DNA from: Candidatus Saccharimonadota bacterium
GTDB lineage: Bacteria > Patescibacteriota > Saccharimonadia > Saccharimonadales > Saccharimonadaceae
NCBI GenBank assembly: GCA_017545585.1
Contig: JAFWMK010000006.1
Span: 1 to 64,000, forward strand
Length of the DNA stretch: 64,000 nucleotides
Direction: 5' to 3'
A program made the translations under genes and the position numbers. The stretch's first letter is position 1; each line of letters starts with the position of its first letter. Below the pieces are notes generated by a model. The model ran no database searches. It saw only the letters and a list, made by a program, of their open reading frames with translations, and was not told the origin of the DNA. This document shows, piece by piece, positions 1 to 64,000 of the stretch.

Positions 1-228
1 CGAGAGGACCGAGATGAACACACCTCTAGTGTACCGGTTGTGGCCACCTGCTGCATCGCCGGGTAGCTATGTGTGGAAGAGATAAGCGCTGAAAGCATAT
101 TAAGCGCGAAGCCCACTCCAAGATTAGAATTCCCTAGGAGATCCCTAATAGATGATTAGGTTGATAGGCTTTAAGTGGAAGCGTCGCAAGACGTGGAGCT
201 GAGAAGTACTAAGGAGTCCATCGCCTTT
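1..228 (+). rRNA. rrl: 23S ribosomal RNA, 3' end (partial)
   Basis: The window opens inside the sarcin-ricin loop: CGAGAGGACCG is the second half of the universally conserved AGUACGAGAGGACCG. The following bases, including the segment ending in GTACTAAGGAG near 205-218, match the last domain of bacterial 23S rRNA. The 3' end is placed only roughly, because the closing helix with the 5' end lies outside the window. The spacer from about 229 to 348 holds no gene. It contains a hairpin CGGTGCTT/AAGTACCG near 255-276 that may serve in rRNA processing. Confidence 0.93.
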
Positions 229-348
229 TTATGCCTTGAACATAGCTAGCAACCGGTGCTTAATCTAAAGTACCGAGGTGTTTAAAATCTAAGTTAATTC
301 ATGGTTCCTTATGTACATCAATAGTAATAATAGACACCTGTTATTACA

Positions 349-459
349 ATTTGGTGCCCATAGCGCCGGGGTAATACCTGTTCCCATTCCGAACACAGAA
401 GTCAAGACCGGTAGCGCCGATTATACTGCGAAAGCGGGAAACTAGGAAGGTGCCAAATT
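349..459 (+). rRNA. rrf: 5S ribosomal RNA
   Basis: About 110 nt lies downstream of 23S in the usual order. The terminal helix is visible as ATTTGGTGC at the 5' end pairing with GGTGCCAAAT at the 3' end (with GU pairs). The internal segment TTCCCATTCCGAACACAGAAGT is the conserved loop B/C region of 5S rRNA (consensus CCGAACUCAGAAGUGAAAC). End points are accurate to a few bases. Confidence 0.93.
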
Positions 460-461
460 AT

Positions 462-493
462 GCTGTGGACTTCTCTTAGAAAGAGAAGTCCAG
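462..493 (+). other. Hairpin after 5S rRNA, possible RNase III/processing stem
   Basis: GGACTTCTCTT at 468-478 pairs perfectly with AAGAGAAGTCC at 481-491, with a few more pairs at the base (GCTG/AGC) and a loop of 2-3 bases. No U-tract follows directly. A processing stem or an antiterminator-like element is more likely than a terminator. It sits between 5S and the true terminator. Confidence 0.55.
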
Positions 494-511
494 CAAGAGA
501 ACTAATTATGG

Positions 512-542
512 AAAAAAGTCAGGCGCATGTCCTGACTTTTTT
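512..542 (+). terminator. rRNA operon terminator
   Basis: AAAAAAGTCAGG (512-523) pairs with CCTGACTTTTTT (531-542) around a 7-base loop, giving a 12-bp stem ending in a T-tract. This is a standard intrinsic terminator for the rRNA operon. Confidence 0.9.
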
Positions 543-553
543 CTTGTTCATAA

Positions 554-572
554 CAAATCGCTACGCGATTTG
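554..572. repeat. Short perfect hairpin CAAATCGC/GCGATTTG
   Basis: An 8-bp perfect stem with loop TAC, between the rRNA terminator and the end of nusA. It has no clear U-tract. It may add to termination of the two convergent transcripts. Confidence 0.45.
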
Positions 573-581
573 AAAATGTTT

Positions 582-617
582 GAAGAAGAATAAAAATAGC
601 TATTTTTATTCTTCTTC
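582..617. terminator. 36-bp perfect palindrome across the nusA stop codon
   Basis: GAAGAAGAATAAAAATAG (582-599) is followed with no spacer by its exact reverse complement (600-617). The right half encodes the last Glu codons and stop codon of nusA on the minus strand, so the stem extends into the coding sequence. It probably ends nusA transcription, although RNA needs a few loop bases at the centre and the U-tract is only the T5 inside the stem. Confidence 0.65.
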
Positions 618-1724
618 TGGATCTTCAGAAGTTTCCTCTAGAGCGGAGAGGAGGGAATCTTCTACGTTGCCTTTTTTCTTCTTTTTGACTGTCTTGACGA
701 GTTCGATATCAATATCATAGCCAGTGAGCTTGCTCGCTAGGCGAACGTTTTGGCCTTGTTTGCCGATGGCAATAGATTGCATTTCTTCGGAAACGAGGAC
801 TTTGGCTTTTTTGCCGTCGATCTCGACTTTATTGATTTCGGCAGGGGAAAGGGCTTCGCGGATGTATTCAGATGGATTGTCGCTCCAGGTGATAACATCG
901 ATTTTCTCTTTGTCGCCAATTTCATTCATGACGGCGCCAACGCGAACTCCACGACCGCCTACAAAGGTACCGACAGGGTCTATGCCTGGAACGGTAGAGG
1001 TGACAGCGATTTTGGTGCGGCGACCAGCTTCTCTTGCAATACCTTTGATTTCGACAGTGCCGCTATCGATTTCTGGAACTTCTTGGCGGAAGAGACATTC
1101 GATAAATTCGGCAGAGCCTCTTGATAAAATGAGTTGTGCGCCTCTGTCGTTTTTCTCGATATTTTTGATGTAAACTTTGATGCGAGAGCCTACGCTGTAA
1201 TATTCGCCGTCGATTTGTTCGGAGCGTGGCATAATGCCGTTAGCACGACCAAGATCAATACGGACGATTTTTGGTTCGACACGAGTGATAACACCGGTGA
1301 TGATGGTACCAATCTTGTCTTCGTATTCAGCAAGTACGGCGTCGTTTTCGGCTTCACGAAGTCTTTGAATGACTACTTGCTTGGCGGTTTGAGCAGCGAC
1401 ACGGCCAAAACTGGTGATTTTTTGTTTTTCTTCGATAATGTCGCCAATTTTTGCACCCTTGCCGGCTTCTTTTAGAGGAATCTCGGTCGATGGATTGTAG
1501 GCAATTTCATCTTCGATAACCTCGCGGGCGATATAAACATCGGCTTCGCCGGTGTTTGTGTTTAGAACGGCGCGAACATTCATGTCTTTGTCACCGTTGT
1601 CTTTGCGCCAAGCGGCGGCAATGGCCTGTTCGATAACGCCGAGAACGGTTTCTCTAGGTAAGCCTTTTTCTTCGGCGATGATGTCTACCATAGCGGACAT
1701 CTGTTTAAGGTCTAATCCTTCCAT
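606..1724 (-). CDS. nusA: Transcription termination/antitermination factor NusA
   Basis: NusA binds RNA polymerase and nascent RNA and tunes pausing, termination and antitermination. The 372 residues show the standard bacterial order: N-terminal RNAP-binding domain (about 1-120), S1 domain (about 135-200, GTIITGVITRVEPKIVRIDLG), and KH1 and KH2 (about 225-345, including IAIGKQGQNVRLAS). The length fits the short form without acidic repeats; the tail is Lys-rich, then Glu-rich. The ATG at 1724 is preceded by an AAGGAG Shine-Dalgarno site. It diverges from rnj across a symmetric promoter. In many bacteria nusA sits with rimP and infB; neither is here. Confidence 0.95.
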   Translation of the reverse strand: MEGLDLKQMSAMVDIIAEEKGLPRETVLGVIEQAIAAAWRKDNGDKDMNVRAVLNTNTGEADVYIAREVIEDEIAYNPSTEIPLKEAGKGAKIGDIIEEKQKITSFGRVAAQTAKQVVIQRLREAENDAVLAEYEDKIGTIITGVITRVEPKIVRIDLGRANGIMPRSEQIDGEYYSVGSRIKVYIKNIEKNDRGAQLILSRGSAEFIECLFRQEVPEIDSGTVEIKGIAREAGRRTKIAVTSTVPGIDPVGTFVGGRGVRVGAVMNEIGDKEKIDVITWSDNPSEYIREALSPAEINKVEIDGKKAKVLVSEEMQSIAIGKQGQNVRLASKLTGYDIDIELVKTVKKKKKGNVEDSLLSALEETSEDPEEE

Positions 1725-1782
1725 TTTTCTCCTTTTATTAAAACAACCGGCCCTGATGGGTCGGTCAATATTAGTATGTTTT

Positions 1783-1828
1783 TATTATAGCAAAGACCTT
1801 GCAAAAATGCAAGCGGTTTGCTATAATA
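1783..1828. promoter_or_regulatory. Symmetric divergent promoters of nusA and rnj
   Basis: TATTATAGCAAA (1783-1794) and TTTGCTATAATA (1817-1828) are perfect inverted copies. Each holds an extended -10 box (TTTGCTATAAT), one on each strand. A smaller inverted repeat CTTGC/GCAAG lies between them. The forward promoter also has TTGCAA 17 bases upstream of its -10. The two promoters share the same 22-base centre, so binding at one should affect the other. Confidence 0.8.
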
Positions 1829-1865
1829 GAGTTAGCGATTTTACTTGTAATAAAAAAGGAAATTT

Positions 1866-3983
1866 ATGAATATAAATGAAGAAAAGCGACGTGCTCGGCT
1901 TTTACAATCCAGAGCAGAAAGGATAGGAGATATCAAAAAACAATTTGAAGAAGCTCAGAAACGGAATTTTAATTCTAACTTTGCGCCTGGTGGGAAAGAC
2001 GAAAAATTGGTTAAAAAACCGACGGCCAAGAAAAAAGCTAAAAAGGACGAGAACATAAAAACCGCGAAGGCTACTAAGCAGGCTGAAGCAGAGCAGAGAA
2101 AGGTAAAACTTTCGGTTTCAGCTAAAAAAGGTGATATGGTGCATCATCAGAGAATGTTGTCTCAAGATGTAAATATGCAGGCTACTCAACATATCATTGG
2201 GGTGCCAGTAGACAAATCTCGGTATAACGGTTATGGTGGTGAGCAGATGACTAATGCCAGATTAAAACAGATGCGTCCAGATCCAGAGGCGGTGAAAATT
2301 ATTCCGATTGGTGGCGTAGGTGAATTTGGTATCGGCAAAAATATGACTATCGTTGAATATAAATCTGAGATGATCGTTATAGATATGGGGGTATTATTTG
2401 CTGGAGATGATTATCCTGGTGTAAATTATATGATTCCAGATATCAAATATCTTGAGGATAATAAAAATAAAATAAAAGCAATCTGTTTTACGCATGCGCA
2501 TCTTGACCACATTGGGGCATGCAAACATCTTTTGCCACATTTTTCGAATTTGACGCCAATTTATGGAACAGATTTTACAATTGGAATGATTAAAAAACAA
2601 ATGGCTGAACTGGAGGAGGCTCCAGAGATGAACTATATTTCTGTGGATCCGTTTAAGCATGAAAAAATCAAGGTATCTGAGAACTTTTCAGTGGAATTCA
2701 TCCATACTCTACATTCGATTCCTGGGAATACGGCAATCGTAGTAAGGACGCCTAATGGTTTGATTTATTTTTCGGGGGACTGGCGATATGAAGCTAATCC
2801 GATGGGGGTACAAACAGATTATGAAAGAATTGACGAAATCGTAGCTAAAGAAGGTATAGATTTGATGTTAAATGAGTCTACTAATATTGACTCGCCAGGA
2901 AGGCATCCACATTCAGAATATGATGTAGGTGAAAACATTGGTAAGGTAATGGATCATTATGCGGATGGCAGGGTTATTATTTCGTGTTTTTCGTCGCAGA
3001 TTTCAAGAATTGAATTAATTTTGAAAGAAGCAGCTAAGAGGGGTCGGAAAGTGGCATTTTCGGGATTTTCGATGATTAATAACGTCGAGGTGGCGCTTCG
3101 ATCTAAAGTTATAAAGGTGCCAAAAGACACGATAATTAAAATGGAAGATACTTTGAAACTTCCGGATGATAAGGTTTGTATTGTTTGTACTGGCTCACAA
3201 GGCGAGCTTAATGCAGTGCTTAATCGAATGGTAACAGGTGCGCATAAATATATTAAGATTAAACCGAGTGATACCGTGGTGTTCTCGTCCAATCCAATCC
3301 CAGGAAATGAGCCACATGTTGTAAATACAGTGGATGGGCTACTGCGCGAGGGGGCACAGGTGATTCAGAATGGCAAAACGCATCTTACGAATATTGGGCC
3401 TCTACACCTTTCGGGTCACGCTTATTTTGAAGATCATGTGGAGTTTGTAACAAGGCTCAATCCTAAGAACTATGTGCCATATCACGGTGAGTTCTATATG
3501 CTTCAACACAACGCCGAGATGGCGGAGAATGTGGTTGGTATTCCGCATGAAAGGATTATTTTGCCTGACGATGGTGATATTATTGAACTTTTGCCAGACA
3601 AAACGATTAAGAAATGCGGGCGAATTCCAGTTGGTAATAAGCTTTATGACGATGCAGATAAGCCAGTGCACGAAGCGGTAGTGAAGGATCGGATTCATAT
3701 TTCTAGAGAGGGAATTTTTGTGATAATTTTGACTCTCAATAAGAAAACTGGACATTTGATGAAAACGCCAGACATCGTGTCTAGAGCATTTATTTACCTC
3801 GATAATTCAGAGGAGTTGATTGGGAAAATTAGACATTATCTCCGTCAAAAAACGGACAAATCAATTTCTTCAGATCCAGATATGAAGGTTTTGAAAGAAG
3901 AAATTAAAACTGATATTACGCATATTCTGTTTGATGCGACTGGGCATACGCCGATTGTGATACCAGTTATTAATAAAGTTTAA
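1866..3983 (+). CDS. rnj: Ribonuclease J (metallo-beta-lactamase/beta-CASP)
   Basis: RNase J is an endonuclease and 5'-3' exonuclease for mRNA decay and rRNA maturation; it usually stands in for RNase E. The zinc motif HAHLDHIGA is near residue 209, followed by the beta-CASP domain (FSGDWRYEANP, ESTNIDSPG, FSSQISRIELI, GSQGE) and a C-terminal domain. At 705 residues it is about 150 longer than typical RNase J: residues 1-135 are a Lys/Arg/Gln-rich extension that probably binds RNA or partners. The start at 1866 follows AAAGGAAATTT. It overlaps the end of rarA by 4 bases. Confidence 0.95.
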   Translation: MNINEEKRRARLLQSRAERIGDIKKQFEEAQKRNFNSNFAPGGKDEKLVKKPTAKKKAKKDENIKTAKATKQAEAEQRKVKLSVSAKKGDMVHHQRMLSQDVNMQATQHIIGVPVDKSRYNGYGGEQMTNARLKQMRPDPEAVKIIPIGGVGEFGIGKNMTIVEYKSEMIVIDMGVLFAGDDYPGVNYMIPDIKYLEDNKNKIKAICFTHAHLDHIGACKHLLPHFSNLTPIYGTDFTIGMIKKQMAELEEAPEMNYISVDPFKHEKIKVSENFSVEFIHTLHSIPGNTAIVVRTPNGLIYFSGDWRYEANPMGVQTDYERIDEIVAKEGIDLMLNESTNIDSPGRHPHSEYDVGENIGKVMDHYADGRVIISCFSSQISRIELILKEAAKRGRKVAFSGFSMINNVEVALRSKVIKVPKDTIIKMEDTLKLPDDKVCIVCTGSQGELNAVLNRMVTGAHKYIKIKPSDTVVFSSNPIPGNEPHVVNTVDGLLREGAQVIQNGKTHLTNIGPLHLSGHAYFEDHVEFVTRLNPKNYVPYHGEFYMLQHNAEMAENVVGIPHERIILPDDGDIIELLPDKTIKKCGRIPVGNKLYDDADKPVHEAVVKDRIHISREGIFVIILTLNKKTGHLMKTPDIVSRAFIYLDNSEELIGKIRHYLRQKTDKSISSDPDMKVLKEEIKTDITHILFDATGHTPIVIPVINKV

Positions 3984-5179
3984 AAAACTTTTTCGTTTTT
4001 GATGCTGTCTGGCAAATAATTTTTGTCAAGATGGAAGCCGGCTTCCCATTTTTGACCTTGGCCAAAGCCTAGGTCTTTCATGAGCTTGGTGGGAGCGTTC
4101 CTGAGCCAGGTGGGAACTGGTTCATTCATAGTTTTTTTGGCTAAGTCTTGAGCTTTGTACCAGGCGTCAGTAGTTCTTCTGGATTTTTTGCTTAAGGCAA
4201 GAGCGACAGTGGCATGAGCTAAGATTAAACCGGATTCGGGCATGCCGACTCTTTCGACGGCTTGAAAACAGGCGGTAGCAAGGGACAAAGCCCCATTTCC
4301 AGCAAGACCAATGTCTTCGGAAGCGAAAATAACCATGCGACGGGCGATGAATTTGGGGTCTTCACCAGACTGAACCATGCGTGCAAGATAATAAAGGGCG
4401 GCGTCGACATCGGAGCCGCGCATGGATTTAATGAAGGCAGAAATATTGTCGTAATGGTGGTCGCCTTTTTTGTCGTAGCCAGGGAGTTTTTTGCCGGCAG
4501 CCTCTTCGATGGTTTGCTTGTCAATTTTGTTGGTAAGCGAAATTGCTAGCTCTAGATCGCCTAGTGCAGAGCGGGCGTCGCCGCCAGACAGTTCAGCAAG
4601 ATAGTCTAGGGCTTCTTCGGTAATAAAGGGAGGCTTAGCGGACGTTTTTTTGACAATTTTGATGTTTTGTGATATAATGGTCTTATGGAGCACTTCTAAA
4701 ATAGCGCTTTTGCTTAGTGGTGAGACAACAATAACCCGAGAACGGGAGAGGAGTGGGGAAATAACTTCAAAAGATGGGTTTTCGGTGGTGGCGCCAATTA
4801 GGGTGATGAGGCCGGATTCGACGTGGGGCAAAAAGGCATCTTGCTGGGCCTTATTGAAACGATGAATTTCGTCTACGAAGAGTACGGTGCGGATTTTTAG
4901 ATTCCAGTTGGTTTTGGCTCTTTCTATAACCTCTTCGATATCTTTTTTGCCAGAAGTAACGGCAGAGATTTCGACAAAATCAGCTTTGAACTCGTGAGCC
5001 AAAATGCGAGCGAGGGTGGTTTTGCCAGTGCCGGGAGGTCCCCAAAAAATTAAATTAACCGGTTCTTTCTTTTTGACGATTTCGGTCAAAATTTTGCCTT
5101 CGCCAATGATTTGTTCTTGGCCAACAACTTCATCCAAAGATTGAGGACGCATTCTCTCCGCTAATGGTACTCTGTTCAT
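3980..5179 (-). CDS. rarA: Replication-associated recombination protein A (AAA+ ATPase)
   Basis: RarA (MgsA) is an AAA+ ATPase related to clamp loaders and RuvB that acts at stalled forks. Visible motifs are [18 protein letters not shown] at the start, Walker [10 protein letters not shown], Walker [11 protein letters not shown], sensor 1 [10 protein letters not shown], and the C-terminal MgsA tetramerisation region ([19 protein letters not shown]). I chose the start [10 protein letters not shown] at 5179 (399 residues) rather than an upstream codon, because a TGTTATAAT box (5186-5191) ends six bases before this ATG, predicting a leaderless transcript. Confidence 0.93.
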
Positions 5180-5305
5180 AGAGAAATTATAACATAGAAT
5201 GGCTAATCTGTTAAATTCCACGTATTGCTTTGGAAAAAGGTTATCTTTGTAAAAAATAAAATTTTATGATATTATGAAAGTAATAATAATAAAAGGAGTT
5301 GTTGG

Positions 5306-5827
5306 ATGGATCTATCAACATTGCTCGGGGGTTCGAGCTCTAATAGCCTACTTGATGGCTATGTAAATACTGTTAATAACACTATTAATGGGGTTCAGGT
5401 TTGGACTATTATAGCTGTAATTCTTTCGATCGCGGCGGCAGTTTTGGTATATTTTTTGTATATTAAATCTACGACTGGTTTTAAAGGGTTTTGGCAGACG
5501 GCAAAGGATTTTTTGTCCTTTAAGACTATGTGCATTGAAGCATTGGCAAGAATGTTTTATGTAGCAACTACGGTCTATCTTGTTTTGACTTCGATTAATA
5601 ATTTGATTCTGCTTGGAGCTGATGGGGTTTTGTCGTTCTTTTCTCAACTGTTGCTTTATCCGCTCGTAGCTCGTTTTGCTTATGAATTTATCATGGTAAT
5701 TGTGAAGATTTGGCAAAATACTACTATTATTGCTGAAAATACTGGTAAAAAGCCGGTAGCGGCAAAGGTAGTAGAAAAGATAGAGGAAGTTAAAAAGGCT
5801 GCTAAGAAGGCTACTAAGAAAAAATAA
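5306..5827 (+). CDS. Small membrane protein with Lys/Ala-rich tail, unknown
   Basis: A 173-residue protein I do not recognise. Residues 1-30 are Ser/Asn/Gly-rich. Hydrophobic segments lie near 33-54 (WTIIAVILSIAAAVLVYFLY), about 80-105 and about 110-133. The last 30 residues are highly basic (KKAAKKATKKK), typical of a cytoplasmic tail that meets nucleic acid or acidic lipid. AAGGAG at 5292-5297 supports the ATG at 5306. A promoter is likely just upstream. It converges on murI with 1 base between stops. Confidence 0.75.
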   Translation: MDLSTLLGGSSSNSLLDGYVNTVNNTINGVQVWTIIAVILSIAAAVLVYFLYIKSTTGFKGFWQTAKDFLSFKTMCIEALARMFYVATTVYLVLTSINNLILLGADGVLSFFSQLLLYPLVARFAYEFIMVIVKIWQNTTIIAENTGKKPVAAKVVEKIEEVKKAAKKATKKK

Positions 5828-5828
5828 T

Positions 5829-6524
5829 TTAACGTAGCTTGTTTATAATAGCGGCGGTGCGATGAGCGACGCCGCTATTTCCGTCTATGATTTGGCTGGT
5901 TTTGAAAAAACTTTGGATTTCAGGTTTGATGAGGGAATAATGAGTACAGCCTAGTACGATGATGTCAGGTGTGGTCTCAATGTCTTGAAAGAGGGTACGG
6001 AGTTTGTTATTTATAACATCTTTTGCTGTTTTTGTCAATGGAAGCGGCTGATAATCTGGTGCGAGCTGGATGTTATTTTCGATGGTGTCAGCAAGACCAG
6101 GACAGGGGAGCAGAGTGATATTTTGGCCTTTTTTCTGGTTTTCAGTCAGGAGTTGATGAGTGCGTTCAGATTTGACGGTGCCGGGGGTGGCAAGAACTAG
6201 AATGTTTTTGGCATCGGTGCTGGTGGCTAATTTGATAGCCGGTTCGGTGCCGACAAAACTAATTTCTGGGTATTTTTGGCGAAGAGTGCTAATGCATTTA
6301 ACCGTGGCGGTATTGCAAGCGATAATGATAATTTTAGCGCCCCAATTTTTTAGAATTTCGACGTTTTTTATGACAATTTTTTGAAGTTCTTCGTCGGACT
6401 TTTCGCCGTAAGGACAGTTTTTGGAATCGGCAATATAAAAATATTCTTCGTTTTTTAGAAGTTTCTTGATGGCCGCCATGATGGTGGTGCCGCCTTTGCC
6501 GGAGTCAAAAATTCCAATTTTCAT
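5829..6524 (-). CDS. murI: Glutamate racemase
   Basis: Interconverts L- and D-glutamate and supplies D-Glu for peptidoglycan, the substrate of MurD (also in this window). DSGKGG near residue 7, the first catalytic cysteine in ACNTAT (about 70) and the second in GCTHY (about 190) are all present. At 231 residues it is slightly short for the family. The ATG at 6524 lies six bases from a -10 box, so the mRNA is predicted to be leaderless. It is divergent from the DUF167 gene. Confidence 0.93.
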   Translation of the reverse strand: MKIGIFDSGKGGTTIMAAIKKLLKNEEYFYIADSKNCPYGEKSDEELQKIVIKNVEILKNWGAKIIIIACNTATVKCISTLRQKYPEISFVGTEPAIKLATSTDAKNILVLATPGTVKSERTHQLLTENQKKGQNITLLPCPGLADTIENNIQLAPDYQPLPLTKTAKDVINNKLRTLFQDIETTPDIIVLGCTHYSLIKPEIQSFFKTSQIIDGNSGVAHRTAAIINKLR

Positions 6525-6530
6525 CGTTCT

Positions 6531-6540
6531 ATTATATAAT
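6531..6540. promoter_or_regulatory. Overlapping divergent -10 boxes (ATTATATAAT)
   Basis: A 10-base palindrome contains TATAAT on both strands. The forward box ends 7 bases before the DUF167 ATG (6548) and the reverse box ends 6 bases before the murI ATG (6524). The whole intergenic space is 23 bases, so the two promoters cannot be occupied at once and both transcripts should start at or next to the start codon. Confidence 0.75.
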
Positions 6541-6547
6541 ATTATTT

Positions 6548-6769
6548 ATGAATATTCAAGTGACGGTGAAGCCAGGGGCGAAATGTCAGAAAATCGTGGA
6601 AGCTGATGATGGGTCATTGGTGGTATATCTTCATGCGAGGGCGCATGATGGGGAAGCGAACGTGGCGCTGATTCGGGCTTTGTCTGATTACTATGGGGTG
6701 AGTAAATCTTGCATAGAGATTCTTAAAGGACAAAAAAGCCACCAGAAGGTGGTGGAAATAATTAAATAG
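6548..6769 (+). CDS. DUF167/YggU family protein
   Basis: A 73-residue protein of the DUF167 (YggU) family. The pattern VTVKPGAKCQKI, then VYLHARAHDGEANVALIRALSDYYGV and EILKGQKSHQKVVEI matches the family signature (AxPxxGxANxALi, and GxxSrxKxv). Function is unknown; the fold is small alpha/beta. Likely leaderless. The gene ends 2 bases before tRNA-Val on the opposite strand. Confidence 0.88.
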   Translation: MNIQVTVKPGAKCQKIVEADDGSLVVYLHARAHDGEANVALIRALSDYYGVSKSCIEILKGQKSHQKVVEIIK

Positions 6770-6771
6770 CT

Positions 6772-6848
6772 TGGTGGGCGATACAGGAGTTGAACCTGTG
6801 ACCTCGTCTACGTCAAAGACGCGCTCTAGCCAGCTGAGCTAACCGCCC
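6772..6848 (-). tRNA. tRNA-Val (GAC anticodon)
   Basis: The minus-strand cloverleaf begins GGGCGGTTAGCTCAGC. The anticodon stem CGTCT/AGACG encloses TTGACGT (anticodon GAC); the T arm is CAGGTTCAACTCCTG. CCA is encoded (TGG at 6772-6774). Length 77. Confidence 0.95.
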
Positions 6849-6878
6849 AGAGGACGTGATTTGGGCTATTCACCTTAA

Positions 6879-6955
6879 TGGTGAGCCGGGAGGGGCTCGA
6901 ACCCTCGACACCGGGCTTAAAAGGCCCGTGCTCTAACCAGCTGAGCTACCGGCCC
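6879..6955 (-). tRNA. tRNA-Lys (UUU anticodon)
   Basis: The minus-strand cloverleaf begins GGGCCGGTAGCTCAGC. The anticodon stem CGGGC/GCCCG encloses CTTTTAA (anticodon TTT); the T arm is GAGGGTTCGAGCCCCTC. CCA is encoded (TGG at 6879-6881). Length 77. It is transcribed with tRNA-Val, 30 bases downstream. Confidence 0.95.
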
Positions 6956-6972
6956 AAATACCGTCTTTATAT

Positions 6973-6978
6973 ATTATA
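6973..6978 (-). promoter_or_regulatory. -10 box of the tRNA-Lys/tRNA-Val unit
   Basis: Read on the minus strand this is TGGTATAATATATAAAG, an extended -10 (TGG TATAAT) about 18 bases before the 5' end of tRNA-Lys. Confidence 0.65.
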
Positions 6979-7051
6979 CCACAAAAACAGAAAAAAGTGT
7001 AAAAGAAACCTATTTTATGATAAAATTGAACTAAGCTTTTTAGGAGGTATG

Positions 7052-8320
7052 ATGAAATCGCGTAATAAAGGGTATATCAAGATCGAAGCTGAAGCTAAGA
7101 TTAATAAGGATGGTGAAATCGCTAATTGGCATGATTTACCAGACCAGAGTCCCGAATATTGGACGGAGGAGGCTTTTAAACAGTCTAAAGAAAATGATGA
7201 AGAGCGTGAAAAAACATTAAGAAAATTAGGTGCTTCTGCTATTGATCTTACTAAAATAGAGCCAAATAAATATTATCCATATGGTGAAATTGTAGATCGG
7301 TCTAGGGGAACTGTCGTTCGAGGTTTTAAATTTGAGCCGTATGATCCTAATATCGAGGCTAAAAATGAATCTTATCGTGGTGTTTTTTCTGCTGAATGTG
7401 CTGTTATAGATGAGGTCTCTGACAGGGAAAAAGATCTAAAGACGACTATTACGCCTAGGAATTTTGACAGCCAAAAAGATGTAGCTAGATTTTATATTGG
7501 CCCCTTGGACTATAGAGAACAAGCTGAGTATGTTGGAAAGTATTCGGATGTTGGTTTAAAAAAATACTCTTCTGGGCATGCTCGAAAGGTCGAGGAGTGT
7601 AAGAGGAATTTTTTGTTTTATGATCAAGGTGACGATAATGTGGAAGATAAAATTGCCGGCAGAATGCTGGAAGGATTCTTTTATCCGTTAATAAAAACTG
7701 GTTTTTTTGATTCACCGGATGGTGCTCCAGCTGCCACTATCCTTACTAGTGATTACGATGATTTTATTAACAAAGCTGACAATGCTTTGTTTATGGATGT
7801 AAATGTTAAAAATGAAAATGGGGAAATGGAGACTATAAAGCAGCTAATTTGTTTTGACTTAACGATTGGGCATGGAAATCGTAAACTGTCTAAAATTCAT
7901 GACAATTTTGACAAACGACATGGTTTTACTGATATTATTTACCCTGCTACATGTTCTAAAAATGATCTCCCTACCATGAAAAATGTTCCGCATTTTGTGC
8001 TTTGTCTTCCTAGGAGTAAAAATGAATTTGCGCAGTTTTGTGAAAGTTTGGCAGCTGGCAAAATGCCGCCTAAAGAAATACGAAATTTAATTAATTATGA
8101 GATATATAAACAAGCTGAGCATTGGGCAAAGTTCTATTCTGAGCCAAAGACTGAAGTTGAACTTTCGAGATTGAAGATTTCTGAGGCGCTAGTTGATTGT
8201 TTTTTGAATAGACTTAGGCGTGAAGAAGCACCTATGGATGGTATTGAACTAGGGATAATTAGCCAAAACCATAAAGACGCTACGCGTTTTCTTGATGTAT
8301 TGCCAAGACGAGAAAAATAA
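7052..8320 (+). CDS. Unrecognised protein, possible nuclease-like fold
   Basis: A 422-residue soluble protein with no confident family. The N-terminal half is charged (NDEEREKTLRKLG). The central part has SDYDDFINKADNALFMDV followed by a beta-strand-like ICFDLTIG; this spacing of acidic residues ahead of a hydrophobic strand recalls PD-(D/E)XK-type cores, but that is only an inference. AGGAGG (7042-7047) is one base from an ATG at 7049 and four bases from one at 7052; I prefer 7052. A reading frame also continues upstream through tRNA-Lys, which is not real coding. First gene of the accessory stretch between tRNAs. Confidence 0.7.
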   Translation: MKSRNKGYIKIEAEAKINKDGEIANWHDLPDQSPEYWTEEAFKQSKENDEEREKTLRKLGASAIDLTKIEPNKYYPYGEIVDRSRGTVVRGFKFEPYDPNIEAKNESYRGVFSAECAVIDEVSDREKDLKTTITPRNFDSQKDVARFYIGPLDYREQAEYVGKYSDVGLKKYSSGHARKVEECKRNFLFYDQGDDNVEDKIAGRMLEGFFYPLIKTGFFDSPDGAPAATILTSDYDDFINKADNALFMDVNVKNENGEMETIKQLICFDLTIGHGNRKLSKIHDNFDKRHGFTDIIYPATCSKNDLPTMKNVPHFVLCLPRSKNEFAQFCESLAAGKMPPKEIRNLINYEIYKQAEHWAKFYSEPKTEVELSRLKISEALVDCFLNRLRREEAPMDGIELGIISQNHKDATRFLDVLPRREK

Positions 8321-8346
8321 ATAGCGACCGGAAGGCCGGTCGCTAT
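8321..8346 (-). terminator. Terminator of the 8351-8941 gene
   Basis: ATAGCGACCGG (8321-8331) and CCGGTCGCTAT (8336-8346) form an 11-bp perfect stem with a 4-base loop. On the minus strand it is followed by TTTATTTTTC. It may also slow transcription of the forward gene ending at 8320, but no U-tract follows on that strand. Confidence 0.75.
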
Positions 8347-8350
8347 GAGT

Positions 8351-8941
8351 TCAATGGAATTTGACTGGAGCTAAGCTCCACAGCGCAGCGTGGGTTGAGT
8401 GAAATGTTATCTCCAGAAAATCTGGGGATATTGACTCTTCGGTTTTTTGGCTAAGTTCTTCTCTGTAGCACTTGATTCGATGCTTCGCTTCTGGTGTTGT
8501 GGTCAAAAGCGTTCGTGTGCAAGAGAATGTCTTGCCTTCTAAGCGACAGATGGACATTTCGTCGTTATACCAGGCTTTTTTTCCGGCTTCAAGGAGTTTT
8601 TCCCAGAGCGACTTTTCGAGTGTTTTTGTCGCATTGAACTCCGACTGCAATCTAGCCGTCGCTACATAGAAACCTTCTATAGACCATTTCATTCCGTAGC
8701 GGTGATGGAGAAAATCTCCGATTGCTATGGCGGTTTCTTCTTCGGAATCCTCTCCGAACGTTCGGCCGTTTTTGAAGATTTCTTTCATTTTGTTGGCTTC
8801 CTGCAACACTGCTTCGAAGTCGAGGAGTTTTTCTGCTATATCAAGATATATCAGGAACCATCCTCGATATTCTTCAAGGTATTCTTCATGGAATGTCTTG
8901 AAATCTGTTTCCATTGAACTTGTAACAATACTATCATTCAT
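8351..8941 (-). CDS. Hypothetical protein, 196 residues
   Basis: I do not recognise a family. The sequence is acidic and mostly helical, rich in Glu, Lys and aromatic residues (FHEEYLEEYRGWFLIYLDIAEKLLDFEAVLQEANKMKEIF), with no signal peptide or membrane segment. A GGAGGGGGGTGAAGAA stretch lies directly before the ATG at 8941, and a complete -35/-10 promoter lies about 40 bases further upstream. It has its own promoter and terminator, so it is a single-gene unit. Accessory gene; function open. Confidence 0.65.
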   Translation of the reverse strand: MNDSIVTSSMETDFKTFHEEYLEEYRGWFLIYLDIAEKLLDFEAVLQEANKMKEIFKNGRTFGEDSEEETAIAIGDFLHHRYGMKWSIEGFYVATARLQSEFNATKTLEKSLWEKLLEAGKKAWYNDEMSICRLEGKTFSCTRTLLTTTPEAKHRIKCYREELSQKTEESISPDFLEITFHSTHAALWSLAPVKFH

Positions 8942-8979
8942 TTCTTCACCCCCCTCCAGAACTGAATAACTACGCTTAT

Positions 8980-9008
8980 ATTATATCACGGATTACTTAA
9001 AATGTCAA
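8980..9008 (-). promoter_or_regulatory. Strong promoter for the 8351-8941 gene
   Basis: On the minus strand TTGACA (9003-9008) and TATAAT (8980-8985) are separated by exactly 17 bases, with TG just before the -10. This is one of the few consensus -35/-10 pairs in the window; most promoters here depend on an extended -10 only. Confidence 0.85.
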
Positions 9009-9061
9009 TGCTTATCTGAAGTTTTTTGGTTTGGGGGTATTTTTTGCTGATTGTTGCTACT

Positions 9062-9084
9062 AAAAAATCGGCGAAAATGCCGAG
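9062..9084 (-). terminator. Terminator of the DHH phosphoesterase gene
   Basis: On the minus strand TCGGC and GCCGA (9068-9072 and 9079-9083) form a short stem followed by T6 (9062-9067), downstream of the stop at 9129. Confidence 0.65.
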
Positions 9085-9128
9085 TTTCTTATAATTTGGT
9101 GGGGGCGAATTGTTCAGGCATTAACAAT

Positions 9129-10040
9129 CTACAAGGAAGATATTTCTCGTGCTTTTTTCATGATTTGCTTGCGGAGCAAGAACTTATCTAGTACTAACAA
9201 GTCATTCGCATCGCATTGTTTGTCAAACATTTTCTCTAATCTCTTCCGTACGTTGTCTCCACCAAAATACAAATAACTTTTACCATCTTCTAAAGAAATA
9301 ACATTCATCAGCCACTCTGGATATTCCGCAAAAACACTTTCCATTTTCTCAATATTGAAGTTATCTATATTCAAAACAACCATTTGGCCAATTACTTCTG
9401 GCAGAGTCCCAACTTTCTCAATTTTTATATCGTCTTTAATCGCCCTAGTATAATCTTTCAAGATCTCAGATTCACAAGCAGTAAAATATTTAGCATAATA
9501 ATCATCAGATAATTCCCCAATCTTCATCAACTGCTCATATGCAATACGGTCACGATCAGTAGTAATACTGGATTTAAGGTTTAGCGTATTATCCAAGATC
9601 CCTGCCACTAACATTTTACACAAGTCTGCGTCTAGGATGTTTTTATGTCCAGAAGCTATAATCCGTTCATAAATTATGGTGCAAACTGAGCCAATAAATT
9701 CAATTTGAGTTTTGATATTCGGATATTTTTTCCAATAATCCTCAAAGCCGGTATGATGGTCTATAATTTCAGTTAGATTTTCGGTGGTAACTCGTTTGTC
9801 AAAGAACTCAGGGTTAGAAGTGTCTAACACGATATATTTAGTATCTTTTACTGCCTCCGTCGAATCAAGATGATATTTTAATTTCAAAATAAAAGGTGGG
9901 ATACTTTGGTTAAGCGTAGCTAAGGTAGAGGCAGTCGCATTGTTTCCTTGCTTTTTCAGTAGTTCACGGTAGGCTATTATACTGGCGTATGCGTCGATAT
10001 CTATATACTTACGACCAGAAGTGACTATTATATTGCTCAT
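9129..10040 (-). CDS. DHH/DHHA2 phosphoesterase, pyrophosphatase-like
   Basis: A 303-residue member of the DHH superfamily. The N-terminal DIDAYASIIAY, YIVLDTSNPEFF and DHH in TEIIDHHTGFEDYW are the metal-binding motifs; KMLVAGILDNTLNLKSSITTDRD resembles the region of manganese-dependent (family II) inorganic pyrophosphatases, and the C-terminal third looks like DHHA2. Hydrolysis of pyrophosphate or a related phosphoester is inferred. The start MSNIIVTSG at 10040 is chosen over a longer upstream frame that would overlap the next gene; a TGATATAAT box (10048-10053) ends 7 bases before this ATG. Confidence 0.8.
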   Translation of the reverse strand: MSNIIVTSGRKYIDIDAYASIIAYRELLKKQGNNATASTLATLNQSIPPFILKLKYHLDSTEAVKDTKYIVLDTSNPEFFDKRVTTENLTEIIDHHTGFEDYWKKYPNIKTQIEFIGSVCTIIYERIIASGHKNILDADLCKMLVAGILDNTLNLKSSITTDRDRIAYEQLMKIGELSDDYYAKYFTACESEILKDYTRAIKDDIKIEKVGTLPEVIGQMVVLNIDNFNIEKMESVFAEYPEWLMNVISLEDGKSYLYFGGDNVRKRLEKMFDKQCDANDLLVLDKFLLRKQIMKKAREISSL

Positions 10041-10086
10041 ATTACATATTATATCACTATGTTTATCATGAAGACCTAAGCGACTA

Positions 10087-10914
10087 TTATGGTTCAAGCT
10101 CGGGTGCAGAGCTTGACGAAATAACTTTACGACCAGTCTCGGTTTCAATTTCGGCACGAGCGTCACCTGCGATTTTACCGCCACGACGAGCGATTTTTTG
10201 ATTTTCTAGGAATCCTTGCGGATTTTCAACTTTTGCAAGTTCGGTAGTGGTGGCTTCGGAGAGCATGGTTAGAACGAGCTCTAGATCAGTCATATTGTCG
10301 CGAAGATTTTCTTTCTTTAAGCCTTTATGACTTTTATATTCCTTGGTAGTCATATCAGACCAGGCTTTGGTAATTTCATCTGTCAGGATGGCGTATTCGA
10401 TGCCCTTCTTGACGCCACGATTTTTCCACTCGTCAGTGAGATTATTGCGGACACGGATAGAGAGTAGGCGCTGATGAATCCACTCTTCGGAATAGCCTTT
10501 CTTGAAATAAGTTTCCGTAGCTCGATCAATTGCCTTCTCGGGGTCAATGGTTTCTTCGATGCGTTCGTTGCCTACCTTGGCAAGCCAAATTTTAAACGGC
10601 TCGGCTTTTTTAGATGGGATAGATTGGACAAGACGCAAGATTTGCTCAGTGGTCATGACATCAGTCAGATACTTCTTGCCGTCTTTTGATGATTTTAATT
10701 TCAGTTGGTAACAATTTGTTACCAACTCGCTACCTTCCTTTTTGAGTCTGCCTTTTAGTACCTTCCAGTATTTGCGAGCAGCATCATGTTCTGGCTGCTC
10801 CGTTAGCACGGCTACCACATCTACTACCGAAAACAACCACTCCTCCCTATCCGCATCCCATTCGTGGCGCACTGGAGTATTTTCAAATAATTGTATTTTG
10901 TCGTTATTGTTCAT
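10087..10914 (-). CDS. Bro-N family phage-type antirepressor
   Basis: A 275-residue protein with an N-terminal Bro-N domain: PVRHEWDADREEWLFSVVDVVAVLTE, then AARKYWKVLKGRLKKEG and TEQILRLVQSIPSKKAEPFKIWLA. The C-terminal ARRGGKIAGDARAEIETETGRKV matches the tail common in DinD/Bro-N type proteins. Such proteins are phage antirepressors or DNA-damage-linked regulators. AAGGAGG lies 3-4 bases before the ATG at 10914; an extended -10 (TGGTATAAT, 10974-10979) lies about 60 bases upstream. It sits in an accessory stretch flanked by tRNA genes, which suggests mobile-element origin. Confidence 0.85.
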   Translation of the reverse strand: MNNNDKIQLFENTPVRHEWDADREEWLFSVVDVVAVLTEQPEHDAARKYWKVLKGRLKKEGSELVTNCYQLKLKSSKDGKKYLTDVMTTEQILRLVQSIPSKKAEPFKIWLAKVGNERIEETIDPEKAIDRATETYFKKGYSEEWIHQRLLSIRVRNNLTDEWKNRGVKKGIEYAILTDEITKAWSDMTTKEYKSHKGLKKENLRDNMTDLELVLTMLSEATTTELAKVENPQGFLENQKIARRGGKIAGDARAEIETETGRKVISSSSAPELEP

Positions 10915-11110
10915 TTGCCTCCTTATTAATTTTATCCACCAAGCAGGCCCACCATAAACAACTCGTTACCTTAATTATACCATAGACGATGGATAAGTTT
11001 GAAAGTTTTGGGTTTGATGCTAACGCCGATTATTAGGGTATTAACAGCCAAAATTATAGAGGTAGAACCATACCCATGGCTCGTTTTTATCGAAAAATCG
11101 TCAAAAAAAT

Positions 11111-11155
11111 AGCCCCTGAACTTCGCAAGGTACTTAACAGCGAATTACAGGGGCT
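11111..11155. repeat. Inverted repeat in a gene-free stretch
   Basis: AGCCCCTG (11111-11118) and CAGGGGCT (11148-11155) form a perfect 8-bp outer stem; TTCGC/GCGAA (11122-11126 and 11140-11144) form an inner stem. A second hairpin GAACGC/GCGTTC lies at 11226-11250. The stretch from 10980 to 11255 holds no convincing gene: a 69-codon forward frame runs into the antisense of tRNA-Phe and has no well-placed ribosome site. Confidence 0.6.
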
Positions 11156-11255
11156 TAGTGGCGAAAAATCGGCTTTATATAAATTCTGGTGGCTCCGTTG
11201 GCGTAAGCCCGAAGCTCCACTTTTTGAACGCAAGCACAAGCGAAGCGTTCTTTAT

Positions 11256-11331
11256 TGGTGGCTCCGACTGGACTTGAACCAGTGACACAAGGCTCTTCAG
11301 GCCTCTGCTCTACCAACTGAGCTACAGAGCC
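11256..11331 (-). tRNA. tRNA-Phe (GAA anticodon)
   Basis: The minus-strand cloverleaf begins GGCTCTGTAGCTCAGTTGG. The anticodon stem GAGGC/GCCTT encloses CTGAAGA (anticodon GAA); the T arm is CTGGTTCAAGTCCAG. CCA is encoded (TGG at 11256-11258). Length 76. The 11-base 3' end TGGTGGCTCCG is repeated at 11187-11197. Confidence 0.95.
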
Positions 11332-11339
11332 GTGTACTT

Positions 11340-11363
11340 ATTATACCACATATGTGATATAAT
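11340..11363. promoter_or_regulatory. Divergent -10 boxes for tRNA-Phe and hisS
   Basis: ATTATA (11340-11345, TATAAT on the minus strand, preceded by TGG) serves tRNA-Phe, and TATAAT (11358-11363, preceded by TGA) serves hisS. The sequence between them, CCACATATGTG, is itself nearly palindromic, so the two promoters are mirror images. Confidence 0.75.
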
Positions 11364-11369
11364 GAAAAT

Positions 11370-12638
11370 ATGAAAAAGATAAATACTGCGCCAATTTCTG
11401 GGACTCAAGAGCTTCTACCGGAAACGCAGGCTATATTTGATAAATTAAAAGACAAAATTGCGAAAAAATATAAAGCACATGGATTTTTGAATATTGAGAC
11501 GCCGATGCTAGAGAGGACGGAAATTTTGCTGGCCAAGGCGGGTGGAGATACGGAAAAGCAAATATATAAAGTAGCGAAAACCGCAGAAACAATGGAAGAC
11601 GCCACGGAGGCTCTTCGATTTGACCATACAGTACCTTTGGCGCGTTATATTGTGGAGCACGAAAGCGATCTTGTTTTTCCTCTTAAAGTAGCGCAGATGG
11701 GGGAGAATTTTCGGGGAGAACGGGCGCAACGGGGGAGATTTCGCGAGTTTTATCAGTGCGATGTGGACGTGGTTTCGCGCGAGAAATTGCCACTTTTTTA
11801 TGATGCGGATGTGATTTCTACGTTGCTTGATACTTTTGAAGCGTTTGAGCTTAAAACACCAGTGGTGGCTAGAATTTCCAACCGAAAGATTTTGAAGGGT
11901 CTTCTTGCTGGGCTAAATTTGGAGGAGAAAGCTTCTGACATCTATAGCATTATTGATCATTCGGAAAAAGTGCCAGCGGAGAAAACTGAGGCGGCGCTTG
12001 ATGAAATTGGGCTATCGGCGGATGAAAAGGCGAAGATTTTGGAATTTATTGAGCTTGCTGGTGAATGCGAGAAGGTGGTGGATGGAGTAAAGGCTCTAGA
12101 GGTAGAAAATGAAGTATTGTCGCAGGGTTTGAGCGAGCTTACAGAGGTGGCGGAACTTTTGAAGGCAAGTTCATGTGATAATTTTGTGGCGGATATGAGG
12201 ATTGTAAGAGGACTTGATTATTATACAGGGACAGTGTTTGAGTTTGTGCTGCCGGAGTACAAAGAGATTGGTTCGGTGTGTGGCGGTGGACGATACGAAA
12301 ATTTGGCGGAATATTTTACCGATCAAAAGTTCCCAGGAGTGGGTGGTTCGATTGGGTTGAACCGGTTGTTTTATGTGCTTTCTGATAAAAAATTAATTAA
12401 AATGGCTGATGAAAAGCCACTGGATATAGCGGTGGTGCCGATTTCTGAGAAAGAAAATTCGTATGCCTTAGAAGTAGCTAACGAAAAGCGAAAAGAAGGC
12501 TTGTCTGTAACTATAGTAGCGGGGGATCGAAAATTGGGTGACAAAATGAAATATGCGTCTAAGATTGCTAAGGCAGCAATTGTGATTGGAGATGCTGAAG
12601 TGGCATCAGGGAAATATCGAATCAAAGAGTTTATTTAG
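11370..12638 (+). CDS. hisS: Histidine-tRNA ligase
   Basis: Class II aminoacyl-tRNA synthetase that charges tRNA-His. Motif 1 region ERTEILLAKAGGDTEKQIYK, motif 2 FRGERAQRGRFREFYQCDVDV, the histidine-binding LDYYTGTVFEF and GGGRYENL, and motif 3 GGSIGLNRL are present. The C-terminal anticodon domain (about 330-422) is complete. 422 residues is a normal length. The -10 box ends six bases before the ATG, so the mRNA should be leaderless. The end overlaps the convergent dsbA-like gene by 8 bases. Confidence 0.95.
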   Translation: MKKINTAPISGTQELLPETQAIFDKLKDKIAKKYKAHGFLNIETPMLERTEILLAKAGGDTEKQIYKVAKTAETMEDATEALRFDHTVPLARYIVEHESDLVFPLKVAQMGENFRGERAQRGRFREFYQCDVDVVSREKLPLFYDADVISTLLDTFEAFELKTPVVARISNRKILKGLLAGLNLEEKASDIYSIIDHSEKVPAEKTEAALDEIGLSADEKAKILEFIELAGECEKVVDGVKALEVENEVLSQGLSELTEVAELLKASSCDNFVADMRIVRGLDYYTGTVFEFVLPEYKEIGSVCGGGRYENLAEYFTDQKFPGVGGSIGLNRLFYVLSDKKLIKMADEKPLDIAVVPISEKENSYALEVANEKRKEGLSVTIVAGDRKLGDKMKYASKIAKAAIVIGDAEVASGKYRIKEFI

Positions 12639-13362
12639 ACTTGAGGCCGGTGTCGAAGTACATTTTGACATGTTCCCAACCCCAGGAAAGATCAAAGCCG
12701 GAAGCGATGTAGGAATTGAACTTGAAGTATGGCATGCCATCGATATTGTTGACGGTTTTTAGGGCGATTTCTTCGACTTCTTTGAGAGTTTCGTCGTTTT
12801 GGACGCATTTTTCGAAGCTATCTCCTAGACCAACGTCTTTGCCGAGTTTGATCCAGTAATCTTTGCCTTGGCTATTAAGTTCAGCGAAGGCATTTTTGCC
12901 GGAGTTTTTGAAGTAATCGTTCCAGACTCTGGTGATGATGTGGTCGTAGTAATCCCAGAACTTGCCTTCTCTTTTGGCACAATAGACGCCTTCGGCGCTA
13001 TGACGAGAGGCGATAGGGTTGGACTGGCCATATTCGTAAAGAAAGTCGGAAAGACGAATTTCTACAAGAACGTCGTTTTCTTTGATATATCTTTCGAACT
13101 CTTCTTGATGTTCGATCATGGCGTTTTCGAAGGCGACACAGTATGGGCAGACGATGTCGGAATAAATAATAAAATAATTTTTGGCGTCGATATTGCCGAT
13201 AGTAGTGTCTTTGTCCCAAACTTTTTCGGAATTAGGAACTTTGTGATTGAAACTGATTACCATAGCGGCGATAATTACGCCGACAATGGCAAAAATCCCA
13301 ATAATTCTAGCGATCTTGGCGGCGTTATTTTTGCCGGGTTTGTTTTCTTTTTGATCCTCCAT
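12631..13362 (-). CDS. DsbA-like thiol-disulfide oxidoreductase, membrane anchored
   Basis: A 243-residue extracytoplasmic thioredoxin-fold protein. A basic, charged start (MEDQKENKPGKNN) is followed by one membrane segment (about 15-35, IGIFAIVGVIIAAMVISF), then the CPYC active site in IYSDIVCPYCVAFENAM and the cis-proline loop GMPYF near the end. It resembles BdbD/DsbA proteins that form disulfides in secreted proteins. I chose the ATG at 13362, which has AAGGAG four bases upstream; an earlier ATG at 13401 lies inside the preceding gene. Translated together with the CPTC membrane protein (38-base overlap). Confidence 0.88.
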   Translation of the reverse strand: MEDQKENKPGKNNAAKIARIIGIFAIVGVIIAAMVISFNHKVPNSEKVWDKDTTIGNIDAKNYFIIYSDIVCPYCVAFENAMIEHQEEFERYIKENDVLVEIRLSDFLYEYGQSNPIASRHSAEGVYCAKREGKFWDYYDHIITRVWNDYFKNSGKNAFAELNSQGKDYWIKLGKDVGLGDSFEKCVQNDETLKEVEEIALKTVNNIDGMPYFKFNSYIASGFDLSWGWEHVKMYFDTGLKSK

Positions 13363-13981
13363 CTTTCTCCTTCTTGGCCTTTTTTGAAAGGTATTTTTCA
13401 TTTACTATTATAACATAGGTTTCGACGCCGAGGCGCTTTAGTGATAAAATTGCGATAACGACGGCGAGGATGGTGACTAGACAAGAAATGACTCCAGCGA
13501 TGGCAAGTGAGCCAGTAGAGAAAATTGCGCCAAGAAGTGGGGTAAGTAAGGTGGTGCCACAGGTAGGGCAGCCAGCACCAAGGGCGATAAGGCCGGTGAT
13601 GATACCGGCTTTTTCGACATTGGCGGAGTTGGTGGAAGAAGAATTTGCGGTGGCCTCTTTTTTCTTGTGCCAAAGGAAAACAATAAGGCCGACAAGAACA
13701 CCTTGAAGAAGAGCCAAAAAGAAGGTAGGAAGCCAATCGATGAAAATTTGATTAATACCGAAGATGCTCAAGAAAGCATCTCTTAAAATTACCATTGAGC
13801 CAGAAAAGCCGGTGGCGTACATGAGTTGAAATTTGGAAAAACCGCCAGCGAGAAGATTTATTAGCATAGCAAAAAAGATGAAAGTAGGTATAAAACCATA
13901 CCAGAAGCGTTTTTCTTTGGTGGCCATAAGAATGCCTTTTCCGGCCAAAATAAAATCGTCTAACCATTTCCTCCAGTTCAT
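13325..13981 (-). CDS. Polytopic membrane protein with CPTC motif
   Basis: 218 residues with about five membrane segments (near 25-48, 58-78, 83-105, 123-145, 152-178) and a basic tail. The segment GAGCPTCGTTLLTPLLG places a CxxC pair at the start of a membrane helix. The gene overlaps and precedes the dsbA-like gene, so I infer a membrane partner that reoxidises or reduces it, in the role of DsbB, VKOR or CcdA, without visible homology to those. The extended -10 TGCTATAAT (13988-13993) ends six bases before the ATG, suggesting a leaderless start. Confidence 0.75.
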   Translation of the reverse strand: MNWRKWLDDFILAGKGILMATKEKRFWYGFIPTFIFFAMLINLLAGGFSKFQLMYATGFSGSMVILRDAFLSIFGINQIFIDWLPTFFLALLQGVLVGLIVFLWHKKKEATANSSSTNSANVEKAGIITGLIALGAGCPTCGTTLLTPLLGAIFSTGSLAIAGVISCLVTILAVVIAILSLKRLGVETYVIIVNEKYLSKKAKKEKDGGSKRKQTRQK

Positions 13982-14074
13982 GACTCTATTATAGCATAAA
14001 AAGTATATTTAGTGCATCATATTTGTAACATTTGTCAAGTAATGTTATGACATAAAATTTGTGAAAAATCAATA

Positions 14075-14102
14075 TTGACAATGATTTTGGCTATGCTAAA
14101 AT
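14075..14102 (+). promoter_or_regulatory. Promoter of the candidate small RNA
   Basis: TTGACA (14075-14080), a 16-base spacer and TAAAAT (14097-14102) preceded by TGC. This is a near-consensus promoter with no open reading frame behind it. Confidence 0.75.
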
Positions 14103-14108
14103 AAGAGT

Positions 14109-14240
14109 AGGTTCGGATCAATCGATTCGTTGAGAGAGACCTGAGCCGATTGGGAGAGAAGTTAGTAGGAGTGTTGAATTACTTTGGCTATATTTTCACC
14201 TAGAAATTGATATGATAAACCTGCATTGCAGGTTTATTTT
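14109..14240 (+). ncRNA. Candidate structured small RNA, about 130 nt
   Basis: It lies between its own promoter and its own terminator, in a 372-base gene-free gap. Near the 5' end GGTTCGG (14110-14116) pairs with CCTGAGCC (14140-14147), with an inner stem TCAAT/GTTGA (14118-14122 and 14129-14133). The 3' end is the hairpin TAAACCTGC/GCAGGTTTA (14216-14224 and 14228-14236) followed by TTTT. The downstream wall-protein gene has a separate promoter at 14341, so this is more likely a free RNA than its leader. I could not match it to tmRNA, SRP RNA, RNase P RNA, 6S RNA or a known riboswitch. Confidence 0.6.
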
Positions 14241-14353
14241 GATGTTTGATGACTATGTAATACATGCGCTACAGAGGTATTACAGGGATGTTACAGGGGT
14301 GAGAAAAGGCATAAGGGTTTACTTTTTAGCTGATCTGTGCTATAATTAGGGGT

Positions 14354-15442
14354 ATGAGGCTTGATAAGAGAGCTGATAAGATATTATTTCTGGCTACTGT
14401 TTTTATGTTGGCGTTTGTTTTTGGGGTGACTATTGCTAAAAACGCGATGGTGAACACCTTTGCGGAGGGCGAAAATAGCGTTTATGAGGAACAGGATGAG
14501 CATTTTGTGACCTTTTATGATGAAGGGGTAAAATTGACCGTTAGAACGACGGCCCGAACCGTAAAAGAGGCTCTAGATAAGGCTGGATATAAGATTAATG
14601 TTACCGATAAGGTGGAGCCAGCTTTTGATACCAAGATTGATAACGATAATTTCTTTATTAATATTTACCGATCCAAACCGGCACTGATCAAGGTGGGAAT
14701 GAGTGAAAAATACATAATGAGTGCAAGCACTGATCCAAAGACTATCATTGGTGAGGCGGGAATTACAGTATATGATGGCGATGAAATTAAGGTGGTAGAA
14801 AATACCAACTTTCTAGAAACAGGGGTGGCAATGGTTTATGAGGTGACTAGAAACGGTGGTAGAGGTGTTACGGTAGAGACAGAGATACCATTCACGGAAA
14901 GAGAGGTAAAAGACTATAATCTTGCTCCGGGTCAAAAAGAGGTAAGACAACTAGGCGAGGTTGGTCTTAAAGTTTCTAATTATGAGGTATTATATGTGGA
15001 CGGAGTGGAAGTTTCGAGAACGTTAATTTCCGAATCTGTAACAAGAGAGCCGGTAGAGAAAATTGTGGCGGTAGGGGCGAGTTTGATGGAGAGAAGACCG
15101 CTCACTGCTGGAATGGGTACGAATTTTTATACTGTAACTAAGGCTAACGGCGTAGTAGTAGAGAGAAAAGAGACTTACTACGATCTTGACATGGGGTTGG
15201 TGATGAAAAATGCTGCAAGAACCTGTGGCGTTTCTCCTAGCTATAACGTAAGAGAAGACGGTGCAAAGGTGGACGCGGATGGTTATGTATTGGTAGCGGC
15301 AAACTTAGCTAGATATCCGAGATGTTCGACGGTGGAAACATCTCTTGGGCCAGGTAAGGTGTATGATACTGGTGGGTTTGCAGCCTCTAACCCTGAACAG
15401 TTTGACCTTGCAACAGACTGGACTAACCGAAATGGTCGATAA
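14354..15442 (+). CDS. Cell-wall protein with DUF348, G5 and 3D domains
   Basis: A 362-residue secreted protein of the YabE/RpfB architecture. An N-terminal membrane segment (about 12-30, FLATVFMLAFVFGVTIA) is followed by two DUF348 repeats (about 50-150), a G5 domain (about 155-235, with EIPFTEREVKD, PGQKEVRQLGEVGL and TREPVEKIVAVG) and a degenerate 3D domain (about 290-362, VYDTGGF and FDLATDW). 3D-domain proteins cleave peptidoglycan strands. TGCTATAAT ends seven bases before the ATG. It overlaps rsmA by 11 bases, so the wall protein, rsmA and perhaps serS are coupled. Confidence 0.87.
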   Translation: MRLDKRADKILFLATVFMLAFVFGVTIAKNAMVNTFAEGENSVYEEQDEHFVTFYDEGVKLTVRTTARTVKEALDKAGYKINVTDKVEPAFDTKIDNDNFFINIYRSKPALIKVGMSEKYIMSASTDPKTIIGEAGITVYDGDEIKVVENTNFLETGVAMVYEVTRNGGRGVTVETEIPFTEREVKDYNLAPGQKEVRQLGEVGLKVSNYEVLYVDGVEVSRTLISESVTREPVEKIVAVGASLMERRPLTAGMGTNFYTVTKANGVVVERKETYYDLDMGLVMKNAARTCGVSPSYNVREDGAKVDADGYVLVAANLARYPRCSTVETSLGPGKVYDTGGFAASNPEQFDLATDWTNRNGR

Positions 15443-16181
15443 GTCGCTAGGGCAACATTGGCTCAAAAATCGGGAAATCCTTGATGAAATAGCTGATTTG
15501 GCGGCCTCTGAGGCTTCTCACGCACTTTGTTTAGAAATAGGGCCAGGACTTGGCACTTTGACTTCTTCGCTTCTAAAACGCTTTTCTAAGGTGCTTTCCG
15601 TGGAATTTGATCCTAAATTGGCGGCCAATTTGCCGAAATCATTCCCAGGGAAGAACCTAGAGGTAATCAATGAAGATATCTTGAAATTTGATTTTTCGAG
15701 TATCTCTGAGCCCTATACAGTGGTAGGAAATATTCCATACTATATTACAAGTCCAATTATAGAGAAGGTGCTCACTCAGCCAAATTTGCCAGAAAAAGTC
15801 GTGCTTTTGATGCAAAAAGAGGTGGCGGAACGGGTTTGCGATAAAAAAGAGTCAGTTTTGTCTTTATTTGTAAAAAACCGAGCTATTCCGGCACTTGGAC
15901 CGGTGGTGTTGAAAGAGGAATTTGAGCCGGCGCCAAAAGTGGATTCGCAGGTTTTGATTTTGGAGCCATTTAAAAATGGGCCAAAATATGAAGAGAAGCT
16001 GTTTTCTCTAATTAAAATAGCGTTTAGAGCGCCTAGAAAGAAATTAGTACATAATCTAGCTAGCCTGAAGCCAAAAACTGAACTTTTGAGGATTTTTGAT
16101 GAATTAGGGATTGACCAAAATGCAAGGCCGGCGGATTTGAATTTAGATACTTATCATGCATTATTTTGTGCTATAATGTAG
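15432..16181 (+). CDS. rsmA: 16S rRNA (adenine1518/1519-N6)-dimethyltransferase
   Basis: RsmA (KsgA) dimethylates two adjacent adenines near the 3' end of 16S rRNA during small-subunit assembly. The start KSLGQHWLKN is the family's QxF/QHW opening; LEIGPGLGTLT binds SAM, NEDIL follows, and NIPYYITSPI is the catalytic NxPY motif. 249 residues is typical. The ATG at 15432 overlaps the end of the wall-protein gene. A second relative of this family is encoded at 34729. Confidence 0.94.
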   Translation: MVDKSLGQHWLKNREILDEIADLAASEASHALCLEIGPGLGTLTSSLLKRFSKVLSVEFDPKLAANLPKSFPGKNLEVINEDILKFDFSSISEPYTVVGNIPYYITSPIIEKVLTQPNLPEKVVLLMQKEVAERVCDKKESVLSLFVKNRAIPALGPVVLKEEFEPAPKVDSQVLILEPFKNGPKYEEKLFSLIKIAFRAPRKKLVHNLASLKPKTELLRIFDELGIDQNARPADLNLDTYHALFCAIM

Positions 16182-16183
16182 AT

Positions 16184-17428
16184 ATGTTAGATGTGAAGTT
16201 TATTCGAGAGAATCTAGAGCTCGTAGAAAAGTCAGCCAAGGAAAAGGGATATAAGATTAATGTACCAGAGGTGATAGAGCTAGACGATAAACGAAAAGCG
16301 ATTTTGTCTGAGGTAGAGGCTTTGAGAGCCAAGAGGAACGAAATTGCTAGCAAGATGAAAGGTGGTAAACCTGCGCCAGAGCTGATTGAGGAAGGCAAGA
16401 AAATTAAAACAGAGGCGTCGGAAAAAGAAACGGCACTTTCATCGGTAGAAAATGAGCTAAATACCCTGCTAAAACAGATTCCAAATGTAATTTTTGATGA
16501 TGTGCCACTAGGTGGTGAGGAGTGCTCGGTTGAAGTGAAAAAATGGGGGGAGAATCATAAAACAGGTGTCGATCATTTGGACTATGCGACTTCAAGAGGA
16601 TGGCTCGATTTTGAAAGAGGCGCAAAAGTAGCAGGGGCGAAATTTTACTATCTAAAGAGCGATTTGGCTTTGCTTGAGAATGCACTTTTTCAATATGGAT
16701 TGTCGAAGGTTTTGGAGCACGGTTTTACCTATATGACAGTGCCGGATATGGTGTCGTCACGCGTTCTAGAGGGGTGTGGATTTAATCCACGAACTTCAGA
16801 ACAATCGGATGAGTATTTTATCGAGGGTGAGGACCTTGCGATGATTGCGACGGCCGAGATGCCGCTTACTGGTTATCATATGGATGAAATTTTGGACGAA
16901 AAGGATTTGCCGCTTTTTTATGCTGGTTACTCAGCTTGTTTTAGAAAAGAGGCGGGGACTTATGGTAAATATACGCGAGGTTTATTCAGAGTACATCAGT
17001 TTAATAAATTAGAGATGTATGTTTTTTGTCTTCCGGAGCAGTCAAAGGAGATACATGAGAAAATTCTTGAGATAGAGGAAGATATTTGGCAAGGATTAGA
17101 GATTCCTTATCATGTGATCAATATTGCAGCTGGAGACCTTGGTGCGCCAGCGGCCAAAAAATACGATATGGAATATTGGTCGCCGGTAAATCAAAAATAT
17201 CAAGAGATTACTTCGTGCTCTAACTGTACGGATTTTCAGGCGAGAGCTTGCAATGTGAGAGTAAGACGAAAAGACGGTTCGGTGGAATTTGTGCATACTC
17301 TGAATGGGACGGCAATTCCTCTAGCAAGAGGTTTGGTGGTGTTGCTCGAGAATTATGCTAAAGAGGGTGGTAAATTTGAGGTTCCTAAGGTTTTGCAACC
17401 GTATTTGGGTGGAAAGAAGGAATTGTAA
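16184..17428 (+). CDS. serS: Serine-tRNA ligase
   Basis: Class II synthetase for tRNA-Ser. N-terminal coiled-coil arm (about 30-110, ALRAKRNEIASKM and similar), motif 2 FRKEAGTYGKYTRGLFRVHQF and motif 3 LNGTAIPLARGLVVLLENY are clear. 414 residues. The start is MLDVKFIREN at 16184: the extended -10 TGCTATAAT lies in the last codons of rsmA (16172-16177) and ends six bases before this ATG, so a leaderless mRNA can arise here in addition to read-through. Confidence 0.95.
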   Translation: MLDVKFIRENLELVEKSAKEKGYKINVPEVIELDDKRKAILSEVEALRAKRNEIASKMKGGKPAPELIEEGKKIKTEASEKETALSSVENELNTLLKQIPNVIFDDVPLGGEECSVEVKKWGENHKTGVDHLDYATSRGWLDFERGAKVAGAKFYYLKSDLALLENALFQYGLSKVLEHGFTYMTVPDMVSSRVLEGCGFNPRTSEQSDEYFIEGEDLAMIATAEMPLTGYHMDEILDEKDLPLFYAGYSACFRKEAGTYGKYTRGLFRVHQFNKLEMYVFCLPEQSKEIHEKILEIEEDIWQGLEIPYHVINIAAGDLGAPAAKKYDMEYWSPVNQKYQEITSCSNCTDFQARACNVRVRRKDGSVEFVHTLNGTAIPLARGLVVLLENYAKEGGKFEVPKVLQPYLGGKKEL

Positions 17429-17450
17429 TTATTATTTGTAAGGAGGAAAA

Positions 17451-17813
17451 ATGATAGAAAAAATTGAAATTACTGGAAATGACTACAAGGTGGAGGAAGG
17501 TTTAAAGAGGTACGTAGAAAAAAGAATTGGTAAATTGGATAGATATCTCCCTAGAGGGTACAAAAAAGATATTGTAGCAAAAGTGATTGTAACGGAAATT
17601 GGTAAATCCAAGGGTGATAAGTATGAAATTTCGGTGGCGATGGAAATTCCAGGTGGTAAAGTGATTGCCGCAAAAGATGAATGTTCGAATATCTTTGCGG
17701 GGGTGGATTTGGTTGAAGCTAAGGTGACTGGTCAGATTAGGCGATACAAACTAGAAATGCAACCGCATCGTCAAAAAAGAAGTCTCAAAAACCTCTTTAT
17801 CAAGAGGAGCTAG
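17451..17813 (+). CDS. hpf: Ribosome hibernation promoting factor / sigma-54 modulation family
   Basis: A 120-residue short-form HPF/RaiA protein that binds the small-subunit decoding region and inactivates ribosomes in poor conditions. The fold signature is visible in IEITGNDYKVEEGLKRYVEKRIGKLDRYLP and KDECSNIFAGVDLVEAKVTGQIRRYK, with a basic C-terminus. AAGGAGG precedes the ATG. It lies 22 bases after serS and just before secA. Confidence 0.9.
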   Translation: MIEKIEITGNDYKVEEGLKRYVEKRIGKLDRYLPRGYKKDIVAKVIVTEIGKSKGDKYEISVAMEIPGGKVIAAKDECSNIFAGVDLVEAKVTGQIRRYKLEMQPHRQKRSLKNLFIKRS

Positions 17814-17818
17814 TGTGT

Positions 17819-17836
17819 TATAATGGGGGTAAATAG
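17819..17836 (+). promoter_or_regulatory. Promoter and ribosome site of secA
   Basis: TATAAT (17819-17824) preceded by TGT, and AGGAG (17832-17836). The spacing of AGGAG to the ATG at 17848 is 11 bases; the GTG at 17839 is too close, which decides the start. Confidence 0.6.
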
Positions 17837-17847
17837 GAGTGTATTTA

Positions 17848-20508
17848 ATGGCAAAAGAAAAAAAGCCAACCGATAAGTTGGCGGACAAAACCGCGCTTAC
17901 GAAGTTTCTTCAGGGAGTATTCGGTGACGCGCAGAAGCGAGTTTTGAAAAGACTTTGGAAAAAAGCACAAGGTATTAACGCTTTGGAGCCTAAATATGAG
18001 GCAATGAGCGATAAAGAGCTCAAAAGTCAAACCAATGATCTAAAGGAGCGGATTAATAAAGGTGAATCTTTGGATAAGATTTTGCCAGAGGCTTTTGCAG
18101 TGGCGAGAGAAGCTTCAAAACGGGTGCTCAAAATGCGTCCATATGACGTGCAATTGATCGGTGGAATGGTGCTAAATAGCGGTGCAGTAGCCGAGATGAA
18201 AACTGGTGAGGGTAAGACTTTGGTGGCAATGCTCCCAGCTTATCTCAACGCTCTCTCTGGACATGGTGTACATGTGGTGACGGTGAATGATTATTTGGCG
18301 CAGCGCGATGCGGGCTGGAATGGCCCAGTGTATGATTTTCTAGGGGTGTCGGTTGGTGTAATTATCAATAATGCTTCATTTATTTATGATCGTGAATACG
18401 AAAACGATCAACATGATGACGAGAGATTTTTACATCTCAAGCCATGTACTCGTAAGGAAGCGTATAATGCTGATATTACATATGGCACAAATAATGAGTT
18501 TGGTTTTGACTACTTGCGTGATAATATGACTTCAGAGGTGGATAATTTGCGTCAGAGAGAATTGAATTTTGCAATTGTGGATGAAGTGGATTCGATTTTG
18601 ATTGACGAAGCCAGGACTCCACTCATCATTAGTGCGCCAGCGGGCGATAATCCGGATTCTTATTATCAATTTGCTAAGATTACGGCAAGACTTACACCAG
18701 AAGATTATATTTTGGATGAAAAGAGGCGTTCGGTAACTCTTACTGACGAGGGGATTGATAAAGTTCAAAAGATGCTAGGGGTGGAGAATTTATATTCTAC
18801 CAAAAATACACCGTTAGTTTATCATTTGGAGCAGGCGCTTCGTGCAGAAGTACTCTTCAAGAGAGATAAAGATTATGTAGTTACCAATTCTGGCGAAGTG
18901 ATCATCGTAGACGAACATACTGGGCGTTTGATGCAAGGCCGTCGATATAACGAAGGTTTGCACCAAGCGATTGAGGCTAAAGAAGGCGTGGTAGTAAAAC
19001 AAGAATCGATGACGCTTGCGACGATTTCGTTCCAGAATTTCTTTCGTTTATACAAGAAATTATCTGGTATGACCGGTACGGCATTTACGGAAGCAGAAGA
19101 ATTTCAGCAGATTTATGCTCTAGACGTAATACAGATTCCACCGAACAAGCCGATTATTCGGGTAGACAAAGATGATTTGATTTATAAGACTAAGGCTGGT
19201 AAGCTAAAAGCAATTGCAGAAGCGATCCAAGAGTATCACAAGAAAGGACAGCCAGTTTTGGTAGGTTCGGATTCGATTGCCAACAACGAAGAAATTGCAA
19301 GGTATCTAGAGCAATTTGGGCTCCCGTACGAGATTTTGAACGCAAAAAACAACGAGCGTGAGGCGGCGATTATCGCTAAAGCCGGCGAAAAAGGCGCAAT
19401 CACACTTGCTACCAATATGGCAGGGCGTGGTACCGATATTAAATTAGGAAAGGGAGTCAAGGAGCTCGGCGGTTTAGTAGTGATTGGCTCGGCTAGACAT
19501 GATTCTAGAAGGGTAGATAATCAGCTGCGTGGTCGTGGTGGTCGGCAAGGCGATCCAGGTACGACGCAGTTCTTCGTATCTTGTGAAGATGATTTGATGC
19601 GGATTTTCCAGGGCGATAGAGTAAAAATGTTGATGACGAGATTGGGTGTGCCGGACGACACTCCGATTCAGACTCGGGCTATTTCGAAGACGCTAGAATC
19701 GGCGCAAAAACGGATCGAAGGATTTAACTTTGATTCGCGGAAGAATGTGGTGCAGTATGATAACGTAATCAATCGACATCGTCGAGTAGTTTATATGATG
19801 CGACGAAAGATTCTTGAAGGTGACGATATTTATCCAGAAATTAAGAGGTTGATGCGAGATGAGGCAAAATCTTTGACTGAGTTTTCTTCTAGAGTAAATA
19901 AAGATTTTGACGCGAATTTTAAAGCGGTATTTAACTTTGATGACGATTTGATTCATGAAATTGGAATAAAACGCAAAGAAAAAGAACGTGAAAAGTTGGC
20001 TTTTGAGGCGATAGAGGAGGCTTACAAGAAACAAGAACAATTGTTTGGCTCTGAGACGATGCGAAAGGTAGAACGTGAAGTGTATCTTAAGGTGCTTGAT
20101 ATGCTTTGGATGCAACATCTAGAGAATATGCAACATCTAAGAGAAGGTATTCACTGGCGTTCAGTAGGACAGAGAGACCCTCTAGTAGAATATCGTTCGG
20201 AGTCGCAGAAGCTATTTGACGGATTGCAGAGAAATCTACGTGAAGAAGTTCTAAAAATTCTTCTAACTATCACTCCGACAGAGGCGGCAGAAGATAATGT
20301 GACCGATGGCGAGGAGTATGAGTCTGAGCTTACTAAGATGGCGTCTGGCAACGATAAGGGTGTGAATGAGATTTCGGCAGGCGAAAAGAATTTGGATGAT
20401 GAATTTAAGAAAAACACTTCGGGTGTTGGGGTAAAAAGAGCTAGTACAAAAAAATCTGGTTCAAAGAAGAAAAAATCCGCTAAAAAGAAGAAGTCGAAGA
20501 GAAAGTGA
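17848..20508 (+). CDS. secA: Protein translocase motor SecA
   Basis: The ATPase that pushes preproteins through SecYEG. Motifs: Walker A region MKTGEGKTLVAMLPAYLNAL, VNDYLAQRDA, Walker B VDEVDSILIDEARTPLIIS, TGRLMQGRRYNEGLHQAIEAKEGV, GTAFTEAEEF, and GRGTDIKLG with RGRGGRQGDPG. 886 residues. There is an insert around 175-195 (NNASFIYDREYENDQHDD). The C-terminus is a Lys/Ser-rich tail (KKSGSKKKKSAKKKKSKRK) with no zinc-binding SecB site. SecY is not in this window. Confidence 0.95.
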   Translation: MAKEKKPTDKLADKTALTKFLQGVFGDAQKRVLKRLWKKAQGINALEPKYEAMSDKELKSQTNDLKERINKGESLDKILPEAFAVAREASKRVLKMRPYDVQLIGGMVLNSGAVAEMKTGEGKTLVAMLPAYLNALSGHGVHVVTVNDYLAQRDAGWNGPVYDFLGVSVGVIINNASFIYDREYENDQHDDERFLHLKPCTRKEAYNADITYGTNNEFGFDYLRDNMTSEVDNLRQRELNFAIVDEVDSILIDEARTPLIISAPAGDNPDSYYQFAKITARLTPEDYILDEKRRSVTLTDEGIDKVQKMLGVENLYSTKNTPLVYHLEQALRAEVLFKRDKDYVVTNSGEVIIVDEHTGRLMQGRRYNEGLHQAIEAKEGVVVKQESMTLATISFQNFFRLYKKLSGMTGTAFTEAEEFQQIYALDVIQIPPNKPIIRVDKDDLIYKTKAGKLKAIAEAIQEYHKKGQPVLVGSDSIANNEEIARYLEQFGLPYEILNAKNNEREAAIIAKAGEKGAITLATNMAGRGTDIKLGKGVKELGGLVVIGSARHDSRRVDNQLRGRGGRQGDPGTTQFFVSCEDDLMRIFQGDRVKMLMTRLGVPDDTPIQTRAISKTLESAQKRIEGFNFDSRKNVVQYDNVINRHRRVVYMMRRKILEGDDIYPEIKRLMRDEAKSLTEFSSRVNKDFDANFKAVFNFDDDLIHEIGIKRKEKEREKLAFEAIEEAYKKQEQLFGSETMRKVEREVYLKVLDMLWMQHLENMQHLREGIHWRSVGQRDPLVEYRSESQKLFDGLQRNLREEVLKILLTITPTEAAEDNVTDGEEYESELTKMASGNDKGVNEISAGEKNLDDEFKKNTSGVGVKRASTKKSGSKKKKSAKKKKSKRK

Positions 20509-21776
20509 AACATTCGGTAGAAGAAATAGAGTTAAAAAATGGTGCCAAGGGACTTCTAGTTGATGTTCCTGGCGCTTCGGTGATGGCAACTCGGATTCAA
20601 TTTCGGGCGGGGATGATGTATGCCAAAAATCATAACATCTATGAATTGCCTCACGTGGTGGAGCATTTGGCGTTTGGGGCAAATGCAAAATTTAAAGACG
20701 AGCAAGAGTTTGAAGCGGAATTTACCAAGAATGGAGCTTATCATAATGCTTGGACTTCGGATATCTCGGTATGTTATGAGACGGAATGCGCGGATTTTGA
20801 GTGGGATAGAATTATGGAGCTTCAGAGATTGTCAATTGCGGAGCCGAGATTTAATGAGGAAGAATTGAAGTCTGAAAAGGCTAATGTGCGTTCGGAACTC
20901 ACTGGTTACATGAACGATTATTATCGACTTTTGTGGCCGCGCGTGCAGCAGGCAGTGGGTGAAGATATTTTGGATCTTTCGGAAAGGCTAAAAACAATTT
21001 CTAATATTGAGCTTAAAGACATTCGAGAGCATTATCGACGTACTCATACGGCGAAAAATATGACATTTATTATTGCCGGAAAGATTCATGGGCGGAAACA
21101 TAAGATTATTCATGAATTAGAGTCTTGGCCATTAAAGGAAGGTGAGAAATTTGAGATTCCGTTTGCGAATTTGCAGTCTACAGAGATGGTAGCGATCAGA
21201 AGAAAAGATGCCTCAAATATTACTTTTGGGTTTTCTTTGGTAACACCGCGGCATCTTTCGCCCAAGGAAGTGTTTGCGATGAATTGTCTCAATCATATTT
21301 TGAATGGAACGATGAACTCACGGATTTTTGGAGTGGCTAGAAAACGCGGCCTAGTCTATGGCATGGGGAGCGCGATTGCTTCGAATGCGCATAGTACTTA
21401 TTGGGATTTTGACGGTGAGGTAAACGAAGAAAATGCAGAAGCACTATTTTCATTGATTCAGACTGAAATGATGAGAGCATTAAACGGTGAGATTTCGGAT
21501 AAAGATTTTGAATCGGCTAAGCAATATGCTTTGGGGCGATTCCAGATGGGAGCACAGACTGTAGGGCAAGTTGCGGATTATTATGCAGAGAATTATTTTG
21601 TGAATGAGGAAGTAGACAAATATGACAATATGCCAAACTTGATTAAGGGGATCGATAAAAGCAAAATGATTGAACTTTCTAGAGAATTTGCGGGGTCAGG
21701 AATCAAAGGTTTTGCAACTGTATCTTCGGTAGAAAAAGCTGCGCTTATGGAATTAGAAGCGAAACTAAATTTTTGA
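20505..21776 (+). CDS. M16 family zinc peptidase
   Basis: A 423-residue pitrilysin-family peptidase. The inverted zinc motif HVVEH is near residue 49, with the distant Glu in EEELKSEKANVRSEL. Two M16 domains are visible: the active N-terminal half and a C-terminal half containing NHILNGTMNSRIFGVARKRGLVYG. The gene starts at a GTG that overlaps the secA stop by 4 bases, so translation is coupled. No second, inactive M16 partner is next to it. It may clear short peptides; substrate unknown. It overlaps the convergent murD by 32 bases. Confidence 0.87.
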   Translation: MKHSVEEIELKNGAKGLLVDVPGASVMATRIQFRAGMMYAKNHNIYELPHVVEHLAFGANAKFKDEQEFEAEFTKNGAYHNAWTSDISVCYETECADFEWDRIMELQRLSIAEPRFNEEELKSEKANVRSELTGYMNDYYRLLWPRVQQAVGEDILDLSERLKTISNIELKDIREHYRRTHTAKNMTFIIAGKIHGRKHKIIHELESWPLKEGEKFEIPFANLQSTEMVAIRRKDASNITFGFSLVTPRHLSPKEVFAMNCLNHILNGTMNSRIFGVARKRGLVYGMGSAIASNAHSTYWDFDGEVNEENAEALFSLIQTEMMRALNGEISDKDFESAKQYALGRFQMGAQTVGQVADYYAENYFVNEEVDKYDNMPNLIKGIDKSKMIELSREFAGSGIKGFATVSSVEKAALMELEAKLNF

Positions 21777-22983
21777 ATTGATCGCCGCGGTCATAGACGT
21801 TTTTAAACATATCAAAAGAGGCGGCAGATGGAGACATCAAAACAATGGAATTTTTGTGTTTTTTGGCTTCTTCGTAGGCTTTTTTGATGGCTTCTTCGAG
21901 GGATTCGGTTAAAACGAATCTTTCGTCTTGATATTTTTTGAAAAGTTCATGGCCAGATTCGCCCATCAAAACGATAGTTGGAATATCGACGGTCTTAGTG
22001 TTTAAAATCTCATAGATTTCGGGGAGATCTTCGTAATTGGTTTTGTCTAGGCCACCGATGATAGGAATAACGGTTTGGTCAGGAAAAGCTTCGATGGCTA
22101 CTCTGGTAGAGGCAGGATTGGTAGAGAAATTATCGTCATAAAACTTGACGCCGTCAACTTCACGGACAAATTCGAGACGATGAGGAAGTCCTTTAAAACT
22201 AGATAAACCGGTCTCGATTTCAGTTTTATACTCTCTTAAATATTCATCTGGTGATATATTCAAATAGAAAGCTACGGCAGCGATAGCGGCGATGGCGTTT
22301 CTAACGTTGTGCTCACCTGGTAGTTTGATAGCAGCTTTGACGTCTTCTGGGATATTAAATGGGTAAGAAAATTTGGAGGCTTTTTGGCATTTTTCTGCGA
22401 TAGCTACTGAATCCGGGTTGTCTTGATAATAAATACAAAAATCTTGAGAGGTCTGATATCGACAGATGTTGGCTTTGGCGCTTTTGTACTCCTCGTAATC
22501 TTTGTGTACATTAAGATGATCTGGCTCGATGGTACCGATTACAGAGATATGTGGGGAGGTTTTGAGATCCCAGAGTTGGAAACTACTCATTTCGTAAACT
22601 ACGACAGAACTAGGTTTTAATTGATCTAAGACATTAATGGCTGGTTCACCAATATTGCCAACAAGATAGGCGTCTTCACCGTGAGCGTCTAAGAGGGCCT
22701 TGATGAAAGAGCAGGTGGTGCCTTTGCCTTTGGTGGCGGTGACGCCAATAATGGGGCATGGACAGTGCTCGAAGAAATATTTAGTGACACTAGAAGTCTC
22801 GCGATCGATCGGAGGGACGGAAGGACTTCTGAAAATTATATCATAGGATGAATAATCTCTCTGTTTCAATTCTGACGGATTGAAGTCTTGCCAGATGTCG
22901 ATTTCGGCATCCTGATGGTGTTTTTTGAAATAATTTTCTACGGCCTGGCCTTCTTTGCCATAGCCTAAAAGTAGGATTTTCAT
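21745..22983 (-). CDS. murD: UDP-N-acetylmuramoyl-L-alanine:D-glutamate ligase
   Basis: Adds D-Glu (made by MurI) to UDP-MurNAc-L-Ala in the cytoplasm. N-terminal LLLGYGKEGQAVENYF, ATP motif GVTATKGKGTTCSFIKALL (family GTxGKT, here with KGKGTT), YEMSSFQLWDL, IEPDHLNVHKDYEEYKSAKANI, GEHNVRNAIAAIA, DDNFSTNPASTRVAIEAF and SPSAASFDMFKNVYDRGDQF. 412 residues. Start at 22983 (MKILLLGYG): TATAAT on the minus strand ends seven bases before it, again a leaderless arrangement. Confidence 0.93.
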   Translation of the reverse strand: MKILLLGYGKEGQAVENYFKKHHQDAEIDIWQDFNPSELKQRDYSSYDIIFRSPSVPPIDRETSSVTKYFFEHCPCPIIGVTATKGKGTTCSFIKALLDAHGEDAYLVGNIGEPAINVLDQLKPSSVVVYEMSSFQLWDLKTSPHISVIGTIEPDHLNVHKDYEEYKSAKANICRYQTSQDFCIYYQDNPDSVAIAEKCQKASKFSYPFNIPEDVKAAIKLPGEHNVRNAIAAIAAVAFYLNISPDEYLREYKTEIETGLSSFKGLPHRLEFVREVDGVKFYDDNFSTNPASTRVAIEAFPDQTVIPIIGGLDKTNYEDLPEIYEILNTKTVDIPTIVLMGESGHELFKKYQDERFVLTESLEEAIKKAYEEAKKHKNSIVLMSPSAASFDMFKNVYDRGDQFKNLVSLLIP

Positions 22984-23070
22984 GTATATTATTATAATAT
23001 GTAGAAAAACTCTTGACAACCCCACCTTGTTTATGTCTGTATAAAACTACAATATGTTATAATTAAGGGG

Positions 23071-24018
23071 ATGAATATTTGGAATAAGTTAGAAAAACCG
23101 TTTTTGATTTTAGCTCCAATGGAGGGGGTGACGGATGTAATTTTTCGACAAGTGGTCGCAAAAGCTGGGAGGCCAGATCTCTTTTTTACGGAATTTACCA
23201 ATGTGTCATCTTATGCATCGGAAAAAGGTAGGGCAAACGCTTTAGAAAGGCTGGAGATTGTGCCGACGGACAAACCGATTATTGCGCAGATTTGGGGTAA
23301 AAATCCGGAACATTTTGCGGAAACTGTCAAGGCGCTTTCATCTTTGGGATTTGCTGGGGTGGATCTTAATTTTGGTTGTCCGGACAAAAATGTGAATCGG
23401 GCTGGTGGAGGAGCGGCGATGATCAAAACGCCGGATTTGGCGGTAGAGTGTCTAAGGGAGGCTCGAAAAAACACGGATTTGCCAGTATCGGTAAAGACGC
23501 GGTTGGGTTGGAAAGATCCAGAGGAATTTAAAACTTGGCTCCCGATACTTCTAAAGGAACATCCGGCGGCTTTGACGGTGCATCTGAGAACCAAAAAAGA
23601 GATGAGTAAAGTGCCGGCACACTATGAAATAATTCCAGAAATTGTCAAGCTTCGAGCGGAACTTAGCCCAGAAACCAAGTTGATTATCAATGGTGACATC
23701 AAAGACAAGGCGCACGCTTTGGAGCTTTATGAAAAATATCCGGAGATAGATGGTTTTATGATTGGGCGGGGAGTTTTTTCTAATCCGTATTGTTTTACTA
23801 ATCATATTCCTAGCCGAGATGAGTTGATGGAGCTTCTTGATTTACACCTTGACTTATATGAGGAATATAGCAAAAATCACCGGGTGAGCTATGAGCCCCT
23901 AAAACATTTTTACAAAATCTATATTAATAATTTCCCAGGAGCTTCGGATCTTCGGGCTAAATTGATGGAGACGCATTCAATAGAAGAAGCACGAGCAGTT
24001 CTTGAAAATTTGTGCTAA
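23071..24018 (+). CDS. dus: tRNA-dihydrouridine synthase
   Basis: Flavin enzyme that reduces uridines in the tRNA D-loop. N-terminal LAPMEGVTDVIFRQVV is the FMN-barrel start; the catalytic cysteine lies in LNFGCPDKNVNRAGGGAAMIK; SVKTRLGW, LTVHLRTKKEMS, INGDIKD and GFMIGRGVFSNP follow. 315 residues, normal length. TGTTATAAT ends 7 bases before the ATG. Upstream at 23013-23035 a TTGACA/TATAAA-like pair with too long a spacer was not counted as a promoter. Confidence 0.94.
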   Translation: MNIWNKLEKPFLILAPMEGVTDVIFRQVVAKAGRPDLFFTEFTNVSSYASEKGRANALERLEIVPTDKPIIAQIWGKNPEHFAETVKALSSLGFAGVDLNFGCPDKNVNRAGGGAAMIKTPDLAVECLREARKNTDLPVSVKTRLGWKDPEEFKTWLPILLKEHPAALTVHLRTKKEMSKVPAHYEIIPEIVKLRAELSPETKLIINGDIKDKAHALELYEKYPEIDGFMIGRGVFSNPYCFTNHIPSRDELMELLDLHLDLYEEYSKNHRVSYEPLKHFYKIYINNFPGASDLRAKLMETHSIEEARAVLENLC

Positions 24019-24163
24019 AATAGAAATAACTCATGCTAAACTTCGGTCACTGGCAATGAGAAAAGTTTAAAGCTGTCGGTTTTGTCATTTAAGCCGGTAG
24101 CCAGGAGCCAATAAATCGGGCTCACATAAATGACTCTGTAATTAATTAAATAAGGAGTCTTTT
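24016..24163 (+). promoter_or_regulatory. Promoter and highly structured leader of the 83-residue gene
   Basis: The -10 box TGCTAAAAT (24016-24021) overlaps the dus stop codon. The predicted leader, about 135 nt, has four stems: AAACTT/AAGTTT (24038-24043, 24063-24068); an 11-bp stem with GU pairs (24072-24082, 24091-24101); GAGCC/GGCTC (24105-24109, 24119-24123); and GACTC/GAGTC (24132-24136, 24155-24159). The last covers the Shine-Dalgarno AAGGAG, so translation can be switched by opening it. It could be a riboswitch, protein-binding leader or thermosensor. Confidence 0.65.
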
Positions 24164-24415
24164 ATGAAAAACTTTAACAAAAATAAAACAGAGAAGGTCG
24201 AGGTGATGGCGCTATTTGGCTATCAAATGACGCCGTGCCAACCGCTGACGTTCCGCAAGGAAGGTGAGGCGGAAGTGGAGGTCACTGAGCTACTCCGGAC
24301 GCAAATTCGGTTTGTAGGGCAGACTACCCTTCATATTTTCGATATTCTCGTAGGCCGAGAGAAGATGCGGTTGGAGTTTAACTCCGTGGATCTTTCTTGG
24401 ACGTTGCTGGCCTAG
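24164..24415 (+). CDS. Unrecognised 83-residue protein behind a structured leader
   Basis: A small soluble protein with no membrane segment and no family I recognise. It has a lysine-rich start (MKNFNKNKTEKVEV), a central Glu/Val-rich part (EGEAEVEVTELLRTQIRF) and a beta-strand-like end (FDILVGREKMRLEFNSVDLSW). Real coding status is supported by a dedicated promoter, an AAGGAG site 6 bases before the ATG, and a strong terminator directly after the stop. It is a stand-alone regulated unit between dus and prfB. Confidence 0.7.
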   Translation: MKNFNKNKTEKVEVMALFGYQMTPCQPLTFRKEGEAEVEVTELLRTQIRFVGQTTLHIFDILVGREKMRLEFNSVDLSWTLLA

Positions 24416-24424
24416 AGCTAGCGG

Positions 24425-24453
24425 AACTGGACAGAGCCTCTGTCCAGTTTTTT
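24425..24453 (+). terminator. Terminator of the 83-residue gene
   Basis: AACTGGACAGA and TCTGTCCAGTT form an 11-bp perfect stem with a 3-base loop, running into TTTTTT. Confidence 0.9.
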
Positions 24454-24472
24454 AGTGTGATATAATATTTTT

Positions 24473-25546
24473 ATGGAAGAGCTAAAGAAACGGCTTTCTG
24501 ATCTCGAGGGGGAGTTTTTGCAAGCGTATGAGAAACTTAAAATAGATGAGAAGCTTAAGAAATTGGAAGAGCTTGAAAAAGAGGTGGCGGAGCCGGAAAT
24601 TTGGCGAGACGTAAAACTTGCGACCGAGAAAAACCAGGAGGTAGCAAGACTTTCGGACGAAACTGAGTCATGGGTGCTTTTAAAAACTCAGATAAATGAT
24701 TTGAAGGAACTGATTTCTATCTCTGATGATGAATTATTACCGGAGATTGAAGGGCAAATTGTGGCGATGGAGCAGAATTTAGCGGAAAACAAAAAGGCAC
24801 TTCGATTTACTGGTCCGTATGATACTAAAAACGCAATTATTAGGATTACTTCTGGTGCGGGTGGTACAGAGGCGATGGATTGGGCGGGGATGCTTGAGCG
24901 GATGTATTTGAGATTTTTTGAGAAAAAAGGATTTAAGCCGATTTTATTAGAAAAAACTGAGGGTGAGGAAGCTGGAATTAAGACTGCGGTATATGAGGTG
25001 ACTGGGCCAAATGCTTATGGGACCTTGAAATCCGAGCATGGGGTGCATCGGTTGGTGCGTCTGTCCCCTTTTAATGCTAATAATTTGAGACAGACTTCGT
25101 TTTCTTTAGTGGAGATTTTGCCGGTAATTGATACAGATACAGATGTAGTGATTGATGAGAAAGATCTGCGTATTGATACTTACCATTCTGGTGGGCATGG
25201 TGGTCAGGGGGTGAATACTACTAACTCGGCGGTTAGAATTACACATCTTCCTACTGGTATTGCGGTGGCGATTCAAAATGAGCGAAATTTTCATCAAAAT
25301 AAAGAAAAAGCGATGGAGATTCTTAGAGGTAAATTGGCACAAATGCAAATTGAGCAGAATGCGGCTACGATTGGAGAACTAAGAGCGGGAGAGTCGGCAG
25401 GCTGGGGGCAACAGATTAGAAATTATGTTTTGCAACCATATCGTTTGGTAAAAGACACTAGGACGGGATATGAAACTACCGATACCGATGCGGTTCTCGA
25501 TGGTAAAATTGATGATTTTATCGATAATTACCTAGAAAACCTCTAG
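24473..25546 (+). CDS. prfB: Peptide chain release factor 2
   Basis: RF2 releases peptides at UAA and UGA. The codon-recognition tripeptide SPF is seen in VRLSPFNANNLRQTS, and the catalytic GGQ in SGGHGGQGVNTTNSAVR. 357 residues. The family often needs a +1 frameshift near codon 26, but here the reading frame is continuous from MEELKKRLSDLEGEF, so that control is absent. RF2 presence agrees with UGA being a stop. The -10 TATAAT (24461-24466) ends six bases before the ATG. Confidence 0.94.
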   Translation: MEELKKRLSDLEGEFLQAYEKLKIDEKLKKLEELEKEVAEPEIWRDVKLATEKNQEVARLSDETESWVLLKTQINDLKELISISDDELLPEIEGQIVAMEQNLAENKKALRFTGPYDTKNAIIRITSGAGGTEAMDWAGMLERMYLRFFEKKGFKPILLEKTEGEEAGIKTAVYEVTGPNAYGTLKSEHGVHRLVRLSPFNANNLRQTSFSLVEILPVIDTDTDVVIDEKDLRIDTYHSGGHGGQGVNTTNSAVRITHLPTGIAVAIQNERNFHQNKEKAMEILRGKLAQMQIEQNAATIGELRAGESAGWGQQIRNYVLQPYRLVKDTRTGYETTDTDAVLDGKIDDFIDNYLENL

Positions 25547-25566
25547 ACAAACTAAAAAATCTGTGC

Positions 25567-25683
25567 TATAATGGTGGTAATAACTAGATATGGGGACAGG
25601 TCCTAGTTGCTATGACACTCTACTAGGAAACCGGCTCGTAAATCTGGTTTTAAGAGTGTTATAAAATTAAAGGAAAGGTAAAA
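25567..25683 (+). promoter_or_regulatory. Promoter and structured leader of the L3 ribosomal operon
   Basis: Extended -10 TGCTATAAT (25567-25572) and a leader of about 105 nt. Stems: P1 TCCTAGT/ACTAGGA (25601-25607, 25622-25628), P2 ACACTCT/AGAGTGT (25615-25621, 25653-25659), P3 AAACCGG/CTGGTTT (25628-25634, 25644-25650). P1 and P2 cross, so the leader forms either a pseudoknot or two alternative folds. AAAGGAAAGGT supplies the ribosome site for L3. Autoregulation by an operon protein is likely by analogy with other ribosomal operons. Confidence 0.7.
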
Positions 25684-26304
25684 ATGCAAGTCATTCTCGG
25701 CACCAAAATTGGTATGACCCAGATTATCGGCGATGATGGCGTGGTTACTCCGGTAACTATCCTTCAAGCCGGTCCGTGCACAGTGACTCAGATAAAAACC
25801 ACCGAAACTGATGGTTATAATGCTGTGCAAGTGGGCTACGGTCAGGGTAAGAATCTGAGCAAGTCGGTTACCGGCCACGTAAAAAAGGCTGGTGAAAATG
25901 TCTGTCCGAAGACATTAAAAGAATTTCGGGTGGATGAAATCCCAGAAGGGATTAAACTCGGTGATACTATCACTGTAGAAAGTTTTAAATTGGGTGACAA
26001 AGTTGCTGTGACCGGTACCTCTAAGGGTAAAGGTTATGCTGGTACAGTGAAACGATGGAACTTTAACGAGTCCCGAAACACCCATGGCTTTAAGGGGAAC
26101 ATCAGGAGAGTCGGTTCAATCGGTTCGATGTATCCACAAAAAGTGTTTAAAGGCAAGAAAATGCCAGGACGTCTCGGCCACGAAACCGTGACGGTCAAGA
26201 ATCTAGTAGTAGCATATGTCGATGCTGCGAACAATTTGATTGGGCTAAAAGGCGCAGTGCCAGGCCCTAGAAAAGGTATTGTAACAGTGGAGGGAGAGGA
26301 GTAA
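25684..26304 (+). CDS. rplC: Large-subunit ribosomal protein uL3
   Basis: L3 nucleates large-subunit assembly and its loop reaches the peptidyl-transferase centre. LGTKIGMTQIIGDDGVVTPVTIL opens the protein; VTGTSKGKGYAGTVKRWNF and GSIGSMYPQKVFKGKKMPGRLG are the signature regions. 206 residues, normal. It is the first gene of the operon; the usual preceding gene rpsJ (S10) is absent and prfB lies upstream instead. Confidence 0.96.
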   Translation: MQVILGTKIGMTQIIGDDGVVTPVTILQAGPCTVTQIKTTETDGYNAVQVGYGQGKNLSKSVTGHVKKAGENVCPKTLKEFRVDEIPEGIKLGDTITVESFKLGDKVAVTGTSKGKGYAGTVKRWNFNESRNTHGFKGNIRRVGSIGSMYPQKVFKGKKMPGRLGHETVTVKNLVVAYVDAANNLIGLKGAVPGPRKGIVTVEGEE

Positions 26305-26305
26305 T

Positions 26306-26902
26306 ATGGCTACACTTGATAAAGATATTTTTGGCCTCAAGGTAGAAAACTTTGAACTCGTGAAACTCGCTTACGATGCATATCTTGCTAATTCTCGTTC
26401 ATCCCATGCTAAAACTTTGAAGCGTGGTGAGGTACGAGGTGGTGGCAAGAAGCCATGGAAGCAAAAAGGTACTGGTAGAGCACGTTTTGGTTCTACTCGT
26501 AACCCGATTTGGCGCCATGGTGGTGTGGCATTTGGTCGCACTGGCGAAGAGAACTTCACTAAGAAGATTTCCAAGCAGGCAAAGAGACAGGCTATCGCTC
26601 AAGCATTATCTATCAAAAATGCAGATAAGGCTGTGATCGTATTGGATGCCCCAGTTAAATTAACTGGCAAGACAAAAGATGCAATAAAGGTACTTAAAGA
26701 TTTGAAGCTCGAGAACAAAAACGTTCTTGCGGTAGCGGCTGAAAAAACTCCAGAAGTTTTGCGCTCTACTAATAATATTTCTAATTTGAAATTGGTTCGT
26801 GCAACCTATCTCAATGTGTTTGATATTATGAATGCTGATGCGATTGTGTTTTCTGAAGCTGGACTTAAAGCTACTGTAGCTTGGTTGAAAGGAGATAAGT
26901 AA
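26306..26902 (+). CDS. rplD: Large-subunit ribosomal protein uL4
   Basis: L4 lines the peptide exit tunnel. The extended loop RGEVRGGGKKPWKQKGTGRARFGSTRNPIWRHGG is fully conserved. 198 residues. In E. coli L4 also represses its operon by acting on the leader, making it a candidate ligand of the L3 leader here. One base separates it from rplC. Confidence 0.95.
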   Translation: MATLDKDIFGLKVENFELVKLAYDAYLANSRSSHAKTLKRGEVRGGGKKPWKQKGTGRARFGSTRNPIWRHGGVAFGRTGEENFTKKISKQAKRQAIAQALSIKNADKAVIVLDAPVKLTGKTKDAIKVLKDLKLENKNVLAVAAEKTPEVLRSTNNISNLKLVRATYLNVFDIMNADAIVFSEAGLKATVAWLKGDK

Positions 26903-27291
26903 TGGCAGATACAAAGAAAAATACTGCAGAGATAAAGTTGAATCTTCTTGAGCCACGCGCTACAGAGAAGACTTACGCAGAGTCTTTTAAGCGAACTTAT
27001 GTTTTTCCAATTAAAAAATCTACAACCAAGCAAGAAATTGCTAAATTGGTAGCTAAAGAATTCAATGTAACGGTTGTGGATGTCCGGACTTTGCTTAGAA
27101 AAGGCAAAAAGACTAAGTATTCTAAAGGTAAGCATGCTTATCCTGGAACTACTTATCGTCAAGATAAGAAATTTGCCTATGTGACTTTGAAAGAAGGTGA
27201 TTCTATCAAAGTATTTGAAGAACAAAATGATAACACCAGCGCAAAGGATGCCAAAAAGGCAGACAAGAATGCAGGTAAGGAGAAGAAGTAA
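26902..27291 (+). CDS. rplW: Large-subunit ribosomal protein uL23
   Basis: L23 sits at the tunnel exit and docks SRP and trigger factor. EPRATEKTYAESFKRTYVFPI and KLVAKEFNVTVVDVRTLLRKGK match the family. 129 residues, about 30 longer than usual because of a charged Lys/Ala/Asp tail. Start and stop overlap neighbours as TAATG. Confidence 0.94.
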   Translation: MADTKKNTAEIKLNLLEPRATEKTYAESFKRTYVFPIKKSTTKQEIAKLVAKEFNVTVVDVRTLLRKGKKTKYSKGKHAYPGTTYRQDKKFAYVTLKEGDSIKVFEEQNDNTSAKDAKKADKNAGKEKK

Positions 27292-28127
27292 TGAGTATTA
27301 AAGCATATCGTCCTGTGACTGCTGCGCAGCGTCAAAAGACCACTGAGGATTACGATCAGATTACGACTCGTAAGCCGCTTAAATCTTTGACTCGCGCTAA
27401 GAAACAACAGGCGGGTAAAAACAACCAGGGTCGCATTACTGTGCGTCACCGTGGTGGTGGTGTAAAAAGACACTATCGTATAATGACTTATAATTTACCT
27501 AAAAACACTACTTTTACCGTAGAAGAGATCGAATATGATCCAAATCGTTCAGCTCGAATTGCTCGGGTGAAAGATGGAAACGGCGCATATTATTATGTAC
27601 TTGCTGATACCCATATGGAAAAAGGTATGAGCTTCAAGACTGGAAATGAGGTTGAAGTGGAAGAATCCAACCGGATGCCACTTGAGAATATTCCAGTAGG
27701 TACATTTGTCTATGCAATCGAGTTGGCACCAGGCAGAGGCGCACAAATGGTGCGCGCTGCTGGCGCTCAAGCTCAGTTGATGGCAAAAGAAGATGGCTAT
27801 GCCACTCTCAAAATGCCATCTGGTGAGGTTCGTAAAGTTTTAGTAGCTTGTGAAGCTTCGATTGGTACAGTTTCGAATTTGCAACATCAGAACGTAAAAA
27901 TCGGTGCTGCAGGTCGCAGACGTCGCAAGGGGATTCGCCCGACTGTAAGAGGCGTAGTAATGAATGCTACGGATCACCCACACGGTGGTGGTGACGGTGG
28001 CCGTCACGGTACTGGTAAAGCACCACGTACTCCATGGGGTCAGTTGACACTTGGCTACAGAACTCGCCACAACAAGAAAACTAATAAAATGATCGTGCGC
28101 AGTCGCCACGAAGGAAAGAGGAAATAA
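27291..28127 (+). CDS. rplB: Large-subunit ribosomal protein uL2
   Basis: L2 stabilises the peptidyl-transferase region and subunit joining. [18 protein letters not shown] at the front and [24 protein letters not shown] near the end, which holds the conserved histidine, are intact. 278 residues. Confidence 0.96.
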
Positions 28128-28420
28128 TGTCTAGGAGTATGAAGAAAGGTCCATTTGTGGACTTCAAACTAGCCAAAAAAATTGCTGCTCTCTCCAGCGA
28201 AGATCGCACCGTGATAAAGACTTGGGCACGCCAATCTACGATTTCTCCAGAAATGGTAGGTCGGACTATCGCTGTTCACAATGGCAAAGTCCATGTACCG
28301 GTATTTATTTCGGAAAATATGGTTGGTCATAAGCTAGGTGAGTTTGCGCCTACCCGTAAATTTAAACGCCATGGTGGTAAAAAAGCAGCTGAAGCTGCGG
28401 CGGCAAAGGGAGGTAATTAA
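28127..28420 (+). CDS. rpsS: Small-subunit ribosomal protein uS19
   Basis: S19 lies in the 30S head near the A-site finger. [43 protein letters not shown] and [17 protein letters not shown] are canonical. 97 residues with a short Ala/Lys tail. Confidence 0.96.
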
Positions 28421-28422
28421 TT

Positions 28423-28818
28423 ATGGCTAATACAATTTTTGCACATGCATACGAGAAGGGTATTGATATCCAACCTCGCAAGACCAGTATTGTAGCTTCA
28501 CTTGTTCGTGATCGTTATGTTCAAGATGCAATTGTGATTTTGGAGAATACCCCAAGAAAAGCTGCTACTGCTGTAAAGAAAGCTGTTGAGTCGGCCAATG
28601 CAAATCTTTTGAATAATTCAAAAGTTTCTATTGATCCGAAAAGCATCAGAATTGCCAGAATTTTCGTAACTTCTGGTTCGAGAATGCGTAGATACAAACC
28701 AGCATCACGTGGCCGTGCACTTCCGTTTGAAAAGATTTCAAGTAATATATTCGTCGAGGTCGCCGGCGAAGAAAAAGTAAAAAAGGCTGCTGAGAAGCCA
28801 GAGAAGGAGAAGAAGTAA
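28423..28818 (+). CDS. rplV: Large-subunit ribosomal protein uL22
   Basis: L22 contributes the beta-hairpin of the exit tunnel. The start is PRKTSIVASLVRDRYVQDAI; the hairpin SGSRMRRYKPASRGRALPFEKISSNIFVEV is conserved. 131 residues, with an acidic/lysine tail after about residue 112. Confidence 0.94.
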   Translation: MANTIFAHAYEKGIDIQPRKTSIVASLVRDRYVQDAIVILENTPRKAATAVKKAVESANANLLNNSKVSIDPKSIRIARIFVTSGSRMRRYKPASRGRALPFEKISSNIFVEVAGEEKVKKAAEKPEKEKK

Positions 28819-28819
28819 T

Positions 28820-29446
28820 ATGGGTCAGAAAGTTAATCCCATCTCTTACCGCCTTCAGGTGAGCAAAGATTGGTCATCCAAATGGTTTACTAGAAAGGCT
28901 GATTTTAGACGCTGGCTAGTAGAGGATGATAAGATTCGCAAAACCATCGAAGAACGGTTTAAGAGTCGCCCGACGATTGCACGGGTAAATATTGAGCGTT
29001 CGGCCAATCTTACTACCATCACGATTTTGACTGCTAAAGCAGGCGCGGTGATTGGTAAGCAAGGCGCTGGCATCAACGAACTCAAGAAAGAATTAGAAAA
29101 AATCGTAGAAGGTCCAATTAGGATCAACGTAGAAGAAGTCAAAAAACCAGAGCTCAATGCTAAGCTCGTAGCAGAAAACATTGGTTTTCAGCTTGGTAAG
29201 CGGATGAATTTCCGTCGGGCAGTAAAGATGGCGCTCTCTTCCACGATGAATGCTGGAGCTAAAGGCGTTCGTATCGAAGTGGCTGGCCGTCTTAACGGTG
29301 CGGAAATGAGCCGTCGTGAGAAATTTATTGAAGGCTCGGTGCCTCTACATACATTGAGAGCTGATATCGATTTTTATTGTCACCACGCACCAACTATTGC
29401 TGGTATCGTAGGTGTAAAGGTCTGGATTTATAAGGGGGAGAAATAA
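28820..29446 (+). CDS. rpsC: Small-subunit ribosomal protein uS3
   Basis: S3 forms the mRNA entry site. N-terminal GQKVNPISYRLQVSKDWSSKWF, KH domain with GAVIGKQGAGINELKKEL, and C-terminal GVRIEVAGRLNGAEMSRREKFIEGSVPLHTLRADIDF are intact. 208 residues. Confidence 0.96.
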   Translation: MGQKVNPISYRLQVSKDWSSKWFTRKADFRRWLVEDDKIRKTIEERFKSRPTIARVNIERSANLTTITILTAKAGAVIGKQGAGINELKKELEKIVEGPIRINVEEVKKPELNAKLVAENIGFQLGKRMNFRRAVKMALSSTMNAGAKGVRIEVAGRLNGAEMSRREKFIEGSVPLHTLRADIDFYCHHAPTIAGIVGVKVWIYKGEK

Positions 29447-29448
29447 TT

Positions 29449-29868
29449 ATGGCTATTTTATTACCTAAGAAAACTCTTCACCGTAAGGTTAAGAAAGGCA
29501 AAAACGAAGGCGTTGCTACACGTTGCAATACCGTGGCCTTTGGTGACTTTGGTTTGATGTCACTTGATAATGAGCGGATAACCTCTCGTCAAATCGAGGC
29601 TGCTCGTCAGGCAATTACTCGTTACATTAAGCGTGGTGGTAAGATTTGGATTCGGATTTTCCCACATACACCAGTGACTAAGAAACCTTTGGATGTAAAG
29701 ATGGGTTCTGGTAAAGGTGAACCACAATTCTTTGTAGCCAAAGTAAAGGCTGGTACCGTAATGTTCGAAATTGCTGACGTGACTGAAGAACAGGCTAAGG
29801 AAGCTCTCAGACTTGCTTCGCACAAATTGCCGGTGAAATGTAAAATAATTAAGAAAGAGGAGTTCTAA
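29449..29868 (+). CDS. rplP: Large-subunit ribosomal protein uL16
   Basis: L16 helps position A- and P-site tRNAs. It begins LLPKKTLHRKVKKGKNEGVATR; GGKIWIRIFPHTPVTKKPLDVKMGSGKGEPQFFVAKVKAGTVMFEI is conserved. 139 residues. The next gene starts one base later, so rpmC (L29), normally here, is missing from this position. Confidence 0.95.
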   Translation: MAILLPKKTLHRKVKKGKNEGVATRCNTVAFGDFGLMSLDNERITSRQIEAARQAITRYIKRGGKIWIRIFPHTPVTKKPLDVKMGSGKGEPQFFVAKVKAGTVMFEIADVTEEQAKEALRLASHKLPVKCKIIKKEEF

Positions 29869-29869
29869 T

Positions 29870-30244
29870 ATGGCACATACGTTAATTGGAACTGTGACTT
29901 CCGATTCTAGAGATAAGACTATTACGGTTTCAATCGTGAGTCGGGAAACTCATCCTCTCTACCGTAAACAATATACGAAAACTCGTAAATATACGGCTCA
30001 TGATGAGAAAAATCAAGCTCACAAGGGTGATAGAGTAGAAATCGCTGCTTGTCGTCCAATATCTGCTACTAAGGCTTATACTTTGGTGAAAGTGATTGAA
30101 AAAGCACGTGGCACGGTGGAGCTGAAAGAGGATGTAGTGGAATTAGCACAGGAAAAGAAAGTGGGGGCAGACGAAATTGCACGCGCTAAAAGAGCGGAAG
30201 AAGCTGCTAAGGCAGAAGAAGCCGCCAAAGGGGAGGAAAAATAA
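29870..30244 (+). CDS. rpsQ: Small-subunit ribosomal protein uS17
   Basis: S17 binds 16S rRNA early in assembly. The OB-fold core [45 protein letters not shown] is clear. At 124 residues it has a tail of about 40 Ala/Glu/Lys residues beyond the usual 85. The stop overlaps the rplN start (TAATG). Confidence 0.93.
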
Positions 30245-30612
30245 TGATACAACAAGAAACTAGACTAAAAGTAGCCGACAACAGTGGCGCTAAGGAACTT
30301 GGAGTGATTCGGGTGCTTGGTGGTACTCGTGCTCGTTATGCTCATGTAGGTGACATTGTTACTTGTTCGGTCAAGGAAGCTTCTCCTACTGGTGGCGTAA
30401 AGAAAAAAGCTGTAGTAAAGGCAGTGATCGTACGAACTGTGGCTCCGATTCGTCGTCCAGATGGTTCTACGATTCGATTTGACGAAAATGCAGCTGTACT
30501 CGTAAATGAGGATAAGACTCCTCGTGGTACACGTGTCTTTGGTCCAATTCCTCGTGAACTTCGTGACCTTGGATTTTCGAAGATTATTAGCCTTGCGCCG
30601 GAGGTACTATAA
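30244..30612 (+). CDS. rplN: Large-subunit ribosomal protein uL14
   Basis: L14 forms an intersubunit bridge. [26 protein letters not shown] at the start and [32 protein letters not shown] at the end are canonical. 122 residues. Confidence 0.96.
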
Positions 30613-30929
30613 TGAAAAGTTTGAAAGTAAATGATGAAGTAGTAGTGATTTCGGGCGCTCTTAAGGGTACGAAGGCTAAAATTGTAAAAATTGATCGTAT
30701 TCACAACGCAGCTTGTCTTGAAGGTGTAAAAACCGTAGAAAAGCATTTGAAGCGGACTCAATTTAATCCTAGGGGTGGCAAGAAGACCATTCAACTTGGG
30801 ATTGATTTATCTAATTTGAAGTTGGTCAAAGCGGCAGAATACGTGAAGTCGGCTGTGAAAAAAGTTGACAAGAAGGCTGAGAAAAAAGCTGAAAAAGAAG
30901 CTAAAAAAGCAAAGAAAGGAGCTAAGTAA
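30612..30929 (+). CDS. rplX: Large-subunit ribosomal protein uL24
   Basis: L24 is an assembly initiator with a KOW motif, here KVNDEVVVISGALKGTKAKIVKID. KTVEKHLKRTQFNPRGGKKTIQLGIDLSNLKLV follows. 105 residues, including a Lys/Ala tail. Confidence 0.93.
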   Translation: MKSLKVNDEVVVISGALKGTKAKIVKIDRIHNAACLEGVKTVEKHLKRTQFNPRGGKKTIQLGIDLSNLKLVKAAEYVKSAVKKVDKKAEKKAEKEAKKAKKGAK

Positions 30930-31531
30930 TGGCGGAAAAGAAAACGGCTGCTACTAAGGCTGAGAAGTCTGTAGCACAACCACGCCTTAAAGCTCTCTAC
31001 AATTCAGAGCTAAAGGCGAAACTACAAAAAGAACTTGGACTTGAGAACATCAATCAAGTGCCAGAGCTCAAAAAGGTGGTAGTATCCTGTGGTGTAGGCA
31101 AAAAGCGTGAGGATAAAAAGTTTACTGAAACAGTAGAACTTACGCTTGCAAAAATCACCGGCCAAGCTGCTACATCTAGACTCGCAAAGAAATCAATTGC
31201 TACTTTCAAAATTCGAAAAGGTATGGGCGCGCCAGTAGGCTATCTCGTGACTCTTCGAAACGACAAGATGTATGAGTTTGTAGATAGATTGATTAATATA
31301 GCTTTGCCACATGTGAGAGATTTTCACGGTGTGTCAAAGACTGCGTTCGACAAGCAAGGTAATTACAACTTGGGTCTTAAAGAGCAGACAGTGTTTCCTG
31401 AAATTACATTTGAGGATGCATCGGCTCTTCATGGGCTTGAGATTACCTTTATTATTAAAAATGGTTCTAAGGAAGGGAGCTATAAATTGCTAGAATCTTT
31501 CGGAATGCCGTTTGAGAAAGGAGAGAAGTAA
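30929..31531 (+). CDS. rplE: Large-subunit ribosomal protein uL5
   Basis: L5 binds 5S rRNA and contacts P-site tRNA. The core [51 protein letters not shown] and [31 protein letters not shown] is intact. 200 residues; the first 20 are an Ala/Lys extension. Confidence 0.95.
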
Positions 31532-31800
31532 TGGCTAAGAAATCTGCAGTACTTCGTGACGAAAAACGGCGCAAAATGTATGAAAAATATAAAGCTAAGC
31601 GTGCAGAGCTTAAGGCGGCTGGTGATCTAGAGGGTCTTCAGAAATTGCCTAGGAATGCTTCACCGACGAGACTCAAGAATCGTGATATGCTTGACGGTCG
31701 TCCGCGTGGCTATATGCGTCGATTTGGTTTATCAAGAATTAATTTCCGGGAAAAAGCAAGTAAAGGTGAAATTCCTGGTGTAACAAAGAGTAGTTGGTAG
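31531..31800 (+). CDS. rpsN: Small-subunit ribosomal protein uS14 (zinc-free form)
   Basis: S14 organises the 30S head. [51 protein letters not shown] is the family end. The 89-residue protein has no cysteine pairs, so it is the C-minus form that does not bind zinc, in line with the zinc-free L32 and RpoC in this window. Confidence 0.95.
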
Positions 31801-31815
31801 GAGAAAGGAGAAAAT

Positions 31816-32217
31816 ATGTCATTACAATCTACAGATCAAATTGCAGACCTTATCACTCGTATTCGCAATGCAGTGATGGTAGGTAAGACTGAAATTCTCG
31901 TTCCTACTTCTAAGTTGAAGGTAGCTGTAACCGAGATTTTGGTAAAGAATGGGTATCTTGCCTCTTACGACATTATAGAAGGTGCTCCACGTGGGATGCT
32001 CCACGTTGTAATTAATGAGCCGGGCAAGGTCGCTACGCTTAGCGAGATTACTAAAATATCCAAGCCGGGTCGTCGGGTGTATTCGGCGGCGGCAGAGCTT
32101 CCAACAGTGAAGTCTGGTCGTGGGATGATTATCGTTTCTACATCCAAAGGTCTGATGACTGGTAAAGATGCTAAGAAGAATCATCTTGGTGGCGAGATTC
32201 TTGTTAAAGTTTGGTAA
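31816..32217 (+). CDS. rpsH: Small-subunit ribosomal protein uS8
   Basis: S8 binds the 16S central domain. DQIADLITRIRNAVMVGKTEILVPTSKLKVAVTEIL and the end STSKGLMTGKDAKKNHLGGEILVKVW match the family. 133 residues. It ends the operon: a terminator follows and L6, the normal next gene, is at 47756. Confidence 0.95.
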   Translation: MSLQSTDQIADLITRIRNAVMVGKTEILVPTSKLKVAVTEILVKNGYLASYDIIEGAPRGMLHVVINEPGKVATLSEITKISKPGRRVYSAAAELPTVKSGRGMIIVSTSKGLMTGKDAKKNHLGGEILVKVW

Positions 32218-32245
32218 AAAAATAGCCCTGCGGGGCTATTTTTTT
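32214..32245 (+). terminator. Terminator of the L3-S8 operon
   Basis: A run AAAAAAATAGCCC pairs with GGGCTATTTTTTT around TGCG. The stem begins in the stop codon of rpsH and ends in a T7 tract. Confidence 0.92.
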
Positions 32246-32276
32246 ATGCGTAAAAATATGGTATAATATATAGGAT

Positions 32277-34727
32277 ATGGATAGATACGAACCGCTAAAA
32301 ATTGAAGAAAAATGGCAAAAAATCTGGGAAGAGACCTCAGCTTTTAAGGCCTCTGAAGATGAGGGTAGGCCAAAGATGATGTTGGCTGAAATGTTTCCTT
32401 ACCCATCAGGGGCAGGGCTTCATGTGGGGCATGTGCGCAATTTTACTATCGTAGATGTGCTTACGCGGTTCTATCAACAACAAGGCCTAAATGTGCTTCG
32501 GCCGTTTGGCTATGATACTTTTGGGCTTCCGGCGGAAAATTACGCAATTAAAACTGGTACAGCGCCACAAGAGGTGACAAAGACTAATATCGAGAATTTT
32601 CGCAAGCAGGCTAAGCGACTTGGTTATGCGATTGATTGGTCGCGGGAGATTAATACTTCAGATCCAGAATATTATCGTTGGACTCAGTGGTGCTTCTTGC
32701 AGCTTTATAAGAAGGGTCTAGCTTATCAAAAAGAATCTTATCAATGGTGGTGCCCAGAAGACAAAACCGTGCTTGCAAATGAGCAGGTAGAAAATGGTAA
32801 ATGTTGGCGGTGTGGGCATGAAGTAGAGAAGAAAAAAATGAAACAGTGGTTCTTTAAAATCACTGAATATGCTGATGAACTGCTTGATGAAATTGATAAC
32901 CTAGAGTGGCCAGAGAAAATTAAAACGATGCAGAAGAATTGGATTGGGCGAAGCGTAGGGGCAGAGATAGAGTTTGCATTGGTGGCTGGCAACGCCTTTT
33001 CGAGACCATCTCGCGATAACGAGAGTGAGGAGAGCGAAGTCTCGCCCGTAACGACGGGCCGAGACGAGCGCGTCGAGGAAAGGTCGTTGCCAGCCACCGC
33101 AAATTCTATCACGGTCTTTACCACCCGGCCAGATACGATTAAAGGTGCGACATTCATTGTGCTGGCGCCAGAATATCAAGGTTTAGACTATATCGTGAGC
33201 GATGATTGCAAAGATGCAGTAGCTAAGTATAAAGCCGATGCCTTGAAAAAATCCGAAATTGAGCGGCAGGAAAATAAGAAAAAAACTGGCGTATTTACTG
33301 GAGCTTATGCAATAAATCCAGCGACAAAGGAGAAAATCCCGATTTGGGTGGCAGATTATGTGCTAGCTGGTTATGGTACTGGTGCAATTATGGCAGTGCC
33401 GGCGATGGATGATAGAGATCGTGAGTTTGCTGAGAAGTTTAATCTTCCGATCGTAGAAACTGAGCTTGTTGATAGAGATCTTTATGGTACGCCAAAGGTG
33501 ACTTACAAAATGCGTGATTGGTTGATTTCTCGGCAACGTTATTGGGGCTGTCCGATACCGATTGCTTACGACAAAGAAGGTAATCCGCACCCGATTCCAG
33601 AAGACCAGCTTCCAGTGATGATTCCAGAGGTAAAAGATTATCAGCCAGATGATTCTGGGCGTTCAGCTCTTGCCAAAGCTAAAGATTGGCTCAAAGTCAC
33701 GATTGATGGTGAAGAAATGACCAGGGAAACAGACACTTTGGATGGTTATGCTTGTTCGTCTTGGTATCTTTGGCGATACGCTTCGCCACGAGACGTTAAG
33801 GCTGCTTGGGATCCTAAGGCGATTTCTTATTGGGAGCCGGTAGATTATTATGTGGGAGCAGACCATGCGGTAGCGCACCTACTTTATATTCGTTTTTGGT
33901 GTAAATTCTTTGCGGACCTCGGGTATTTGCCATTTAGAGAGCCAATCAAGAGACTACTTTATAATGGCTATATTAATGCGCCGGATGGTAAGAAGATGAG
34001 TAAATCCAAAGGTAATGTGATTGACCCTCTTGATGTAATTAATGATGGATATGGGGCAGATACTCTTAGAACCTACGAAATGTTTATTGGGCCGTACGAT
34101 ATGGATGCGGCATGGGATCCAAGAAGCGTTGGCGGTGCCTATCGCTTTCTTAATCGATGCTATAACCTATTGAATGATGTTACGAACGCTAACGTCCCAT
34201 CTCGGGCCGCGTCGCCGTCGCCCGTCGCCACGGGGACGGCGCGCTCATCCTCGCGCTGCCGCGCTCCGGAGGCCCTCGATAGGACAATTAGCGTTCGCAA
34301 TAAGACGATTAAGAAGGTTACCGAAGATATTCATAAGTATAACTTCAATACGGCGGTGGCGGCGTTGATGGAATACGTGAATGAACTTTATAAAGTGGGA
34401 GCTCTAGAAGAGGATTTGGTGGTACTCGCTAAACTCTTAAAACCATTTGCACCGCATCTTGCTTCAGAAATGCTAGAAAAATTAGGTGCGGATGATGAAT
34501 GGCCAAAGTGGGACGAAAAGTATCTGGTGTCTGACGTAGTGACGGTAGTAGTGCAGATTAATGGCAAACTTAGAGCTAAACTCGAGATGAGTGCGGATGA
34601 TCTTGAGGATGAAAAGAAAGTAATGGAGGCAGTGCTTTCTGATAAAAAAGTGCAAAAGTATGTCGAAAGTGGCATCAAGAAGCAAATTTTTGTCAAAAAA
34701 GCTAAACTAGTAAATTTGGTGGTCTAA
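32277..34727 (+). CDS. leuS: Leucine-tRNA ligase with two palindrome-encoded inserts
   Basis: Class I synthetase for tRNA-Leu, 816 residues. HIGH-type motif PYPSGAGLHVGHVRNF, zinc site with CPEDKTVLANEQVENGKCWRC, editing domain ITVFTTRPDTIKGATF, and KMSKS in KKMSKSKGNVIDP are intact. Two low-complexity inserts do not belong to the family: about residues 236-275 (GNAFSRPSRDNESEES onward) at the start of the editing domain, and about 640-670 (NVPSRAASPSPVATG onward) in the anticodon-binding domain. Both coincide with GC-rich palindromic elements and keep the frame. The -10 TATAAT ends 9 bases before the ATG. Confidence 0.94.
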   Translation: MDRYEPLKIEEKWQKIWEETSAFKASEDEGRPKMMLAEMFPYPSGAGLHVGHVRNFTIVDVLTRFYQQQGLNVLRPFGYDTFGLPAENYAIKTGTAPQEVTKTNIENFRKQAKRLGYAIDWSREINTSDPEYYRWTQWCFLQLYKKGLAYQKESYQWWCPEDKTVLANEQVENGKCWRCGHEVEKKKMKQWFFKITEYADELLDEIDNLEWPEKIKTMQKNWIGRSVGAEIEFALVAGNAFSRPSRDNESEESEVSPVTTGRDERVEERSLPATANSITVFTTRPDTIKGATFIVLAPEYQGLDYIVSDDCKDAVAKYKADALKKSEIERQENKKKTGVFTGAYAINPATKEKIPIWVADYVLAGYGTGAIMAVPAMDDRDREFAEKFNLPIVETELVDRDLYGTPKVTYKMRDWLISRQRYWGCPIPIAYDKEGNPHPIPEDQLPVMIPEVKDYQPDDSGRSALAKAKDWLKVTIDGEEMTRETDTLDGYACSSWYLWRYASPRDVKAAWDPKAISYWEPVDYYVGADHAVAHLLYIRFWCKFFADLGYLPFREPIKRLLYNGYINAPDGKKMSKSKGNVIDPLDVINDGYGADTLRTYEMFIGPYDMDAAWDPRSVGGAYRFLNRCYNLLNDVTNANVPSRAASPSPVATGTARSSSRCRAPEALDRTISVRNKTIKKVTEDIHKYNFNTAVAALMEYVNELYKVGALEEDLVVLAKLLKPFAPHLASEMLEKLGADDEWPKWDEKYLVSDVVTVVVQINGKLRAKLEMSADDLEDEKKVMEAVLSDKKVQKYVESGIKKQIFVKKAKLVNLVV
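32973..33103 (-). repeat. GC-rich Y-shaped palindromic element, copy 1 (in leuS)
   Basis: Outer arms GGTGGCTGGCAACG (32981-32994) and CGTTGCCAGCCACC (33085-33098) are a perfect 14-bp inverted repeat; TTTGC/GCAAA extends it with a bulge. Read on the minus strand, hairpin B carries the core GCCCGTCGTTACGGG (33045-33059) inside arms GTCTCG/CGAGAC, followed by hairpin A (TCTCG/CGAGA). So a three-way fold is encoded within leuS, opposite in orientation to copies 2 and 3. Confidence 0.85.
34183..34297 (+). repeat. GC-rich Y-shaped palindromic element, copy 2 (in leuS)
   Basis: Outer arms CGAACGCTAA (34183-34192) and TTAGCGTTCG (34288-34297) form a perfect 10-bp stem; GGGCC/GGCCC lies inside. Hairpin B: GCG, bulged T, CGCCGTC (34213-34219), bulged G, CCCGT, loop CGCC, ACGGG, GACGGCG (34235-34241), CGC. 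Core GCCCGTCGCCACGGG is 34220-34234. A second small hairpin GCGC/GCGC follows. Its GC content stands far above the surrounding gene. Confidence 0.87.
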
Positions 34728-34728
34728 A

Positions 34729-35289
34729 ATGCGTAACCACCTATTGTCACAACATTTTTTAAGAAGTCCGAGACTGGCTTTGATGTTGATCGGTCATTCT
34801 AACATTAAGAAACGAGACCAAGTAGTAGAAATTGGAGCTGGCTCTGGAGTAATTACAACGGCATTGTCTAAGAAAGCAGGGAGGGTAATTGCTATAGAAC
34901 CGGATTCAAAAACTGCTGAAAAATTGAGAAAGAATTTAGAAAAGGCGGAGATTTCTAATGTAGAGGTGGTGGAACAAGACTTTTTGGATTATAATTTGCC
35001 GGGTGAGGCGTATAAAGTGTTTTCCAATCCGCCATTTCATTTAAGCTCAAAGATTGTACACAAATTAATTGAGGCGAAAAATCCGCCGGAAGCTTTTTAT
35101 TTGATTTTGCAAAAACAGTTTGCTTTGAAACTCCTAAATACGGATAGACATTATACTTCTCAACTTGGATTAGAATTGATTCAGAAGTATCGGACCAAAA
35201 TCCGATACCCGATGAAGCCGACAGATTTTACTCCGCCACCGGCAGTGCCGACGGTTTTGTTTGAGGCGGTAAAGATAGGAGATAATTGA
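34729..35289 (+). CDS. RsmA/Erm-like rRNA adenine N6-methyltransferase
   Basis: A 186-residue SAM-dependent methyltransferase. It begins LLSQHFLRSPRLALMLIG, like Erm/KsgA proteins, with VEIGAGSGVIT as the SAM site and QDFLDY as the acidic loop. The catalytic motif is NPPF (in FSNPPFHLSSKIV) instead of the NLPY/NIPY of RsmA and Erm, and the C-terminal helical domain is short. It may modify 23S rRNA or another RNA. The true RsmA is at 15432. It starts one base after leuS. Confidence 0.83.
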   Translation: MRNHLLSQHFLRSPRLALMLIGHSNIKKRDQVVEIGAGSGVITTALSKKAGRVIAIEPDSKTAEKLRKNLEKAEISNVEVVEQDFLDYNLPGEAYKVFSNPPFHLSSKIVHKLIEAKNPPEAFYLILQKQFALKLLNTDRHYTSQLGLELIQKYRTKIRYPMKPTDFTPPPAVPTVLFEAVKIGDN

Positions 35290-35789
35290 TGGAAGTAGTT
35301 TTGGTTTTACACAATATTAGATCTTGCTATAATGTAGGGGCGATACTTCGGACGGCGGAAGGCTTGGGAGTGAAGCGGGTTTATTTATCTGGTTATACAC
35401 CGAGAGTGCATGATGAGAATTTGGTACCGCATTTGAGAGAAAAAATTGATCATGAAATTCATAAAACGGCGTTGGGGGCGGAGGATCTAATAAAAATAAT
35501 CCCAGAAGACGACATTAAGACTATGATTGTAAAACGCAGGACGGATGGGTGGCAGATTGTAGGCTTAGAAAATAACATAAACGGTAAACTTTGTCAACTC
35601 GATGATCCGAGGATAAAAGAGAAATTGGGCGATAGGGTAATTTTGATCCCGGGCGAAGAGGTGGGGGGGATCGATCCGGAGTTGCATAATCTAATTAATA
35701 CATTTCTAGAGATTCCGATGAGAGGCAAGAAAGAATCTCTCAATGTGTCGGTGGCAACTGGGATTGCTTTATTTGGGCTTTTGTATTAA
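35289..35789 (+). CDS. TrmH/SpoU family RNA 2'-O-methyltransferase
   Basis: A 166-residue SPOUT-fold RNA methyltransferase. Signature blocks are HNIRSCYNVGAILRTAEGLGVKRVYLSGYTP, ILIPGEEVGGIDPEL and IPMRGKKESLNVSVATGIALFGL. It lacks the N-terminal substrate-binding domain of RlmB-type enzymes; the exact target in tRNA or rRNA is not clear. The ATG overlaps the stop of the preceding gene (TGATG), so both methyltransferases follow leuS in one operon. Confidence 0.88.
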   Translation: MEVVLVLHNIRSCYNVGAILRTAEGLGVKRVYLSGYTPRVHDENLVPHLREKIDHEIHKTALGAEDLIKIIPEDDIKTMIVKRRTDGWQIVGLENNINGKLCQLDDPRIKEKLGDRVILIPGEEVGGIDPELHNLINTFLEIPMRGKKESLNVSVATGIALFGLLY

Positions 35790-35800
35790 AAAATTGCATG

Positions 35801-35829
35801 AAAAAGCCGGACAAAACGTCCGGCTTTTT
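35801..35829. terminator. Bidirectional terminator
   Basis: AAAAAGCCGGAC/GTCCGGCTTTTT, a 12-bp stem with a 5-base loop, between the convergent genes ending at 35789 and 35863. The ends give T-tracts on both strands. Confidence 0.92.
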
Positions 35830-35862
35830 GAGAAGGTTTAAAATATTAGTAAAGTTTTAGAT

Positions 35863-36690
35863 TTAGACAGCGGTGTTTTTGGGCTTGGGATCTCTCGAGA
35901 AAATATTCTTTCCATTCTCCATGATGATGTGCCCGTGTTTCATTTCAAGGCTGCCACCGTAGTAAATGTCGATTTTCCCATCGCTTCTTTGTTCGATTTT
36001 GCAGGTCTCGTGATACTCAGAAGGGATACCTGCATCTACAAGCAATCTTTTATTTGTAAGATTATCTAATATTATTGGGCGAAAATCGTAGCTGTTTTCT
36101 TCGGTCCCGTTTTTTATGGCGTCGTATTTGCTCTTCATGCGGTCAAAATTAGCTTTTTTCAAGCTAAACTCATTTTTGAGTGCATGGTAGTCATTGAGCA
36201 GTTCATTGCGCTCACTACGGAGACTTTTTAAATGCTCAAGTAATCTGGCAGAACGATCGGTGTCGGGGCGTATCATGGAACGCTTCTTAGAGATTAGCTG
36301 ATCGCGTTCAATCATCTTTTCGGATGCCAATCTGGCAAAGAAATTTGCCCCTGAGGCGTAAATTTCAGCTTTGTTCCTGTCTTCGTCTGCGTTTTCTGAC
36401 ATCAATCGAAAATTTTCTTCCAGAGCGTCGCATTCTTTGATCGCAGTGATTTTGCCGCCGATTTCTTCCTTGAGAGCGAGTTGAGCAGTGTTGTATTTTT
36501 CCCACTCTGCCTGTTGCTGTTTTTTTAGTTCATTGAACTCTAATTGTCTCTCGTTGATTTCGGCTGTTTGGTCATTGATGCTACTACTGAGAGCGTCCAT
36601 TTTTTCTTGGACCTTTACCATTTCGCCGTAAGCGGCCTGTTTGGCGTGATTTGCTTTGGTCAAATCGAAGTTGTCGTTTGGAATTACCAT
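35863..36690 (-). CDS. Coiled-coil protein of unknown function
   Basis: 275 residues. Residues about 10-185 are an almost continuous heptad-rich, charged coiled coil (KVQEKMDALSSSINDQTAEINERQLEFNELKKQQQ and on). The last 70 residues are a small globular part (LVDAGIPSEYHETCKIEQRSDGKIDIYYGGSLEMKHGHIIMENGKNI) with strand-like repeats. No signal peptide or membrane segment. AAGGAGG lies about 9 bases before the ATG. I do not recognise the family; the shape suggests a structural or scaffold protein. Confidence 0.7.
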   Translation of the reverse strand: MVIPNDNFDLTKANHAKQAAYGEMVKVQEKMDALSSSINDQTAEINERQLEFNELKKQQQAEWEKYNTAQLALKEEIGGKITAIKECDALEENFRLMSENADEDRNKAEIYASGANFFARLASEKMIERDQLISKKRSMIRPDTDRSARLLEHLKSLRSERNELLNDYHALKNEFSLKKANFDRMKSKYDAIKNGTEENSYDFRPIILDNLTNKRLLVDAGIPSEYHETCKIEQRSDGKIDIYYGGSLEMKHGHIIMENGKNIFSRDPKPKNTAV

Positions 36691-36805
36691 ATTTTTTTAC
36701 CTCCTTGTTAAAGAACTGTAGGTTACCCTATACGTCAATAATTATATCACTTTTTAAATTAAAAATCAAATAATTTGGTGGAAGTTTTTTGATATAATAA
36801 ATAAT

Positions 36806-37006
36806 ATGATAAAAGTTTATACTACAACAACTTGCGCATATTGTCATGCTTTGATGGATTGGTTGGACTCAATGGGGGTGGAATATGAAGAAGTGGATGC
36901 AACTAAGTTTCCGGAGATTTCGACGGTGCCGGTAACTGAGATTAATGGTGAACGAGTCGTTGGGTTTGACCGCCCAGCCATCAAGAGACTCTTGCGCAAT
37001 ATCTAA
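36806..37006 (+). CDS. Glutaredoxin-like protein (CAYC)
   Basis: A 66-residue minimal thioredoxin fold. MIKVYTTTTCAYCHALMDWL has the CxxC active site, VPVTEINGERVVGFDRPAIKRLL has the cis-proline and glutathione-site-like region (TVP, GFD). It resembles NrdH/mycoredoxin-size proteins and may reduce ribonucleotide reductase or other thiols. The -10 box ends seven bases before the ATG. Confidence 0.87.
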   Translation: MIKVYTTTTCAYCHALMDWLDSMGVEYEEVDATKFPEISTVPVTEINGERVVGFDRPAIKRLLRNI

Positions 37007-37051
37007 AATAGTGGTAAAATGGTCTAAATTATATATCAATAAAGGAGCAAA

Positions 37052-37237
37052 ATGCCTGAACCTAAAAAACAGAGTAGCCCGCGGAAGACTGGACTTCGGA
37101 GAAGCCATCTTCGACTTAAACTGGCTCGTAAAGTTAACAAAACATCTCCGGTAAAGGTCTTTGAAACAAAGAAGAAGACCCCTAATCTAAAGGTAAAGAC
37201 CACTAAGGCTAAAACTAAGAAAGAACGGAAAAAATAG
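37052..37237 (+). CDS. rpmF: Large-subunit ribosomal protein bL32 (zinc-free)
   Basis: 61 residues. PEPKKQSSPRKTGLRRSHLRLKL is the N-terminal signature of L32 (usual form PKrktSksrrrmRRsH). The zinc-finger cysteines of the common form are absent. The tail is Lys/Thr-rich. An extended -10 (TGGTAAAAT) lies about 40 bases upstream and AAAGGAGC precedes the ATG. It is followed after 3 bases by nusB. Confidence 0.85.
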   Translation: MPEPKKQSSPRKTGLRRSHLRLKLARKVNKTSPVKVFETKKKTPNLKVKTTKAKTKKERKK

Positions 37238-37240
37238 CGT

Positions 37241-37861
37241 ATGGCAAGTAATCGGCATTTAGGTAGAGTTATTGTCCTGCAAAGTTTGTATGAGTATGAA
37301 TGTAGGACCCTCGCAAAGGACCCAGAAGTCGAGCTTGATACGATTATTGCGAAGAACATTGAGCCGTATGAAGGAACTTTGGGCGATACAGAGTTTGTTT
37401 ATGATTTGACGCATAAAGTGGTAGAAAATTTTGAAACCCTAGATAGCGCCCTTGCTCCGATGGCTCCGGAGTGGCCGATTTCGGCAATTTCGGCGATAGA
37501 TAGAAATGTGCTTCGAATTGGGTTATACGAACTTTCGGAATGTCAAGACACAGTACCACCGAAGGTAGCTATTAACGAAGCAGTAGAGCTTGCTAAAGCG
37601 TTTGGTTCTGAATCTTCATCTCGTTTTGTGAATGGGGTACTTGGAACCGCCTTTAAAAAACTCGGAATTGTAGTAGAAGAAAACGATGAATCAAGACATG
37701 TCAATAAGAAGAGCACCGAAGAAGCCGGTGATGCCGGCAAAGAGAATGGTAAGGACGAAGTCCGTAGTGCTAGAGCCGAAAAGGCTTCAGCGGGTAGAAA
37801 AGGAGCCGATGGAGCATCGGGCTCTGAAAGTACCAGAAGCACTACCGGAAAAACCAATTAA
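37241..37861 (+). CDS. nusB: Transcription antitermination factor NusB with disordered tail
   Basis: NusB works with S10 in rRNA antitermination. NRHLGRVIVLQSLYEYECR, the central helices and WPISAISAIDRNVLRIGLYEL, VPPKVAINEAVELAKAFGSESSSRFVNGVLG are canonical. The folded part ends near residue 147; about 60 further residues are low-complexity (Ser, Glu, Lys, Gly). The DNA for the end of this tail also carries the start of the Nudix gene in another frame. Confidence 0.9.
   Translation: MASNRHLGRVIVLQSLYEYECRTLAKDPEVELDTIIAKNIEPYEGTLGDTEFVYDLTHKVVENFETLDSALAPMAPEWPISAISAIDRNVLRIGLYELSECQDTVPPKVAINEAVELAKAFGSESSSRFVNGVLGTAFKKLGIVVEENDESRHVNKKSTEEAGDAGKENGKDEVRSARAEKASAGRKGADGASGSESTRSTTGKTN
37803..37824 (+). 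promoter_or_regulatory. Hairpin covering the Nudix ribosome site and start
   Basis: GAGCC and GATG (37803-37811) pair with CATC and GGCTC (37815-37824), with one bulged G, giving 9 bp and a 3-base loop. GAG of the Shine-Dalgarno site and the ATG at 37809 are both inside the stem. A ribosome translating the nusB tail would open it, which would couple the two genes. Confidence 0.6.
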
Positions 37862-38354
37862 GGATTCGCCATTAAAGAAATTCACTTCGGCAGTTTTTAG
37901 AAAAAAGACCGCTATCCAAGAGATTGTGCGGGAACCGACTTCTGGTGGGATTGTTTTTCGTTTGACACCAGACAAGAAAGATGTTGAAATATTGCTGATC
38001 CAGGACTCTAAAGGCAGATGGACTATCCCGAAAGGCCATATCGAGCCTGGCGAGACTGCTAAAATGACAGCTCGTCGTGAAATTGAAGAAGAAACGGGGC
38101 TTAGAAATTTTGATGTTCTTACATGGCTTGGCAAAATCCATTTTAAATATCGTCGGGCGGAAAAACTAGTATTGATGACAACGCAGATTTATTTAGTACA
38201 GGCTTTGGATGCCAGAGAGATGCCGACGGCGGAGAAATGGATGAAAGGAATCAAATGGTTTTCTTTCACTGATGCGCTAGACGTAATTGAATATGATGAC
38301 ATAGAAAAATTAATGCTAATAGCAAAACGCAAAATACGTGCAGGAGATTTTTAA
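37809..38354 (+). CDS. Nudix hydrolase
   Basis: The Nudix box GHIEPGETAKMTARREIEEETGL (GX5EX7REUXEEXGU) is complete, within a fold that starts at SGGIVFRLTPDKKDVEILLIQDSKGRWTIPKG. I chose the ATG at 37809 with AGGAG just upstream (182 residues); a longer frame from 37686 exists but would lie wholly inside nusB. The N-terminal 45 residues are Pro/Lys-rich. Substrate unknown: nucleoside diphosphate derivatives or RNA 5' ends are possible. rnc follows 3 bases later. Confidence 0.85.
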   Translation: MEHRALKVPEALPEKPIKDSPLKKFTSAVFRKKTAIQEIVREPTSGGIVFRLTPDKKDVEILLIQDSKGRWTIPKGHIEPGETAKMTARREIEEETGLRNFDVLTWLGKIHFKYRRAEKLVLMTTQIYLVQALDAREMPTAEKWMKGIKWFSFTDALDVIEYDDIEKLMLIAKRKIRAGDF

Positions 38355-38357
38355 AAA

Positions 38358-39107
38358 ATGAATAATTCGGTTGATGTAGCTCCGTATAAGGAGTTTGCTA
38401 AGGAAAAATTAGGTTTTGAGTTTAATGATATCATGTTACTTGTAACTGCTCTTACGCACAGAAGTTATGTGAATGAGCATAGGTCGTTAGGGGTGGAACA
38501 TAATGAACGTTTAGAATATCTAGGTGATGCAGTTCTAGAACTGGTCTCTTCAGATTTTTTATATCGGAGATATAACGAATCCGAGGGGATTATGACTGCT
38601 CTTCGTTCGGCATTAGTTCGGACGGAATCGATTGGTGCGGCTGGGCAAGAACTTGGCTATGGTCCGCTAGTGAGGCTTTCTAAAGGCGAAAAGATGGGAT
38701 CGAAAAGAGCACATGAGGTGATTATGGCGGATTGTTTTGAGGCGGTGATTGGGGCGATTTATTTGGACCAAGGATATGACACAGCAAAGGATTTTATTGA
38801 CAAGCATATTTTATCAAAAATTGACACGATTATAGAGGAAGGAACTTGGCGAGATCCGAAATCTTACGTTCAGGAATTGTCGCAAAAAGTAAAGGGAGTG
38901 ACTCCAACCTATCGGACACTTAGAGAAGAAGGGCCAGATCATGATAAGCATTTTGTAGTGGGGATGTATATAGATGGAGAAATGTTTGCGTCTGGCGAAG
39001 GACATTCAAAACAAGATGCTCAAACGGAGGCGGCAAAGGTTGCGGTAAAAAAGTTCCGGAAGATAATAGGTCCGGAAATCGATCAATTCAAGAAAAATAT
39101 TGAATAA
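38358..39107 (+). CDS. rnc: Ribonuclease III
   Basis: Cuts double-stranded RNA in rRNA processing. The catalytic signature HNERLEYLGDAVLELVSSDFLYRRY and MADCFEAVIGAIYLDQG are present, followed by a dsRNA-binding domain (about 160-235, DPKSYVQELSQKVKGVTPTYRTL and SKQDAQTEAAKVAVKKF). 249 residues. The long stems around 5S and several palindromic 3' ends here are plausible substrates. Confidence 0.95.
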   Translation: MNNSVDVAPYKEFAKEKLGFEFNDIMLLVTALTHRSYVNEHRSLGVEHNERLEYLGDAVLELVSSDFLYRRYNESEGIMTALRSALVRTESIGAAGQELGYGPLVRLSKGEKMGSKRAHEVIMADCFEAVIGAIYLDQGYDTAKDFIDKHILSKIDTIIEEGTWRDPKSYVQELSQKVKGVTPTYRTLREEGPDHDKHFVVGMYIDGEMFASGEGHSKQDAQTEAAKVAVKKFRKIIGPEIDQFKKNIE

Positions 39108-39138
39108 AAAATAGCCCTTTACGGGCTATTTTTTATTC
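39102..39138. terminator. Bidirectional terminator across both stop codons of rnc and rpsP
   Basis: GAATAAAAAATAGCCC (39102-39117) and GGGCTATTTTTTATTC (39123-39138) are a perfect 16-bp inverted repeat with loop TTTAC. The TAA of rnc and, on the other strand, the TAA of rpsP lie at mirror positions in the two arms. Confidence 0.92.
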
Positions 39139-39531
39139 TGCGGCTGGAGCTTCGGCTTCTGGAGCCTCCGCTGGAGCTTCTGCTGGAGCTTCTGGAGTCT
39201 CGGCTGGAGCTTCTTCTTTTGGCTGATTTTTACGAAGTTTATCAGCGTGCTTTGCCTTAGCAGATTTCTTTGGTTCTTCTTTATACCATTTTGGCAATTT
39301 AACGCCGTTTTTCTTTAGAATGAAAGCTACGCGAGAGCTTGGGTGAGCTCCATTTTTAAGATATTTGTCCACGGCTTCCTTGTCTAGATTGAGAGCCTTA
39401 GTTGCTGGGTTGTAGTTGCCGACCTCAGCCACAACGCGCCCAGAAAGAGGGTGACGCTGGGATTCTTGGACGACTATCCGATACATCGGAAGATGTGCTC
39501 GGCCATTACGTTGCATGCGAATCGCTAGCAT
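39133..39531 (-). CDS. rpsP: Small-subunit ribosomal protein bS16
   Basis: LAIRMQRNGRAHLPMYRIVVQESQRHPLSGRVVAEVGNYNP is the S16 core. 132 residues: the last 45 are a Lys, then Pro/Ala/Glu-rich tail (repeats of APAEAPE). A promoter with TAAAAT lies upstream and AAGGAG precedes the ATG. The KH gene next to it, in opposite orientation, is the usual genomic partner of S16. Confidence 0.94.
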   Translation of the reverse strand: MLAIRMQRNGRAHLPMYRIVVQESQRHPLSGRVVAEVGNYNPATKALNLDKEAVDKYLKNGAHPSSRVAFILKKNGVKLPKWYKEEPKKSAKAKHADKLRKNQPKEEAPAETPEAPAEAPAEAPEAEAPAAE

Positions 39532-39648
39532 GTGTTCTCCTTAAATTATTAATTCTTTTTATTTTAGCATAAAAATCGTAAAAATACAAGGTGCAAAATC
39601 AAAATCTGCATGATATAATGGTAATATATAATTTAATTGGGAGAAAAT

Positions 39649-40083
39649 ATGGCTACTATTGACCAGCAATTTGTAGAATATATCGTAAAAACCTTAGTCA
39701 ATAATCCTGACAAAGTTTCAGTAGAACGGAAGATCGATGAAAAAGGTGTGCTTTTGTCTCTCACTGTGGACCCTGAGGACGTAGGTAGGGTGATTGGTAA
39801 GCGCGGTGCGACTGCGCAGTCTATTAGAGTGCTTCTTAGGGCGCTTGGTACCAAGCAAGATGCTAGATACAATCTTAAAATTATCAACACCGATGAAGAA
39901 GGCGGCGAGTCTAGAGCTTTCAAAAGTGAAAAGGCTCCTGTAGAAGAATCTGAGACGGCAGCGGAAGCAGTAGGTGAAACCGAGGAAGTAAATGAGCCGG
40001 AAGAAGCTGAAGAAGAGAATTCTTCGGAACTTGCCGAAAAAACTCGGGCAGAGTTGGCTGATTTAGATGATTTAGATATTTAG
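39649..40083 (+). CDS. khpA: KH-domain RNA-binding protein KhpA
   Basis: 144 residues. The first 80 form a KhpA-type KH domain: QQFVEYIVKTLVNNPDKVSVERK and VDPEDVGRVIGKRGATAQSIRVLLRALG, with the GxxG loop GKRG. The remaining 60 residues are very acidic (Glu/Ala), probably disordered. KhpA acts with KhpB/Jag in binding sRNAs and mRNAs in Gram-positives. The ATG at 39649 has GGGAG upstream and a TGATATAAT box about 35 bases before. Confidence 0.9.
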   Translation: MATIDQQFVEYIVKTLVNNPDKVSVERKIDEKGVLLSLTVDPEDVGRVIGKRGATAQSIRVLLRALGTKQDARYNLKIINTDEEGGESRAFKSEKAPVEESETAAEAVGETEEVNEPEEAEEENSSELAEKTRAELADLDDLDI

Positions 40084-40084
40084 A

Positions 40085-40130
40085 ATAGTCGAGGGTGTTA
40101 AAACCAAAAAACACCCTCAACGGTGGGCGC
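40085..40130 (+). terminator. Possible terminator of khpA
   Basis: GAGGGTGTT (near 40091-40099) pairs with AACACCCTC (near 40110-40119), followed after about 12 bases by T5. The U-tract is not adjacent, so this is a weak terminator call. The space from 40120 to 40220 shows nothing I can name. Confidence 0.45.
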
Positions 40131-40221
40131 TTTTTAGACATATATAAGCTCTCAACTCTTTGTCAAGCCGACTCGCAGTTAGTTAGCTTAAGTTTTATTA
40201 TACATGGATTTTTGTAAGAAT

Positions 40222-40280
40222 CAAGAGTTTTTTGCTTTAAGTTTTCCACATGGTGGAAAAGTCTTAATGCATGACTCTTG
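40222..40280. promoter_or_regulatory. Long imperfect palindrome touching the rpoBC -35 box
   Basis: CAAGAGT (40222-40228) pairs with ACTCTTG (40274-40280); inside lie GC-TTAAG/CTTAA-GC and TTTTCCAC/GTGGAAAA around loop ATG. In total about 22 paired positions. The right end overlaps the -35 hexamer, so it may be an operator or a DNA cruciform at the rpoBC promoter, or the end of an upstream transcript. Confidence 0.55.
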
Positions 40281-40306
40281 AATTTTTCTTAAAAGTGTGC
40301 TATACT
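40278..40306 (+). promoter_or_regulatory. rpoB promoter
   Basis: TTGAAT (40278-40283), 17-base spacer, TATACT (40301-40306) preceded by TGC. Transcription is expected to start near 40313. Confidence 0.85.
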
Positions 40307-40312
40307 GGTCTT

Positions 40313-40461
40313 AAGAAGTAGTGTGCTTTGCCCAGAAATCTTTAAGAGAAGTAGCGATTCTCTAGGGGGAGGCTAAGCAGTAATCTTCGGCGCTGAGACA
40401 GTCCGACTAGAGGAGTTGTGCTGTCAAAAAAGATACTAATAACACTAATAAAAGAGGTAAA
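40313..40461 (+). promoter_or_regulatory. Structured leader of rpoB-rpoC, about 150 nt
   Basis: Hairpin AGAGAA/TTCTCT (40345-40350, 40358-40363) sits inside a longer pairing GCTTTGCCC/GGGGGAGGC (40325-40333, 40365-40373; one mismatch). A second domain pairs GACAG with CTGTC (40397-40401, 40421-40425) with inner GACT/AGTT. AAAGAGGT precedes the ATG at 40462. In many bacteria rpoBC is controlled through rplJL upstream; those genes are not here, so this leader may carry that control. Confidence 0.6.
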
Positions 40462-43400
40462 ATGGCGACAAAACCAAGTCAAGACCGTGTCTTCTTTATG
40501 GAGGAAGATAAGGCGGTAGAAGTCCCAGATATGGCTATCCACCAGAAAAAGTCATGGGAAGATTTTATCGAAAACGGTCTACAAGAGGTTTTTGACGAGT
40601 TGAATCCGATTGACGATTACACTGGTCAAAAATTTTCGCTCCGTTTTAAAGAATATCGTTTTAAGGAGCCACAGGAGAGTGAGCAGGAGGCTAAGTACAA
40701 TTTAGCAACCTATGAAAAACCACTTTATGTGGTGGTGGAGCTTGAAAACAAGAAAACCAAGACTAAGAAAAAACAGGAAATTTATTTTGGTAATTATCCT
40801 TGCATGACCGATCGGGCAACTTTTGTGATCAATGGTACCGAGAGAGTGATTGTCTCACAGCTGATTCGTTCGGCTGGTGTTTTCTTTACAGCTGAAAATA
40901 TTGGCGTAAAAAATCTTTACGGTGCTAAGGTGATCCCAGGTCGTGGTGCGTGGCTTGAGTTTGAAACCACCGCAAATGGTGCGATCAACGTAAAAATCGA
41001 TCGTAGGCGGAAAATTCCAGTAACTACGTTCCTTAGAGCTCTTGGTATGAAAGAAAGTGAAATCAAAAAAGCTTTCTCTGGAGTTGATAATGGCGAAAAG
41101 AAATTTATCGAAGTTACGCTCGAAAAAGATCCAAGTTCGACTCAGGGCGAGGCACTACTTGAAGTTTACCGGAGAATTCGTCCGGGCGACCTTGCTACCG
41201 TTGAAAATGCTAAATCGATGATCGATCGAATGTTCTTTGATCCGAAACGGTATGACTATTCTAGAGTTGGCCGATTTAAGATAAACCGGAGACTCGGTTT
41301 CGATACACCAAACGAACCAGAATATCGTACACTTCAGATGAAGGATGTGGTGGCAATTATTTCTGAGATTATCCGTCTTAATAACACGCAGGAGCCGGCC
41401 GACGATATCGACTCTCTATCTAATCGTAGAGTAAAACTTGTTGGCGAATTGATGCAAAGACAATTTCGTCTCGGTATGCTTAGATTGCAACGCAATATTT
41501 TGGACAGAATGTCAATGGCAAATCCAGATGATGCAGCGCCGCTTCAACTGATCAATCCACGTCCGGTGGTGGCAGCCGTGAAGGAATTTTTCTCGACTTC
41601 ACAGCTTTCGCAGTTGATGGACGAGGTAAACCCATTCTCGGAGCTTGCTCACAAGCGCCGTCTATCCTCTATGGGTCCTGGCGGTTTGACTCGCGAACGT
41701 GCTGGATTTGACGTACGTGATGCTCATCCAACTCACTATGGTAGGATTTGTACGGTAGAAACTCCAGAAGGTGGCAACGTGGGTTTGGTGCTAAACCTTG
41801 CAACCTATGCTCGTATTAATGAATATGGCTTTATTGAAGCGCCGTACTTGGTGGTTAAGAATGGCAAAATCACTGATGAAGTAGTTTATATGGATGCTGC
41901 GACTGAGGATGACAAAATCATCGCTGATGCCTCTGTTAAACTAGATAAAAATGGCAAGTTTAAAGAAGACTGGGTATCTGCTCGGGTACATGGTAAGCCA
42001 GCTCAGGTGGAAGCTAAAAGGGTAACCCATGTAGATGCAGCGCACAAGGAAATTCTTGGCGTATCGGCTTCTCTAATTCCGTTTGTAGAGAAGAACCGGG
42101 TCGACCGTTCTCTCATGGCTTGTGCAATGCAGAAACAGGCAGTGCCACTACTTAGAACTGACAACCCGATTGTTGGTACTGGTATCGAAGGTGAAGTCGC
42201 TAAGAACACTTCACAGCTGATTATGGCTGAAGGTACTGGCGTGGTAGAAAAAGCCGACGGTGAATCCGTAGTGGTCAAATATGATAAGGGCGGCAAACAC
42301 GAATATAAGTTGACTCATTTTGAAAAGACTAATGACGATCGTTGTTACAACCAGCGCACAGTGGTAGCACGTGGTCAAAAAGTCAAAAAAGGTGATGCGC
42401 TGATTGAAGGTGCTTCTATCCATGATAAAGAGTTGGCTTTGGGACGCGATCTTTTGGTGGCATTTATGCCATGGCGTGGCTATAACATGGACGATGCGAT
42501 TGTGATTTCTAATCGTTTGGTAGAAGATGACGCACTTACTTCTATCAATATTAAAGATTTTGATGTGGAAGTCCGCGAAACTAAGCTTGGTCCAGAGCAA
42601 GTGACTCGAGATATTCCAAACGTATCCGAACATTCTCTACGTCATCTTGGCGAAGATGGTATTGTAACCATCGGTTCTGAAGTAAAAAATGGCGACATCT
42701 TGGTAGGTAAAATTACACCAAAGGGTGAAAGAGAGCTCTCTTCTGAGGAAAGATTGCTCCGTGCTATCTTTGGTGAAAAAGCCAATGATGTTCGCGATAC
42801 ATCCGTACGAATGAACGGTTCTTCCGTTGGTAAAGTAGTAGACGTACGTGTTTATGACGCCGAGACCTGTCGTGAACAGGGTCATGAACTTAAGGCTGGC
42901 GTAATCAAACAGATTAAGATTTATGTAGCCGAGATGCGCAAGATTGGCGTAGGCGATAAGCTTGCTGGTCGTCACGGTAACAAAGGCGTAGTATCTAGAG
43001 TTCTTCCGGTAGAAGATATGCCATTTATGGAAGATGGTACGCCGATTGATATCATTCTTTCGCCAATGGGCGTGCCTTCACGTATGAATTTGGGACAGCT
43101 CTTCGAAATTCACCTTGGTATGGCAGCGAGAGCGCTTGGATATAAAGTAGCAACTCCACCATTTAACGGTGTGCCAGACGAAGTGATTTCTGATGAGCTT
43201 GAAAAAGCAGGATTCCCTCGTGATGGCAAAGTACAACTTTATGATGGACTTACCGGCGAACCATTTGATGAAAGAACTTCTGTTGGTGTGATGCATATGC
43301 TTAAACTTCATCATATGGTGGAAGATAAGATTCACGCTCGTTCTACTGGTCCTTACACAATGGTGACTCAACAGCCACTTGGTGGTAAAGCTCAGAACGG

Positions 43401-43875
43401 TGGTCAGAGATTTGGGGAAATGGAGGTATGGGCACTTGAAGCTTATGGTGCTGCCACAACCCTTCAGGAAATGCTTACCATCAAGTCCGATGATGTTTAT
43501 GGACGTGCTAAGGCGTATGAAGCCATCATCAAGCATGAACCGATCGAAGGTCCAAAGCTTCCAGAAGGCTTTAACGTGCTGGTGAAAGAGCTTCAAGGCC
43601 TAGGGCTTAAGGTAGATTTGCTTGATCACGGTGAATCGGCTGACGCTGGTGATGTGATTGAGAAGACATCTCGTGAAATTGAAAAATCAAAAGACGATCA
43701 GTCGATTTATGATCAACATAAGAAAGATACCGAACCCGCATCGATCGACCTTGATGATAATGAGGCGGCGGCAATGATGGCAGAAGAAGGTATCGAAATA
43801 ACAGAGGGCGATGAAGACTTCGAGTCAGAAGAAGAACTGGAAGAAGGTACAGTCGACCTCGGAGAGGAGTTATAA
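40462..43875 (+). CDS. rpoB: DNA-directed RNA polymerase subunit beta
   Basis: 1137 residues. The rifampicin-pocket segment FFSTSQLSQLMDEVNPFSELAHKRRLSSMGPGGLTRERAG has the sensitive-type Asp, His and Ser. MPWRGYNMDDAIVISNRLV, KLAGRHGNKGVVSRVLPVEDMP and PLGGKAQNGGQRFGEMEVWALEAYGA are canonical. The C-terminus is a highly acidic tail of about 60 residues. rpoC starts 1 base after the stop. Confidence 0.97.
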   Translation: MATKPSQDRVFFMEEDKAVEVPDMAIHQKKSWEDFIENGLQEVFDELNPIDDYTGQKFSLRFKEYRFKEPQESEQEAKYNLATYEKPLYVVVELENKKTKTKKKQEIYFGNYPCMTDRATFVINGTERVIVSQLIRSAGVFFTAENIGVKNLYGAKVIPGRGAWLEFETTANGAINVKIDRRRKIPVTTFLRALGMKESEIKKAFSGVDNGEKKFIEVTLEKDPSSTQGEALLEVYRRIRPGDLATVENAKSMIDRMFFDPKRYDYSRVGRFKINRRLGFDTPNEPEYRTLQMKDVVAIISEIIRLNNTQEPADDIDSLSNRRVKLVGELMQRQFRLGMLRLQRNILDRMSMANPDDAAPLQLINPRPVVAAVKEFFSTSQLSQLMDEVNPFSELAHKRRLSSMGPGGLTRERAGFDVRDAHPTHYGRICTVETPEGGNVGLVLNLATYARINEYGFIEAPYLVVKNGKITDEVVYMDAATEDDKIIADASVKLDKNGKFKEDWVSARVHGKPAQVEAKRVTHVDAAHKEILGVSASLIPFVEKNRVDRSLMACAMQKQAVPLLRTDNPIVGTGIEGEVAKNTSQLIMAEGTGVVEKADGESVVVKYDKGGKHEYKLTHFEKTNDDRCYNQRTVVARGQKVKKGDALIEGASIHDKELALGRDLLVAFMPWRGYNMDDAIVISNRLVEDDALTSINIKDFDVEVRETKLGPEQVTRDIPNVSEHSLRHLGEDGIVTIGSEVKNGDILVGKITPKGERELSSEERLLRAIFGEKANDVRDTSVRMNGSSVGKVVDVRVYDAETCREQGHELKAGVIKQIKIYVAEMRKIGVGDKLAGRHGNKGVVSRVLPVEDMPFMEDGTPIDIILSPMGVPSRMNLGQLFEIHLGMAARALGYKVATPPFNGVPDEVISDELEKAGFPRDGKVQLYDGLTGEPFDERTSVGVMHMLKLHHMVEDKIHARSTGPYTMVTQQPLGGKAQNGGQRFGEMEVWALEAYGAATTLQEMLTIKSDDVYGRAKAYEAIIKHEPIEGPKLPEGFNVLVKELQGLGLKVDLLDHGESADAGDVIEKTSREIEKSKDDQSIYDQHKKDTEPASIDLDDNEAAAMMAEEGIEITEGDEDFESEEELEEGTVDLGEEL

Positions 43876-43876
43876 T

Positions 43877-46800
43877 ATGGCGTGGATGGACAACTACATT
43901 AGCGCATCCGATTTTGATTCGATCAGACTTAGCGTAGCCAGTAGAGATGATATCTTGAACTGGAGCTACGGCGAAGTAACAAAACCGGAGACTATTAATT
44001 ATCGTACCCAAAAACCAGAAAGAGATGGTCTCTTCTGTGAAAGAATTTTTGGGCCAACCAAAGACATTAATCCGCACGATTCCAAGCTTAAAGGCGTTCG
44101 TAGCCGTGAGGCGGCGGTAGATAAAGAGGGTAACCTTGTAACTAAGTCTATCACTCGTCGTGAGCGGATGGGACATATTGCATTGGCTGCCCCAGTAGCA
44201 CACATTTGGTTTATGAGGGGTGTACCTTCTGCTTTGTCGCTTTTGCTTGATATCACTGTAAAAAATATCGAAAAAGTAGTATATTTTGCGACTTATCTGA
44301 TTGTGGATGCAAAAGACGAAGAGATTCAGTCAGTGCTTGAGCAGTTAGAAGAGCAGACGATAGCGGCTAGAGAAGCAATTAAAATTCGTTATGCCGAAGC
44401 AGCCAAAGCAAAAGATGCTGATGTAAAAGTGCTTTCAGAGAAGCAAAACGAAGAGCTCGAAGAGTTAGAAAATGATTATACTACTAGGAAGAATTTGCTT
44501 GAATCATTCAAGAAAGGTGGTGTAATTGCAGAGGTTGATTATCGTAATCTTCCAGAAGAATATGAGGACCTTATTACCGTAGAGATGGGCGCAACCGCTG
44601 TTAAGAAGCTTCTAGACGAGATTGATCTTGATAAACTGATTGATGATCTTCATAAAGAAGCCGAGGAAGCCAAAGGTCAGAAAGAGAAAAAGATTCAAAA
44701 GCGTCTTAAAACTCTTGAGGGTATGCAGGCGGCTGGAATCAAGCCAGAAGATTTGGTACTCACGGTGGTACCAGTAATCCCTCCGGATCTTCGTCCGATG
44801 ATTGCACTTCCTGGTGGTCGGTTTGCAACATCTGATCTTAACGATCTTTATCGTCGGGTAATTAACCGTAATAATCGGCTAAAGAAATTGTTAGATTTGA
44901 ATGCGCCAGAAGTAATTTGTAGAAATGAAATGCGGATGCTTCAGGAGGCGGTAGACGCTTTGATTGATAATTCTGCAGCGCATGGCTCTCGCGGCGCTAG
45001 CTCAACTAATGGGCGACGTAAGCTTAAATCTTTGTCTGACCTTCTCAAGGGTAAACAAGGACGTTTCCGCCAAAACCTCTTAGGTAAGCGCGTGGATTAT
45101 TCTGGTCGTTCAGTGATTGTGGTAGGTCCAGAACTCAAACTCAACGAGTGCGGTCTTCCAAAACAGATGGCACTTGAACTCTTTAAGCCATTTGTGATTT
45201 CATGGTTGATTGGTCATGAACATGCCAATAATATTCGGGCAGCATCGAGGCTTATCGAAGCTAAAGAAACTGTGGTTTGGGATGCTCTCGATGAAGTAAT
45301 TGAAGGTAAATATGTGTTACTTAACCGGGCTCCATCGCTTCACCGTTTGTCGGTACAGGCTTTCCAACCAAGACTTATTGATGGTAAAGCGATTAAACTC
45401 CATCCTTTGGTAGCATCAGGCTTTAACGCAGATTATGATGGTGACCAGATGGCAGTGCATCTACCTCTATCTGAAGGTGCACAGCAAGAAGCTAAAGAGT
45501 TGATGACGGCTGAGAAAAACCTTTTGAAGCCGGCAGATGGTTCTCCAGTTCTCGCGATTTATCAGGATGTAGTGCTCGGTGCCTATTATTTGACTTACGA
45601 TAAACCTGGTACAGATACCGATAAACCAAAGGCCTTTTCGTCTGTTTATGAAGCGGAAATGGCTTACGAACAAGGTGTAATTGCCCTTCAGACTCCAATT
45701 CGGGTGTTTGCTAAGAAGGAAGTGAGAGATACTACTCTTGGTCGAGTGATCTTCAACGAGATTTTGCCAAAAGATTACCCTTACGATAATTCAGTTCAAA
45801 CCAAGAAACATTTATCTAAGGTAATGGCAAATATCTTCGACCTTTACGGTGCAGAAACTACTGTAAAAACTGCAGATGCGCTTAAGGATTTGGTGTTTGA
45901 ATACGAAACAATTGCTTCGATTTCTACCGCTAAAGATGATTATCCAACTTATGATGAAATCGATGACTTTATTGCTGAGGGTGATGCTAAGACAGCTATG
46001 ATTCAGCAAGATTTCAACGATGGCCTTACCACCGAGGAAGAACGATATCGTCTTACGATCGCCAACTGGCGTGATATCGATAGTAAAATTTCCGATTTCC
46101 TTTCGAGTAAATTAGCTGAGATGGATACCGATATTGCGGTAATGGTGAACTCCGGTGCTCGTGGTAATATTTCAAACATTAAGCTCGCTTCGGCAGAAAT
46201 TGGTATCATGGTGGATATCAACAACAACGAGATCGAGCTTCCAGTAAAGTCGTCCTACAAGAAGGGTCTAAATACCTTGGAATCCTTTATTGCGACTCGA
46301 GGTGCACGTCAGGGTCAGGTGTCTACAGCGCTTCGTACTGCAGACTCTGGTTATCTTACTCGTCGTCTTGTGGATGTATCTCAGGATGTATTTACAACTG
46401 ATGAAGAAGCAGAGGATCCAGGCTTTGTGGTTTACAAAAATGAAACTGAAGTTTCTGGTATTGAATTTTCTGCTAGAATCGCTGGTCGCTATACGGCAGA
46501 CGTAGTGCCGGGCTATCTTGAGGCAGATCAATTAATAACCAAAGAGGTAGCAGAGCAAATCGAAGCTGATGATAATATCCAATCGGTCAAGATTCAGTCC
46601 ATTCTTTCTACTACCGCAGTAAATGGCGTACCTCGTAAGGCCTATGGTGTGGATATGTCCACTAGGGAACTTGTAGCAGCCAACGAACCAGTAGGTGTGA
46701 TTGCTGCACAGTCACTTGGTGAACCTGGTACTCAGTTGACGCTTGATACCAAACACGGTTCTGGTGTGGCGGGTTCTGGTGCTATCGCTAGAGGTCTTCC

Positions 46801-47710
46801 TCGTGTTGAGGAGCTGCTTGAAGCGCGTACACCTAAAGGTCAGGCTTATATAACGCCGATTAGTGGTGTAGTAACCGTAAATGATGAAGGTAATCATTAT
46901 ATCGTACGGATAGATGCGCAATCTGGTCCAGTTGAGAAAATCGAACTTGACGGCAGAAAACCGGCAGTTAAAGATGGTGAATCTGTCAAAGCTGGCGCTA
47001 CATTGGTTAAGAAGAGCGGTGACAAGCCGGCTATTAAGGCCTCTGTTGCGGGTATCGTAGAGCTTGTAAAGGATGCGATTTTACTAGTAGCGGAAGATTC
47101 AGATAGTACAGAGATAAAAATTCCTGGTGATGCAGAAGTGATAGTAAAGACTGGTGACAAGCTAGAGGCTGGTGATAGATTGACCACTGGTTCTCTTAAC
47201 CTCCAGGATTTGATGCAATACAAGGGTATTGAGGAAACTGAGCGCTATATCATGAACGATGTATTGTCGGTCTATTCGGCGCAGGGTCATGAAATTTCGC
47301 CAAAGCACCTTGAGATCTTGGTTCGTCAAATGTTCTCTAAGGTAGAGATCAAAGAACCAGGCGATTCTAGATTTATCTCTGGTGAGATCGTATCAAAGGC
47401 TGATGCGATGGCCGAGAACGAAGCTCTAGAAGCTGAAGGCAAGACCCCGGCTACTTACGTAAACAAACTTCTAGGTATCACCAAGGTGTCTATCTACTCG
47501 GATTCATTCCTCTCTGCAGCATCCTTCCAGGATACCACTCGGGTGCTTATTGGTGCAGCGATCAGAGGTTCAGTTGATCATCTCCGTGGTCTAAAGGAGA
47601 ACGTGATTATTGGTCGCAAGATCCCTGTAGGTACAGGAGTAGCCCCAATTGAGGATTTTGAGATGCCTGATAGTAAAGTTCCTACCGAAGAGGACCTTGA
47701 AAATCTCTAA
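43877..47710 (+). CDS. rpoC: DNA-directed RNA polymerase subunit beta', lacking both zinc sites
   Basis: 1277 residues. The catalytic NADYDGDQMAVHLPLS, KGKQGRFRQNLLGKRVDYSGRSVIVVGP and the C-terminal VGVIAAQSLGEPGTQLTLDTKH are intact. After LFCERIFGPTKD the usual four-cysteine N-terminal zinc ribbon is replaced by INPHDSKLKGVRSREAAVDKEGN; the second zinc site near LxCETxxGVCAKCYG is replaced by STTAVNGVPRKAYG. I placed the start at MAWMDNYISASDF (43877), after a GGAGAGGAG site inside the end of rpoB. Confidence 0.96.
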   Translation: MAWMDNYISASDFDSIRLSVASRDDILNWSYGEVTKPETINYRTQKPERDGLFCERIFGPTKDINPHDSKLKGVRSREAAVDKEGNLVTKSITRRERMGHIALAAPVAHIWFMRGVPSALSLLLDITVKNIEKVVYFATYLIVDAKDEEIQSVLEQLEEQTIAAREAIKIRYAEAAKAKDADVKVLSEKQNEELEELENDYTTRKNLLESFKKGGVIAEVDYRNLPEEYEDLITVEMGATAVKKLLDEIDLDKLIDDLHKEAEEAKGQKEKKIQKRLKTLEGMQAAGIKPEDLVLTVVPVIPPDLRPMIALPGGRFATSDLNDLYRRVINRNNRLKKLLDLNAPEVICRNEMRMLQEAVDALIDNSAAHGSRGASSTNGRRKLKSLSDLLKGKQGRFRQNLLGKRVDYSGRSVIVVGPELKLNECGLPKQMALELFKPFVISWLIGHEHANNIRAASRLIEAKETVVWDALDEVIEGKYVLLNRAPSLHRLSVQAFQPRLIDGKAIKLHPLVASGFNADYDGDQMAVHLPLSEGAQQEAKELMTAEKNLLKPADGSPVLAIYQDVVLGAYYLTYDKPGTDTDKPKAFSSVYEAEMAYEQGVIALQTPIRVFAKKEVRDTTLGRVIFNEILPKDYPYDNSVQTKKHLSKVMANIFDLYGAETTVKTADALKDLVFEYETIASISTAKDDYPTYDEIDDFIAEGDAKTAMIQQDFNDGLTTEEERYRLTIANWRDIDSKISDFLSSKLAEMDTDIAVMVNSGARGNISNIKLASAEIGIMVDINNNEIELPVKSSYKKGLNTLESFIATRGARQGQVSTALRTADSGYLTRRLVDVSQDVFTTDEEAEDPGFVVYKNETEVSGIEFSARIAGRYTADVVPGYLEADQLITKEVAEQIEADDNIQSVKIQSILSTTAVNGVPRKAYGVDMSTRELVAANEPVGVIAAQSLGEPGTQLTLDTKHGSGVAGSGAIARGLPRVEELLEARTPKGQAYITPISGVVTVNDEGNHYIVRIDAQSGPVEKIELDGRKPAVKDGESVKAGATLVKKSGDKPAIKASVAGIVELVKDAILLVAEDSDSTEIKIPGDAEVIVKTGDKLEAGDRLTTGSLNLQDLMQYKGIEETERYIMNDVLSVYSAQGHEISPKHLEILVRQMFSKVEIKEPGDSRFISGEIVSKADAMAENEALEAEGKTPATYVNKLLGITKVSIYSDSFLSAASFQDTTRVLIGAAIRGSVDHLRGLKENVIIGRKIPVGTGVAPIEDFEMPDSKVPTEEDLENL

Positions 47711-47719
47711 AAAGTGTGA

Positions 47720-47725
47720 TATAAT
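47720..47725 (+). promoter_or_regulatory. -10 box of the L6 operon
   Basis: TGATATAAT, ten bases after the rpoC stop, gives a leader of about 25 nt with AAGGAAAG before the rplF ATG. The L6-L15 genes can therefore be transcribed apart from rpoBC. Confidence 0.7.
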
Positions 47726-47755
47726 AGTATTAATAATATTAAAATAAGGAAAGAT

Positions 47756-48292
47756 ATGAGTCGTATCGGAAAACAACCCATCGAAATTCCGGCGGGAGTG
47801 ACAATCACGGTCGGCGACAAAGAAATTACTGTCGCAGGCCCGAAGGGTCAGCTCATCGTTCCGGTTCAGCCTAATACTACTACTAAGGTAGAAGGCACTC
47901 AAGCTATCGTCACTAGATCTGACGACGAGCCAAAATCTCGAGCTTGGCATGGTTTACAGAGAGCACTTCTAAACAATGCTGTTGTTGGCGTGACCAAGGG
48001 TTACGAGAAAAAGCTAGAAGTAAACGGCGTAGGTTTTCGTCTATCTGGCGGTGGTCAGGAAATCGAAATGGCGCTTGGGTTTTCACACCCAGTAAAGTAC
48101 AAAGCTCCAGAAGGAGTGCAGCTTGCTACCAACAAAATGGAAATCACAGTTTCTGGGATTGACAAGCAAAAAGTTGGTCAGGTAGCTGCAGAAATCAGAG
48201 CTCTCAAGAAGCCAGAGCCATACAAGGGCAAAGGTATAAAGTACGTGGATGAAGTGATTATCCGCAAGGCTGGAAAGGCAGGTAAGAAATAA
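47756..48292 (+). CDS. rplF: Large-subunit ribosomal protein uL6
   Basis: SRIGKQPIEIPAGVTITVGDKEITVAGPKGQL opens it, and KPEPYKGKGIKYVDEVIIRKAGKAGKK closes it, both canonical. 178 residues. L6 supports the GTPase-associated region. In most bacteria it follows S8; here it follows rpoC. Confidence 0.96.
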   Translation: MSRIGKQPIEIPAGVTITVGDKEITVAGPKGQLIVPVQPNTTTKVEGTQAIVTRSDDEPKSRAWHGLQRALLNNAVVGVTKGYEKKLEVNGVGFRLSGGGQEIEMALGFSHPVKYKAPEGVQLATNKMEITVSGIDKQKVGQVAAEIRALKKPEPYKGKGIKYVDEVIIRKAGKAGKK

Positions 48293-48621
48293 TGGATAAG
48301 GTATTTAGAGCTAAGCGCACTCGCGCGAAGATTCATGGCACTAGTGATAGGCCAAGACTCGCTGTTCATTTTTCGAATTTACACATTACAGCGCAGATAA
48401 TCGATGATGATAAGAAAACTACCCTAGCTTATGCTACTACGGTAGGAGCCAAAATGACTGGCACCAAGACCGAAAAAGCAGCTCTTATTGGCGCAGATAT
48501 CGCTAAAAAAGCAAAAGCTGCTAAGGTTTCCAAAGTAGTGTTTGACAGAGGCTCAAAATTGTATGCTGGTCGGATGAATGCCCTGGCTGAAGCCGCCCGC
48601 AAGGAAGGACTAAAGTTCTAG
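48292..48621 (+). CDS. rplR: Large-subunit ribosomal protein uL18
   Basis: Binds 5S rRNA. RAKRTRAKIHGTSDRPRLAVHFSNLHITAQIIDDDKKTTLAYATT and VVFDRGSKLYAGRMNALAEAARKEGLKF are typical. 109 residues. It overlaps rplF by one base (TAATG). Confidence 0.95.
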   Translation: MDKVFRAKRTRAKIHGTSDRPRLAVHFSNLHITAQIIDDDKKTTLAYATTVGAKMTGTKTEKAALIGADIAKKAKAAKVSKVVFDRGSKLYAGRMNALAEAARKEGLKF

Positions 48622-48622
48622 T

Positions 48623-49414
48623 ATGGCAGAAGAAAATAAAGCTCCTAGAGTAATTAACAAATCTGGCACCCTTAAAATGGATGATAAGGTTGCCGCTACT
48701 AAACAGACTCGTGATATTTCTGGTAAGAAAATGGATCGCAGGAATCGTCGCGATAGAGTAAAAGCAGAAACTGGCCCAAAAGAGTTTGACGAAATTACAA
48801 TTGCAATTGATCGGGTTTCTCGTACTGTGGCTGGTGGCCGTAGAATGAGATTCAAAGCTCTTGTTGCGGTAGGTAATCACAAAAATAAAGTTGGTATTGG
48901 CGTAGCTAAAGGTAATGATGTGACTACCGCAGTCAACAAAGCTACTACTAAGGCTAAGAAATCAATGGTTACTTTTGAGATGAATGGTGAAACAATCTGC
49001 CACGAAACTCGAACTAAGGTAACTGGTGCGGATGTGCTTTTGAAGCCGGCTGCTCCTGGTACTGGTATTATCGCTGGTGGTACGGTACGTTCCATTATGG
49101 GTTTAACCGGGGTAAAGAATTTGATTTCCAAGTCCCTAGGTTCCACCAATAAAGTAAACATTGCTTATGCGGTAATGGAAGGACTTAAGGCTCAGGTACC
49201 TAGAAGCAAGTGGGTAGCTTACGATGGCAAGCCAGAACCAAAGAAAGTTGAAAAAAAGGAAGAGACCAAAAAAGTAGAAACTAAAGCTCCTGCTCGGAAG
49301 GTTGCCGCTAAGGAAGCTCCAGCTAAAAAGGCTCCAGCTAAAAAGGCTCCAGCTAAGAAAGCTCCAGCTAAAAAGGCTCCAGCTAAAAAAGCTGCTAAGA
49401 AGGAGGACAAGTAA
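48623..49414 (+). CDS. rpsE: Small-subunit ribosomal protein uS5 with repeat tail
   Basis: S5 affects decoding accuracy. The core ITIAIDRVSRTVAGGRRMRFKALVAVGNHKNKVGIGVAKGNDVTTAVNKA and KPAAPGTGIIAGGTVRSIMGLTGVKNLISKSLGS is clear. 263 residues versus about 165 usual: there is an N-terminal extension of about 50 and a C-terminal tail with several copies of AKKAP, encoded by 15-base tandem repeats near 49316-49390. Confidence 0.95.
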   Translation: MAEENKAPRVINKSGTLKMDDKVAATKQTRDISGKKMDRRNRRDRVKAETGPKEFDEITIAIDRVSRTVAGGRRMRFKALVAVGNHKNKVGIGVAKGNDVTTAVNKATTKAKKSMVTFEMNGETICHETRTKVTGADVLLKPAAPGTGIIAGGTVRSIMGLTGVKNLISKSLGSTNKVNIAYAVMEGLKAQVPRSKWVAYDGKPEPKKVEKKEETKKVETKAPARKVAAKEAPAKKAPAKKAPAKKAPAKKAPAKKAAKKEDK

Positions 49415-49884
49415 TGAAATACAATGATCTTAAAGTAGAAAAGAATACTAGACCAAATCGCAAAGGTCGTGGCATCTCGGCTGGTCAAGGCAAGACCGCT
49501 GGTCGTGGTACCAAAGGTCAAAAGGCTCGTACTGGTCATTCAAAAATGCCAGCTGGCTTTATGGGTGGCCAACGTGCAATCATGCAGGCTATCCCAAAAC
49601 TGAAAGGTTTTAAATCTTTTCACGCTAAGGCTGAAGTGGTCTATACTGATAGATTGAATGATCTAAAAGGCAAAGTGGATAACTTGATTTTGGCAGAAAA
49701 AAGCTTAATCTCCTCTCCTTATGTAAAAGTAAAGGTTATTACTAGAGGTGAACTAACTTCTAAGATTGAGCTTGAGACTCAATTTGCGTCTAAGACGGCA
49801 ATTGAGGCTATCAAGAAAGCTGGGGGAAGCTTTAAAAAAGTAGCTATTCTCAAAAAACCAACCAAAAAAGAAGAGCAAAAATAG
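49414..49884 (+). CDS. rplO: Large-subunit ribosomal protein uL15
   Basis: KNTRPNRKGRGISAGQGKTAGRGTKGQKARTGHSK is the L15 signature; TRGELTSKIELETQF and IEAIKKAGGSFKKVAIL form the C-terminal domain. 156 residues. L30, normally between S5 and L15, is absent, as in CPR bacteria. The stop codon lies in the left arm of a palindromic element. Confidence 0.95.
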   Translation: MKYNDLKVEKNTRPNRKGRGISAGQGKTAGRGTKGQKARTGHSKMPAGFMGGQRAIMQAIPKLKGFKSFHAKAEVVYTDRLNDLKGKVDNLILAEKSLISSPYVKVKVITRGELTSKIELETQFASKTAIEAIKKAGGSFKKVAILKKPTKKEEQK

Positions 49885-49982
49885 TAGATCTTGGATATGC
49901 GTCTGGCCGGCCCGTTGCCACGGGCGGCCGGCGCTAATTCTTGCCTCACCAGGCTTCGAAATGTTCTCAATCTACTATTTTT
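49877..49982 (+). repeat. GC-rich Y-shaped palindromic element, copy 3 (rplO 3' end)
   Basis: Outer arms AAAAATAGTAGAT (49877-49889) and ATCTACTATTTTT (49970-49982) are a perfect 13-bp repeat that includes the rplO stop codon and runs into T7. Hairpin B: GCG, bulged T, CTGGCCG (49903-49909), bulged G, CCCGT, loop TGCC, ACGGG, CGGCCGG (49925-49931), CGC; core GCCCGTTGCCACGGG is 49910-49924. Hairpin A: GCCT/AGGC (49943-49946, 49951-49954). It is also the likely terminator of the L6-L15 operon. Confidence 0.87.
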
Positions 49983-50029
49983 TTATCTCTAATTTTATGC
50001 TATAATTGAGAGAAGTAAGTGGAGTTTTT

Positions 50030-50755
50030 ATGGAAGAAAAAGAATTAAAGACCAGCACCGGTCAGAGAGTGGCGATTGCGATTATTGCTTTCATTATGTT
50101 GGGATCGATTATCGCATCGTATGCGGCAATTATAGTCGGAAATTCCTCTAAAAGCGATTCGTCTGAGAAGAAGTTGAGCGATGAAAGAATGGCTTATTAC
50201 CAGGATGGCTACAACAAAAAACTAGCAACCTTCAAAGAGGTGACAAAAAATGATTATGCTACTTTTTCGCCTTACATATCAGAAGTAAAAGCTTACAACG
50301 AAAAAGCTGCCAATGAAGGAGGGGTGCAAACAAGAGATCTTAAGGCTGGAAGTGGCCGGGTCCTAGAGGAAAAAGACGGAGATTATTTGGCGTATTATAT
50401 AGGTTGGTGCGCTGATGAGACGATTTTTGACTCTTCGCTTGATGACAAGACTTCGCCAAAGGCCTTTTCGAAGGCTTTGGATGTATCAGTGGGGATGATT
50501 GAAGGGTGGTATCAGGGGGTTCAGGGGATGAAGCTGGGCGGTATCAGGGAAATAACGATTCCTGGTGAGCTAGCTTATGGAGACAAATCAGAGATTTGTG
50601 GTGGATACAATAAACCTTTGAGATTTCTAGTGATGGCGGTGCCGGCAGAGGATCCTTTAAAGACTGCGGCTAAAGAACTGGATACAGCTTATATGGCGCT
50701 CCAGTATGCTAACTACGGCATGGATTACGAGAAAGAAGTAGTGTCTAATAGTTGA
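50030..50755 (+). CDS. Membrane-anchored FKBP-type peptidyl-prolyl isomerase
   Basis: 241 residues. One N-terminal membrane anchor (about 15-38, VAIAIIAFIMLGSIIASYAAIIV), a linker, then an FKBP domain (about 105-215): DYLAYYIGWCADETIFDSSLDD, VSVGMIEGWYQGVQGMKLGGIREITIPGELAYGD and PLRFLVMAV. Likely a folding helper for exported proteins. The start MEEKELK at 50030 has GGAG upstream; a TGCTATAAT box lies 23 bases before. Gene stop TGA overlaps the next gene's -35 box. Confidence 0.88.
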   Translation: MEEKELKTSTGQRVAIAIIAFIMLGSIIASYAAIIVGNSSKSDSSEKKLSDERMAYYQDGYNKKLATFKEVTKNDYATFSPYISEVKAYNEKAANEGGVQTRDLKAGSGRVLEEKDGDYLAYYIGWCADETIFDSSLDDKTSPKAFSKALDVSVGMIEGWYQGVQGMKLGGIREITIPGELAYGDKSEICGGYNKPLRFLVMAVPAEDPLKTAAKELDTAYMALQYANYGMDYEKEVVSNS

Positions 50756-50860
50756 CAGAAAAGCATAAGTGTGGTATAATGGTGTTATAGGCTTAGAACT
50801 GGGGTGTGAGGAATAGGCCTCGCAACAGTTCGTTTTATAAAAAAAGGGGGTAATTATATT
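50752..50860 (+). promoter_or_regulatory. Consensus promoter and hairpin leader of the 175-residue membrane protein
   Basis: TTGACA (50752-50757), 17-base spacer, TATAAT (50775-50780) with TGG: the strongest forward promoter in the window. The leader of about 75 nt carries GAACTG/CAGTTC (50796-50801, 50826-50831) with an inner GTGAGG/CCTCGC (50806-50811, 50818-50823), then AAAAAAAGGGGG before the ATG. Confidence 0.8.
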
Positions 50861-51388
50861 ATGAACGAGTATTATCATGATTTTGCAGCTGGATTTAATA
50901 GCTGGTACATTGTTGTGCCGCTGTTTATGCTCCTGATTTTCTTCATTGGCACGTCTAAGTATGTGCTCGATGCGAAGAACTTGAGGATCAAACGGCGGAG
51001 GAAGAACGATTGCCTGATCAGGGTGACGGCTGCTGCGATGGTTGTCGCGTCATTTTCTCTGATAATGATGGAGAGTATGGCGGGAATAGTTCAGGTGGTA
51101 ATTAACCATCTAACCGAAAGCAGCATTGCTTGGCTTCCTGTTATTGCTGGGGTCGGATTGTTCTTCTCGGCGATAGTTTTCTATCATCTGTTCCTGCTCT
51201 TTGGCAGAATCGGTCAGTGGACTATGCACGGATATTTGATCGACATTGTAACAGAAAAAAGACAGGAACAAGAGGAGTCAAGAGCCCAGGCCGTCAGCTG
51301 CTACAAACAGCAACTGTTTGATGCAGTTGTACAGCAGCTAAATGGTGACGTCTACTTTGTAGACGGGGAAGTCACCTACAGGCTGTAA
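50861..51388 (+). CDS. Membrane protein of unknown function, 175 residues
   Basis: Three membrane segments are visible: about 16-37 (WYIVVPLFMLLIFFIGTSKYV), 60-85 (VTAAAMVVASFSLIMMESMAGIVQVV) and 92-118 (WLPVIAGVGLFFSAIVFYHLFLLF). The C-terminal 55 residues are soluble and charged. I do not recognise the family. It forms its own unit, with a consensus promoter, hairpin leader and terminator, so it is probably strongly or conditionally expressed. Confidence 0.7.
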   Translation: MNEYYHDFAAGFNSWYIVVPLFMLLIFFIGTSKYVLDAKNLRIKRRRKNDCLIRVTAAAMVVASFSLIMMESMAGIVQVVINHLTESSIAWLPVIAGVGLFFSAIVFYHLFLLFGRIGQWTMHGYLIDIVTEKRQEQEESRAQAVSCYKQQLFDAVVQQLNGDVYFVDGEVTYRL

Positions 51389-51397
51389 AACTTGTGT

Positions 51398-51429
51398 TCC
51401 CCTGGACTATGGGTCCGGGGGATTTTTTT
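51398..51429 (+). terminator. Terminator of the 175-residue membrane protein
   Basis: TCCCC-T-GGAC pairs with GTCC-G-GGGGA (T/G mismatch inside), followed by T7. Confidence 0.9.
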
Positions 51430-51483
51430 GTTTTTTGCATAAAATTGGTTGCTTTTTCATTTTGCTTGTGCTATTATAGGGGT

Positions 51484-52269
51484 ATGAAAGCTAAACATAT
51501 TATTACGACATGTGGTGTTATATTGGGGGGTTTGGCTGTGGCACAGGGAGCGAGCGCTGTGGTCACATATCAAGGCAGTTCGGACGTGCAGTTTACGTTC
51601 AATCCGGTATTGTCTTTGACCTTGTCGGGTGGCAATTTTGTTATCTCTGACTTGGCGCCGGGTACTAAGGCTCTCAGTAATGCGGTAACCGCTTCTGTGG
51701 CCTCGAATAGCTCTGCTGGGTATATACTTAAGGCAAGCGTGGGCAATGGTACTTATTCTAGCACCGATTTGACTTCTAGCGATAGTCGATTTGCGATGAT
51801 AAGTTCTGGAACTTCTCTTGCAAAAGGGACTTGGGGATATACGCTAAATGATGGCACTAGCTATGGTGCTTTGGCCCTTTATAATGCTTCTGATTCTACA
51901 ACATTAGCAACATCTTCCGATCCGAGCGGTAGTGTAGTTATGAAGATTGGTGCTTATGCCAAAGATGATCAACTTCCTGGCACATACAATAACGTAGTGA
52001 ACTTTTCGGTAGTTTCTCAGGTAGCGGCACATACTGTAAGCCTAATGCCTGGCGCAAATGTAGCTAGCGTTGCGCTTGGTGGTGGTGGCACTAGCAGATC
52101 CTACAACGAGGGCGATACGGTAACGATTAGTGCTACTTGTAGCTCTGGCAAAACTTTTTCCAACTGGGGCAAATCATTTGATTTCGGTGTCATTGCAAAC
52201 GAATCAGCTGCTTCTACCAGTTATACGGTAGGAAATGGCGATGTGACCTTGACGGCGTATTGCAAATAG
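51484..52269 (+). CDS. Secreted surface protein with B-repeat-like C-terminus
   Basis: 261 residues. A signal peptide is clear (MKAKHIITTCGVILGGLAVAQGASA, cleavage about 25). The middle is Ser/Thr/Gly-rich beta structure. Residues about 182-261 (HTVSLMPGANVASVALG, YNEGDTVTISATCSSGKTFSNWG, GNGDVTLTAYC) resemble the Listeria/Bacteroides InlB B-repeat class, common in adhesins. No sortase motif or C-terminal membrane anchor is visible. The start at 51484 is set by TATTAT six bases upstream, and by the signal peptide. Confidence 0.77.
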   Translation: MKAKHIITTCGVILGGLAVAQGASAVVTYQGSSDVQFTFNPVLSLTLSGGNFVISDLAPGTKALSNAVTASVASNSSAGYILKASVGNGTYSSTDLTSSDSRFAMISSGTSLAKGTWGYTLNDGTSYGALALYNASDSTTLATSSDPSGSVVMKIGAYAKDDQLPGTYNNVVNFSVVSQVAAHTVSLMPGANVASVALGGGGTSRSYNEGDTVTISATCSSGKTFSNWGKSFDFGVIANESAASTSYTVGNGDVTLTAYCK

Positions 52270-52285
52270 TATAAGTTTAGCTTAC

Positions 52286-52316
52286 AAATACCACTTCTTC
52301 GGAGGTGGTATTTTCT
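52286..52316 (+). terminator. Terminator of the surface protein gene
   Basis: AAATACCAC and GTGGTATTT form a 9-bp stem with TTCTTCGGAG loop, followed by TCTTTTA. Confidence 0.8.
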
Positions 52317-52335
52317 TTTATGTTATAATAAAGGC

Positions 52336-53670
52336 ATGAAGCAAAACTTTTTCTTTTACGATCTTGAGACTTCGGGACTTAAGTCTCGAGAGGATCGAAT
52401 TATGCAATTTGCAGGTCAGAGGACTACGCTAGATTTGGAGCCGATAGGTGAGCCGGTAAATATTTTAGTAAAAATGACGGAAGATGCTTTGCCTTCACCT
52501 GGAGCTATCAATGTAACCAAGATTACTCCGCAACAGACTTTGATGGACGGGGTGAGTGAGGCGGATTTTTGTCGATATGTGATGGAAGAGATTTTTGTTC
52601 CGGGGACGGTGGCTTTAGGCTATAATACTGTAAGATTTGATGATGAGTTTATGCGAGCGATTTTGTGGCGAAATTTTTACGATCCGTATGAGTGGGAATG
52701 GAAAGACGAGAGGAGCCGATGGGATATGCTTGATGTAGTAAGGATGACGCGGGCGCTCCGGCCGGAGGGGATTAATTGGCCGGTTACCCCTGAGGGCAAA
52801 CCGACTAATCGATTGGAACTTTTGACTAAGGAAAATGGACTTTCACATGAGCATGCGCATGATGCTCTTTCGGATGTATACGCGACGATTGCAGTGGCAA
52901 AATTAATCAAAGAAAAACAGCCAAGTTTATTTGGGTTTTTGATGGAAAATCGAGGCAAGAGACAGGTGCAAAGATATGTGAACTTGGAAAATCCTCACCC
53001 GGTGGTGTATACGTCGGGAAGATATGCAAACGAATTTAACAAAACTACAGTAGTGGTTCCGATCGCGCCGTCTAGGAATGGAAATGTATTAGTGTATGAT
53101 CTTAGGTATGATTTGGAAGAGCTTTTGGCGGAAGAGGAGCCAAGATTTTATCCAATTGTAAAGGAACTTTGCTATAATAAATGTCCAATAGTGGCACCAC
53201 TTTCGGTACTAGGTAAGGCCGACGGTTGGAGAAAAATTGGTTTGACTCAAGAAGCGGTGGATAAAAATTGGGAGATTTTGAAAAAACATCCAGAATTCGC
53301 GGAACGGATGAAAATAGAAAACGAAAGTTGGCCAGAGTTCCCGCCGGCACTGGAGCCAGAGCAGGCAATTTATGATGGCTTTTTGAATGATTCGGACAGG
53401 TTAAAAGTAGAAGCAGTAAGAAACGCGGAACCGGAGAAATTGGTGGATTTTTGTCCAGATTTTGATGATGAGAGGCTGCCAGAACTTTTGCTGCACTACA
53501 AAGGTAGGAATTTTCCAGAGACATTATCCGAACATGAAATGGAAAAATGGGAGAGCTATCGTCGGGGTAGGTTGGAGAGGCTTTTGCCGAGATTCTTAGA
53601 AGAACTAAATATGATTCAAGATGACTTTGTAAAGGAAGAGTTGAAGTTATATCTAGAATCTTTAGCTTAG
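52336..53670 (+). CDS. sbcB: Exodeoxyribonuclease I
   Basis: 3'-5' single-strand DNA exonuclease. DEDDh residues: DLET near residue 9, GYNTVRFDDEFMR near 95 and HAHDALSDVYATI near 176. NRLELLTKENGL and the SH3-like and helical domains of SbcB (VYTSGRYANEFNKTTVVVPIA, HYKGRNFPETLSEHEMEKWESYR) follow. 444 residues. The gene is best known from Gammaproteobacteria, so its spread into this lineage is of interest. Leaderless by the -10 spacing (6 bases). Confidence 0.92.
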   Translation: MKQNFFFYDLETSGLKSREDRIMQFAGQRTTLDLEPIGEPVNILVKMTEDALPSPGAINVTKITPQQTLMDGVSEADFCRYVMEEIFVPGTVALGYNTVRFDDEFMRAILWRNFYDPYEWEWKDERSRWDMLDVVRMTRALRPEGINWPVTPEGKPTNRLELLTKENGLSHEHAHDALSDVYATIAVAKLIKEKQPSLFGFLMENRGKRQVQRYVNLENPHPVVYTSGRYANEFNKTTVVVPIAPSRNGNVLVYDLRYDLEELLAEEEPRFYPIVKELCYNKCPIVAPLSVLGKADGWRKIGLTQEAVDKNWEILKKHPEFAERMKIENESWPEFPPALEPEQAIYDGFLNDSDRLKVEAVRNAEPEKLVDFCPDFDDERLPELLLHYKGRNFPETLSEHEMEKWESYRRGRLERLLPRFLEELNMIQDDFVKEELKLYLESLA

Positions 53671-53698
53671 TTTAATCGCTTATGCTATAATATATAGT

Positions 53699-54610
53699 AT
53701 GAATAATAATAAAGTGATGATTGTGGGGACTGGCAATGTGGGGGCTAGTATTGCTTTTGCGGCATTAAATCAGAGAACCGCTATTAATGAAATAATTTTG
53801 ACCGATATCGTGGCGGAAGATGCTGAGGGTGAAGCGATGGATCTTTGTGACGCTCTCCCGGTGGCTCCAAGCTATTTGAAAATTAGTAATGGTACGTATC
53901 GAGATGCAAAAGATTGTGATATCGTAGTGATTACGGCTGGAGCGGCGCAAAAACCAGGTGAATCGAGAATGGATTTGCTTAAGAAAAATGTGGGGATTTT
54001 GAAAGATATGATGGGTCAGATTATGGTAAGTGGGTTTGACGGGATTTTTTTGGTGGTTTCTAACCCAATGGATGTAATGACTTACTATACCCTAAAGTTC
54101 TCGGGGCTTCCTGAAGAAAAAGTGATTGGTTCGGGTACAGTGCTCGATTCGGCGAGGCTCAAAGAGCGGATTGCGAGCTTTTTGAACGTAAATCCTAAAT
54201 CAGTAAACGCATATCAGGTAGGAGAGCATGGCGATACAGAGCTTACGTTATGGACATTAGCGGATGTGGGTGGGCAAAAAGTAAATGAAATTTTGTCTGA
54301 AGAAATTCGGAATGGAATCTCGGAATTCGTAAAAAACGAAGCTTATGCAATTATTGATAAAAAAGGTGCGACTTATTATGGAATTGCGACTTGCGTGATT
54401 CAAATTATCAATTCAATTTTTAATGACGAAATGAGGATTTTGCCGGTTTCTTCATACGATGGATTTTCTGGGGTTTGTTTTGGCTGGCCGTCGGTAGTGG
54501 GGAGAGATGGTGTAATTAGAAGGTTGGACCTCAAGATTTCGGAAAGAGAAGGTATTGATCTGCAAAAATCGATTAATGTACTAAGTGAGGCGATAAAATC
54601 CGCGGAATAA
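53699..54610 (+). CDS. ldh: L-lactate dehydrogenase
   Basis: Regenerates NAD+ by reducing pyruvate to lactate, in keeping with a fermentative life. The NAD site is VMIVGTGNVGASIAFAA; substrate-specificity Gln and catalytic Arg are in AAQKPGESRMDLL, another Arg in LDSARLKERIA, and the catalytic His in VGEHGDTE. The Gln points to lactate rather than malate. 303 residues. TGCTATAAT ends seven bases before the ATG. Confidence 0.93.
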   Translation: MNNNKVMIVGTGNVGASIAFAALNQRTAINEIILTDIVAEDAEGEAMDLCDALPVAPSYLKISNGTYRDAKDCDIVVITAGAAQKPGESRMDLLKKNVGILKDMMGQIMVSGFDGIFLVVSNPMDVMTYYTLKFSGLPEEKVIGSGTVLDSARLKERIASFLNVNPKSVNAYQVGEHGDTELTLWTLADVGGQKVNEILSEEIRNGISEFVKNEAYAIIDKKGATYYGIATCVIQIINSIFNDEMRILPVSSYDGFSGVCFGWPSVVGRDGVIRRLDLKISEREGIDLQKSINVLSEAIKSAE

Positions 54611-54705
54611 ATCAGATTCGGCTAGATTAATTTGCAAAAAACTCAAAAAGAGACTATAATAAAACATAAGTATTACAAAACAACGATTAATCAAAAAGGA
54701 AAAAA

Positions 54706-55521
54706 ATGGATCCAACAAATAATACTCCAACAGAACCAAATGCAGCGCCAAATCCTGCAGCTGCGAATGTGAATGCTGATATAGCAAATGCAGCTTCGAA
54801 TCCACCGGTCAATCCAGTAGTATCGCCAGGTGCGTCAGCTGAGCCAGCTGCTGCACCGGTCGTTCCAACAGATCCGGTTGCCACTTCGGCTGCTCCGGTA
54901 GAACCAGCCGCTTCGGCTAGCCCGACTGCTCCAACCATGCCGGCAACCCCAGTGGAATCGGCTACCCCAGCAGGGCCAGCTACTCCAGTTGAGCCAGCTA
55001 CCCCAGCAGGGCCAGCTACTCCAGCGGAACCATCGACCTCGACTGTATCACCGACGTCGATTCCGTCGGCGATCCCAAGCGCTCCGGTGAATCCAACTAT
55101 GTCTGGGACAATGTCGGTGAATCAAATGTTCCAACCGCAACAGCCTGCCTCTCAAACTGGTGTAATAGATGAAACTACGGCTATTTCGGTACCAGAGGGT
55201 CCAAAGGCGCCAGACCCAGTAGAAGAAGAATTAAAAGCTCCTTTGAAGGCTGCTGAGCCAGTGCCGGGTTCGATCGGTAGTTCGGTATCGGTGCCATCAG
55301 CAGAAGGTGCGGCTCCTCAGAATGCGGCAGCGGTTGACCCAGCAAATAATCCGATGACCGTAAACACTGCGCCTGTAGTCAAGAAGAATTCCATCTTTGA
55401 TAAGCTGATGGCTAAGACTAAGATGAGTAAGACTACGTTAATCTTATTGTGCGTAGTAGCTGCTGTTATCGTGGTGATGCTTGTGGTTGTTTTGATTATG
55501 GCAATAAATAATATGTTATAA
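54706..55521 (+). CDS. Pro/Ala-rich protein with C-terminal membrane anchor
   Basis: 271 residues, low complexity: about 60% Pro, Ala, Thr, Ser and Val through residue 210, with a 36-base tandem repeat (ATPAGPATPVEP) near 54960-55030. A single membrane segment lies at the C-terminus (about 244-268, LILLCVVAAVIVVMLVVVLIMAI). It is either a tail-anchored cytoplasmic protein or a wall-spanning stalk, orientation unclear. AAAGGAAAAAA precedes the ATG. No family recognised. Confidence 0.75.
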   Translation: MDPTNNTPTEPNAAPNPAAANVNADIANAASNPPVNPVVSPGASAEPAAAPVVPTDPVATSAAPVEPAASASPTAPTMPATPVESATPAGPATPVEPATPAGPATPAEPSTSTVSPTSIPSAIPSAPVNPTMSGTMSVNQMFQPQQPASQTGVIDETTAISVPEGPKAPDPVEEELKAPLKAAEPVPGSIGSSVSVPSAEGAAPQNAAAVDPANNPMTVNTAPVVKKNSIFDKLMAKTKMSKTTLILLCVVAAVIVVMLVVVLIMAINNML

Positions 55522-55522
55522 A

Positions 55523-55554
55523 AACAAAAACCGGTTTGAAGCCGGTTTTTTGTT
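55523..55554 (+). terminator. Terminator of the Pro/Ala-rich protein gene
   Basis: AACAAAAACCGG pairs with CCGGTTTTTTGTT around TTTGAAG, giving a 12-bp stem with a T6 run. Confidence 0.9.
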
Positions 55555-55587
55555 GAAAAAGTTTCGGAAATATTGTAAAATATGAAT

Positions 55588-56997
55588 ATGGAAAAAACCT
55601 ATATTACTACTGCAATTCCGTATGTAAATGGCGCTCCTCACGTTGGGCATGCGATGGATTATCTTCTGGCGGATGTATGTGCAAGGTTCTTCGAAAATTC
55701 GCGTTTTCAGGCTGGTACAGATGAGCACGGTAATAAAATTTTTCAAAAAGCAAAAGAATTAAATATCCCAGTACAGGAATATGTAGACAATAATTCGAAA
55801 AAATTTCAGGATTTTATCCGTAGACTTGGTGTAGAGTATACAGATTTTGTGCGAACTACAGATCCAGATCATGAAAGAAGAGTGCAAGAGATTTGGAAAA
55901 AACTAAACGATCATATCTATCTTTCAAAATATGAGGGTTGGTATTGTACTGGTTGCGAAAGATATGTAACGGAAAAAGAATATGAAGAAAATCATGGGGT
56001 TTGTCCAGATCATCAAAAGCCGTACGAAAAGTTAGAAGAAGAAAATTATTATTTCCGTTTGTCTGATTTTAAGGACCAGATTCGTGAAGCAATTGAATCT
56101 CGCAAGATGACGATTTTGCCGGAATTTAGAGAGAAAGAAATTTTGAAATTAATTGAAGAATCACCGGATGTATCAATTTCTCGACCAAAATCACAACTAA
56201 CTTGGGGAGTGCCAGTGCCTGGCGATGAAAGTCAGGTAATGTATGTTTGGATGGACGCGCTATCTAATTATATTACGGTGTTAGGATATCCGGAAAAAGA
56301 TATATCAGATTCGTGGCCAGCTTATGCGCAGTTTGTAGGCAAAGATATTCTTAGATTTCATGCGATTTTGTGGCCAGCAATTCTGCTAGCTTTGAGGTTG
56401 GAATTACCGCGAAATATCGTTTCGCACGGAATGGTATTATCGAATGGTCAAAAAATGTCTAAATCTATTGGAAATGTAATTGACCCGATTGAAGTTTTGG
56501 ATAAGCATGGTACAGAAGCCTTTCGGTATTTCTTCCTTCGACATATAGATACTTTTTCGGATTCGGATTTTACATGGGAAAAATTTGAAGATGCTTATAA
56601 TAATGAGCTTGCGAATGATCTTGGTAATCTCATACAGCGTCTAGCTACTCTTTGTAAGAAAAATAATTTTGAATTGAATGGTCCAGTTGAGCTGTCGATA
56701 AATCATGAATCAAACGCATTGATGGGACAGTTTAGATATAAAGAAGCTTTTGATATGATTTGGGAAGAAGTACAGGCGGTCAATAAGAAAATTGATGAGG
56801 ATAAGCCTTGGGTTTTGGCCAAAGAAGGTGATACCAAAAAATTGAATGAAGTTTTGAATAATGAAGTGATGGATATTTTGACTGTAGCTATTTTGCTTAA
56901 ACCATTCTTGCCAGAAACGGCAAAAAAGATTGAAAAAATCTTTAATAGCGGAAAAATTGAGCCACCAAAAGAACCGTTGTTTCCAAAAAATAAATAG
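55588..56997 (+). CDS. metG: Methionine-tRNA ligase (short form)
   Basis: Class I synthetase. HIGH-type HVGHAMDYLLADV, zinc-knuckle residues CTGC and CPDH around 117-145, WMDALSNYI, and KMSKS in KMSKSIGNVIDP are present. 469 residues; the C-terminal tRNA-binding dimer domain found in longer forms is missing. The ATG at 55588 (MEKTYITTAIPYVNG) is preferred to the one at 55582, because the TAAAAT box (55576-55581) ends directly before the earlier ATG and six bases before the later one. Confidence 0.94.
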   Translation: MEKTYITTAIPYVNGAPHVGHAMDYLLADVCARFFENSRFQAGTDEHGNKIFQKAKELNIPVQEYVDNNSKKFQDFIRRLGVEYTDFVRTTDPDHERRVQEIWKKLNDHIYLSKYEGWYCTGCERYVTEKEYEENHGVCPDHQKPYEKLEEENYYFRLSDFKDQIREAIESRKMTILPEFREKEILKLIEESPDVSISRPKSQLTWGVPVPGDESQVMYVWMDALSNYITVLGYPEKDISDSWPAYAQFVGKDILRFHAILWPAILLALRLELPRNIVSHGMVLSNGQKMSKSIGNVIDPIEVLDKHGTEAFRYFFLRHIDTFSDSDFTWEKFEDAYNNELANDLGNLIQRLATLCKKNNFELNGPVELSINHESNALMGQFRYKEAFDMIWEEVQAVNKKIDEDKPWVLAKEGDTKKLNEVLNNEVMDILTVAILLKPFLPETAKKIEKIFNSGKIEPPKEPLFPKNK

Positions 56998-57023
56998 TGC
57001 TTTTAAAAGCACTATTTATTTTT
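56986..57023. terminator. 38-bp perfect palindrome across the metG stop codon
   Basis: AAAAATAAATAGTGCTTTT (56986-57004) is directly followed by its reverse complement (57005-57023). The left arm carries the last codons and stop of metG. It should terminate metG and the convergent aquaporin gene; U-runs are found at both ends. Confidence 0.88.
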
Positions 57024-57036
57024 GTAAAGGGCTATC

Positions 57037-57960
57037 TTATTCTTCACCAGAGAGTCTGGAAGTGAACTCGGAAATATAGAATCCGATTACGCCACCGATC
57101 ATTGGGAGAAGTACGTAGACGGAGAGGGCTTGGCAAATGCCACCAAAGATCTCACCGAAGTTTTCGCCTGATGATGGGAAGATTTGATACATCAAAGCTG
57201 CAGCTGGGTTGACCAAGAAGTTATTATTTAGCCCTAAGAATGCAGCAGAGATTACGTAGGACATTACCATAACGAAAGCAAAGCCGCCAGCTACGATTGC
57301 AGCAAAGGTGAAAACGCTGCGTTTGTATTTGATAGCACGAGCATAGAAAAATGCTACGATAATAGCGCCAATCATTTCGATTATGGCTACGATAAAGAAC
57401 TTACCTTCGGCGATTTCCGACATGGTAGGGATAGCATATGCTGAATCACCACCAGCTAGCTGGAACGAATTGAAGATAAGCCAGCCGAGCCAAGCTCCGA
57501 CGATTTCAGCGAGAATATACATAATCCCGCGAATGACAGAGATGTGGCGGGTAGCCATCATGCCTACAGTGATGATAGGGTTGATACAGGCACCTGAAAA
57601 TGCGTAAATGCCAATAAAGATAGCAATTACTGCAAATGAATAGGTAGCTACGCTATGAAGCCCCATCAAAGATAGGGAGAATAAAAGAAGCGTAATGAGT
57701 AAACTTCCGATAATCTCTCCAAGAAGAGCACCGTAGAATTTTGGTTTTTTGAAGATAGTGAGAATGCTCTCTTTTTCTTCGTATTTTCTGGCGAAGAAAC
57801 CGGCAAAACAGGACTTTTTCTCTTCTGTCTTACTGGAAATAACTTCAGCCTTTTCTTCTGAAGCTCTCGAAACTGTCTTCGCGGCAGATTCGGTAGCAGT
57901 TTTTTTGGTCGGCTTAGTAGTCTTAGACTTGGTAGTCGACTTCGGCTTTTTTGTTGCCAT
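57037..57960 (-). CDS. Aquaporin/MIP family channel with long basic N-terminus
   Basis: 307 residues. Residues 1-75 are a Lys/Thr/Ser-rich extension. Six membrane helices follow, with the two half-helix motifs: NPI (in SGACINPIITVGMMATRH) instead of NPA in the first, and NPA (in NFLVNPAAALMYQIF) in the second. Water, glycerol or another small solute may pass. AAGGAGG precedes the ATG and a TGATATAAT box lies about 30 bases upstream, divergent from the next gene. Confidence 0.87.
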   Translation of the reverse strand: MATKKPKSTTKSKTTKPTKKTATESAAKTVSRASEEKAEVISSKTEEKKSCFAGFFARKYEEKESILTIFKKPKFYGALLGEIIGSLLITLLLFSLSLMGLHSVATYSFAVIAIFIGIYAFSGACINPIITVGMMATRHISVIRGIMYILAEIVGAWLGWLIFNSFQLAGGDSAYAIPTMSEIAEGKFFIVAIIEMIGAIIVAFFYARAIKYKRSVFTFAAIVAGGFAFVMVMSYVISAAFLGLNNNFLVNPAAALMYQIFPSSGENFGEIFGGICQALSVYVLLPMIGGVIGFYISEFTSRLSGEE

Positions 57961-58043
57961 ATTCCTCCTTTAGTTGATATTTATTTTATTATATCACAAA
58001 AATGTATGGTATAATAAAAAAATAACTTATTTAGGAAAAATTT

Positions 58044-58286
58044 ATGGGAATAATCGTAAACAAAGAAGATAATAAAAATAATGATTTGGAGCGTAGAATT
58101 ACATCAGATCTTAGGGCGAAGGCAGCAGATACCTTTGAAGATGGTGAGGTGACGGATTTTGCGGGTGATGCAGAATATATCAGGGATACTAAAAAGACTG
58201 GACGATTTGCTTGGGTATGGATAGTACTGATAGTACTTGCCATAATTTCTTTGGTGATTATATTTATGCCAGCTTCTAGAAATTAA
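58044..58286 (+). CDS. Small single-pass membrane protein
   Basis: 80 residues. Acidic, charged N-terminal part (DLRAKAADTFEDGEVTDFAGDAEYIRD), one membrane segment near the C-terminus (about 54-75, FAWVWIVLIVLAIISLVIIFM). TGGTATAAT and AGGAAAAATTT lie upstream. It sits directly before the 1005-residue surface protein and may be its partner. No family recognised. Confidence 0.68.
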   Translation: MGIIVNKEDNKNNDLERRITSDLRAKAADTFEDGEVTDFAGDAEYIRDTKKTGRFAWVWIVLIVLAIISLVIIFMPASRN

Positions 58287-58313
58287 ACATAAGTGATATA
58301 ATATATATTATAT

Positions 58314-61300
58314 ATGGATGAAAATCTAGGAGCGAATGACCCATACCGAACGATGGATTCTGGCGAAGATGGAATCCGGCCAGATTTTTTGAAAGAAAAA
58401 GGTGGTGGGGCAAGGGGGGCTTTGTCGGCGGCAGAAAATATAGCAAGTGCAGCGATAGCTGCCAAAACTGGTAAGGCTCCAACTGGTGGTGCAAAGGCAG
58501 CTGAGGACGGCGCAAAGGCAAGTGGCGCGAAAATGGGTGGCCTAAAAGCTGGTAGCCCCAAAAAGGCAGCTGAGGAAGGTTTTAAATCAAGCGTAGGCAA
58601 GACTGAAGCTGATGAAGAAAAAGCTGGTGGTTTTTATAACAACGCTAAGTCGCGGGGATCGAAAGAAGAAGGCGAAGCTAAACTCGATATGCCAAAGGGT
58701 TTAAAAATGGCGGCGCCGTTTTTTATTGTATTTATTGCACTGGGTGGAATATTATTTTTGATAGTTGGGATGCCGATTTTGATGATTGGTGCAATTGACT
58801 ATAATTTTCAAAGAGTACTTGGCTTTCTTGATACGGTGGGAATTTTGGAAAAACAGGGTACGTATGTTACGGCTGAATTAGCAGAAAGTGGAAAATTTCC
58901 AAGTGGATATGCTTCTGATCTTGCGAGCAATGGGATCGAAATTGGGCAAGTGACAGACAAAGGAGATTTTTATCGAACGGATGTTTATATTGCGAATATA
59001 GAGGAGAAAGAAGGTTTGGTGGCGGCAGCGGGTGGTTTTTCTTACGTCAGTGACGATGAGGGGCAGCTGGCTATGCTGTATGATGGTAAAATTATTCGGG
59101 CGGATGAGTTTGTGGCGGCAGTGGAGTCGGACCCAAAATTATATGCAGCCTATTCGGGTGCGGCAAATATCGCTGCTAAATATTATTATAGTGAAGATGT
59201 AGATAAAGTTTATGCGGATATGGGGATTTCTAGGGGCAATTTTAATGATTGGGAATCCACTGGTAGTTATGATAAAGATGAAGAGGCCTACCAAAAGATT
59301 TTAACGAAAATACTAGATAATAAAGCGGATTTAGTCGTGGGTGGAAGGGCCGATAATGCGGATCCCGACAAAAACACGGCTGAAGATCCGGATGGAATTG
59401 GAAGGGGTGGTGAGTGGGATCCTGACCCTGACACTACTGGTTTTGATGGCGGTACTTGGCATAAAAATACGAAGGATTTTACTACTAGTGGTGGAGAAGA
59501 CGGGCTAAATCCTACCACGGCAGGCGAAACCAAAGAGTATATTGAGGGTTGGAAGATATGTCAAAGGGAGAGACCAGCTAGCCCAGGAACTCCGGCTGAC
59601 GAAGTGTCGATTGGTTCTGTTATGATAAAATATTTGTGTCCGATTTATAGTAATGAAAGAAATCATGGTGCTACTGATCGGGCGGCAGAACTATTAAATA
59701 CTGCTGTGTCTTCTGGTGAGCCATATTTGTCGTCGAATGCGTTTATTGCTATGGAAGAGGCTATCCAGAGGGCTAGGGTAGATGGCGATGGCCCAGTAAA
59801 TCACGTAATGAATAGTTTGACTGAGGGCACAGAAGTAAAATATCAGGATGTGTCGACTGGCGAAGTTAAAACCGTCAAACAATCGATTCTAGAAACAGAT
59901 AATTTTCGGGCGGTAGTATCGGATGCTCCATATTCGTTGGAAGAGGCTGAGAATTTTGGTAGAGATCGAGTGCTGAAGGTTACTGGGATAAACAACAAGG
60001 AAGTCATCAAGATGACTACCGTGGGAGTAGGCGATAGTAGAAATTCTAGTTCGGTATCTAGAAATGGATTATTTGGTAATTCTGCAAATGGCGAGGTTAT
60101 TAAAAAAGCGAACGAAAGCGTAGAATTAGCTACTTATAAAAAGAATTCGGAAATGTTTCAGAGTATAGTGGGTGGTAATAGAATTATAGAGGGTGGCTCA
60201 TTCCTTTCGAATACGATTAATTCTAAAGTGATTGGTGCGGTACCTTCAAATACAGAAGCAATAAGCGCTTATCATCAGGAAGTGAAGGAGGTATTGGCTA
60301 GAAAAGCAGAGGCAGAAAGAGCTACGCTGAGTCCATTCGATGTCTCGTCTCCAAATACTTTTCTTGGAAGTATTGTCCATAATTTGGCTTCAGCGACATT
60401 GAAGAATTATGGTAGCGGATTAACTGCGATGTCGGCTATGTCGACGGCTGGGAGTGTGGCCGGTTCGGCTGTAGCAAATTTGGTGGATTCAACGTCGGCT
60501 GAGGGGGCTGATCAAGCTTATACAACCATAAGCGGGAATAGTTGTGCTACTGTAAAAGCAATAGGAGTGAATGGGGATATATATTGCACATCTCACAATA
60601 CAATAGCAACGGATTATATGAATTACAATAGAGATCAATGGAAGAATGTAGTTTTGTATACGAAAAGTGATGGTACGCCGGTCACGATAGGCGATTCTTT
60701 GGATGAAGAAAACAAAATTAAGGAAAAAAGCGATGTGGCTGAGTTTGTGTCGGTGGGAATGGATAGATATACTACGGTGGGGGTGAGAAGTGCGAATGCT
60801 TGTGAATCTTGGCATCATGGGCATGATGGCTTGCTCAAAAGGGTGGTGAGTCATCTTGCGGATATGGTGAAACTTTATGATGTCTGCAAGTCTGTGCCGG
60901 AGGAAATTTCCACTGGTTCTAAGTATACCTTTGGTGGTGAAGGTGCAGCAGACTATACTAAATATCTGTCTGGTTACATGCTTTATGACGAGGTATACTC
61001 ACTACTATCCGATGAGGAAAGCAGCGTGTCAGAATTTAGGGATAGATATTATGCTAAGTATCCGCAAGATCATTCTGAAGCTGGAGTGATTGCTAGACGT
61101 TCTGGTATGACTAAGGCAGAAGCAGAGATCGCTTTGGCTTATGCGGATTATTTGAATATAATAGCTAGTTATGACGCTTCGGATAGATATGCTTTTGGTA
61201 TGCCTTTGGTGACAGTGGAACAGCCAATTCTAGAGACTCATAGTAGTGAACTTGGCGGTAATTTGTATGCTTGGTATCAAAAAGAAACTGAATATCGGGA

Positions 61301-61331
61301 TGAACGAAATCGTCAAGAGATGACGGCTTAA
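58314..61331 (+). CDS. Large membrane-anchored surface protein, unknown
   Basis: 1005 residues. N-terminal 1-125: Gly/Ala/Lys-rich, probably cytoplasmic. One strong membrane segment about 130-160 (APFFIVFIALGGILFLIVGMPILMIGAI). The rest is probably outside: an Asp/Gly-rich linker (about 345-395), six cysteines (about 415, 442, 742, 756, 826, 854) that could form disulfides, and a Gly/Ala/Ser amphipathic stretch (about 685-725) that could insert in a membrane. No known domain recognised. The nearby DsbA-like system fits with its cysteines. A TATAAT 11 bases upstream gives only a few bases of leader. Confidence 0.72.
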   Translation: MDENLGANDPYRTMDSGEDGIRPDFLKEKGGGARGALSAAENIASAAIAAKTGKAPTGGAKAAEDGAKASGAKMGGLKAGSPKKAAEEGFKSSVGKTEADEEKAGGFYNNAKSRGSKEEGEAKLDMPKGLKMAAPFFIVFIALGGILFLIVGMPILMIGAIDYNFQRVLGFLDTVGILEKQGTYVTAELAESGKFPSGYASDLASNGIEIGQVTDKGDFYRTDVYIANIEEKEGLVAAAGGFSYVSDDEGQLAMLYDGKIIRADEFVAAVESDPKLYAAYSGAANIAAKYYYSEDVDKVYADMGISRGNFNDWESTGSYDKDEEAYQKILTKILDNKADLVVGGRADNADPDKNTAEDPDGIGRGGEWDPDPDTTGFDGGTWHKNTKDFTTSGGEDGLNPTTAGETKEYIEGWKICQRERPASPGTPADEVSIGSVMIKYLCPIYSNERNHGATDRAAELLNTAVSSGEPYLSSNAFIAMEEAIQRARVDGDGPVNHVMNSLTEGTEVKYQDVSTGEVKTVKQSILETDNFRAVVSDAPYSLEEAENFGRDRVLKVTGINNKEVIKMTTVGVGDSRNSSSVSRNGLFGNSANGEVIKKANESVELATYKKNSEMFQSIVGGNRIIEGGSFLSNTINSKVIGAVPSNTEAISAYHQEVKEVLARKAEAERATLSPFDVSSPNTFLGSIVHNLASATLKNYGSGLTAMSAMSTAGSVAGSAVANLVDSTSAEGADQAYTTISGNSCATVKAIGVNGDIYCTSHNTIATDYMNYNRDQWKNVVLYTKSDGTPVTIGDSLDEENKIKEKSDVAEFVSVGMDRYTTVGVRSANACESWHHGHDGLLKRVVSHLADMVKLYDVCKSVPEEISTGSKYTFGGEGAADYTKYLSGYMLYDEVYSLLSDEESSVSEFRDRYYAKYPQDHSEAGVIARRSGMTKAEAEIALAYADYLNIIASYDASDRYAFGMPLVTVEQPILETHSSELGGNLYAWYQKETEYRDERNRQEMTA

Positions 61332-61384
61332 AAGGCGGTCTAGATAATGACAATCGGGGGATTTTGTGGTATATTATATATAGT

Positions 61385-62344
61385 ATGGATGAACTTACAA
61401 AACTCAAACAAGAGTTAAAAAATCTTAATGCAGAGTACGCTAAAATTAAGGATATTCCGGCTGAGAAACGCGGAGAGTTTGGTCGGGAACTTAATGCCAA
61501 AAAAATGGCTTTGCTTGACAAAATTATGAAGGCGGAGGAAGCCCAGTTTGATGCAGAGGTAAAGCCGCTAGATATTACTGCGCCGTGTGCGCCAAACGAG
61601 CCTTTGCCGGAACTGTATTCGACTTTGATGGGTTCTAGGCATCCTTTGATGGTAGAACTGGATCGCGTGATTGAGATTTATAAATTGATGGGTTTTACTG
61701 CGGTAGAAAGCCGACAGTTAGACGACGAATACCATATGTTTGATTCTTTGAATTTTGCCAAAGAACACCCAGCGCGAGACGGTTATGATACATTTAGAAC
61801 CGAAGAAGGTTTTATTCCGCCGGCACACACTTCTACAATGCAAAATAGAGTGTTAAATCGGTTTAAACATAAGTTGGATGAAGGAAAAGAAATTGCCGTA
61901 GTGGTACCTGGTCGAGTTTATCGAAACGAGGATGTAGATGCTACGCATGAGCATACTTTTTATCAGTGTGAGGGTGTATATGTATCGCCGGATTGCAATA
62001 TGGGGCAGATGCTAGGGATTTTGAGAGAATTTTTTGAAAAGTATTATGGACAAAAATTAAACATTCGGACGCAGCCGGGATATTTTCCATTTACGGAACC
62101 GAGTTTAGAATTTATGATAGAAAAGCCAAAATCACTCGGTGGCAAGAAAGGCGATTTCCTTGAAATGCTTGGTTGTGGGATGATTCATCCAAATGTGCTA
62201 AAAATGGCAGGGATTGACCCGCAGAAATATCATGGTTTTGCTTGGGGTGGCGGAATTGATCGTTTGGTGATGCTAAGATATGGCTTGAAGGACGTGCGAC
62301 ATTTTGAAGCGGCTAATTTAAACTTTTTAAGGAATTTTAAGTAG
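61385..62344 (+). CDS. pheS: Phenylalanine-tRNA ligase alpha subunit
   Basis: Catalytic subunit of class II PheRS. Coiled-coil-type N-terminus (about 1-50), motif 1 HPLMVELDRVIEIYKLMGF, motif 2 GRVYRNEDVDATHEHTFYQCEGVYV, motif 3 GFAWGGGIDRLVMLRYGLKDVRHF. 319 residues, slightly short at the N-terminus. The start at 61385 follows TATTAT (61372-61377) by seven bases. The pheT subunit gene begins 8 bases after it. Confidence 0.94.
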   Translation: MDELTKLKQELKNLNAEYAKIKDIPAEKRGEFGRELNAKKMALLDKIMKAEEAQFDAEVKPLDITAPCAPNEPLPELYSTLMGSRHPLMVELDRVIEIYKLMGFTAVESRQLDDEYHMFDSLNFAKEHPARDGYDTFRTEEGFIPPAHTSTMQNRVLNRFKHKLDEGKEIAVVVPGRVYRNEDVDATHEHTFYQCEGVYVSPDCNMGQMLGILREFFEKYYGQKLNIRTQPGYFPFTEPSLEFMIEKPKSLGGKKGDFLEMLGCGMIHPNVLKMAGIDPQKYHGFAWGGGIDRLVMLRYGLKDVRHFEAANLNFLRNFK

Positions 62345-62352
62345 GAGGTAGT

Positions 62353-64000
62353 ATGAAGATTTCGCTAAATTGGATCAAAAAATATGTTGATGTGTCGGTT
62401 ACGGATGATGAGCTAGTGCGGCTAATTGGTGCGAGGTTGGTGGAAGTAGAAGGAGTAATTGATGAAGCTGAAAAATACAACAACATATATATAGTAGAGG
62501 TGACGTCGGCTGAAAAGATACCTGACACACATTTGACACTTTGTCAAATAAATGTTGGTAAAAAAGAGACTGTACAGGTGGTGTGTGGGGCGCCAAACGT
62601 GCGAGAAGGTATGCTAGCGGCGTGGATTGCGCCAGGAGCGATTGTGCCGGCTTCGATACACGAAGATACACCGTTTGTGATCGGCAAGCGTAAGATGCTG
62701 AATAAGTATGAGTCGAATGGAATGTTGGCTGGAGCGGACGAGCTAGATTTTGGCGATGATCATTCGGGAATTGTGGAGATAGAGCCAGGTACGGCTAAAC
62801 CAGGAGATCTTCTGAAAGACGTGTTTGAACTAGATGATAAAATTCTGGAGATCGAGAACAAATCTTTGACGCATCGTCCGGATTGTTTTGGAATTATTGG
62901 GTTTTCACGCGAAGTGGCGGGAATTTTGGGTGAGAGTTTTAATTATGAATATCAGGATACTACATTAAGATTGGGCGGTGAGCTCAAAGTAGCGATTTTG
63001 AATACAAACATTTGTGAACGGTATACGGCGGTGGTGCTACAAAAGCATGGTGAGATTAAGAAGAAATATCTTTCTTGGATGGATACGATTTTATCCAAGT
63101 CTGGAATGAAACCGATTAGCCCGATTGTGGACGTGACGAATTATTTGATGCTTCTAACTGGTCAGCCGCTACACGCTTTTGACTATGATAAGTTCGTGAA
63201 GGTAGGTGGCAAGATGGAGCCAGAAATTAATGTGAGATTAGCGCGCGACAAAGAAAAGATCGTGCTTTTAGATGACACTGAAGTGATTTTGAATGAAAAT
63301 GATATCGTGATTTGTAGTGGCGAGAAACCGGTGGCGTTAGCTGGTGCGATGGGCGGTAAGTCTACGATGATTGATGAAAACACCAGGAATATCATCATCG
63401 AGTCGGCGACGTTTAGTCTATATAATCTTCGTAAGACACAAATGGCGCATGGAATTTTTTCTGAGGCGATTACAAGATTTACTAAAGGCCAACCGCCATA
63501 TCAATGTCTTAAAGTAGCAGAAGCGGCAGCGGAGATGTTAAAGGATGGGTATATTGTGACGGCTGCAGTTGATAGCCGAAAAAAGATCGAAAAGCCAATA
63601 GAAGTGAAGATTAGTGTCAACGAAATTAACGCCTTGCTTGGGACTTTTTATGAGAAAAAATTAATCGTAAAAACTTTGACCAATGTAGGTTTTAAGGTAG
63701 AGAATAGTGGTGATGCTTTAAAGGTAATAGCGCCTTTGTGGCGGACAGATATTCATATCAAGGAAGACATAATTGAAGAAGTTGGGCGTTTGCTTGGATA
63801 TGACAATATCCAGCCAATTTTGCCACTACATAGTACGGCTGATTCTGATGAAATGTTAAGCATGAAGACGAAAGTGCGTGACATTATGGCGTCGTTTGGG
63901 GCGAACGAAGTGTTGACTTATAGCTTTGTAAGTGGGAAATTGCTAGAAAAGGCTGGTTTGAACTTAAAACAATCTTATAGAATCATAAATTCTATTTCAC
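62353..64000 (+). CDS. pheT: Phenylalanine-tRNA ligase beta subunit (partial, runs off the window)
   Basis: MKISLNWIKKYVDVSVTDDELVRLIGARLVEVEGV is the canonical start; an EMAP/OB tRNA-binding domain (VCGAPNVREGMLAAWIAPGAIVP) follows, then the B3/B4 region (ENKSLTHRPDCFGIIGFSREVAGIL, GQPLHAFDYDKF) and the start of the B5 domain. AGGAGGT lies 5 bases before the ATG. The first 549 codons are inside the window. Confidence 0.95.
   Translation, partial: MKISLNWIKKYVDVSVTDDELVRLIGARLVEVEGVIDEAEKYNNIYIVEVTSAEKIPDTHLTLCQINVGKKETVQVVCGAPNVREGMLAAWIAPGAIVPASIHEDTPFVIGKRKMLNKYESNGMLAGADELDFGDDHSGIVEIEPGTAKPGDLLKDVFELDDKILEIENKSLTHRPDCFGIIGFSREVAGILGESFNYEYQDTTLRLGGELKVAILNTNICERYTAVVLQKHGEIKKKYLSWMDTILSKSGMKPISPIVDVTNYLMLLTGQPLHAFDYDKFVKVGGKMEPEINVRLARDKEKIVLLDDTEVILNENDIVICSGEKPVALAGAMGGKSTMIDENTRNIIIESATFSLYNLRKTQMAHGIFSEAITRFTKGQPPYQCLKVAEAAAEMLKDGYIVTAAVDSRKKIEKPIEVKISVNEINALLGTFYEKKLIVKTLTNVGFKVENSGDALKVIAPLWRTDIHIKEDIIEEVGRLLGYDNIQPILPLHSTADSDEMLSMKTKVRDIMASFGANEVLTYSFVSGKLLEKAGLNLKQSYRIINSIS

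Follow-up and report, generated by a model that had tools for sequence, protein, structure and literature searches.

Our results suggested that a structured RNA leader found in Saccharimonadales most likely switches on the translation of small-protein/translesion operons. The leader is a new RNA family, and the proposed mechanism, a translational leader switch, is of a known kind in an unusual setting. The locus lies in the 64,000-nucleotide stretch of DNA analysed here (the window), which comprises positions 1 to 64,000 of the forward strand of contig JAFWMK010000006.1, from the Candidatus Saccharimonadota bacterium assembly GCA_017545585.1.

A promoter, a folded leader and a small gene between dus and prfB

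The interval between the end of dus (24018) and the start of prfB (24473) is occupied by an 83-codon gene with a promoter and a 134-nt leader before it and a terminator-like hairpin behind it (Table 1). The extended -10 element overlaps the dus stop codon (24016-24018), and transcription is inferred to start at about 24027-24030. The extended -10 is kept at a fixed spacing from the first hairpin, P1, in named relatives: 64 of the 77 scored carry a TATAAT-like hexamer (5 or 6 of 6) 23-24 nt before the P1 core motif, and in 62 of 77 a TGN precedes the -10 hexamer. Note that in the loci L143-L222 the small gene typically lies near dus and prfB; dus has the opposite orientation in many of these relatives, and the leader is independent of it. 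Downstream of the gene, the terminator-like stem is formed by CTGGACAGAG..CTCTGTCCAG and is followed by T6.

Table 1. Features of the leader and the small-protein gene (positions in the window)
Feature	Position	Strand	Remarks	Basis
Extended -10 promoter element, TGC-TAAAAT	24013-24021	+		Read from sequence
P1 hairpin	24030-24060	+		Alignment of relatives, covariation
P2 hairpin	24072-24101	+	24072-24082 paired with 24091-24101	Alignment, covariation
Pseudoknot 5' strand, GUCAUUUA	24084-24091	+	In P2 loop	Invariant GUCAUUU, partner conserved
P3 hairpin, GAGCC/GGCUC	24105-24123	+	24105-24109/24119-24123; loop variable	Alignment
Switch strand, UAAAUGAC	24127-24134	+	Alternative partners: 24084-24091 or SD/start region	
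Anti-SD, GACUC	24132-24136	+	5' side of P4	Pairing analysis
SD and start codon region, AGGAGUCUUUUAUG	24153-24166	+	3' side of P4	Occluded in nested fold
83-codon gene	24164-24415	+	Predicted all-beta product; family found across order	ORF list, profile searches
Intrinsic-terminator-like hairpin and T-run	about 24425-24454	+	3' of gene	Direct sequence reading; palindrome self-match

The leader has a minimum free energy of -43.7 kcal/mol, compared to -29.2 for shuffled sequences (z = -4.05, 0/200). P1 combines a variable, covarying outer helix with the core A-n-AC-[UUCG]-GU-CAC-U, in which the closing pair A24038:U24051 is followed by an internal loop of 1 nt opposite CAC, the AC:GU pairs and the tetraloop 24042-24045. 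P2 shows changes on both sides in 7/10 pairs among 28 relatives. The P3 stem is unchanged in 28/28 of them except for one G-U; in L076 and L077, GAGGTC/GACCTC replaces it. Finally, P4 pairs GACTC with GAGTC at 24155-24159 and can be extended over the start codon, to CAUAAAUGACUCU/AGGAGUCUUUUAUG. In the nested ensemble, the bases of the SD and the AUG have a pairing probability of 0.96 or more.

These results agree with a first-pass annotation of this DNA, which had described a promoter on the dus stop codon, three clear stems, a fourth stem that hides the Shine-Dalgarno (SD) site, an unknown gene of 83 residues and a terminator of its own for that gene. Its view that the layout is that of a cis-regulatory RNA also gained support from the conserved, covarying stems, with regulation itself remaining an inference.

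The leader is conserved with its gene in the window's genus

The window's genome falls in a Saccharibacteria genus whose named close relatives are mostly ruminant-gut MAGs, including Candidatus Nanosyncoccus alces. The gene was present in about half of the 60 relatives searched. In the order-wide sample, every genome of the genus with a strong match to the gene (73/73) also gave a leader-model match upstream of it, as against 0/15 others (14 without the gene and one, G177, with a weak gene match alone). Moreover, in 80/80 named loci that had been fetched by protein alone, the leader model stops at the start codon of the gene. The annotation had suggested searching relatives with a covariance model and asking which genes follow the leader; the answer is the same small gene. 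It had also held that its proposal would fall if the stems were not conserved in relatives that keep the gene, and in these the stems are kept and covary.

The leader can be aligned across relatives and the region upstream of the -10 cannot. In the alignment of the genus (type I leaders, 28 relatives), 90.5% of cells are paired and 12 pairs show double changes, a covariation score reached in 0/500 shuffles. Reverse-strand R1 matches that overlap true leaders are palindrome echoes. A 40-nt DNA match at G000:C9 reflects merely the A/T-rich similarity of start regions.

A pseudoknot competes with the helix that hides the SD

The first-pass annotation described the visible features correctly and missed a pseudoknot between the P2 loop and the anti-SD region (24084-24091 with 24127-24134). 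The P2 loop GUCAUUU is invariant in 28/28 relatives and its complement, AAAUGAC, follows P3. In the type I alignment this pairing is kept in 99.1% of cells, and the only changes are to G-U. The switch strand can pair either with 24084-24091, making the pseudoknot, or, within 24125-24137, with the SD/start region. The pseudoknot and P4 cannot both form fully, because the switch strand is the 5' side of P4 and GAC is common to both. In the window, the duplex energy of the SD helix is -13.7 kcal/mol versus -6.3 to -8.3 for the pseudoknot helix; therefore, the ON state would need help. The stronger P4 duplex fits a default OFF state. Note that the two pseudoknot strands hardly vary within the window's genus; the covariation for this helix is seen in other genera, whose sequences differ.

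In other genera of the family (type II leaders), the same P1 core is followed by the P2 loop AGAAACG, a switch strand CGUUUCUC.. and an SD side UUGAGGA or variants. In this alignment 93.6% of cells are paired and 17 pairs carry double changes (0/500 shuffles). The type II pseudoknot shows double changes in two pairs, for example from GAAACG:CGUUUC to AGAACG:CGUUCU. When strands were swapped between species, the mean energy of the SD duplexes went from -7.90 (native) to -6.29 kcal/mol and that of the pseudoknots from -7.66 to -6.72 kcal/mol, and in both cases 0/500 swaps reached the native value. On these comparisons, both exclusive pairings of type II use different letters from those of type I and both co-evolve. 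Type II leaders are also present at G163:C1 and G184:C1.

Type III leaders, present in other families of the order, are longer; they retain P1, an NCGG:CCGN helix and the anti-SD, with co-variation. Their second helix has 2.23 versus 1.64 extra pairs (0/1000), and the anti-SD scores -9.8 versus -8.8 (1/300). Although the swap tests preserve composition, these counts are not formal probabilities, as the tests are not tree-aware. Ten type III loci (L123, L125, L128, L132-L134, L137, L138, L140, L142) have, between the -10 and P1, a further conserved 5' element, approximately GTCATGTGAGTACTGG..CCTTTTTACNNACAGACTTATTTA, and some carry the start-stop ATGTGA. Type I P1 with the UUCG-type cap occurs in L092 and L100; L092, in which it is combined with the loop and switch strand of type II, is an evolutionary intermediate linking the types.

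The P1 core marks one protein family across the order

All types share the P1 core, that is, the closing A-U pair, the internal loop of one nucleotide versus CMC, and AC:GU. The cap is UUCG in type I and an extended, covarying apical helix in types II and III, where 94.1% of P1 cells are paired (covariation score 0/500 shuffles). We dropped the idea that the P1 of other genera is a circular permutation of the window's P1 for a simpler reading, in which the extended apical helix replaces the UUCG tetraloop and the A-n-AC/GU-CMC-U core has not moved.

A covariance model restricted to P1 found 101 sites in 81/364 genomes of the order. This model was built on types II and III and misses the type I P1, so the site counts are lower bounds. 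Across 342 genomes sampled from the phylum, the model matched ten genomes of the same order, plus two marginal matches elsewhere; the P1 RNA is essentially absent outside the order. A member of the small-protein family lies 141-340 nt after P1 in 99/100 fetched P1 sites, and the remaining site precedes a 45-codon ORF also seen elsewhere between leader and gene. Because the family profile was seeded with some P1 loci, the 99/100 is partly circular, but finding the sites relied only on the RNA. The 45-codon ORF (..LEKRMKEFLLAR..) stands between leader and gene in L082, L093, L095, L106, L126, L127 and L338, in several genera, and has no Pfam match.

The 83-residue product matched no family in Pfam or NCBIfam at E up to 10, nor did a type III paralogue at E up to 1, and a search of PDB sequences with the small protein gave no match. 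Its AlphaFold model is all-beta with moderate confidence (pLDDT 78). Compared with the PDB, the best VIA-align hit (Z 5.2) was an unrelated enzyme, which is no usable fold match.

In related genera, the small gene leads or forms part of translesion-polymerase operons: downstream there is often a gene for a Y-family polymerase (IMS and IMS_C domains), or else a pair of genes, first for an S24 peptidase (UmuD-like) and then for a UmuC-like protein; umuD-umuC genes come after type III leaders. In the window's genus the small gene is mostly alone, and in G022 and G008 it stands directly before a Y-family polymerase. No Y-family polymerase was found in the near-complete genome G001, and others alike, which keep gene and leader; four genus genomes (G013, G014, G016, G024) have the polymerase and lack the small gene, and in G016, where it was also searched for, the leader is missing too. 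The small protein is probably an accessory of translesion synthesis, an inference from gene context only. The first-pass annotation, right about the leader, had missed this polymerase link and the family-wide distribution. Where paralogues occur within one genome, each has a separate leader. Comparative evidence shows the structures, the pair of mutually exclusive helices and the leader's exclusive link to the gene.

Relation to known RNAs

In agreement with the annotation, which could not match the leader to a known riboswitch, Rfam gave no match in gathering or relaxed mode (best relaxed E = 1.1, to an unrelated snoRNA model). A literature search, with most subscription papers outside its coverage, found no report of the leader RNA. 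A cis-regulatory leader should have a structure that is conserved and covaries across the 5' UTRs of its gene family, and the present one does. It should also have alternative pairings that cover and free the SD, with co-evolution for both; this is met in types II and III, the type I strands being nearly invariant.

PreQ1-II and SAM-II are translational riboswitches with H-type pseudoknots, in which the pseudoknot itself hides the SD. As in these, the leader is short, a hairpin loop and downstream sequence form a pseudoknot and the output is access to the SD; unlike in these, its pseudoknot is the rival of the helix that hides the SD and would set the SD free, and the sequence of its putative aptamer resembles no Rfam model. 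The yjdF (PMC4793209) and pnuC (PMC7749635) riboswitches were orphans tied to a single gene family. The leader is likewise nearly exclusive to one gene family, but differs from them in sequence and structure, and in that their ligands are identified. It is also like the ribosomal-protein leaders (PMC7247131), structured leaders on genes whose product may bind them, except that its gene product is not a known ribosomal protein and no binding has been shown.

A probable bistable switch and its possible signals

We consider it likely that the leader is a bistable translational switch, with P1 and the P2 pseudoknot as its likely sensor, controlling the small-protein gene. In the OFF state, the strand CAUAAAUGACUC would fold back onto the SD and start codon; in the ON state, the P2 loop would take the same strand as a pseudoknot, releasing the SD. 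The sensor would most likely consist of the P2 pseudoknot and of P1, whose internal-loop motif is invariant, and a stabiliser would turn translation on. Since the nested fold hides the SD and stabilisation of P1/P2 frees it, an ON switch is the natural reading. The direction of switching, the existence of a signal and regulation itself are inferred from sequence alone, and the leader could be structured merely for slow constitutive translation.

In the absence of binding data, a small-molecule or ionic ligand of the RNA comes a little short of an even chance as the signal; the encoded protein is less probable, and another trans factor, temperature or no signal at all less probable again. We lean slightly towards a ligand over the protein on account of the ON polarity and the variable protein charge, although the exclusive gene association favours the protein. 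The downstream gene, whose function is unknown, suggests no ligand. One tentative possibility, also without binding data, is a new riboswitch class, restricted to Saccharimonadales, that would sense a small molecule connected with DNA damage or nucleotide stress and switch on translation of the small-protein/translesion-polymerase operon.

Autogenous control is a comparably doubtful possibility, for which binding data are also lacking: the small protein would bind the P1 of its own mRNA and set its own level and that of the polymerase behind. Such a leader should be restricted to the gene or operon of one protein, as occurs here, since 99/100 P1 sites precede one family, whether the gene has no partner or is followed by a Y-family polymerase or by umuD-umuC, and paralogues in one genome each have their own leader. 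However, a fold stabilised by binding would free the SD, the opposite of the usual feedback repression. Family members have computed pI values from 5.5 to 9.7, which gives no clear sign of a conserved RNA-binding surface, and some operons place the different 45-codon ORF first after the leader. No RNA-binding fold was recognised in the small protein, in a comparison of the AlphaFold model with the PDB that is too weak to count against binding.

An RNA thermometer or a constitutive low-translation leader, in which the SD hairpin sets a basal rate with no dedicated ligand, is improbable. Such elements typically take the form of a long A/U-rich helix across the SD and start codon, but they need neither the invariant P1 internal loop, nor the invariant P2 loop, nor a co-evolving competing helix, and the P1 core was retained order-wide while the rest of the leader changed. 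That the conservation merely reflects genome relatedness, or overlap with another feature, for example dus, antisense RNA or a short ORF upstream, is largely refuted: some pairs are invariant and same-genus relatives have much sequence in common, but the region upstream of the -10 is not alignable, double changes exceed those of shuffles and slid controls, dus is opposite in many relatives and the leaders of other genera stay paired with different letters.

A proposed RNA layer over translesion synthesis

Classical control of translesion synthesis, by LexA/UmuDC, acts at transcription. The leader resembles this system in that type III leaders precede umuD-umuC and a LexA-type DNA-binding domain is present in most genomes tested (above cut-off in 7/9), and differs in that it would add an RNA layer at translation initiation. 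With LexA domains in most tested genomes, the RNA would complement SOS control at transcription and not replace it. The leader represents an RNA family new to Rfam, in a group of ultrasmall, epibiotic bacteria in which gene regulation has hardly been explored, and it is tied to mutagenic DNA polymerases that are classically LexA-controlled at transcription. As it is associated with one unknown protein family only, the signal of the RNA and the role of the protein can both be tested directly.
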